37,508 nucleotides of DNA from Verrucomicrobiota bacterium (GCA_030605125.1 JAUWBD010000026.1:1-37508), one strand, 5' to 3'; shown: positions 1 to 37,508, counted from the stretch's first letter. Numbers and translations are program-made. The notes: generated by a model from the letters alone, not told the origin.

Positions 1-327
1 GCCGGCGGGGGCGGTCCAGGCGAGTTCGGGGCCGCTGGCGGTGTTGACGGGGGTGTTGCGCATCATCGCGTCGGCGTCGGCCCCGCCGGCGAGGGTGGGG
101 TGGCCGGGCGGGAGCTGCGCCATGTCGCCGGCGGCGCCTGCACCGGAAAGCGTCGGGTGGCCGGGCGGAAGCTGCGGGGTCCCGCCCGGAGCCGGGGCGG
201 TCGCGGGGGCGCTTTCCTGAACAGGCGGCTTTCTCACCGTGTAAGTGCGTGGTTCCTCGCGTTGGCAGGCGGAAAGGATCAGGGAGCCGAGGAGAACGAG
301 GACGACGGAAACGGAGGGGCTGCGCAT
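1..327 (-). CDS. Lipoprotein with repeated LPPGHPTL motif (3' end outside window)
   Basis: This leftward gene starts at ATG 325-327 and is open to the window edge, showing 109 residues; its C-terminus is missing. It begins with a signal peptide ending in a lipobox, LILSAC, with Cys21 as the probable lipidated residue. A Pro/Ala-rich linker follows, then two copies of QLPPGHPTL at residues 52-60 and 71-79, separated by a short Gly/Ala spacer. A more ordinary stretch (ELAWTAPAG) follows and looks like the start of a folded domain. I do not recognise a named family or assign a function; an envelope-anchored location is inferred from the lipobox. It is divergent from the pxp genes across about 120 bp, so the two probably have separate promoters there. 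The coding call is supported by the signal peptide and the repeat being in the same frame. Confidence 0.72.
   Translation of the reverse strand, partial: MRSPSVSVVLVLLGSLILSACQREEPRTYTVRKPPVQESAPATAPAPGGTPQLPPGHPTLSGAGAAGDMAQLPPGHPTLAGGADADAMMRNTPVNTASGPELAWTAPAG
91..174 (-). repeat. Two in-frame copies of the QLPPGHPTL-coding unit
   Basis: Two 27-bp units (91-117 and 148-174) encode the same nine residues within the lipoprotein at the left edge. On the + strand both read as near-identical gtggccgggcgg-agctgcg blocks. They sit in the linker just after the lipidation site. More copies may lie beyond residue 109, but the visible sequence after the second copy no longer shows the motif. Confidence 0.6.
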
Positions 328-439
328 GGTGAAAACAGGAAAAACGGGAAGGTGTCGTCGGAGACCCCGCCGAGAGCAACCCATTCCGGCCGATTATGAA
401 CAAGGGTCCGGCCTGTAATGAGACTGTCATGCTTGTGCC

Positions 440-444
440 GGAGG
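440..444 (+). promoter_or_regulatory. Ribosome binding site of pxpBC
   Basis: GGAGG six bases before ATG 451. It is one of the few good Shine-Dalgarno matches in this window and decides between the three in-frame starts at 418, 451 and 469. Confidence 0.6.
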
Positions 445-450
445 ATGCGC

Positions 451-2190
451 ATGAGCAGGTTGCGGATCATGGATCTGCACACGATGGGAGACACGGCGTA
501 TTTGGTGAGCTTTCCCGGTGAGCCGGACGCCGCGTTGCTTGCGAAAGTGCGGGCCCTCGCCGCGGCGCTCGCCGCCGACCGCTTGGAGGGCGTCACGGAA
601 ATCGTGCCCGCCTACGGAAGCGTGGGCGTGATCTACGAGCCCGAGCGGGTGCGGACTTCGCACGGCGAGCTGCCTTGGCGCGTGGTGGGCGAGTGGTTGG
701 AGCGGCACCTTTCCGGCAAGGGCGCGGGGGCGCCGCGCGCGGCGCGAAAGCCGCGGGAGCACATCGTGCCGACGGTTTACGGCGGCGAGCACGGGCCGGA
801 CCTCGAGGTGGTGGCGAAGCACGCCAAACTCGACTCGGCGGAGGTGGTCAAACTGCACGCGGGCGCGATCTATCACGTGGCGGCGATCGGGTTTAGCCCG
901 GGCTTTCCCTACCTCGTCGGATTGCCCCCGAAGCTCGCGACTCCGCGCCGGGCGACGCCGCGGCTGCGCGTGCCGGCCGGCGCGGTGGGGATCGGCGGGG
1001 CGCAAACCGGGATCTATCCGCGCGAGTCGCCGGGTGGATGGCAGGTGATCGGTCGCACCGGGCTGGAGTTGTTTGATCCCGGGCGCACGGAGGGCCCGGC
1101 GCTTTTCGCGGCGGGGGATCGGGTGCTGTTTCGGGCGGTGGAAAAACTGGAGCCGGCGTCGGCGCGCGACGAGGCCCCGGCCCGGGCCGTGGAGGGCGAG
1201 GCCGCGGTCCGCCCGCGGGCGGCGGAGCCGAGCGTGGAGATCGTGAAACCGGGCACGCTGACGACGGTGCAGGACATGGGGCGCCGGGGCTTCGCCGCGC
1301 TCGGGGTCGGGCTCGGCGGCGCGCTCGATCCGTGGGCGGCGGCGGTGGCGAACCTCGCGGTGGGCAACCCGCCCGAGGCGCCGCTGCTCGAGTGCACCTA
1401 CGTGGGGCCGGTGTTGCGCTTTTCCCACGCGACCGTGATCGCGGCGGTGGGCGCGGAGACGCCGGCGCTGCCCGCGGGGCGGCCGGTTGCGGTGCGCGCG
1501 GGCGAGGTGGTGGATTGCTCGGCGCTCACGCGGGGGGCGCGGCTCTACATCGCGGTGGCCGGCGGCCTGCGCGTGCCGCGGGTGCTGGGCGGCGCGGGCA
1601 CGGCGGTGGGGGCGCGCTTCGGCGGTTTCGCCGGGCGCCCGCTCGCGGTGGGGGATCGTGTGGCGCATGGGCCGGGACTCGCCGAGGTGGCCGGGGTGGG
1701 GGCGAAGTGGCGCCTCGCCGCGCCGGTGCCCGCGCCCACGCGCAAGGAGACGGTCGAGGTGCGGCTGGTGCCGGGGCTGGACTGGGCCCGGATATTTAAA
1801 CGCTTCGGCCCGGGCGGCGGGGGGCGCGCGGTGGAGTCCCGCAGCTTTCAGCTCAGCGCGAAGTCCGACCGCATGGGGCTGCGTCTCGCCGGCGAGCCCT
1901 TCGTGTTGCCCGGCGGCGCGGCCGAGCAGGTCTCGCGTCCGGTGGTGCCGGGCACGGTGCAACTGCCTCCCGACGGCCAGCCGATCATCTTGATGGCGGA
2001 AGGGCAGACCGTCGGCGGTTACCCGCAGCTCGGCCAGATCGCGTCGGTGGATTTGCCGCGGCTGGCGCAGGCGCGGCCGGGGGCGGAGATCGTTTTCAAG
2101 CTCAGCGACGTCTCCGCCGCGCAACAGGCGCGCCTGCGGGTGGCCGCGGATTTGAACAAGCTGCGCGTCGGGCTGGCGATGTGGCGGTGA
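451..2190 (+). CDS. pxpBC: 5-oxoprolinase, fused subunits PxpB-PxpC (KipI-KipA type)
   Basis: This gene encodes the ATP-dependent 5-oxoprolinase subunits B and C in one 579-residue polypeptide. With PxpA they open 5-oxo-L-proline to L-glutamate in the cytoplasm. The PxpB part (about residues 1-225) carries GFSPGFPYL and the following conserved PAGAVGIGG and YPRESPGGW stretches. After an Ala/Pro/Glu-rich linker (about 235-265) the PxpC part shows VQDMGRRGFAALGV, GGALDPWA and KSDRMGLRL, all typical of that biotin-carboxylase-associated-like fold. In many bacteria the two subunits are separate genes; here they are fused. The start at 451 is chosen because GGAGG lies at 440-444, six bases upstream. 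In-frame ATGs also exist at 418 and 469, and the family often begins close to the 469 site. pxpA follows within three bases. Confidence 0.9.
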   Translation: MSRLRIMDLHTMGDTAYLVSFPGEPDAALLAKVRALAAALAADRLEGVTEIVPAYGSVGVIYEPERVRTSHGELPWRVVGEWLERHLSGKGAGAPRAARKPREHIVPTVYGGEHGPDLEVVAKHAKLDSAEVVKLHAGAIYHVAAIGFSPGFPYLVGLPPKLATPRRATPRLRVPAGAVGIGGAQTGIYPRESPGGWQVIGRTGLELFDPGRTEGPALFAAGDRVLFRAVEKLEPASARDEAPARAVEGEAAVRPRAAEPSVEIVKPGTLTTVQDMGRRGFAALGVGLGGALDPWAAAVANLAVGNPPEAPLLECTYVGPVLRFSHATVIAAVGAETPALPAGRPVAVRAGEVVDCSALTRGARLYIAVAGGLRVPRVLGGAGTAVGARFGGFAGRPLAVGDRVAHGPGLAEVAGVGAKWRLAAPVPAPTRKETVEVRLVPGLDWARIFKRFGPGGGGRAVESRSFQLSAKSDRMGLRLAGEPFVLPGGAAEQVSRPVVPGTVQLPPDGQPIILMAEGQTVGGYPQLGQIASVDLPRLAQARPGAEIVFKLSDVSAAQQARLRVAADLNKLRVGLAMWR

Positions 2191-2192
2191 CC

Positions 2193-2921
2193 ATGGGCGG
2201 CGCATCGGCAGTCTCGATCGACCTCAACGCCGATCTCGGCGAGGGCGGCGCGCAGGACGAGGCGCTGTTCGCGGCCGGCATCAGCTCGGCCAACATCGCC
2301 TGCGGCGCGCACGCGGGCGACGCCGCGACGATGGCGGCGGCCTGCGCGCTCGCGGCGCGGCATGGCGTGGCGATCGGGGCGCACCCGGGCTTCGCGGATC
2401 GCGAGGGCTTCGGCCGGCGCGAGCGGCTTCTTGGATTGGCGGAGCTGGGCTTGCTGCTCGCCGAGCAGATCCACGCGCTGCGCCGGCACGCCGATGCGGC
2501 CGGCCTGCCGATTCGCCACGTGAAGCCGCACGGCGCGCTCTACCATTTTCTGAATCGAGAGCGGGAGCATGCCTTGCTCTTCGCGGGATCGCTGCGGTCG
2601 CTCACGCCGGGCGCGGCGATCTTCGGGCCGCCGGAGGGCGCCTTGCGCGAGGCGGCGGAGGCGGCGGGGCTGCCCTTCGTGGCGGAGGGCTTCATCGACC
2701 GCGGCTACCGCGCCGACGGCACGTTGGCGCCGCGCGGCGAGCCGGGGGCGGTGTTGCACGACGAGAAGGCCGTGGTGGCCCAGGCGCTTGCGCTCGCGCG
2801 GGGCGGGCGCGTGGGCACGCTGTGCGTGCACGGCGACGGCCCGGGGGCGACGCGTCTGTTGCGGGCGGCGCGGGCGGCCTTGGCCGAGGCCGGGTTCAGG
2901 ATCGCGGCGCCGGGGGCGTGA
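2193..2921 (+). CDS. pxpA: 5-oxoprolinase subunit PxpA (LamB/YcsF family)
   Basis: This 242-residue cytoplasmic protein is the third 5-oxoprolinase component. It has the family landmarks IDLNADLGEG near the N-terminus, ANIACGAHAGD, GAHPGFADREGFGRR and HVKPHGALYH, and it ends with the usual HGDGPGA region. The length matches the family (about 245-255 residues). ATG 2193 lies three bases after the pxpBC stop; a GTG at 2181 inside pxpBC would add four residues. The near-overlap indicates translational coupling and a stoichiometric complex. Its 3' end overlaps the convergent lgt gene by 26 bp, so the two transcripts are complementary at their ends. Confidence 0.92.
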   Translation: MGGASAVSIDLNADLGEGGAQDEALFAAGISSANIACGAHAGDAATMAAACALAARHGVAIGAHPGFADREGFGRRERLLGLAELGLLLAEQIHALRRHADAAGLPIRHVKPHGALYHFLNREREHALLFAGSLRSLTPGAAIFGPPEGALREAAEAAGLPFVAEGFIDRGYRADGTLAPRGEPGAVLHDEKAVVAQALALARGGRVGTLCVHGDGPGATRLLRAARAALAEAGFRIAAPGA

Positions 2922-3756
2922 GCGGGGCGGGCGCGGCGAGCGGGCGGGAAGGCGCGAGCAGCAGCGCGACGCCGCCGAGCACGAGGAAGATCGAGTAAAA
3001 GGTGCCGCGGCTGAGGCCGAGGATCAGGCCGGCGTCGGGTTCGCGGAAGATTTCCGTGATCGAGCGGACGATCGCGTAGGCGATCAGGAAGACTCCGGAG
3101 ATGCGTCCGGGCGCGCGGGAGAGCCAGTCGGTGCGGGCGGCGAGGGTTTGCAGGAGCGCGAGCAGGAGCAGGCCTTCGAGCGCGGCGGCGTAGAGCTGCG
3201 AGGGGTGCCGGGCGGGTATGAGCTCCACGGGCGTGCCGGGCACGGCGCTGGCGGGGAAGACGACGGCCCAGGGGGCGTCGCTGATCTTTCCCCAGAGCTC
3301 GCCGTTGATGAAGTTGGCCAGGCGGCCGAAGAAAAGTCCCGCGGGCGCGGCGGTGACGACGAGGTCGCCGAGGTGCCGCCACGAGACGCGGAAGGCGCGA
3401 CCGCACCACCAGAGCGCGACGGCGACGCCGAGAAAGCCGCCGTGGCTGGCCATGCCGCCGTCCCAGACGCGGAGGATCTCGAGCGGTTCGCGCCAGAGCG
3501 TGGCGGGTTGATAAAAAAGGAAGTAGCCGAGGCGTCCGCCGACGAGCACGCCGACCACGAGCGCCGTCATGAGATCTCCGATACGCTCGTTGCTGAGCGG
3601 GGTGCGCCCGCGGCGCACGTGGACGGTGAGCAGCCACCAGGCGGCGGCGAAACCGGCGAGGTAGGCGAGGCCGTAGTAGCGGATGCCGAAACTCTCGCCG
3701 AAGCGGATCAGGAACGGGCTCAGATCGTGGACCCAGTGGGCGAGGGGAGGCGTCAT
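2896..3756 (-). CDS. lgt: Prolipoprotein diacylglyceryl transferase Lgt
   Basis: Lgt is an inner-membrane enzyme that moves a diacylglyceryl group from phosphatidylglycerol to the lipobox cysteine, the first step of lipoprotein maturation. The 286-residue protein has about seven hydrophobic segments, the Lgt signature GRLANFINGELWG, the HGGFLG motif with its essential His, and the late RSITEIFREPD motif. The start ATG 3754-3756 overlaps the stop of the upstream CNNM gene as ATGA, so translation is probably coupled. Several lipoproteins in this window (near 1, 5031 and 7360) would be its substrates. The C-terminus is Pro/Ala-rich. The 3' end overlaps pxpA. Confidence 0.95.
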   Translation of the reverse strand: MTPPLAHWVHDLSPFLIRFGESFGIRYYGLAYLAGFAAAWWLLTVHVRRGRTPLSNERIGDLMTALVVGVLVGGRLGYFLFYQPATLWREPLEILRVWDGGMASHGGFLGVAVALWWCGRAFRVSWRHLGDLVVTAAPAGLFFGRLANFINGELWGKISDAPWAVVFPASAVPGTPVELIPARHPSQLYAAALEGLLLLALLQTLAARTDWLSRAPGRISGVFLIAYAIVRSITEIFREPDAGLILGLSRGTFYSIFLVLGGVALLLAPSRPLAAPAPLTPPAPRS

Positions 3757-4898
3757 GCGGCGGGGGGCGGCGGGGGCGCGGGCGGGATGGCGGGGCCGGG
3801 CGAGGGCGCGGCGGGGCCGGTGGTGGCGGAGGAGGTGGCCGGGGGAAGCGGGAAGGCCGGCCGGGTGAGGCCGCCGCGTGGACGCGAGGCCACGCGCACG
3901 CGGGCGAGCTCGCGCATGTCCACGGCGACGTCGTCCTTCTCGAAGATCTCGCGGCCGAGCAGGGTTTCCATGACGTCCTCGAGGCTGAGCACGCCGGAAG
4001 TGCTGCCGAACTCGTCGATCACGATGAGCAGGCGCTGGTGGGTCTCCAGGAAGAGGCGGAGGGCCTCGGCGGCGGTCACCGTCTCCGGAATGAAGTGTGC
4101 CGGTTGCATGTGCTTCAGGACGAGGTCGGCGTCCTGGTCGTTGGCCTTGGCCTTGAGCAGATCGCGGCGGCGCACGAGGCCGACGATGTCGTCGAGGTTG
4201 CGCCCATAGACGGGCATGCGGCCGAAGGAGACGTTGGGCGACTCGCGAAACACGTCCGCGATGGTGGCGCTCTGCCGCACGGCGCCGATGACGTTGCGCG
4301 GCGTCATGATCGAGCTCACCCGCACCTCGTCGAGGCGCAGGGCGTTGGAGATGATGTCGGACTCGTTTTGGCTCAGCTCGCCGTGGCGCGCGCCGCGCTC
4401 CGCGAGGAGGCGGATCTCCTCCCACGACTCCGGATCGCGGGCGGGCGTGCCGACGACCATGCGCACGATGCGTCCGCAGAGGTAGGTGATCGGCCGGAGC
4501 AGCCGCACCACGAGGGCGAGCGGGTAAACCATCGTCGGCTGGAGCGAGCGGCGGTGCACGACGCCGAGGTTCTTCGGGATGACCTCGGAAAACACCAGGA
4601 TCGCGATGGTCATGCCCGCCGAGACGAAGCCGAGCGCGGCGCTGCCGTAGAGCCGGGTGGCGAGGCCGCCCACGGTCACCGAGCCGAGGGTGTTGGCGAT
4701 GGTGTTGAGCGTGAGGATGCCCGAGCTCGTTTCCTCCAGCCCGTTTTTCAGCTTCTCGAGCAGGAGGCCGCGTTTCGGGTGCTGCTTTTTCAGCCCCTCG
4801 ATCTCGCCCACCGTGGTGCTCAGGATCATGGCCTCCCAGAGCGAACACACGAAGGAGGCCGCGCAGGTGAGGAAGATCGCGAGAAGCAGGGCGGTCAT
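3753..4898 (-). CDS. CNNM transmembrane / CBS-pair protein (hemolysin-like), no CorC domain
   Basis: This 381-residue membrane protein of the CNNM/HlyC-CorC superfamily may transport or sense divalent cations such as Mg2+; that role is family knowledge and not proven for this branch. Residues 1-150 form the CNNM transmembrane domain, with FSEVIPKNLG at about 103-112. Two CBS domains follow at about 199-255 (starting IMTPRNVIG) and 262-318 (ending near VLSLEDVMETLLGREI). The C-terminal CorC_HlyC domain usual in longer relatives is absent; instead there is a Pro/Ala-rich tail from about 345. It is the first gene of a two-gene unit with lgt (ATGA overlap), divergent from the PEGA lipoprotein gene. 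Confidence 0.88.
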   Translation of the reverse strand: MTALLLAIFLTCAASFVCSLWEAMILSTTVGEIEGLKKQHPKRGLLLEKLKNGLEETSSGILTLNTIANTLGSVTVGGLATRLYGSAALGFVSAGMTIAILVFSEVIPKNLGVVHRRSLQPTMVYPLALVVRLLRPITYLCGRIVRMVVGTPARDPESWEEIRLLAERGARHGELSQNESDIISNALRLDEVRVSSIMTPRNVIGAVRQSATIADVFRESPNVSFGRMPVYGRNLDDIVGLVRRRDLLKAKANDQDADLVLKHMQPAHFIPETVTAAEALRLFLETHQRLLIVIDEFGSTSGVLSLEDVMETLLGREIFEKDDVAVDMRELARVRVASRPRGGLTRPAFPLPPATSSATTGPAAPSPGPAIPPAPPPPPAA

Positions 4899-4974
4899 GG
4901 GCAGGACTGGCGAATGATCGTCCCCGGGCCGGCGGCCAATCTCAAAACCAAATGCGCAAGTTACGTCATTGCCC

Positions 4975-5003
4975 TTGACGGTGAAGACGCGCGCCGGAAG
5001 ATT
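4975..5003 (+). promoter_or_regulatory. Weak candidate promoter of the PEGA lipoprotein gene
   Basis: TTGACG at 4975-4980, a 17-bp spacer and AAGATT at 4998-5003, about 28 bp before the ATG at 5031. The -35 is good but the -10 is poor, so this is a tentative call from spacing alone. Confidence 0.28.
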
Positions 5004-5030
5004 TCGCGTTCTCCCCCTATTCGTTTGCGC

Positions 5031-5537
5031 ATGAAATTTCCCCTAATCACCGCGGCGCTTCTGGCCGGTTTCTCCCTCACCTTTTTGTCCGGTTGCGCCG
5101 TTCTCACCAAGGGCTCCAAGCAGACGGTGGTCGTGCGCTCCACGCCGGCCGGCGCCACCGCCAAGATCAACGGCGTCGAGGTGGGCGAAACGCCTTTCCG
5201 CGTGAAGCTCCGTCGCGACGAAGTCTTCCGTATCGACCTTGAAAAGAACGGCTTCGCGTCCGAGTCCGCGATCATCCTGCCGTCTTCGAGCAACTACGAC
5301 CAACGCTTCCTGCGCTGGGGCCTCGACTACGATCTCGGACGCGCCACCGATCTCGTTCCCGACGAGCTGTCGGTCGAGCTGACCCCGGCCCTCGGCGAAT
5401 TCACCAGCGCCGACCGCTTCGAGGAGATGAGCGCCCAGATCGTGCGCGCCGACGCGATGCTCGCCAGCGGCGAGCTCTCCACCGCCGATCACCGCTACCT
5501 CGTCTCCCGCATCGTCGAGACCTACCATCGCCGCTAA
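5031..5537 (+). CDS. PEGA-domain lipoprotein
   Basis: The 168-residue predicted lipoprotein has a signal peptide ending TFLSGC, with Cys22 the probable lipidated residue. A PEGA domain follows at about residues 33-75 (VVVRSTPAGATAKINGVEVG followed by TPF and the usual hydrophobic pattern). The rest is mostly hydrophilic, with a helical C-terminus (about 130-168) after a YDQRFLRWGLDYDLG stretch. PEGA domains are short beta folds common in surface-layer or envelope proteins; no enzymatic role is known. No good Shine-Dalgarno precedes the ATG. The gene stands alone: it is divergent from the CNNM gene and followed 25 bp after its stop by a strong terminator. Confidence 0.85.
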   Translation: MKFPLITAALLAGFSLTFLSGCAVLTKGSKQTVVVRSTPAGATAKINGVEVGETPFRVKLRRDEVFRIDLEKNGFASESAIILPSSSNYDQRFLRWGLDYDLGRATDLVPDELSVELTPALGEFTSADRFEEMSAQIVRADAMLASGELSTADHRYLVSRIVETYHRR

Positions 5538-5562
5538 TCGGCCCCGAAAGATCCTCTTCATG

Positions 5563-5592
5563 AAAGGCGCCCTTCGCCGGGGCGTCTTTTTT
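5563..5592 (+). terminator. Intrinsic terminator after the PEGA lipoprotein gene
   Basis: AAAGGCGCCC at 5563-5572 pairs over ten positions (one G-U) with GGGCGTCTTT at 5580-5589 across a 7-nt loop, running into a T tract ending at 5592. It separates the lipoprotein gene from gcvT. Confidence 0.85.
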
Positions 5593-5636
5593 GTTGCCCG
5601 TGTCGTTCGCCGCGGCGCCCCTATCGATTTGTTCCC

Positions 5637-6737
5637 ATGAGCGATTTGCAACGCACTCCTCTTCGTGACTTCCATGCCGCCCACGGCGCCCGCCTCGTGG
5701 ACTTCGCCGGCTGGGAGATGCCGGTCCAATACCGCTCGATCCTCGAGGAGCACAAGGTCGTGCGCCGCGCCGCCGGCCTGTTCGACGTGAGCCACATGGG
5801 CGAGGTGGACGTGCGCGGGCCGCAGGCGCTGGAGTATCTCGAGCACCTCGTCACCAACGAGGTCGCGAAGCTCCACCCCGGCCGCGTGCTCTACTCGCCG
5901 ATGTGCCGCGAGGACGGCGGCACGGTGGACGACCTGCTCGTCTATATGCGCGCGCCGCAGGATTATTTTCTCTGCATCAACGCCGGCAACATCGCCGCCG
6001 ACCTCGCCTGGATGCGCGCGCAGGCCGCCGCCTTCGACGTCACGGTGACCGATCGCAGCGCCGACTACGCGCTGCTCGCGATCCAGGGCCCGCGCGCCGC
6101 CGAGATCGTGCAATCGCTCACCGGCGCCAAGCTCGGCGCCGTCGGCTACTACCACTTTTGCGAGGGCACCGTGGCCGGCGTGCACTGCCTCGTCAGCCGC
6201 ACCGGCTACACCGGCGAGGATGGCTTCGAGCTCTACCACGCGCCTGGCGACGCCCTCGCCCTGGCCGAGGCCCTGCTCGCCGCCGGCCGCCCCCATGGTC
6301 TCGAGCTCGCCGGACTCGGCGCGCGCGACAGCCTCCGGCTCGAGGCCGGCTACCCGCTCTACGGCCACGAGCTCTCCGCCGAGATTTCGCCGCTCACCGC
6401 CGGTCTCGGCTGGACGGTCAAGCTCGGCAAGGCCCGCTCCTGCGTCGGCCATGCCGCGCTCCTGCGCGAAAAGACGGAGGGCGGCGCGCGCAAGGTCGTC
6501 TTCTTCCGCACCGGCGACCGCCGTATCGTCCGCGCGGATACGCCCGTGCTCGGCCCCTCCGGCGCCCCGGTCGGCCGCGTGCTGTCCGGCACGCTCTCGC
6601 CGATCCTCAACGAGGCCATCGGCTCCGCCCTCGTCGAGACGCCCGCCGCGGCCGGTCCGCTGTCGGTGGACATCCGCGGGACCTCCATCGCCCTCCTCCC
6701 GGTCAAGCCGCCCTTCGTGCCGCTCAAGCAGGGCTGA
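5637..6737 (+). CDS. gcvT: Glycine cleavage system T protein (aminomethyltransferase)
   Basis: GcvT transfers the methylene unit from aminomethyl-lipoyl GcvH to tetrahydrofolate, releasing ammonia, in the cytoplasm. At 366 residues it matches the usual length. Family features include the N-terminal region ending in FDVSHMGEVDVRGP, the SRTGYTGEDGFELY motif, the GLGARDSLRLEAGYPLYGHE motif and a C-terminal barrel with VGRVLSGTLSP. The start ATG 5637 has no Shine-Dalgarno (it follows TTGTTCCC). gcvH is 82 bp downstream and presumably cotranscribed. gcvP, often next in line, is not in this window. Confidence 0.96.
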   Translation: MSDLQRTPLRDFHAAHGARLVDFAGWEMPVQYRSILEEHKVVRRAAGLFDVSHMGEVDVRGPQALEYLEHLVTNEVAKLHPGRVLYSPMCREDGGTVDDLLVYMRAPQDYFLCINAGNIAADLAWMRAQAAAFDVTVTDRSADYALLAIQGPRAAEIVQSLTGAKLGAVGYYHFCEGTVAGVHCLVSRTGYTGEDGFELYHAPGDALALAEALLAAGRPHGLELAGLGARDSLRLEAGYPLYGHELSAEISPLTAGLGWTVKLGKARSCVGHAALLREKTEGGARKVVFFRTGDRRIVRADTPVLGPSGAPVGRVLSGTLSPILNEAIGSALVETPAAAGPLSVDIRGTSIALLPVKPPFVPLKQG

Positions 6738-6819
6738 GCCGGGCCCGGCACATCCGGCAAACAAAACCCTTCCCGCCCGCGCCGCTTCCCGCTCCGCTAG
6801 CGCCATCGACACCTTTCCC

Positions 6820-7200
6820 ATGAGCAACATTCCCGCCGAACTTCGCTACGCCAAGTCCCACGAGTGGCTCCAGGTCGCCGCCGACGGCACCGCCCTCGTA
6901 GGCATCACCGACTACGCCCAGTCCAGCCTCGGCGACATCACCTTCGTGCAGCTCCCCAAGCCCGGCGCCAGCCTCTCCGCCGGCGCCTCCTTCGGGGTCG
7001 TCGAATCCGTCAAGGCCGCCTCCGATCTCTACGCGCCCGCCGACTGCACGGTGCTCGAGGTCAACACCGCCCTCGACTCGGCGCCCGAGACCGTGAACCG
7101 CGACCCCTACGCCGAAGGCTGGATGCTCAAGGTGAAGCTCGCCGGCCCCGTGCCCGCCGAGCTCCTCGACGCCGACGCCTACGCTAAACACGTCGGCTGA
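6820..7200 (+). CDS. gcvH: Glycine cleavage system H protein
   Basis: GcvH is the lipoylated carrier that shuttles the aminomethyl group between GcvP, GcvT and the dihydrolipoyl dehydrogenase. The 126-residue protein has the family-typical length, with SHEWL near the N-terminus, VGITDYAQSSLGDI, and the lipoylation site ESVKAASD with Lys65. The C-terminal NRDPYAEGWMLKVKL segment is also typical. The start ATG 6820 follows CCTTTCCC, similar to the sequence before gcvT, and has no Shine-Dalgarno. The gene following it is an efflux adaptor rather than gcvP. Confidence 0.96.
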   Translation: MSNIPAELRYAKSHEWLQVAADGTALVGITDYAQSSLGDITFVQLPKPGASLSAGASFGVVESVKAASDLYAPADCTVLEVNTALDSAPETVNRDPYAEGWMLKVKLAGPVPAELLDADAYAKHVG

Positions 7201-7218
7201 TAAATCGCGCCGGTCGCC

Positions 7219-7242
7219 GCGGCGGGCGTAACCTCCCGCCGC
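7219..7242 (+). terminator. Possible terminator hairpin after gcvH
   Basis: GCGGCGGG (7219-7226) and CCCGCCGC (7235-7242) form an 8-bp stem with an 8-nt loop, 18 bp after the gcvH stop. No T tract follows directly (a TTTT occurs about 12 bases further on), so this is only a weak candidate. The rest of the 159-bp gap before the efflux adaptor shows no gene. Confidence 0.35.
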
Positions 7243-7359
7243 CGCCGCGCGTCTGTTTTCGCCACTCGCGCGAAGCGGGGCGGAGACCGATCCGCCGATG
7301 GAGTTTTTTCGGGGCGCAAGCTTGCGAAGCCCGGCCCTCCGCTGCCCAGTGGGCGCAGC

Positions 7360-8478
7360 ATGAAGCCGGCTCGTGTCGTTCCTTTTCTGATCGTGTTGTC
7401 ATTTGCGCTGGGCGCTTGCCGATCGGGCAAAGACGCCGCGCCCTCGGGCCCCTCGGCCCGCTCCCCGCAGCGCGTGGAGTTTATCGAGCTGGCGCGCGAC
7501 GACCTGCGCGAGACGCTGGAGGTCACCGGCACGCTCGAGGCCAACGATTCGATCACGCTCCATCCCGAACTGCCCGGCATCGTGCGGGAGATCGCCTTCG
7601 TGGAGGGCCAGTTTGTCGAGAAAGGCGCGCTGCTGGCGCGGCTCGACGACGCCGAGCTCCGCGCCCAGGTTGCCGAGGCCGAGGCCCGCGCCGATCTGGC
7701 GCGCATCAATCGCGAACGCGCCGACGCCCTTTCGCGCGACCGAACGATCTCGCAGGCCGAGACCGACCAGGCCCGCATCGACGAGCGCGCCGCCGCCGCG
7801 GCGCTCGAGCTGCTCCGCGTGCGCCTCGCCCGCACCCGCCTCGTAGCTCCGGCTTCGGGCGTGCTCGGCGCCCGCCGCCTCGCCGTCGGCGACTACGCCA
7901 CGCCCGCCTCGGTGCTCACCACGCTCGATGACCTTTCCGTGCTCAAGGTCTCCTTTCGCGTGCCCGAGCGCAGCATTCCGCAGGTGCGGCCCGGCACGCG
8001 GATCACGGCCCGCGTGCGCCTCGGCAACGAGCCCGCGCCGGTCGAGACCGAGGGCGAGGTGTTTTTCGTCAGCGCGAGCATCGATCCCTCGATCCGCGCC
8101 AGCGAGGTGAAGGCCATCCTGCGCGATCCGCCCGAAAAACTTCGCCCGGGCATGTTCGCCTCGGTGCGCATCGTGCTCGCCACGCGCGAGCAGGTGCTGG
8201 TCGTGCCCGAGGCCGCGCTGCTCGCCGGCGTGCGCGGGGTGCAGCTCATCACCGTCGCCGAAAAGGACGGCAAACCCGTCGCGCGCTTCGTGAACGTGGA
8301 GACCGGCCTGCGCGTCGGCCCCCGTGTCGAGGTGCGCCCGGTGCCGCCCGCCACGCTCGAGGTCGGCCAGCGCATCATCTCCTCCGGCGTGGGCGCGCTC
8401 ACGCTTTTCCCCGACGCGCCGCTCGATCCCGTGCCGGCCTTTGTCGAATTCCGTCCGATCGGGAGCGCCGCGCCATGA
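7360..8478 (+). CDS. RND efflux periplasmic adaptor (membrane fusion protein), lipoprotein
   Basis: The adaptor bridges an inner-membrane RND pump to an outer-membrane channel. The 372-residue protein has a signal peptide with lipobox FALGAC (Cys20 lipidated). The barrel-sandwich (lipoyl-like) halves are at about 45-80 (TLHPELPGIVREIAFVEGQF) and 160-190, flanking a short helical hairpin (about 85-155) rich in Ala, Arg and Glu. The beta-barrel and membrane-proximal domains follow up to the C-terminus. The hairpin is short compared with AcrA. It overlaps the pump gene by 4 bp (ATGA), so they form one unit. No TolC-like channel gene is adjacent. Substrates cannot be told from sequence; the HAE1-type pump suggests hydrophobic or amphiphilic compounds. 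Confidence 0.93.
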   Translation: MKPARVVPFLIVLSFALGACRSGKDAAPSGPSARSPQRVEFIELARDDLRETLEVTGTLEANDSITLHPELPGIVREIAFVEGQFVEKGALLARLDDAELRAQVAEAEARADLARINRERADALSRDRTISQAETDQARIDERAAAAALELLRVRLARTRLVAPASGVLGARRLAVGDYATPASVLTTLDDLSVLKVSFRVPERSIPQVRPGTRITARVRLGNEPAPVETEGEVFFVSASIDPSIRASEVKAILRDPPEKLRPGMFASVRIVLATREQVLVVPEAALLAGVRGVQLITVAEKDGKPVARFVNVETGLRVGPRVEVRPVPPATLEVGQRIISSGVGALTLFPDAPLDPVPAFVEFRPIGSAAP

Positions 8479-11400
8479 TCCTTTCCGATCTGTCCATCCG
8501 CCGTCCGGTCGTCTGCATCGTCCTCGCGCTGCTGATCGTCACCGTCGGCTCGCTCTCTTTCCGGGGCCTGCCGGTCCGCGAGTATCCCGACATCGACGCG
8601 CCCGTCGTCTCGGTCTCCACCCGCTACCCCGGCGCCGCCGCCGAGGTGGTCGAGACGCAGATCACCGATCCGCTCGAGGAGCAGCTCAGCGCCATCGACG
8701 GCATCCGCCTCATGCGCTCCGACTCCTCCGAGGAGCGCTCCAACATCACCATCGAGTTCACCCTCGACCGCGACGTGGACTCCGCCGCCAACGACGTGCG
8801 CGACCGCGTGGGCCGCGTGATCGGGCGCCTCCCCGACGAGGTGGACCCGCCCATCGTCTCGAAGGCCGACTCGGACGACGATCCCATCATGGTGCTCTCG
8901 TTCAACTCCCCGCGCTTCACCCGCCTGGAGTTGGCCGAGCTCGCCGACCGCGTGGCCGTGCAGCGACTGCAAACCGTGCCCGGGGTCTCGCAGGTCGAGC
9001 TGCGCGGCTCGCGCTACGCCATGCGGCTCTGGGTGGACGCCGATCGCCTGGCCGCGCACCAGCTCACGGTGGGCGACATCGAGGCCGCCCTGCGCCAGCA
9101 AAACGTGGACGTGCCCAGCGGCCGCATCGAATCCCGCGCCCGCGAGTTTCCCGTTCGACTCCAAGGCCGCATCAACGAGGCCTCCGATTTCGAGAACCTC
9201 GTTCTCGCCACCCGCGACGGCTACCAGGTGAAGTTTCGCGACGTGGGCCGCGTCGAACTCGGCTCCAACGACTACCGCACCGACAACCGCTTCAACGGCC
9301 GCAACACCGTGGGCGTGCGCGTGCTTCGCCAGTCCCAGGCCAATCTCCTCGAGGTGGCCGCCGGCGTGAAGGCGATGATCCCCGAGATCCGCCGCAACCT
9401 GCCCGACGACGTCAACGTGGACATCGCCTACGACACCAGCGTCTTCGTGGAGCGCTCGGTGCGCGAGGTTTACCAGACGCTCTTCCTCGCCGGCGTGCTC
9501 GTGGTGCTCACCATCTTCGCTTTTCTGCGCGATTGGCGCGCCACGGTCGTCCCGCTGCTCGCCATCCCGGTCTCGATCATCGGCGCCTTCGCCGCGATGT
9601 CGTGGTTCGGCTTCAGCATCAACCTGCTCACGCTCCTCGCCCTCGTGCTCGCGGTGGGCCTCGTGGTGGACGACGCCATCGTGATGTTGGAAAACATCTA
9701 TCGGCGCATCGAGAACGGCGAGGACCCGGTGCGCGCCGCGGTCTTCGGCGCGCGGCAGATGGCCTTCGCGATCATCGCCACCACGCTGGTGCTGGTCGCG
9801 GTCTTCGTCCCGGTCGCCTTCCAGAAGGGCAACACCGGTCGCCTCTTCTTCGAGTTTGGCATCACGCTCGCGCTCGCGGTCGGCGTTTCCAGCATCGTGG
9901 CGCTCTCGCTCACGCCGATGCTCTGCTCGCGCCTGCTCAAGCTGCGGCGCGACGAGCGTGGACAGCCCACGCACGGCTGGCTCTACCGCCGCACCGAGCC
10001 CGCCTTCGAGTGGCTCAACGCGCGCTACTCCCGCCTGCTCGAGTTCGCGCTGCGCGCGAAGGTCGTCGTGCTGCTCGCCGCGGTCGCGTTCTCCGGCCTC
10101 GGTTTCTTCACCTACACGCAGCTCCAGCGCGAGCTCACGCCGGAGGAGGACCGCGGCCTCTTCCGCCTCATCATGAACTTCCCGCTCGGCTCCAGCCCGG
10201 TCTATGCCTCGGCCTACGCGGGCGAGGTGGAGAAGGTGCTGGCCGAGACGCCCGAGGTGGAGCGCTGGTTCCGCAGCACCGGCGGCGGCCTCTTCGGCGC
10301 GGCCAGCCGCGGCTTCGCCTTCGTGAGCCTCAAGCCCTGGGAGGAGCGCGAGCGCACCACGCAGGAGGTCATCCAGGATCTGCGCGTGAAGCTGCGCGAA
10401 AACACCGGCGGCCTGATGATCGCTTCGCCCGTGCGCCCGCTCGGCGGCCGGCGCGCCGGCGCGGGCGGCGTGCAACTCGTGCTGCAGGGCGCGGATTACG
10501 ACGAGCTCCGCGCCACCGCCGACCGCTTCGCCGAGGAGCTGCGCGGCAGCCCGGTGCTCGGCCAGATCCGCATCGAGCCGCAGCCCAACAAGCCCCAGCT
10601 CGACGTGCAGATCGACCGCGCGCGCGCGGCGGACCTCGGCGTGCCCGTGGTCGAGATCGCCGCCACGCTGGAATCGCTTTTCGGCGGACGGCAGGTGACG
10701 CGTTTCCGCCGCGCCGCCGAGGAATACGACGTGGTCGTGCAGATGTCCGAGGAGCACCGCGCCCAACCCTCCGACCTCGCGGCGATCTACGTGCGCGGCC
10801 GGGGCGGCAATCTCGTGCAGTTGAGCAATCTCGTGGACGCCCGCGAATCCGTGGTGCCCGAGGCTTTCCCGCACCTCGACCGCCAGCGCTCGATCACGAT
10901 CAGCGGCCAGCTCGCGCAGGGTCGCACCCAGGGCGACGGCGTGGACGAGTTCGAGGCCGTCGCGCGGCGCATCCTGCCGGACAACATCTCGACCTCCTGG
11001 GAGGGCGAGACCCGCGAGTTCGTCGAGAGCGCCGGCGACGCTTGGGTGCTCTTCGGCCTCGCGCTGCTCTTCACCTTCCTCGTGCTCTCCGCCCAGTTCG
11101 AGTCGTGGATCCACCCGGTCACGATCTTCACCGGCGTGGTCGTCGCCATCGCGGGCGGCCTGCTCGTGCTCTACCTGAGCCGCTTCTGGGGCGCGCCGCT
11201 GACGGACAACCTCTTCTCGCGCTTCGGGCTCATCATGCTGATCGGCCTCGTCTGCAAAAACGGCATCCTGATCGTCGAGTTCGCCAACCAGCTCCAGCTC
11301 GAGGGGCGCTCGGCGGCGCGCGCGGCCTTCGAGGCGGCGACCCTGCGTTTCCGCCCGATCCTCATGACCTCGATCTCCACCATCCTCGGCGCGCTGCCGC

Positions 11401-11633
11401 TCGCGCTCGCCAGCGGCGCCGGCGCCGAGTCGCGCAATCCGCTCGGCGTGGTCATCGTCGGCGGACTCGCGCTCTCCACCCTCATCACGCTCTTCGTGAT
11501 CCCGATGGTCTATCAGCTCATGGACGCCGCCTGCGTGCGCCTCACCGGCCACGGCAGCGCGCGCGGCCTCAAGCGCGCCGCCGAGATCGGCCGCGAGGTC
11601 GAGGCCGCGGAGCGGGAGGAGGCGCGGGTGTAG
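8475..11633 (+). CDS. RND efflux pump, HAE1 family
   Basis: This 1052-residue proton-driven inner-membrane transporter of the AcrB/MexF type is full length. It has the first transmembrane segment near residues 10-30, then large periplasmic porter loops. The proton-relay motif GLVVDDAIVMLEN in TM4 has the paired Asp residues at 399-400. The repeat half has matching helices and the final segments around LALSTLITLFVIPMVYQL. The N-terminus SIRRPVVCIVLALLIVTVGS and PVREYPDIDAPVVSVST are characteristic of the family. Its ATG overlaps the adaptor stop. A short basic/acidic C-terminal tail (about 1025-1052) follows the last helix. Regulation is not visible: no TetR or MarR gene is next to it. Confidence 0.95.
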   Translation: MILSDLSIRRPVVCIVLALLIVTVGSLSFRGLPVREYPDIDAPVVSVSTRYPGAAAEVVETQITDPLEEQLSAIDGIRLMRSDSSEERSNITIEFTLDRDVDSAANDVRDRVGRVIGRLPDEVDPPIVSKADSDDDPIMVLSFNSPRFTRLELAELADRVAVQRLQTVPGVSQVELRGSRYAMRLWVDADRLAAHQLTVGDIEAALRQQNVDVPSGRIESRAREFPVRLQGRINEASDFENLVLATRDGYQVKFRDVGRVELGSNDYRTDNRFNGRNTVGVRVLRQSQANLLEVAAGVKAMIPEIRRNLPDDVNVDIAYDTSVFVERSVREVYQTLFLAGVLVVLTIFAFLRDWRATVVPLLAIPVSIIGAFAAMSWFGFSINLLTLLALVLAVGLVVDDAIVMLENIYRRIENGEDPVRAAVFGARQMAFAIIATTLVLVAVFVPVAFQKGNTGRLFFEFGITLALAVGVSSIVALSLTPMLCSRLLKLRRDERGQPTHGWLYRRTEPAFEWLNARYSRLLEFALRAKVVVLLAAVAFSGLGFFTYTQLQRELTPEEDRGLFRLIMNFPLGSSPVYASAYAGEVEKVLAETPEVERWFRSTGGGLFGAASRGFAFVSLKPWEERERTTQEVIQDLRVKLRENTGGLMIASPVRPLGGRRAGAGGVQLVLQGADYDELRATADRFAEELRGSPVLGQIRIEPQPNKPQLDVQIDRARAADLGVPVVEIAATLESLFGGRQVTRFRRAAEEYDVVVQMSEEHRAQPSDLAAIYVRGRGGNLVQLSNLVDARESVVPEAFPHLDRQRSITISGQLAQGRTQGDGVDEFEAVARRILPDNISTSWEGETREFVESAGDAWVLFGLALLFTFLVLSAQFESWIHPVTIFTGVVVAIAGGLLVLYLSRFWGAPLTDNLFSRFGLIMLIGLVCKNGILIVEFANQLQLEGRSAARAAFEAATLRFRPILMTSISTILGALPLALASGAGAESRNPLGVVIVGGLALSTLITLFVIPMVYQLMDAACVRLTGHGSARGLKRAAEIGREVEAAEREEARV

Positions 11634-11741
11634 GAGCGGCGGATTTCGTAACATTCCCCAAGCCCGGCGGGGGGCGCGCGGAAGCTCGTCCACGCTTGCC
11701 GGCACGCGCCGGGCGGGGATGTTGCCTCACGAATCTCCATC

Positions 11742-13856
<2,115 letters not shown>

Positions 13857-13875
13857 TGGAAAGGGGAGTTGCGCG

Positions 13876-16800
13876 ATGGCCGAGCCGGCGACAGTCGAGC
13901 AGACCCGGAAGCCGCGTCGCGGGCGCGCGTGGCGCGTCCTCGGCTGGATCGCGGGCGCGCTCGTGCTCGTGCTCGCGCTCGCCGCGGCCACGCTCGACTA
14001 CTGGGCGCCGTCGCTCGCGCTCCGCCTCGGCGGCGTGCGGGCCGAGCGGAGCGACACGCGGCTCGGGCGCGAGGTCGTCTGGGAGAGCGTCTCGTGGCGC
14101 GGCGACGGGCTGAGCCTGGAGGCGCGGCGGCTCACGATCAGCGCGCCGTGGCACATCCTGCGCCGCGGCGAGGTCAACGCGGAGCTGGGCGACTGGGTGC
14201 TCGTGGTGGAGGAGCGCGCCGCCGACGCGCCGCGGCCGGAGCGCGAAGCGGGCGGGGCCTGGGAGGAGCTGGTGCCGACGCTGCGCCGCGTGGCCGAGCA
14301 CTTGCGGAGCTGGGTGGGCGAGGTGGAGCTGCGCGACGGCGTGGTGCGCGTGGCGGGCGAGGAGATCGTGGTGGAGCGCGTGGCCCTCTGGGGCGATCGC
14401 TTCCGTGCGCGGGCGCGGGCGCGCGGGCAGACGGTCGAGGCGGAGGGGCGGCTGGCGACGACCGCCGCGGAGCTGCGGTGGGAGGAGGGCGGGGTGGTCG
14501 TGAAGGCGGCGCTGGACGCGGCGCGCGCGACCGTCGAGCTGCGCTGGACGGACAACCTGGCGACGGCCGAGGCGGAGTTTGCCCCGCGCGAGTGGATGCC
14601 GGCGCGGCTGCGGGCGAGCGGGGAGGACTGGACCGTGCCGGCGGAGCGCCTCGGGCTGGGCGATGCGTATGCGGTCGTGCAGGGAGATTTTGAGGTGTGG
14701 GGCGAGGGCGAGCGTCTGCGCGCCGGGCTGCGGGCGCATGCGACCCCGCGCGGCGACGATTTCCCGGAGTTTCGGCTCGAGCTGGCGGGTGCGGGCGGTC
14801 GCGACGAAGTGCGGATCGAGCGGGTGGAGTTGGAGGCGCCGCAGGCCCGGGCCCGGTTGAGCGCCCCGGTGGAGTGGCGGAAGGGCGAGGGTTGGAGCGG
14901 CGAGGGCCAGCCGGATTTTTCATGGGAGGCCGATCTCGCGGCGCTGAGCGGCGGAGCGGTGGGCGGGCGCGTGCAGGGCGCCGCGCGCTGGGTGCCGGGC
15001 GCGGAGGATTGGAGCGTGCGCTGGAACGCCCGCGGCGTCGGGCTCACGTGGGACGCCTTGCCGCCGACGAATCTGGCGCTGCGCGGGGAGAGCAACGCGG
15101 TGGCGACGCGGATCACGGAGGCGACCCTGAGCGCGGCCGACGGCTCGCGGGCCGAGCTGCGCGGGCGGGTGGTGCATGCCACGCGCATGCTGGAGGAGGG
15201 CGTGCTGGGCGCGCGCTTGCGCGGGACCTTGTTGGCGCCGTGGTTGCCGGAGGGGGCGCGGGTGGAGGCGGTCGAGGCCGAGGGGCGGGCCGAGGGCGCC
15301 TGGCCGGCGCTGGTCGTCGCGGCGCAGGCGCGGGTGTCGGGGGTGGAGCACGCGGGCTGGGCGGCGGAGATGATCGCGGCCGATGTCGCCGGCACCGTGG
15401 GCGAGCGTCTGCGCGGCTCGCTGGAGCTGCGGCGCGGCGAGGCGGAGCTGCGGGCGCGTTTCGAGTTGGGCGAGGGCGAGGCGCGGGCGGAGGAGTTTTC
15501 CTGGCGGCGAGGCGAGGCGGAGCGCTTGCGCGCGGTGGCCCCGATTTTCGCGCGATGGACGGGCGAGGCGCGCCGGGTGTCGGCCGAGCTGGCCGGCGCG
15601 GAGGGGGTGATGTTGCGCGTCCATTGGGAGGACGGGCAGGTGCTGCGGGCGCGCCTGAGCAGCATCGAGACGGAGTGGATCGCCGACTGGCGCGCGGAGG
15701 GCGCGGTGCCGCGGCTGGATGTGCGCGTGCTCGAGATCGAGAGCGGGCTCGACCCGGAGGGATTTCTCGTGGGCGGGGCGCGATTCGAGATCGGTGGCGA
15801 GTTGGCGGGCGGGCCGGTGTGGGGACGCGGCTCGGCCAGCCTCGGCCACGAAGGGCTGCGGGTGGATCGCCTGGATGCGGGGCGGGGCGACGAGCGGCTC
15901 GTCGAGGGCGCGGGCCTGGTGCCGTGGCGGGTGCGGGGCCGGGGGGAGCGCGATTTCGTGCCGGTGCAGGGGCGGGAGTGGAGCCTGCGGCTGGAGTCGC
16001 GGGCGGGGGCGGAGTGGTGGGATGAATTGGCGAAGGCGGGCGACCTGAACCTGCTCGCGCCGACCCTGAGCCTCGAGGTGCGAGGGCCGGCGCGCGCGCC
16101 GAGCGGGCGGGCGGAACTGGGCGCGGAGCGGGTGGGATTCGAGGCGGAGGGCTTGCCGGCGGGCGGCGTGGAGCTGCGCGGTCTGGCCGCCCTGGCCGAG
16201 CTCACGCCCGATGCGATCACGCTGCGTCGTTTGCAGGCGACGGTGGACGGGCAGGCGATCGCGGCCGAGGCGCGGTTGCCGCTGCGCGGCGAGGACTGGG
16301 CGCGCTTGAGGGGCGAGCCGCTGGCCGTGCTGCGCGAGCGGGGAGAGGGGCGGCTGCGCGTGCCGGAGGCGCAGGTCGCGGCGCTGGCGCGGTATCTGCC
16401 GACGATGCTCGCGCCGCAGGGGACGCTGGCGGCGGAGCTGCGCTTGTCGCCGCCGCTGCGCGTGGACGGCTGGCTGGCGCTGGAGGGCGCGGCCACGCGG
16501 CCGCTGGGCAGCTTCGGCGTGCTGCAGGAGGTCGATGTGCGGCTCGCGCTCAGCGACATGGACGTGCGCATCGAACGCATGCGCGCCACGGCGGGCGGGC
16601 AGGAATTGACGGTGAGCGGCGGGGCGCGGCGGCGGGTGGAGGGCGAGCCCCTGCTGGACCTGGCGGTGAAGGCGGAGCGCTTTCCGCTCGTGCGCCGCCC
16701 CGGGCTCCTGTTTCGCGGCGACCTCGATCTGACGGTGAAGACCGATGAGCGGAACCGCACGCGGGTGGGCGGCGAGGTGCGGCTGCGCGACAGCCTGTTT

Positions 16801-17595
16801 CTGCTCGATATCCGACCGCTGATCGCGGGGCGCGGAGGCGGCGGGGGCGGGGCGGAGCGGCGTCCGCCGTATTTTTCCGTGGAGACGCCTCCGCTGGCCG
16901 ATTGGGAACTGGGCCTGCGGGTCGGCGGCGTGGAGTTTTTGCGCATGCGCACGCCGGTCTTCGAGGGCACGGGCTCGGCGCGTTTCGACCTTTCGGGCAC
17001 GCTCCGCGAGCCGCGCGCGGTGGGCGAGTTTTGGGTGGAGCGTGGCAACATCCTGTTTCCCTTCGCCACTTTCGCGGTGCAGGAGGGCGCGGTGCGGCTG
17101 CGCGCCAGCGATCCCTACACGCCGGTGCTGGACTTTCGCGCGGAAGGGCGGCGCCTGGGCTACGACTTGCGGCTGGAGCTGAACGGCACGGCGGACAATC
17201 CGCAGCTGCAGCTCACCTCGAGCCCGCCGCTCGAGGCGGAGACGGCCTTGCTGATGGTCACGGCCGGCACCTCGCCGGTCGAGGGCCGGGGGGCCTCGGG
17301 CACCCAACGGCTGGCGGCGGTGGGCGCCTATCTCGGGCGGGACGTGTTGCGCAGTCTCGGCTTTGGCGGCACGGACGAGGAGCGACTGGTCATCACCTCG
17401 GGGGAAAACGTGTCGAGGCAGGGGCGCGAGACCTACGGCTTCGAGTTTCGCCTCAACAACAAGTGGGCGCTGACCGGCGAATACGACGAGTTCGACGCCT
17501 ACAACGTGGGCGTTCGGCGGCGCTTCGAGGCGCGCTCCCCGGGCGGAGCGTCGCGTCCGGAACCGGAGGAAACAGCGGAGGGCGAGGCACGATGA
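13876..17595 (+). CDS. tamB: TamB-like translocation and assembly module protein (DUF490)
   Basis: TamB is an inner-membrane-anchored, periplasm-spanning beta-taco protein linked to outer-membrane protein assembly and to phospholipid transport. The 1239-residue protein has a single N-terminal membrane anchor (about 21-46). A very long Arg/Glu/Ala-rich repetitive beta region follows, and a C-terminal TamB domain from about 1000 onward, where SGTLREPRAVGEFWVERGNI, DFRAEGRRLGYDLRLELNG and LGFGGTDEERLVITSGENV are recognisable family features. A Shine-Dalgarno-like GGGGAG precedes ATG 13876. Its stop overlaps the tamA start (ATGA 17592-17595). In enterobacteria the order is tamA then tamB; here it is reversed. 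The long middle section is poorly conserved, so domain limits are approximate. Confidence 0.9.
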   Translation: MAEPATVEQTRKPRRGRAWRVLGWIAGALVLVLALAAATLDYWAPSLALRLGGVRAERSDTRLGREVVWESVSWRGDGLSLEARRLTISAPWHILRRGEVNAELGDWVLVVEERAADAPRPEREAGGAWEELVPTLRRVAEHLRSWVGEVELRDGVVRVAGEEIVVERVALWGDRFRARARARGQTVEAEGRLATTAAELRWEEGGVVVKAALDAARATVELRWTDNLATAEAEFAPREWMPARLRASGEDWTVPAERLGLGDAYAVVQGDFEVWGEGERLRAGLRAHATPRGDDFPEFRLELAGAGGRDEVRIERVELEAPQARARLSAPVEWRKGEGWSGEGQPDFSWEADLAALSGGAVGGRVQGAARWVPGAEDWSVRWNARGVGLTWDALPPTNLALRGESNAVATRITEATLSAADGSRAELRGRVVHATRMLEEGVLGARLRGTLLAPWLPEGARVEAVEAEGRAEGAWPALVVAAQARVSGVEHAGWAAEMIAADVAGTVGERLRGSLELRRGEAELRARFELGEGEARAEEFSWRRGEAERLRAVAPIFARWTGEARRVSAELAGAEGVMLRVHWEDGQVLRARLSSIETEWIADWRAEGAVPRLDVRVLEIESGLDPEGFLVGGARFEIGGELAGGPVWGRGSASLGHEGLRVDRLDAGRGDERLVEGAGLVPWRVRGRGERDFVPVQGREWSLRLESRAGAEWWDELAKAGDLNLLAPTLSLEVRGPARAPSGRAELGAERVGFEAEGLPAGGVELRGLAALAELTPDAITLRRLQATVDGQAIAAEARLPLRGEDWARLRGEPLAVLRERGEGRLRVPEAQVAALARYLPTMLAPQGTLAAELRLSPPLRVDGWLALEGAATRPLGSFGVLQEVDVRLALSDMDVRIERMRATAGGQELTVSGGARRRVEGEPLLDLAVKAERFPLVRRPGLLFRGDLDLTVKTDERNRTRVGGEVRLRDSLFLLDIRPLIAGRGGGGGGAERRPPYFSVETPPLADWELGLRVGGVEFLRMRTPVFEGTGSARFDLSGTLREPRAVGEFWVERGNILFPFATFAVQEGAVRLRASDPYTPVLDFRAEGRRLGYDLRLELNGTADNPQLQLTSSPPLEAETALLMVTAGTSPVEGRGASGTQRLAAVGAYLGRDVLRSLGFGGTDEERLVITSGENVSRQGRETYGFEFRLNNKWALTGEYDEFDAYNVGVRRRFEARSPGGASRPEPEETAEGEAR

Positions 17596-19667
17596 AACAG
17601 GCGCGGAAGATCATCGCGGTCGGACTCCTGCTGGCCTCGTCGGCGTGCGTGGCGGCCGATCTGAGCGTGCGCGGTTTCGGTTTGCTGAAAAACCGCGAGA
17701 TGGCGCAGACGGTGAAGCTGTTGCTGGGAGACGAGGACGGGCTCGGCACGGTGGACGCATCCCTGATCGAGGACGCGGCCCTGGTGTTGAATTCCGAACT
17801 GGTGGAGGACGGCTTTTTCGACGCCCGGGTGCGGGCGATCTGGACGGACACGGAGGGGCGGACGGGCGAGGCGGAGATCGACGCGGAGCTCAGCCAACCG
17901 CTGCCGCGTCCGCTCACGGTGCGCCGCCTGCGCCTGGAGGCGCTGCCGGGCACGAGGGCCGTGGTGGAGCAGGTGACGTTCGAGGGGCTGCGGTCCATGC
18001 CGATCAAGGAGGCCCGCGCCTATTTCCGGCCCGAGACGGGCCTGTTCACCCCCGACCGGGTGCGGGCCTGGTCGGAGGCCCGCGAGCGGCGGGCGGCCTC
18101 GCAGCTGCGAGACGTGCTGCGCTCGCGCGGCTTCGCGGAGGCGACCGTCGAGGTGGCGAGCACGAGCCTGGACCGGGAGACCGGCAAGGTGGCGCTCGTC
18201 GTCCGGGTGGCGGAGGGCCCGCGTTGGCGCGTGCGGGCCTGGCGGGCGGAGGTCGCGGACGGCGGCGAGCCGCTGGGCGGGGAGCCCGGCTGGCTGATGG
18301 GCGCGGCCTGGTCGCGCTCGCTGGCGCAGGATCTGGCGCAGGCGACGCGCAGCGCGTATCACTCTCGCGGATACGCCGACGCGCGCGTCTCGTGGACCGC
18401 GGAGCCGGGCGCGATCGACGAGGCGGGCGAGCGCGCGGTGACGGCGGTGGTGCGGATCGATCCCGGCGAGCCCTTCGTCATCGGCGACGTGCGGATAGAG
18501 GGCGCACGGCGCACGCGGCCCGAGCTGATGGAGACGCGGGCGCGGCTCGAGGAGGGCGCCCCGCACGATCCGGAAGAGATCGACGCGGCGCGGCTGCGGC
18601 TGGCGCGGCTGGGCGTTTTTCGCCGGGTGGACGCGGTCGGCGAGCCGGGCGCGGAGGCGGGGGAGCGCGACGTGGTGTTTCGCGTGGTGGAGGACCCTTC
18701 GTGGCGGGCCTCGTGGACGGTCGGCTACGGAAGCTACGAGCAGTTGCGCGGAGCGGTGGAACTCACGCGCGGCAACCTCTGGGGCCTGGCGCATCGCGAT
18801 CGCGTGTCGGTGGGGCAGTCGATGAAGGCCTCGCGAGCGGAGTATCGTTACACGGTGCCGACGCTGTTCGACGACACGGTGGAGGGCACGGCGCGTGTCT
18901 TCGGCCTGCGGCGCGAGGAGCCGTCCTTCACCCGGCTCGAGTATGGCGCGGGCGTGGAGCTGGCCCGCGAGATGCCGTGGATCGAGGCGCGGGGCACGGC
19001 GGGTCTCAGCTATGAGGTGCTGCGCGCGGACGACGTGGTGCTGGGCGAGGTGGCGGAGCTGGCGGACGACACGGTGGTGACGGCGCTTAATCTCGGGCTG
19101 ACGCGCGATCGTCGCGACAATCCGATCCGGCCGCGGACTGGCCAACGCTGGTCCATCCGATCGGAGACCGCGATTCCGGAGTTCGGCAGCGAGGTGCGTT
19201 ACCAACGGGTCGAGGCGGCTTGGTCCTGGCACGGCCGGGCGGGGAACGACCGCTGGGTGCACGCGGGGCTCTCGCATGGTTTCGTGGTCGGCGGAGCGAG
19301 CGACGTGCCGGTGAACCGTTTGTTTTTCCCGGGCGGCGAGAGTTCGATTCGCGGCTACTCGGAGGGCGAGGCCTCGCCGCGCGACGACGCGGGGCGCTTC
19401 ATCGGCGCGCGCAGCGTGTGGTTGTTGAACCTTGAACTGGAGCAACTCGTGACCGGGCGTTGGACGGCGGTGCTGTTCACCGACGTGGCGGGGCACGCGA
19501 CGGATTTCGCTAGCTGGCCGGGCAGCGAGGTGCTGGCCTCGGTGGGGTTGGGCATTCGTTACCAGTCGCCGATCGGGCCGCTGCGTTTCGAATACGGACG
19601 AAACATGAATCCGCGCGCCGGCGACCCGGGCGGGACTTTTCACTTCTCGATCGGCTTTCCGTTTTGA
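17592..19667 (+). CDS. tamA: TamA-like outer-membrane BamA-family protein (POTRA + barrel)
   Basis: TamA is an Omp85-family outer-membrane beta-barrel that partners TamB. The 691-residue protein has an N-terminal signal peptide (about 1-22), then POTRA-like periplasmic domains to about residue 370 (VRRLRLEALPGT, VIGDVRIEGARRTRPELM and RLARLGVFRRVDAV are visible POTRA patterns). A 16-strand-type barrel follows, ending with the terminal Phe of FHFSIGFPF. The barrel holds the family motif FFPGGESSIRGY (RGY in the lid loop). Cys19 could suggest a lipobox, but Ser rather than Leu sits at -3, so cleavage by signal peptidase I is preferred. The 3' end overlaps the convergent channel gene by 28 bp. 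Confidence 0.9.
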   Translation: MKQARKIIAVGLLLASSACVAADLSVRGFGLLKNREMAQTVKLLLGDEDGLGTVDASLIEDAALVLNSELVEDGFFDARVRAIWTDTEGRTGEAEIDAELSQPLPRPLTVRRLRLEALPGTRAVVEQVTFEGLRSMPIKEARAYFRPETGLFTPDRVRAWSEARERRAASQLRDVLRSRGFAEATVEVASTSLDRETGKVALVVRVAEGPRWRVRAWRAEVADGGEPLGGEPGWLMGAAWSRSLAQDLAQATRSAYHSRGYADARVSWTAEPGAIDEAGERAVTAVVRIDPGEPFVIGDVRIEGARRTRPELMETRARLEEGAPHDPEEIDAARLRLARLGVFRRVDAVGEPGAEAGERDVVFRVVEDPSWRASWTVGYGSYEQLRGAVELTRGNLWGLAHRDRVSVGQSMKASRAEYRYTVPTLFDDTVEGTARVFGLRREEPSFTRLEYGAGVELAREMPWIEARGTAGLSYEVLRADDVVLGEVAELADDTVVTALNLGLTRDRRDNPIRPRTGQRWSIRSETAIPEFGSEVRYQRVEAAWSWHGRAGNDRWVHAGLSHGFVVGGASDVPVNRLFFPGGESSIRGYSEGEASPRDDAGRFIGARSVWLLNLELEQLVTGRWTAVLFTDVAGHATDFASWPGSEVLASVGLGIRYQSPIGPLRFEYGRNMNPRAGDPGGTFHFSIGFPF

Positions 19668-20569
19668 GGCGTGATCGAGGCCGCCAGCCGGTCCTTGGTG
19701 GCGGGGTGGACTTCGTGCGAGTGCAGGGCGGTCTCGATGACGGCGTCTTCCGCGCCGCGCCGGTAGATCACATAGTAAACCGCGGCCACCATCAGGCTGC
19801 CGCCCACGATGTTGCCGGCGATCACCGCGACGAAGTGCCGGGCGGCGCCCAGGAGCGAGAGCGCCGCGGCGTCGGTGGGCAGATATTCCGGGTAGAACCA
19901 GTAGATCAGGGCGGCGCGCGGCACGTAGTAGAGGCTGGCGACCACGTGCTCGAGCGAGAGCGCCGCGAGGGCGCTAAGCGGCAGCAGGACGCCGAGGACC
20001 TTGTCGGCCATGCTCCGGCCGCCGAGGGAAATCCAGACCGCGACGCAAACGAACAGGTTGCCCAGGACGGCGCGCGCGAAGGTCTCGACGAAGCTCAGCT
20101 CGAGTTTGAACGCACCGATCGTCCACGCCGTGCGGCCGACCCAGCCATCGAGCGCGCCGTGCAGGCCGGACAACAGGAAGAGCGTGATGAGTCCGAGCGC
20201 GCCGACGGCGTTGGCGAAGAGCACGACGCCCCAGTTGAGCAGGAGGCGGGCGAGGGAGATTTTTCGCGAAGCCCAGGCCATCGCGAGGAGGTTGTTGCTC
20301 GTGAACACCTCCGCTCCGGCGAGGATGGCCATGATGTAACCGCTCGCGAAGAACAGCCCCGCCAGCAGCCGCGCCGGCATCTGGCCGAGGCCGGAGTCCG
20401 CCGCGATGAAGGTGGCGAAGAGACCGCCCAGCCCGATGAAGCCGCCGGCGAGCACGCCAAGCATGAAGGTCTTGAAGGGCGGCATGGCGGCCTTGACCAC
20501 GCCCGTCGCCTCCACGCGGCGGGCGATCTCCTGCGGCGAATAGGCGTCCGAGGTGTAGAGGTAGGCCAT
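19640..20569 (-). CDS. Formate/nitrite transporter (FNT) family channel
   Basis: The 309-residue, six-helix inner-membrane pentameric channel belongs to the FNT family (FocA, NirC, HSC), which passes small monovalent anions. Visible landmarks are AEVFTSNNLLAMAW (omega-loop Thr region), LGNLFVCVAVWISLGGRSM and DKVLGVLLPLSALAALSLEH with the central His of EHVVASLYYVP, the gating residue in the family. The N-terminal 30 residues (SPQEIARRVEATGVVKA) match the usual amphipathic helix. A hydrophilic tail follows. Formate versus nitrite or bisulfide cannot be decided from sequence alone; no pflB, fdh or nir gene is adjacent. It is divergent from the cupin gene and convergent with tamA. Confidence 0.92.
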   Translation of the reverse strand: MAYLYTSDAYSPQEIARRVEATGVVKAAMPPFKTFMLGVLAGGFIGLGGLFATFIAADSGLGQMPARLLAGLFFASGYIMAILAGAEVFTSNNLLAMAWASRKISLARLLLNWGVVLFANAVGALGLITLFLLSGLHGALDGWVGRTAWTIGAFKLELSFVETFARAVLGNLFVCVAVWISLGGRSMADKVLGVLLPLSALAALSLEHVVASLYYVPRAALIYWFYPEYLPTDAAALSLLGAARHFVAVIAGNIVGGSLMVAAVYYVIYRRGAEDAVIETALHSHEVHPATKDRLAASITPQNGKPIEK

Positions 20570-20650
20570 GGGCCGAGTCAGCCCGCGGCGTGGCGGGCAG
20601 GCAATCCGGACCGGTGGCGCTTGCATCGGGGCAGGACAAAACCGCTCGCG

Positions 20651-20690
20651 GGCGCGCGGCGCGGGAATTGAAGGTGGCGCGCGGCGCGGG
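20651..20690. repeat. 15-bp perfect direct repeat between the FNT channel and cupin genes
   Basis: GGCGCGCGGCGCGGG occurs at 20651-20665 and again at 20676-20690, 25 bp centre to centre, in the 144-bp divergent gap. This spacing is compatible with a two-site operator or simply with GC-rich duplication. Confidence 0.5.
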
Positions 20691-20713
20691 GGACTGATTG
20701 GCGAGAGGGCGTC

Positions 20714-21178
20714 ATGATTATCGCCGATCTTGCCAAGATTCCGGGCGGGACCTTTCCCGCGCAACGCTGGGGCCGCGGCCTCGTGGGCCAGGCCACCCAG
20801 CCGATCCAAGCCAAGGGCTTTTCCATGGGCTACTCGATCCTCGCGCCCAAGGGCGGCCAGGTGCCGTGGCACAACCAGGAGCAGGAGGAGGTTTACTTCA
20901 TCGTGCAGGGCGAGGGGCAGATCTGCGTGGACAACGAGTGCTCGCCGATCAAGGCCGGCCAGGCGGTCTATATGCCGCCGGGCAAGTTCCACCAGCTCAC
21001 CAACACCGGCGAGGAGCCGATGCACATGATCTATGTGTATTGCCCGGGTGGAGACGTGGCCCACTGGCGCGAGGAGCTCGCGGGCACCTTGCCGGTGGCG
21101 GGCACGGGCGCGATTCCGCCGCTGCCGCCGGGCGCCGAGCCGCAGTGGACCAAGGTCGAGCCGAAGCCGCTCGGGTGA
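20714..21178 (+). CDS. Cupin-domain protein, function unknown
   Basis: The 154-residue single-domain cupin has a conserved double-stranded beta-helix. Motif 1 reads WHNQEQEEVYFIVQGEG, in which the usual second His is Gln, and motif 2 is GQAVYMPPGKFHQLTN with its metal-ligand His. A C-terminal tail rich in Pro follows (IPPLPPGAEP). The metal site therefore may be modified relative to germin-type cupins. Cupins bind small metabolites or serve as isomerases or dioxygenases; no substrate can be inferred. The start ATG 20714 is preceded by a purine-rich GAGAGGG, one of the better ribosome sites here. It is divergent from the FNT channel and convergent with the 252-residue gene at 21211. Confidence 0.85.
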   Translation: MIIADLAKIPGGTFPAQRWGRGLVGQATQPIQAKGFSMGYSILAPKGGQVPWHNQEQEEVYFIVQGEGQICVDNECSPIKAGQAVYMPPGKFHQLTNTGEEPMHMIYVYCPGGDVAHWREELAGTLPVAGTGAIPPLPPGAEPQWTKVEPKPLG

Positions 21179-21210
21179 GCCGGCGCGGCCGGGCCGAAGG
21201 GGACTCGCGG

Positions 21211-21969
21211 TCAACCGTAGCCGCGGGTCTCCGAGGGCTGCGGGACCATCGAGCCGAAGCCGCCCGCGCTGTTCCGGCGCAGGCCGGCCAGGATGAAGAG
21301 CCGGTGAAACAGGGATTTGTAGCGCGAGGGTGTTCGCACCCGCAGCGGCTCGGGCGGCGAGGGCAGGTCGCCGTGTTCGAGGTAGATGTCGAGGCCCGCC
21401 TCCTGCCAGCGCTTCAACACATGCGCCAGGTCGTCGGACGGGTCGCCCTTGCGCTGCTGCCAGAGGAGCACCACCGCGATGCCGTGCTCGCGGAGCTTGG
21501 CGGCGGAGGGGAAATCCTGCGGCAAAACCACCCAGCGGTTGTCGTAGGTGCCGGGCGAGGGGCGGACCGCGCCGAGGCGCCGTGAGTCGAGCAGGAATGC
21601 CGGCGGCGCGTCGGCGGGCAGGTCGATCTCGGAGAGCACGCGGCGGCCGGTGTGGAGGCCCTCGAGCACGTCGCGCACGGGCACCGCCGAGAGGCGATCA
21701 TGGGAGGTGTTGAACAAGGGCACGGGGCGGTAGCCGCGCCGCGCGAGTTGCAGGCCGCGCGTGACGGAGAGGCCGCCCGGCAGGTCGAGCACCATCACGG
21801 TGCGCCGGTCGAAGATCGGCAGCCAGGAGGCGTCCTCGACCGTGATGGGCGCGGGCTCCGGCGCCTCGACGAAGACCTTGTCGAGGTCGGCGAAGAGGGC
21901 GGGTTTGGCCCAGGCGGACCAAGGGCACCCGGGCGGGGCCCAGACGGCGAAAGTATGGCGGGCGTTCAT
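21211..21969 (-). CDS. Unrecognised 252-residue protein with GGFG tail; third gene of DUF350/ATP-grasp cassette
   Basis: I do not recognise this protein. It has no signal peptide or membrane helix and looks alpha/beta, with hydrophobic strand-like stretches (VMVLDLPGG near 58-66, IAVVLLW near 164-170). It carries three Pro-rich segments, and YKSLFHRLFILAGLRR at about 217-232 looks amphipathic. The C-terminus after residue 232 is low-complexity: NSAGGFGSMVPQPS, then ETRGYG. That tail has the look of a flexible, exposed tag. The start ATG 21969 overlaps the stop of the upstream ligase gene as ATGA, so the two are translated together. From memory, the E. coli GspS-neighbour YgiB also ends with a GGFG-containing tail; this comparison is not verified here. 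Confidence 0.78.
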   Translation of the reverse strand: MNARHTFAVWAPPGCPWSAWAKPALFADLDKVFVEAPEPAPITVEDASWLPIFDRRTVMVLDLPGGLSVTRGLQLARRGYRPVPLFNTSHDRLSAVPVRDVLEGLHTGRRVLSEIDLPADAPPAFLLDSRRLGAVRPSPGTYDNRWVVLPQDFPSAAKLREHGIAVVLLWQQRKGDPSDDLAHVLKRWQEAGLDIYLEHGDLPSPPEPLRVRTPSRYKSLFHRLFILAGLRRNSAGGFGSMVPQPSETRGYG

Positions 21970-23282
21970 GCGTGAAGGGGAAGGGCGGGGGAGGCTGAAA
22001 GAATCGGGGCGGCGGGAGTGGCGGCGGGCGCGGTCTCGCCCGGGGCGATCAGCACGGCGACGTCTTGCGCGTGGGAATCGATGATCGGGCGCGCGGCCAC
22101 GCGACCGTAGATGCCGGCGGCGCGGCCGTTGACGACATAGACGCCGAGGCAGGGAAAGCGCGGGCCCTCGTCGGTGGGCCAGGGCAGGGCGCTGAAGCGC
22201 CGCTGCGCCGCCCAGTGGCGCGAGTGGCGCCGCGCGGCGCGGCGGATCTTGGCGAGCTCGCGCGGCTCCGTCGCGCCGGCGAGGCCGATGCCTTCGCCGA
22301 CCCGGCCGAGCGCGGGCTTGAACACCCAGTCGTCGATCTCCGACCCCGGCACCTCGCGCGGATCGCGCGTCTCGGGCACGAGCGCCTCCCAAGTCGGCAG
22401 GCGAAGGCCGAGGCGGCGGCAGGCGAGCGGGAAGCGTTTTGATTGCGAGACGAGCGCGGAGACGGGATTGCACCGCGGCGTGCGGGTGCCGCGGACGAAG
22501 TTTTTCCAGCCGGAGAAGAAGCCCAGCTCCGGCAGCCATTCGCCGGGGTAAAAGCGAAAAATCGCGTCGAGCGGGCGGCCGTCGTGCGTGGTTGCGCGGC
22601 CCTCGCGCCAACGCACCGCGTCGGGCGCGAGCAACTCGGCCTCGAGCCCCGCGGCGGCGAGGCGGCGGGCGAGAAACACCATCACTTGGCGGTCGTCGGT
22701 GTAGGCCGTGGCGTGCACCAGCCCGACGCGTCCGCCGCGCGGAGCCGCCGCACCGAGCGCCGCCACGACCGCCTCGGCCGGATCGCCGGGAACGGTCGCG
22801 TCGGGAAAATGCGCGGCCATGGCCGCGGTGAAACCGCAGGCTTCGATGTAGCCGCCGGGCACGTCGCTGTTGACCTCGGAGACGCGCCAGCCCTCGCGCG
22901 TGTGGTGAAAGTCGAACCGCGAGACGCGCGGCGCAGCGCCGCCGGCCCCGGGGCTCTCGTCCGCCGTCGCGCCGACGCGGGTGAGCACGCGGCGCAGCGG
23001 GCCGGGCAGGCCGAGGTCGGCAAGCGCCGCGGCGGAGGCCTGCACCGCGGGCTCGGCGCCCAGCATCTCCCGATCCATCGCCTCCGCGAGCCGGGCGATC
23101 TGGCCCCAGGCTTCCGCGCGGAGCAGAAGCGGCGCGGGGTGCAGGACGGAAACGTCGCCCACCTGCGGATCCCATTTGCAGTGCTCGAAGATCGTGGTCT
23201 CGCGCACGGCGCGCCGCGCCTCCTCGGGAAGGGAGCGGCCGGGCGACCAGGGGCAGGGGGCTTCGTGGAGCATGTCGGCCAT
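21966..23282 (-). CDS. Glutathionylspermidine synthase-like ATP-grasp ligase
   Basis: This 438-residue ATP-grasp protein of the GspS C-terminal/YgiC/YjfC group is an amidoligase-type fold that would join a carboxylate to an amine at the cost of ATP. Recognisable segments are DFHHTREGWRVSEVNSDVPG (about 124-143), DAIFRFYPGEWLPELG (about 239-254), the nucleotide-binding WVFKPALGRVGEGIG with Lys322, and PCLGVYVVNGRAAGIYGR (about 377-394). The metal-binding segment after GIYGR reads differently from the usual R-E pattern, so activity should not be assumed. A Pro/Ala-rich tail follows from about 414. There is no amidase domain. ATG 23280-23282 overlaps the DUF350 stop (TGATG), and its own stop overlaps the next start. 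The substrate is unknown. Confidence 0.86.
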   Translation of the reverse strand: MADMLHEAPCPWSPGRSLPEEARRAVRETTIFEHCKWDPQVGDVSVLHPAPLLLRAEAWGQIARLAEAMDREMLGAEPAVQASAAALADLGLPGPLRRVLTRVGATADESPGAGGAAPRVSRFDFHHTREGWRVSEVNSDVPGGYIEACGFTAAMAAHFPDATVPGDPAEAVVAALGAAAPRGGRVGLVHATAYTDDRQVMVFLARRLAAAGLEAELLAPDAVRWREGRATTHDGRPLDAIFRFYPGEWLPELGFFSGWKNFVRGTRTPRCNPVSALVSQSKRFPLACRRLGLRLPTWEALVPETRDPREVPGSEIDDWVFKPALGRVGEGIGLAGATEPRELAKIRRAARRHSRHWAAQRRFSALPWPTDEGPRFPCLGVYVVNGRAAGIYGRVAARPIIDSHAQDVAVLIAPGETAPAATPAAPILSASPALPLHA

Positions 23283-24085
23283 CACCAGGCGCCGAGAAAA
23301 ATCAGCCACGCGGCGGCGAGGCCGAGCCAGAGCAGGGCGACGGAGAGCCCGCGGCCGGGATTGTCGCGCTCGGCGGTCGATGCGGGCGGGCGTCGGTTGG
23401 CCGCCGATTCGACGAGCGCCGCGAGCACCGTGAGCACGAGCGCGCCGGAGGCGGCTCCCACGAAGTCCCGCACCGTCGCGGCGGCGTTCACCCAGTCGCC
23501 CGCGGCCGCGCGGCCGGTGATGGCGCCCACGGCGACGAACCACGCCGCGACGCGCAGCCCCGCGGCGCGATCTCGCTCGACCACGATGGCCTCGCCCGCG
23601 CCGCCTAGCCGGTCGAGCAGCATCCACCCGAGGAGCAGGGCGCCGAGCGCGAGGCCGCCGCTGAAAACCACGACCCACCAGCCGGGCCCGTCGCCGATGT
23701 TGGCCCCGGCGAAGGCCAGCCCGATGCCGGGAATCGCGCCGGACAGGGCGATGCACGCGGCGGGGTTGCCCCGCTCCAGCGCGTCGTCGCGCAGACTGAG
23801 GCCCAGCCGGTCCAGCAGGACGAGTCCCAGCCCCAGCGCGGCGAGGGTCATGAGCAGGTAGAATCCGAGATAGAGCCCGCTGTCGCGCACGTCGTGGCTG
23901 GCGAACTTGGCCAAGATCGCAAACACCGCCGCCCCGCTCAGCGCCGTGGCGATTCCCGGCGCGTTCACGAACGGCCGGTCCGGGCGCAGGCGCCGGATGC
24001 TGAGGGCGAGGTAGGCCCAGACTCCCCAGGTCGCGCAGGCGACAAACGCGCAGAAAAGGCCGGCAAGAATCTCGTCGAGAGACAT
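23282..24085 (-). CDS. DUF350-repeat integral membrane protein
   Basis: The 267-residue multi-pass membrane protein, of about eight helices, is the first gene of the leftward cassette. Three spaced copies of an ER[DG][NR] sequence followed by a hydrophobic helix occur at residues 104, 170 and 239, a period of about 67 residues. This is how DUF350 (UPF0719, for example YjfL) looks, but the protein is roughly twice the usual length of about 130, so it is probably a tandem duplication. A poorly conserved hydrophilic linker (about 228-245) precedes the last helix. The function of DUF350 is not known; it is repeatedly found beside GspS-like ATP-grasp genes, as here. It is divergent from typA across a 177-bp gap. 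Confidence 0.85.
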   Translation of the reverse strand: MSLDEILAGLFCAFVACATWGVWAYLALSIRRLRPDRPFVNAPGIATALSGAAVFAILAKFASHDVRDSGLYLGFYLLMTLAALGLGLVLLDRLGLSLRDDALERGNPAACIALSGAIPGIGLAFAGANIGDGPGWWVVVFSGGLALGALLLGWMLLDRLGGAGEAIVVERDRAAGLRVAAWFVAVGAITGRAAAGDWVNAAATVRDFVGAASGALVLTVLAALVESAANRRPPASTAERDNPGRGLSVALLWLGLAAAWLIFLGAW

Positions 24086-24262
24086 CTACGCAGTTCAGCC
24101 GCGCCGTCTGTCCCGGCGCAATCGCGATCCGCCTCTCGTCCTTCGCCGCGAGATTAATGCAAAGTGATTCCCTCCTTGCCTCCGGGGCTTCGCGCCCGGC
24201 ACGCTCGACCTTTTTCCGAACAAAACACGCATCCGCCCGCCACCGCGCGCACTGTCACACAA

Positions 24263-26095
<1,833 letters not shown>

Positions 26096-26134
26096 CACCA
26101 CCGGGCGCTCGCCCGCATCCGCTCCGGCTCCCAT

Positions 26135-26161
26135 GGCCGCGCTCGTTCCCCGGGCGCGGCC
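26135..26161 (+). terminator. Probable intrinsic terminator after typA
   Basis: GGCCGCGCTCG (26135-26145) pairs with CGGGCGCGGCC (26151-26161) over 11 positions, one G-U, with a 5-nt loop. TTGTTG follows rather than a pure T run, so termination efficiency may be modest. Confidence 0.6.
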
Positions 26162-26450
26162 TTGTTGTGCCCGCTTGGCGCACGCGCCGCCCTCGGGAAA
26201 CCGCGCGCCGCCGCGCCGCCGAGCCATGACTTTCGGCGCCGATTTCCAGGCCACTTTGCCCTTGCCCGCGCCTTCGCGTCCGGGCGATTCTGACCCCTCG
26301 CGGTATTTTCTTTGGTCAGGCCGGTGACGCCGCGTCGCTCCCATCGGCCCTTCAATCGTCAGAAACCTTCAACCCAACGCGTCGCAAGGCGCGTCGCGGT
26401 TCGGCGTCATCTCCGGAGCGGGGCGGCGACGAAACGCATCCCGTCAAGTT
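26162..26450 (+). other. Gene-free leader region upstream of rpsA
   Basis: About 290 bp between the typA terminator and rpsA with no supportable gene on either strand. Three copies of GCGTCGC occur (26332-26338, 26379-26385, 26391-26397), the last two 12 bp apart in what should be the rpsA leader. No promoter elements stand out. A long untranslated leader is plausible, since S1 is translationally autoregulated in E. coli, but that is analogy only. No Shine-Dalgarno precedes the rpsA ATG. Confidence 0.4.
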
Positions 26451-28121
26451 ATGAGTTCCATTATGCAAGAGCTGCTCGCCGGCTCCAACATCGGCCAGCT
26501 GCAGCAGGGCAAGATCGTCCCCGGTGTCATCACCGAAATCCGCCAGAACGAAGTGGTCGTCGATATCGGCGGCAAGTCCGAGGGCGTCATCCCCGCCAAT
26601 GAATTTCTCGACATCGGCGAGCTCCAGATCGGCGGCACCGTCGAGGTGCTCGTCGAGAAGCTCGAGGACAAGAGCGGCAAGCCCGTCCTCTCCTACGACA
26701 AGGCCGAGCAGAAGAAGAACTGGGACAACATCCTCACCAAGTTCCCCGAGGGCTCCGTCGCCACCGGTCGCGTGAAGGCCAAGGTCAAGGGCGGCCTCAT
26801 CATCTCCATCGGCGTGGACGCCTTCATCCCGGCCTCCCACGTGGACATCCAGCCCCCCAAGAACCTCGACCAATACGTCGGCCAGACCTACGACTTCAAG
26901 GTCATCAAGATCGACCAGGTCCGGAAGAACATCGTCCTCTCCCGCCGCGAGCTCATCGAGCAGCAGCGCAGCGAGAAGCGCAAGGCCCTCCTCGACTCGA
27001 TCCAGCCCGGCCAGGTCCGCAAGGGCGTGGTCAAGAACATCACCGACTTCGGCGCGTTCATCGACCTCGACGGCATGGACGGCCTGCTCCACATCACCGA
27101 CATGTCCTGGGGCCGCATCGCGCACCCCTCCGAGGTCCTGAAGCAGGGCGAGGAGATCCAGGTCATGATCATCGAGGTCAACCGCGAGAAGGAGCGCGTC
27201 TCCCTCGGCCTCAAGCAGACCACCAAGAACCCCTGGGACGAGATCGAGCACAAGTTCCCGGTCGGCGCCAAGGTGCACGGCAAGGTCGTCAACCTCGTCC
27301 CCTACGGCGCGTTCATCGAGATCGAGCCCGGCGTCGAGGGCCTCGTGCACATCACCGAGATGTCCTGGACCAAGCGCATCACCAAGCCCTCCGAGATGCT
27401 CAAGGTCGGTCAGGAAGTGGACGCCGTCGTCCTCGGCATCCAGAAGGACGACCAGAAGATCTCCCTCGGCCTCCGCCAGCTGGAGCCCAACCCTTGGGAC
27501 ATGGTCCGCCACAACTACCCGATGGGCGCCCGCGTCCGCGGCAAGGTGCGCAACATGACCACCTACGGCGCCTTCATCGAGCTCGAGGAAGGCATCGACG
27601 GCATGGTGCACGTCTCCGACATGACCTGGAACCGCAAGGTCAACCACCCCTCCGAAGTCCTCAAGAAGGGCGACGAGGTGGACGCCATCGTCCTCGACGT
27701 GGATCCTTCGCAGCGGCGCATCAGCCTCGGCATGAAGCAGCTCTCCGAGGATCCGTGGTCCGACATCGACGCGCACTTCAAGATCGGCGACGTCGTGAAG
27801 GGCACCGTGTCCAAGATCACCACCTTCGGCGCCTTCGTGGAGCTGAAGGACGGCATCGACGGCCTCGTGCACATCTCGCAGATCAGCGAGGAGCGCATCG
27901 ACAAGGTGAAGGATCACCTCAAGCCCGGCCAGGAAGTCACCGCCCGCGTGGTCAAGATCGACCGCGAGGAGCGCCGCCTCGGCCTCTCCATCAAGGCCGC
28001 CAACTACAGCGCCGAGCAGCTCGCCGCCGAGACCTCCGCCTACGAGGCCCTCAACCGCGACAGCTCCGGCGACATGATGAACCTCGGCGACATCCTCGAT
28101 GCCGCCGCGGACAAGAAGTAA
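26451..28121 (+). CDS. rpsA: 30S ribosomal protein S1
   Basis: S1 binds mRNA on the 30S subunit and helps initiation on structured or Shine-Dalgarno-poor messages. The 556-residue protein has the six S1 (OB-fold) repeats of the E. coli-like form. The N-terminal pair is GKIVPGVITEI-type, then a basic linker, then four closely similar repeats with KNITDFGAFIDL, NLVPYGAFIEI, NMTTYGAFIEL and KITTFGAFVEL cores. Full six-repeat S1 is typical of bacteria that rely on it strongly. An alternative ATG at 26463 would give MQELLAG. The ATG has no upstream Shine-Dalgarno. A strong terminator follows at 28187. Confidence 0.97.
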   Translation: MSSIMQELLAGSNIGQLQQGKIVPGVITEIRQNEVVVDIGGKSEGVIPANEFLDIGELQIGGTVEVLVEKLEDKSGKPVLSYDKAEQKKNWDNILTKFPEGSVATGRVKAKVKGGLIISIGVDAFIPASHVDIQPPKNLDQYVGQTYDFKVIKIDQVRKNIVLSRRELIEQQRSEKRKALLDSIQPGQVRKGVVKNITDFGAFIDLDGMDGLLHITDMSWGRIAHPSEVLKQGEEIQVMIIEVNREKERVSLGLKQTTKNPWDEIEHKFPVGAKVHGKVVNLVPYGAFIEIEPGVEGLVHITEMSWTKRITKPSEMLKVGQEVDAVVLGIQKDDQKISLGLRQLEPNPWDMVRHNYPMGARVRGKVRNMTTYGAFIELEEGIDGMVHVSDMTWNRKVNHPSEVLKKGDEVDAIVLDVDPSQRRISLGMKQLSEDPWSDIDAHFKIGDVVKGTVSKITTFGAFVELKDGIDGLVHISQISEERIDKVKDHLKPGQEVTARVVKIDREERRLGLSIKAANYSAEQLAAETSAYEALNRDSSGDMMNLGDILDAAADKK

Positions 28122-28186
28122 GCCGCCCCGGTGAACGGCGACGCGTGTCGGCGACGACGCGCGTCACCCGTATCCGAAAATTCACG

Positions 28187-28218
28187 ACGCCCGGCCTCCT
28201 CGCGAGGCCGGGCGTTTT
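28187..28218 (+). terminator. Intrinsic terminator of rpsA
   Basis: ACGCCCGGCCTC (28187-28198) and GAGGCCGGGCGT (28204-28215) form a perfect 12-bp stem with a 5-nt loop, continuing into TTTT. It lies 65 bp after the rpsA stop. Confidence 0.9.
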
Positions 28219-28311
28219 GCTGTCCTCGGGGCATGGTCGTCTCGCCCAACACCGTTGATTTAGAGCGCTCCAAATGGAGGTCATGCCGAAGCAGGATGTT
28301 CCCCAGTCATT

Positions 28312-28343
28312 ATCCGCGCCCATCCGAGTGATCCGCGGTTAAA
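28312..28343. repeat. Short tandem ATCCG-type intergenic repeat
   Basis: Three ATCCG-starting units in a row: ATCCGCGCCC at 28312-28321, ATCCGAGTG at 28322-28330 and ATCCGCGGTTAAA at 28331-28343. The unit length is 9-10 bp with a common ATCCG[CA]G core, ending in GGTTAAA. From memory similar ATCCGCG...GGTTAA elements are dispersed between genes in several bacterial groups. It sits in the 260-bp gap between the rpsA terminator and the STAS gene stop. Confidence 0.45.
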
Positions 28344-28383
28344 GTCCTGCCTTTGCCGAGAGGCTGCGGCGGCGGGCCGGCGC

Positions 28384-28896
28384 CTAGCCTTGGGCGACGC
28401 GGCCCTTCAAGAAAGCCAGCACGGCCTGGAACTTCGCCCGGTTGGCTTCGTCCGCCGCGACCAGATTTTCGTGCGCCGCCAGCACGAGCCGCGCATTCTC
28501 CAGCTCGTTCATTTTCGCCTGCGGCGCGAGGGCGCTGCCCACCGGGCGAAGCTGCGGCTCGTTGGAGCCGTCGTCCACGATGAGCAAACGGTGCAGACCC
28601 AGATTCTTGATGAGCTCGAGATTCCGCTCGCCCACCCGACAAAGCACCAGACTGCCCGAATCGCCCGCGGCCTTGCGCAATTCCAACGCCGCCCCCGCCA
28701 GAACCCCGAGGAAGGTGCTGTCCATGCTCGTGCAGGCTTGGAAATCCATCACGAAGCGCGTGCGCCCCTGACGGCGCATCTCGGCGAGGAACTGCTGGAG
28801 GCTCGCGCTATTTTGGAAAGAAGCCCGACCTTCGATGCGGATGACCACGGGGTCACAAGCGGCATCAACAAGATACGTGGGCGCGGCGTCGGGCAT
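28384..28896 (-). CDS. STAS-domain protein (anti-sigma-factor-antagonist-like)
   Basis: This 170-residue cytoplasmic protein has a STAS domain at about residues 10-105, including the strand-turn-helix region FVMDFQACTSMDSTFLGVLAG where the Ser after Asp is the usual phosphorylation-site position. Then comes VLCRVGERNLELIKNLGLHRLL, typical of the fold's second half. The remaining 60 or so residues (rich in Ala, Glu and Leu, with NELENARLVLAAHENLV) are a helical extension not in classic SpoIIAA-type proteins. A partner kinase or anti-sigma factor is not visible nearby. The start ATG 28896 is chosen because an upstream ATG (28950) would add 18 unconserved residues; neither has a Shine-Dalgarno, so the start is uncertain. 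Confidence 0.85.
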   Translation of the reverse strand: MPDAAPTYLVDAACDPVVIRIEGRASFQNSASLQQFLAEMRRQGRTRFVMDFQACTSMDSTFLGVLAGAALELRKAAGDSGSLVLCRVGERNLELIKNLGLHRLLIVDDGSNEPQLRPVGSALAPQAKMNELENARLVLAAHENLVAADEANRAKFQAVLAFLKGRVAQG

Positions 28897-28983
28897 ACGA
28901 GTCGTGAAGGGGAATAGGGTAAAAGTGTCCGTCGCGAAGTTGCCATGCAAGCAGCAGGCTAGCGGGGAGCGACGGAATGTTTA

Positions 28984-29023
28984 CCTAGGGTGCGGGCCCG
29001 GTGTTTGGGCCCGCACCGCTAGG
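28984..29023 (-). terminator. Strong hairpin between acnA and the STAS gene
   Basis: GGTGCGGGCCC (28989-28999) pairs with GGGCCCGCACC (29007-29017) across a 7-nt loop. The stem extends by CCTAG/CTAGG past a single bulged G, giving 16 bp. It lies 18 bp beyond the acnA stop. No U-rich tract follows on the minus strand, so it may act as a hairpin-only terminator or mRNA-stabilising structure. Confidence 0.5.
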
Positions 29024-29040
29024 AAGCCCCGCGGCGAAGA

Positions 29041-31881
<2,841 letters not shown>

Positions 31882-31919
31882 CGTGGTCGTAGAAAATCTA
31901 ATGGGTGTCCGGATACGAA

Positions 31920-31948
31920 ATCGCCCGCGCTAGTCAGGCGCGGGCGAT
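31920..31948 (-). terminator. Hairpin between the peroxiredoxin and acnA genes
   Basis: An 11-bp perfect inverted repeat (ATCGCCCGCGC at 31920-31930, GCGCGGGCGAT at 31938-31948) with a 7-nt loop lies 19 bp past the peroxiredoxin stop on the minus strand. Only three T's follow in that direction, so it may terminate partially and allow some read-through into acnA. Confidence 0.55.
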
Positions 31949-31966
31949 GGAAGATGGAATGAAGGT

Positions 31967-32440
31967 TTACTTCGCGAGAGCGGCCTTGACCGCCTCGAAG
32001 TTGGGCAGGTCCTTCGGGGTCGGCGTGCGCTCGGCGTATTTGATCACGCCGTCCTTGCCGATCACGAAGGCGGCGCGGGCGGAGGTGTCGCCGATGCCGG
32101 CGAGCGCGGGGAAGAGCACGTCGTAGGCCTTGGTGACCTCCTTGTTGAGGTCGGAGACGATGGTCAGCTTGATCTTGTTTTGCTGGGCCCAGGCCTCTTG
32201 CGCGAAGGGGCTGTCCACGCTGATCGCGATCACTTCGGCGCCGAGCGAGGCGTAGGCGGCGAGGCCGGAGGTGATGTCGCACATCTCGGCGGTGCAGACG
32301 CCGGTGAAGGCGAGCGGGAAGAAGAGGAGCACGGTCTGCTTGTGGCCGAAGTTGGCCGAGAGCTTCACATCAACGAGACCCTCAGGGGTCTTGGACTTAA
32401 GCGTGAAATCAGGAGCTTTGGTGCCGACGGCGAGAGCCAT
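31967..32440 (-). CDS. Peroxiredoxin (BCP/AhpE-like thiol peroxidase)
   Basis: This 157-residue thioredoxin-fold peroxidase reduces hydrogen peroxide and organic peroxides. The active motif PLAFTGVCTAEMC has the peroxidatic Cys49; Cys54 is five residues on, the same spacing as the Cys45/Cys50 pair of E. coli BCP (atypical 2-Cys type). There are no other cysteines. The N-terminal GTKAPDFTLKS and the closing DTSARAAFVIGKDG are typical of the family. It precedes acnA, whose iron-sulfur cluster is oxidant-sensitive, but the hairpin between them weakens any operon argument. ATG 32440 has no Shine-Dalgarno. Confidence 0.92.
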   Translation of the reverse strand: MALAVGTKAPDFTLKSKTPEGLVDVKLSANFGHKQTVLLFFPLAFTGVCTAEMCDITSGLAAYASLGAEVIAISVDSPFAQEAWAQQNKIKLTIVSDLNKEVTKAYDVLFPALAGIGDTSARAAFVIGKDGVIKYAERTPTPKDLPNFEAVKAALAK

Positions 32441-32609
32441 GTGGAAGGTTGGGTTGGTTGTGGGTCTGGTGCTGCGGAGGACGACGCGCCAGCGCAAGGC
32501 GGACGGCGCGAAAGACAAAACGTGAGTGGCGCCACCGCGTGCCGCAACCCGTTTTTACCCGGGACTTGCCATGCGCAAAACCACCGCTGCCTCAAGCGGG
32601 GCGAGGGCA

Positions 32610-32637
32610 TTGACAGTCCCGAGCAGCACCCTAGGTT
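32610..32637 (+). promoter_or_regulatory. Candidate sigma-70 promoter of the 112-residue protein gene
   Basis: TTGACA (32610-32615, perfect -35), a 16-bp spacer and TAGGTT (32632-32637, a -10 with the TA and final T conserved). It would start transcription near 32645, about 55 bp before ATG 32700. The perfect -35 stands out in a GC-rich genome. Confidence 0.5.
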
Positions 32638-32652
32638 TCGGCATTCATTTTT

Positions 32653-32680
32653 CAGGTCGCGATTCATGCATTACGACCTG
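32653..32680. repeat. Inverted repeat CAGGTCG-CGACCTG in the leader of the 112-residue gene
   Basis: CAGGTCG (32653-32659) and CGACCTG (32674-32680) are perfectly complementary over 7 bp with 14 bp between. It lies just downstream of the candidate transcription start and ends 20 bp before the ATG. It could be a repressor operator or an mRNA hairpin near the ribosome site. Confidence 0.45.
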
Positions 32681-32699
32681 TCAGCCTTCCGTAAACGCC

Positions 32700-33038
32700 A
32701 TGCCCATCCCGCCTCCCACGCAAGAGCCCTCCGGCGGCAAAGACTTTGTGAAGCAGTCGAGTCTTTATCAGGAATTTCTGGCCGAGCGGGAGGAGATCCT
32801 TCGCCACAAGTGGCTCGAGTCGGAACGCCTCGGTTACGACATCGGCTTCGAGCGCGCCTTGCTCGACTGGATTCGCAAGCACCGCGACAGCTGGCGCGCC
32901 GCCCGCCGCGCGCACCAGCCCTACAATTCCGCCAAGCCGGCCGATTTTCGCGTTACCGCGACCGTCACGCCCTTCACCGCCACCCCCGTCCCCCACGCCA
33001 ACGGCAAGAGCTCCAAGGCCAAGGACGGCCCGCACTGA
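32700..33038 (+). CDS. Small conserved-looking protein, function unknown (112 residues)
   Basis: The sequence shows a Pro-rich N-terminus, then a compact helical core at about residues 15-70 with FVKQSSLYQEFLAEREEI and HKWLESERLGYDIGFERALL. A charged low-complexity C-terminus rich in Pro, Ala and Lys follows. The H-W-x-x-S-E-x-x-G-x-D-x-G pattern resembles a segment that I recall from DUF4032-type proteins, but that is a loose comparison. No catalytic motif is recognised. It is monocistronic: the peroxiredoxin gene is divergent and the phosphatase-family gene convergent (27 bp gap). The good -35 box upstream and the conserved-looking core support it being real. Confidence 0.75.
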   Translation: MPIPPPTQEPSGGKDFVKQSSLYQEFLAEREEILRHKWLESERLGYDIGFERALLDWIRKHRDSWRAARRAHQPYNSAKPADFRVTATVTPFTATPVPHANGKSSKAKDGPH

Positions 33039-33065
33039 TCCCTCCGCCGGTTTTCGCGGCAAGCA

Positions 33066-34049
33066 TCAGTCAACGTCGGCCAAATCTCCGTCGCCTGATT
33101 CGGTCTCCTGCCGCGGCAGAGCGCCCGCGCCCCGCGGATGCAGCTCGATCAGCACGGGGCGATGATCGCTCGCCTGCCCCACCTCCGGCCAGTCCGCGAT
33201 CCACGCCCGCCCCACTCCGCCGACCAAACCCGGCGAGACGAGCACGTGGTCGAAGCGTGAATAGAGCCCGCGCGCGGCATAAGTGTGCGTCCAGCGGTGG
33301 CCACGCTCGTCCTCCGCATCGATCCAGCGCGCGATCCGCGTCTTCCCCCGCGCCTCCACCGCGCGCAGCGCACGGCTGCCCGGCAGGTCGTTGAAATCGC
33401 CCAAGACCACGAAGCGCGCCGACGCCGGATCGGGAAACAGCTCCAGCACCCGATTGCGCACGGCCTGCGCCTCGGCCACGCGCTGATCCTCCGCCTGAGG
33501 ATCGTCCTTGTCCACGCCCAGCCGGCTCTTCAGATGCACCACGAAGAGCGTGATCGGCCCGTCCGGCCGCGGCACCTCGACCTGCAACAAGCCCCGCCGC
33601 ACCGGCTCGGCCGCGTCGGCCCCGCGCCTCCGCCCCGCCAGATCGCGATGGGCCCGCACCGCGCCAAGCGGCACGCGGCTCAGCACCGCCAGGCCTCGTT
33701 CGGTGTCGGCCGCCAGCATCGCCTCGCCGTGCGGATACGACACGCCCTCGCTCGCGAGATCGCGACGCAGCTCGGCTAAAAACGCCGGCCCGCCCACCTC
33801 TTGGAGGGCGATCACATCCGCGTCCATCCGCCGGATCACCGCGCGCAACGCCGCCTTCTCCGCCTCCGGCTTCGGATAGCCCGGCCGATAGCCGTCGTCC
33901 GTGCGCCGGTTGGCCAGGGTGTAGTTTTGCACGTTGTAGGTCGCCACCACGAGCGCCCCCTCGGCGGCCAGCCCGGGCGCCGCCCAGGCGAGCATCGCCA
34001 CCAACCACGCGCGCAACCACCGCGCCCAGCTCGCGCGAAAGCCGCTCAT
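33066..34049 (-). CDS. Secreted endonuclease/exonuclease/phosphatase-family protein
   Basis: This 327-residue exported enzyme of the EEP (DNase I/sphingomyelinase-like) superfamily has an N-terminal signal peptide (about 1-29, ending GLAAEG). The fold motifs are VVATYNVQNY (metal/Asn site), DVIALQEVGGPAF (catalytic Glu), FVVLGDFNDLPGS (Asp-Asn) and ASDHRPVLIEL (catalytic His of SDH). All key positions are present. The substrate (nucleic acid, phosphoinositide or another phosphodiester) cannot be decided. Its ATG overlaps the stop of the upstream M48 protease gene as ATGA (34046-34049), so they are cotranscribed. The C-terminus is acidic (GDGDLADVD). Confidence 0.93.
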   Translation of the reverse strand: MSGFRASWARWLRAWLVAMLAWAAPGLAAEGALVVATYNVQNYTLANRRTDDGYRPGYPKPEAEKAALRAVIRRMDADVIALQEVGGPAFLAELRRDLASEGVSYPHGEAMLAADTERGLAVLSRVPLGAVRAHRDLAGRRRGADAAEPVRRGLLQVEVPRPDGPITLFVVHLKSRLGVDKDDPQAEDQRVAEAQAVRNRVLELFPDPASARFVVLGDFNDLPGSRALRAVEARGKTRIARWIDAEDERGHRWTHTYAARGLYSRFDHVLVSPGLVGGVGRAWIADWPEVGQASDHRPVLIELHPRGAGALPRQETESGDGDLADVD

Positions 34050-35296
34050 TTCGCCCCCGTCAGGGCCCGCTCGCGCTCCACCAGCGCCGGATGCGAATAA
34101 TACACCGCGCTGAAGAGCGGATGCGGCGTCAGGTTCACCAGGCTCTTGCCCGCCAGCTTGCGCAGCGCCGAGACCAGCGGCGCCGGCCCGCCCATCGCCT
34201 CGCGCGCGAAGGCGTCCGCCTCAAACTCGTGCTTGCGCGACACCCGGTTGCCCAGCGGCGCGAACCAGAAGGTCACCAGCCCGCTCGTCAGGCCGAAGAG
34301 CAGGAAGGCCGGGGCCAGCTCCCCCGCCGGAAAACCGAAGCCGGTGTTGAACCAGGCGCTCTCCGCCAGCCAGGCGATCACGAAGAAGCCGCCAAACTGC
34401 AGCGCCGCCGAGGTCGCCAGCATCTTCGGCACGTGCCCGCGCCGGTAGTGCCCCACCTCGTGCGCCAGCACCGCCTCCGTCTCCTCCTCCGTGAGCTGGT
34501 TGACCAGTGTATCCAACAAAACGATACGCCGGAAACGCCCGAAGCCGGTGAAAAACGCGTTCGCGTGGCCCGAGCGCTTGCTGCCGTCCATCACCTCGAT
34601 CGTCGAGGCGCGGAAGCCCGTGCGGTCCGCCAGCGCGAAGAGCCGCTCGCGCAGCGGCCCCTCGGGCAGCGGCGTGAGCTTGTTGAAAAGCGGCAGGATG
34701 AGCCGCGGATACAGCACCAGCATGAGCAGCTGCACGCCAAAGAGCAGGCCAAAGCCCCACAACCACCACGCCCGACCCGCCAGATCCACCAGCGAAAGCA
34801 GCCCCCAGAGCAGCGGAAAACCGATCAAGACCAGCAGAAACGCGCCCTTCACCCGGTCCATCACCCAGAGGCCCGGCGTCATCTTGTTAAACCCGAAACG
34901 CGCCTCGAGCCGAAAGGTCTCCCACCACTCGAAGGGCAGGCTCGGCAGCCCCGCCAGCATCATCGCCGCAAGGATGAAGAGGGCGTCATCCCACTTCGCC
35001 ACCGGCGCCCAGGCCGCGATGTGCGCGAAGAGCCAGGGCAGGATCCCACTTGCGAGAAGCAGCGCCAGCACGCCCGCGTCGAAAATCAGCGAAACGACCG
35101 AGAAACGGTTTTTCGCCAATGTGTAGTCCACACTCCGCCGATAGGTCGCCGCATCCGTCATCGCCGCCACCGCCGGCGGCGGGGCGTCCGCATGGCGCCG
35201 CACCTCGCGACGATTGAGCGCCGCCAGCCCTAGCTGCGCCGCCAGCCGCGCCGCGATCAAAGCCCACACGATCCACATCACCGTTTCCGTCGGCAT
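34046..35296 (-). CDS. Ste24/CAAX-protease-like M48 metallopeptidase
   Basis: This 416-residue multi-pass membrane zinc protease is of the M48A (Ste24p/CAAX prenyl protease 1) type. The zinc motif HEVGH is at 279-283 (VLAHEVGHYRRGH), and the third ligand is in HEFEADAFA near 356-364. N-terminal hydrophobic segments lie around 5-25, 65-90, 105-125, 155-170 and 180-205, and others flank the zinc motif. NKLTPLPEGPLRERL and MDGSKRSGHANAFFTGFG are typical Ste24 signatures. In bacteria the role is thought to be membrane protein quality control; prenyl processing is not implied. The start ATG 35294-35296 is preferred because the extension to 35419 is unconserved. It leads the two-gene unit with the secreted EEP protein. 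Confidence 0.93.
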   Translation of the reverse strand: MPTETVMWIVWALIAARLAAQLGLAALNRREVRRHADAPPPAVAAMTDAATYRRSVDYTLAKNRFSVVSLIFDAGVLALLLASGILPWLFAHIAAWAPVAKWDDALFILAAMMLAGLPSLPFEWWETFRLEARFGFNKMTPGLWVMDRVKGAFLLVLIGFPLLWGLLSLVDLAGRAWWLWGFGLLFGVQLLMLVLYPRLILPLFNKLTPLPEGPLRERLFALADRTGFRASTIEVMDGSKRSGHANAFFTGFGRFRRIVLLDTLVNQLTEEETEAVLAHEVGHYRRGHVPKMLATSAALQFGGFFVIAWLAESAWFNTGFGFPAGELAPAFLLFGLTSGLVTFWFAPLGNRVSRKHEFEADAFAREAMGGPAPLVSALRKLAGKSLVNLTPHPLFSAVYYSHPALVERERALTGAK

Positions 35297-35460
35297 ACTT
35301 TTAAACGACCACTCCAGCGCGCTCCATCGCCTCGGTGCCAGCCCTAACCCGCGCCTCGGGAAATTTTCCGGTGCACGTGACGCAGGACCAAGCGCATGCT
35401 TTCTTTTCAACCTCGCCACCCGCCTGCAACCCGCGCGAGCCTCGCGCGTCTAACGTCCCG

Positions 35461-37508
35461 ATGTCCCGCCCCTCCCGCCTCTCCTCCCGGCCGCACCATC
35501 CCCTTTCCCTCGCTCTCGCCCTCGGCCTCGCCGCGACCGCCTCGCCGGCCCGCCTCGCCGCCCAGGAGTTTACCCCCGAGCCCCCCGCCCCGGCGCCTGC
35601 GGCCAACGCCGTCCCCGCCGTCCCCGCCGCGCCCGCCGAGCCCGCCCCCCTCGCCGCCGTCGCCCCGGCCGAGATGGTCGGCCCCCTCATTCTGCGCGAC
35701 ACCCCGCTCGACCAGATCCTCGAACTCGTCGAGCGCTGGACCGGCCGCGTCCTGCTCCGCCCCGCCAGCCTCCCGCCGGCCAACTACGCCATCACCCTCG
35801 ACAAACAGCTGCCCAAGGCCGAGGCCCTCCGAGCCATCGAGACGCTCCTCGCCATGAACGGCGTCGGCCTCGCCCCCCTCGGCGACCGCTTCATCAAGGT
35901 CGCCCCGCTCAATCTCATCCGCACCGAGACCCCCGAACTCGTGGACGGCAGCCTGCTCCACCTCCCGGCCAGCGGCCGCGTCGTCGCCAAGATTTTCAAC
36001 CTCGATTTCCTTCGGGTCGCCGAGTTCGTCCCGCAGGTCAGCTCCCTTCTCAACCCCGCCCTCGGCGCCGCCCCGGTCGTTTTTGAGAAAAACAACTCCG
36101 TTCTCGTCATCGACTCGGTCGCCACGCTCCAGCGCATCGAGCGGCTCATCGCCAGCCTCGACCGCCCCGCCGCCGCCAACCTCGCGATCAAATCCTACCC
36201 GATCGCGAACGCCAAGGCCTCCGATCTCGTCAACAAGCTCCGCACCCTCCTCTCCGGCCCCCTCGCCGCCCAGATCGGCACCGCCACCACCTACCAGCCC
36301 GACGACCGCACCAACCAGGTCCTCCTCATCGCCGACCAGCGCGAACACGCCTTCTTCGACCAGCTCATCGCCAAGCTCGACGCCGAGGCCTCGCCCAACA
36401 CCCGCAGCGAGGTCCTCTTCCTCAAGCACGCCAACGCCACCGAGGTCGCCACCCTCCTCAGCCAGCTCATCTCCGGCCAAAACACCGCCGCCTCCCGCGA
36501 AGGCGCCGGCGCCACCCGCCCCACCACCGCCGCCCAGCGGCGCGCCGCGGCCGCCGGCGGCGAAGGCGGCGCCACCCCGCCCCCGCCCGCCGCCGCCGTC
36601 AACGCGGCCGCCAACGCCATCGCCTCCGAGGAATTCTCCAGCTACCTCACCATCGTCGCCGACGAGCGCTCCAACGCCATCGTCGTCGCCGGCACGCCCA
36701 ACGACATCAAGCTCGTCGCCTCCCTCGTGGATCGCATCGACGTCCTCCTCGCCCAGGTGCGCATCGAGGTCGTGATCGCCGAGGTCACCCTCTCCGACGA
36801 ATCCAGCTCCGGCATCAACTCCCTCGGCCTTCGCGTCGAAAACAACAAGCTCACCGGCTTCAACACCTCCTTCCCCGGTGGCGGCGTCTCCGGCCTCGCC
36901 GACAGCGCCGGCTCCTTCGCCTCCATCACCGAGGTCGCCACCAGCTCCGATTACGACCTCTCGGGCATCGTCAGGCTTACCACCACGCCGCGCAAGACGC
37001 GCTCCACCATCCTCCAGACGCCCGCCGTCACCACCACCCACAACAAGGAGGCCGAAATTTTCGTCGGCGAGACGCGCCCCGTCATCTCCGGCACCACCAC
37101 CTCCACCGTCAACGCCGACACCTCCAGCTCCACCATCACCCAGCAGGAAATCGGCGTTCGCCTCCGCATCCTCCCCCTCATCGGCAGCTCCGGCAATGTG
37201 CAGCTCGAGATCGAGACCGAGGTCGAGGACATCCTCGGCACCGTCGTCATCGACCGCAACGACCAGCCCATCGTCGGCCGCCGCACCACCACCTCCTACG
37301 TCAGCGCCCGCAACGGCGACATCATCGTCCTCGGCGGCCTTCAACGAAACTCGCAATCGCGCAACAGCAGCCGCCTCGGGCCCATCCCGATCATCGGCGA
37401 TCTCCTCGGCGCCCGCTCCCGAGAAAAGAGCCGCACCGAGCTGATTTTCTTCCTCCGCCCCACTGTCCTCACCAACACCACGCTCGACAACGTCGAGGCC
37501 CTGCAGCG
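35461..37508 (+). CDS. gspD: Type II secretion-like secretin (GspD family), 3' end outside window
   Basis: The secretin forms the outer-membrane channel of type II secretion or related pilus systems. The visible 682 residues begin with a signal-peptide-like N-terminus (about 1-35), then a Pro/Ala-rich linker. The TonB-like N0 domain follows (LILRDTPLDQILELVERWTG), then several N1-N3 domains (KSYPIANAKASDLVNKLRTL, LFLKHANATEVATLLSQLIS). An Ala/Gly/Pro-rich insert at about 345-385 lies in N3. The secretin core has IEVVIAEVTLSD, LQTPAVTTTHNKEAEIFVGE, and near the end IPIIGDLLGARSREKSRTEL and IFFLRPTVLT. Most of the core is present; only the tail is cut off. Neighbouring gsp genes would lie beyond the window. 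It is divergent from the M48 gene. No Shine-Dalgarno precedes ATG 35461. Confidence 0.93.
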   Translation, partial: MSRPSRLSSRPHHPLSLALALGLAATASPARLAAQEFTPEPPAPAPAANAVPAVPAAPAEPAPLAAVAPAEMVGPLILRDTPLDQILELVERWTGRVLLRPASLPPANYAITLDKQLPKAEALRAIETLLAMNGVGLAPLGDRFIKVAPLNLIRTETPELVDGSLLHLPASGRVVAKIFNLDFLRVAEFVPQVSSLLNPALGAAPVVFEKNNSVLVIDSVATLQRIERLIASLDRPAAANLAIKSYPIANAKASDLVNKLRTLLSGPLAAQIGTATTYQPDDRTNQVLLIADQREHAFFDQLIAKLDAEASPNTRSEVLFLKHANATEVATLLSQLISGQNTAASREGAGATRPTTAAQRRAAAAGGEGGATPPPPAAAVNAAANAIASEEFSSYLTIVADERSNAIVVAGTPNDIKLVASLVDRIDVLLAQVRIEVVIAEVTLSDESSSGINSLGLRVENNKLTGFNTSFPGGGVSGLADSAGSFASITEVATSSDYDLSGIVRLTTTPRKTRSTILQTPAVTTTHNKEAEIFVGETRPVISGTTTSTVNADTSSSTITQQEIGVRLRILPLIGSSGNVQLEIETEVEDILGTVVIDRNDQPIVGRRTTTSYVSARNGDIIVLGGLQRNSQSRNSSRLGPIPIIGDLLGARSREKSRTELIFFLRPTVLTNTTLDNVEALQ

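Follow-up and report, generated by a model that had tools for sequence, protein, structure and literature searches.

GspS attaches spermidine to glutathione through the C-terminal glycine of the tripeptide. Related ligases are found in two E. coli systems, YgiB-YgiC and YjfL-YjfM-YjfC. YgiC and YjfC reportedly attach spermidine to peptides (PMC12568646, citing Pederick 2023), YjfC is annotated in the database as a peptide--spermidine ligase, and we did not find the physiological substrate of these enzymes named in the literature. Moreover, GspS-like ATP-grasp ligases are joined with DUF350, DUF1190 and DUF2491 in the PspA-CesT/Tir operons described in the accessible part of PMC11237479. Here we analysed a three-gene cassette in a 37,508-nucleotide stretch of DNA from a Verrucomicrobiota bacterium (JAUWBD010000026.1:1-37508; the whole stretch is hereafter the window). 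The cassette is a YgiC/DUF1190-like system; what is new is an undescribed soluble carrier family, founded on a protein we call P0001, and a general rule for the C-terminal tail of the ligase partner. We put the probability that the cassette is a unit dedicated to amidating a protein C-terminus at roughly 0.6.

Both E. coli systems have the ligase fold and catalytic residues of the cassette and, likewise, an adjoining partner whose C-terminal tail contains GG[FY]G and, in their case, ends in GG; the yjf operon also contains DUF350, as does the cassette. However, P0001 is soluble and unrelated to DUF1190, unlike YgiB and YjfM, and the DUF350 protein is double the length of YjfL. The GspS-like ligase and DUF350 are also common to the PspA-CesT/Tir operons, as far as the accessible part of PMC11237479 describes them, but the cassette has only three genes, with no PspA, DUF2491, K+ channel or DUF1190. 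The GGFG tail goes unmentioned in that part of the paper, and full-text literature searches returned no mention of it, although it may have been mentioned earlier in Pederick 2023 or Iyer 2009.

The cassette comprises three minus-strand genes with overlapping ends at 21211-24085. These encode a DUF350 (YjfL-like) membrane protein of 267 aa (23282..24085; Pfam DUF350 1.9e-12, 47.9 bits against a cut-off of 26), a GspS/YgiC-like ATP-grasp amide ligase of 438 aa (21966..23282; Pfam GSP_synth 2.6e-17, 63.5 bits against a cut-off of 29.3) and P0001, of 252 aa (21211..21969). The original prediction, made from the sequence alone, that the three leftward genes are locked together was borne out, with TGATG at 23284-23280 between the DUF350 and ligase genes and ATGA at 21969-21966 between the ligase and P0001 genes. 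Upstream lies a divergent TypA-like gene (24164-26095, plus strand) and downstream a convergent cupin-like ORF (20714-21178, plus strand), and the cassette is therefore a stand-alone unit. One GSP_synth match and one P0001 are present in the window genome, and the gene order is found again in three phyla, which is beyond chance. Two long minus-strand ORFs elsewhere in the window, at 24095-26344 (749 aa, opposite the TypA-like gene) and 17499-19643 (714 aa, opposite a BamA/TamA-like gene), are probably products of high GC rather than genes. Searches for RNA elements, tRNAs and promoters yielded nothing informative.

On family, modelled fold, aligned residues and the lack of an amidase domain, we assign the ligase to the YgiC/YjfC type of acid-amine ligase within the GspS synthetase superfamily. 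GSP_synth is the sole Pfam domain above cut-off, so that the amidase half of true GspS is missing, as was predicted. An AF2 model built from seven cassette ligases (pLDDT 75, pTM 0.82) is closest to YjfC (7uk6; Z 30.6, 364 residues aligned, 3.8 A), YgiC (Z 29.0) and GspSA (Z ~28), compared with Z ~7 for RimK, and in this model a GspS-type ATP-grasp fold extends across the whole chain. Aligned to Gss, YgiC and YjfC of E. coli, the motif R122-x-D124 ... E136-x-N138, followed by DVPGG (22869..22919, minus strand), corresponds to R316, D318, E330 and N332 of GspS. Lys322 (22317..22319, minus strand), already assigned to the ATP-grasp core in the original prediction, aligns with K533, whilst Lys282 and Arg394 correspond to K498 and R598. 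Residues R122, D124, E136, N138, K282, K322 and R394 are all invariant in 32 ligases, and we take their Gss counterparts, from work on GspS, to be catalytic, ATP or Mg residues. The acidic pair E391/E392 of Gss is D196/D197 here. The cassette thus keeps the ATP-grasp half of E. coli Gss/GspSA without its amidase domain and adds a tailed partner, whereas gss, whose product acts on free glutathione, has no adjacent tailed protein. From YgiC and YjfC the ligase differs in falling within its own clade, marked by DVPGG where YgiC has DTPT, and in showing 13-15% identity to them in structure alignments. In one homologous cassette (L095:4599-5837) the ligase gene is interrupted by an in-frame stop with the rest intact, reflecting either an error in sequencing or a recent loss.

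In a maximum-likelihood tree with 75 ligases, the divergent, tail-less ones fall outside the rest (support 98). The inner clade splits into ligases whose tailed partners are lipoprotein-like and ligases of the P0001 type. Among the latter, those with GGFG are recovered with support 98 and a Planctomycetota sister group with GGSW/GGTW tails with support 100; partner type switches only four times on the tree. The ligase of the window nests among Planctomycetota sequences and close relatives of the window lack the cassette; therefore, it was probably gained by transfer.

P0001 had been singled out as unrecognised, and it has no match in Pfam or NCBIfam and nothing significant in a PDB sequence-profile search. 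Hydropathy finds neither a signal nor a transmembrane or other hydrophobic segment, Pfam gives no DUF1190 match for it or for nine homologues, and in an hhalign comparison with YjfM the tail alone aligns. With no Pfam match and no lipoprotein or transmembrane start, P0001 is, judged from its sequence, not a member of the DUF1190 (YgiB/YjfM) family. Comparison by hhalign likewise showed no relation to YjfK, YjfI or other operon neighbours. An AF2 model from 7 sequences reached a pLDDT of only 61, with no Foldseek match at E 0.001 and a best Z of 5.0, and a model of such low confidence does not establish a new fold.

Homologues of P0001 occur in the window's phylum, Clostridia and Planctomycetota (L002-L007, L040-L042, L072-L083, L092-L097), and no match was found on plasmids or in phages. 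A profile-HMM census identified 27 complete members (the window, L002-L005, L007, L040-L042, L072-L083 and L092-L097), each of which adjoins a ligase gene and ends in a GGFG tail. Mean column identity across the family is ~50%, with GGFG present in every complete sequence and conserved charged residues at D62, D128, R131, D143-N144-R145 and D180. It had been asked beforehand whether homologues always sit beside the ligase and always keep the tail, and the complete ones (27/27) do both. A family found mostly without a ligase would have counted against the idea; only three ligase-less copies were found and all are broken. One (L043) carries a frameshift and a stop in a genome with no GSP_synth or DUF350 match, and two (L098, L099) comprise C-terminal fragments only. 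We propose P0001 as the founder of an unnamed soluble family and the putative acceptor, or carrier, of the tail.

Relatives at the margin of the family are arranged differently. Planctomycetota P0001-like proteins (L085-L091) are apparently membrane-anchored, have GGSW/GGTW rather than GGFG and adjoin DTPT-type ligases. Two Bacillota loci (L059, L060) encode a tail-less P0001-like protein and, in a neighbouring gene, a separate small transmembrane protein whose tail carries GGYG or GGYS; P0001 proteins resemble a fusion of these two. The ligase ORF of L059 (4884-7526, 880 aa) contains two separate GSP_synth matches and is thus a tandem ligase, and that of L060 (5830-8301) has 823 aa.

The P0001 tail spans residues 232-252 (RNSAGGFGSMVPQPSETRGYG; 21214..21276, minus strand) or, written from residue 231, RRNSAGGFGSMVPQPSETRGYG (231-252). 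It is predicted to be disordered, yet GGFG is kept in all complete homologues, and in close pairs tail dN is not above body dN. Between GGFG and the C-terminus both the number of residues and their sequence vary. We propose to group as GGFG-tailed partners those proteins that are encoded beside a YgiC-clade ligase gene, contain [GS]G[FYIW]G or GG[ST]W in their last 45 residues and terminate in G, S or A. P0001 belongs here, with GGFG at 236-239, a terminal Gly252 and the ATGA overlap with the ligase gene.

The tail goes with the ligase and is not a trait of P0001. We fetched loci from the window's phylum, Bacillota and Planctomycetota by the Pfam ligase profile alone. In 11 window-phylum loci with classical YgiC-like ligases, the gene directly upstream encodes a secreted or lipoprotein-like protein that is unrelated to P0001 and ends in GGFG plus Ser/Gly, whilst Bacillota partners have SGFG, GGIG or GGYG. 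E. coli YjfM, which adjoins YjfC, ends in SRGGYGRSSSARGHWGG, and the same C-terminal motif is present on YgiB beside YgiC, where ygiBC is a plain pair of tail gene and ligase. Among loci chosen by ligase alone, the motif occurs in 15/15 from the window's phylum and 13/16 non-divergent Bacillota. Over the combined table, 63/68 YgiC-clade loci show the motif itself or a near variant, including GGYS (L060) and GGTR (L085) counted by eye, and 0/9 divergent ligases have a tail or DUF350 neighbour, both counts including loci found through P0001 itself. The five YgiC-clade exceptions are two partners with Ser/Gly tails lacking the motif (L064 and L066, Bacillota), one truncated contig, one unclear case and one partnerless ligase, the paralogue L065. 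Divergent GspS-like ligases without DUF350 or a tailed partner were seen at L105-L109 and L067-L070.

Further loci were read after the motif had been fixed. All three classical Planctomycetota ligases (L102-L104), where the tailed gene was seen by reading all frames, have partners with RGGFGSS tails. In annotated collections, 10 of 13 further loci from Proteobacteria, Actinomycetota, Cyanobacteriota and phages have the motif, counting Rhizobium QGFG, one letter off the set pattern, and phage DSS3_VP1, whose tailed gene starts the linear record and whose ligase is the last gene. The tails include GGWG in Vibrio, GGFG in Sphingomonas and Arthrobacter, SGFG in Trichormus, and GGFG in Ochrobactrum phage OC, Achromobacter phage Motura, Aeromonas phage phiAS4 and an Acinetobacter phage record. 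Two more are degenerate (GGL in Deinococcus, KGIG in Paenibacillus), and no tailed gene adjoins a divergent ligase from Azospirillum. The Arthrobacter partner (L113:1176-1679, WP_227897654.1) is labelled a tRNA-dihydrouridine synthase, apparently a misannotation. YgiC-like ligases occur in 136 phage-collection records; at L118, L119, L121, L122 and L123/L124 the ligase is accompanied by a small GGFG-tailed lipoprotein-like gene, and in phage Motura a homospermidine synthase lies in the same gene run.

For statistics the 62 partners were reduced to 39 clusters at 55% identity. The loose motif is present in the last 45 residues of 35/39 clusters, against a mean of 4.2 and a maximum of 12 in 2,000 composition-preserving shuffles, and strict GG[FY]G in 25/39 against 1.2. 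Control ORFs from the same loci (n=1,583) contain the loose motif 14 times and the strict one 5 times. Shuffles and control ORFs exclude the tail as a composition artefact. The last residue is G in 20 clusters, S in 16, A in 2 and H in 1; for a terminal G, S or A in at least 38/39 clusters p=3e-8, given a tail G+S+A of ~0.59, a value that serves as a guide since the clusters are not fully independent. Among the sequence data, this terminal constraint argues most strongly that the carboxylate itself is important.

The DUF350 protein has 7-8 hydrophobic segments by hydropathy, and its 267 aa compare with 132 aa in YjfL. Its gene is adjacent in 26/27 complete P0001 loci, the exception (L077) lying on a contig whose start falls within the ligase. 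However, 8 genomes with ligase and tail have no DUF350 match anywhere, ruling it out as an obligate partner. The earlier proposal that the membrane protein positions the reaction or transports the product therefore finds no support as a necessary role, and such a function would be accessory at most. DUF350 is a frequent accessory that is dispensable in other ligase-tail systems.

In the mechanism that we favour, the ligase would bind the flexible GGFG-containing tail of P0001, phosphorylate the Gly252 carboxylate with ATP and couple the activated carboxylate to an amine, of which a polyamine is the likeliest, to yield P0001-CO-NH-R. GGFG would serve for recognition and the small terminal residue as the reaction site, with P0001 taking the place of the DUF1190-type lipoproteins (YgiB/YjfM) that are tailed beside YgiC/YjfC. 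The tail is probably the acceptor, on the grounds of its linkage to the ligase, its conservation, its small last residue and the chemistry of the closest enzymes, and the idea is strengthened because the tail is common to unrelated partners of YgiC-type ligases. Of the prediction that P0001 is modified at its C-terminus, the linkage stands (ligase and tail in 27/27 complete homologues, the tail again on unrelated partners), whilst the acceptor role itself is still something we infer. Elsewhere, many carriers resemble exported lipoproteins, in which case ligation would need to happen before export.

A polyamine is our tentative choice of donor. Spermidine as a certain donor is unsupported: the only Spermine_synth match in the window genome is weak (best E 1.1e-4), with other cassette genomes varying, and neither NspC nor a clear spermidine synthase was found there. 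Spermidine would therefore need to be supplied from outside, unless another amine serves. A broader and rather doubtful extension is that GGFG-type tails serve, in bacteria and their phages, as a portable tag at the C-terminus, marking unrelated proteins (P0001 included) for ATP-dependent covalent conjugation of the carboxylate by YgiC-clade ligases, with a new amine, perhaps a membrane amine reached with DUF350, where a clear spermidine synthase is missing.

Co-location and a conserved tail are also compatible with non-covalent binding. The ligase might make a small polyamine-peptide or similar metabolite, with P0001 and the tailed lipoproteins unmodified and the tail a docking peptide that recruits or regulates it. 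The substrate of GspS and trypanothione synthetase is a free tripeptide, GGFG is more constant than the residues near the C-terminus, and the conserved charged residues of P0001 would suit an enzyme or ligand-binding domain. Nevertheless, a docking peptide needs neither the extreme C-terminus nor a G/S/A end (38/39 clusters), and no recurring cassette gene encodes a dedicated small-peptide substrate, so we regard this explanation as unlikely. It is quite improbable that the tail is instead a localisation or assembly signal, for sorting to the surface or a membrane complex, in a stress operon where ligase and tail have no contact. Many carriers are lipoprotein-like, and E. coli, Vibrio and Rhizobium partners belong to larger operons that also encode YjfK and DUF350, a kind linked to envelope stress in the accessible part of PMC11237479; but P0001 is tailed without a signal or transmembrane segment, and the tail accompanies the ligase without DUF350 and YjfK, including in E. 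coli ygiBC and phages. Lastly, RimK and similar ATP-grasp ligases lengthen protein C-termini and the amine donor of the cassette is putative, but YjfC/YgiC/GspSA (Z 28-31) match the fold far better than RimK does (Z ~7), leaving RimK-like addition of amino acids, rather than an amine, a very slim prospect.

Under the amidation reading, a tail common to several phyla and phages gives a candidate substrate and a probable reaction site for YgiC-type ligases. The P0001 family shows that the constant partner of the ligase is the tail and not the lipoprotein. The tail rule is thus a directly testable substrate code, in E. coli too.
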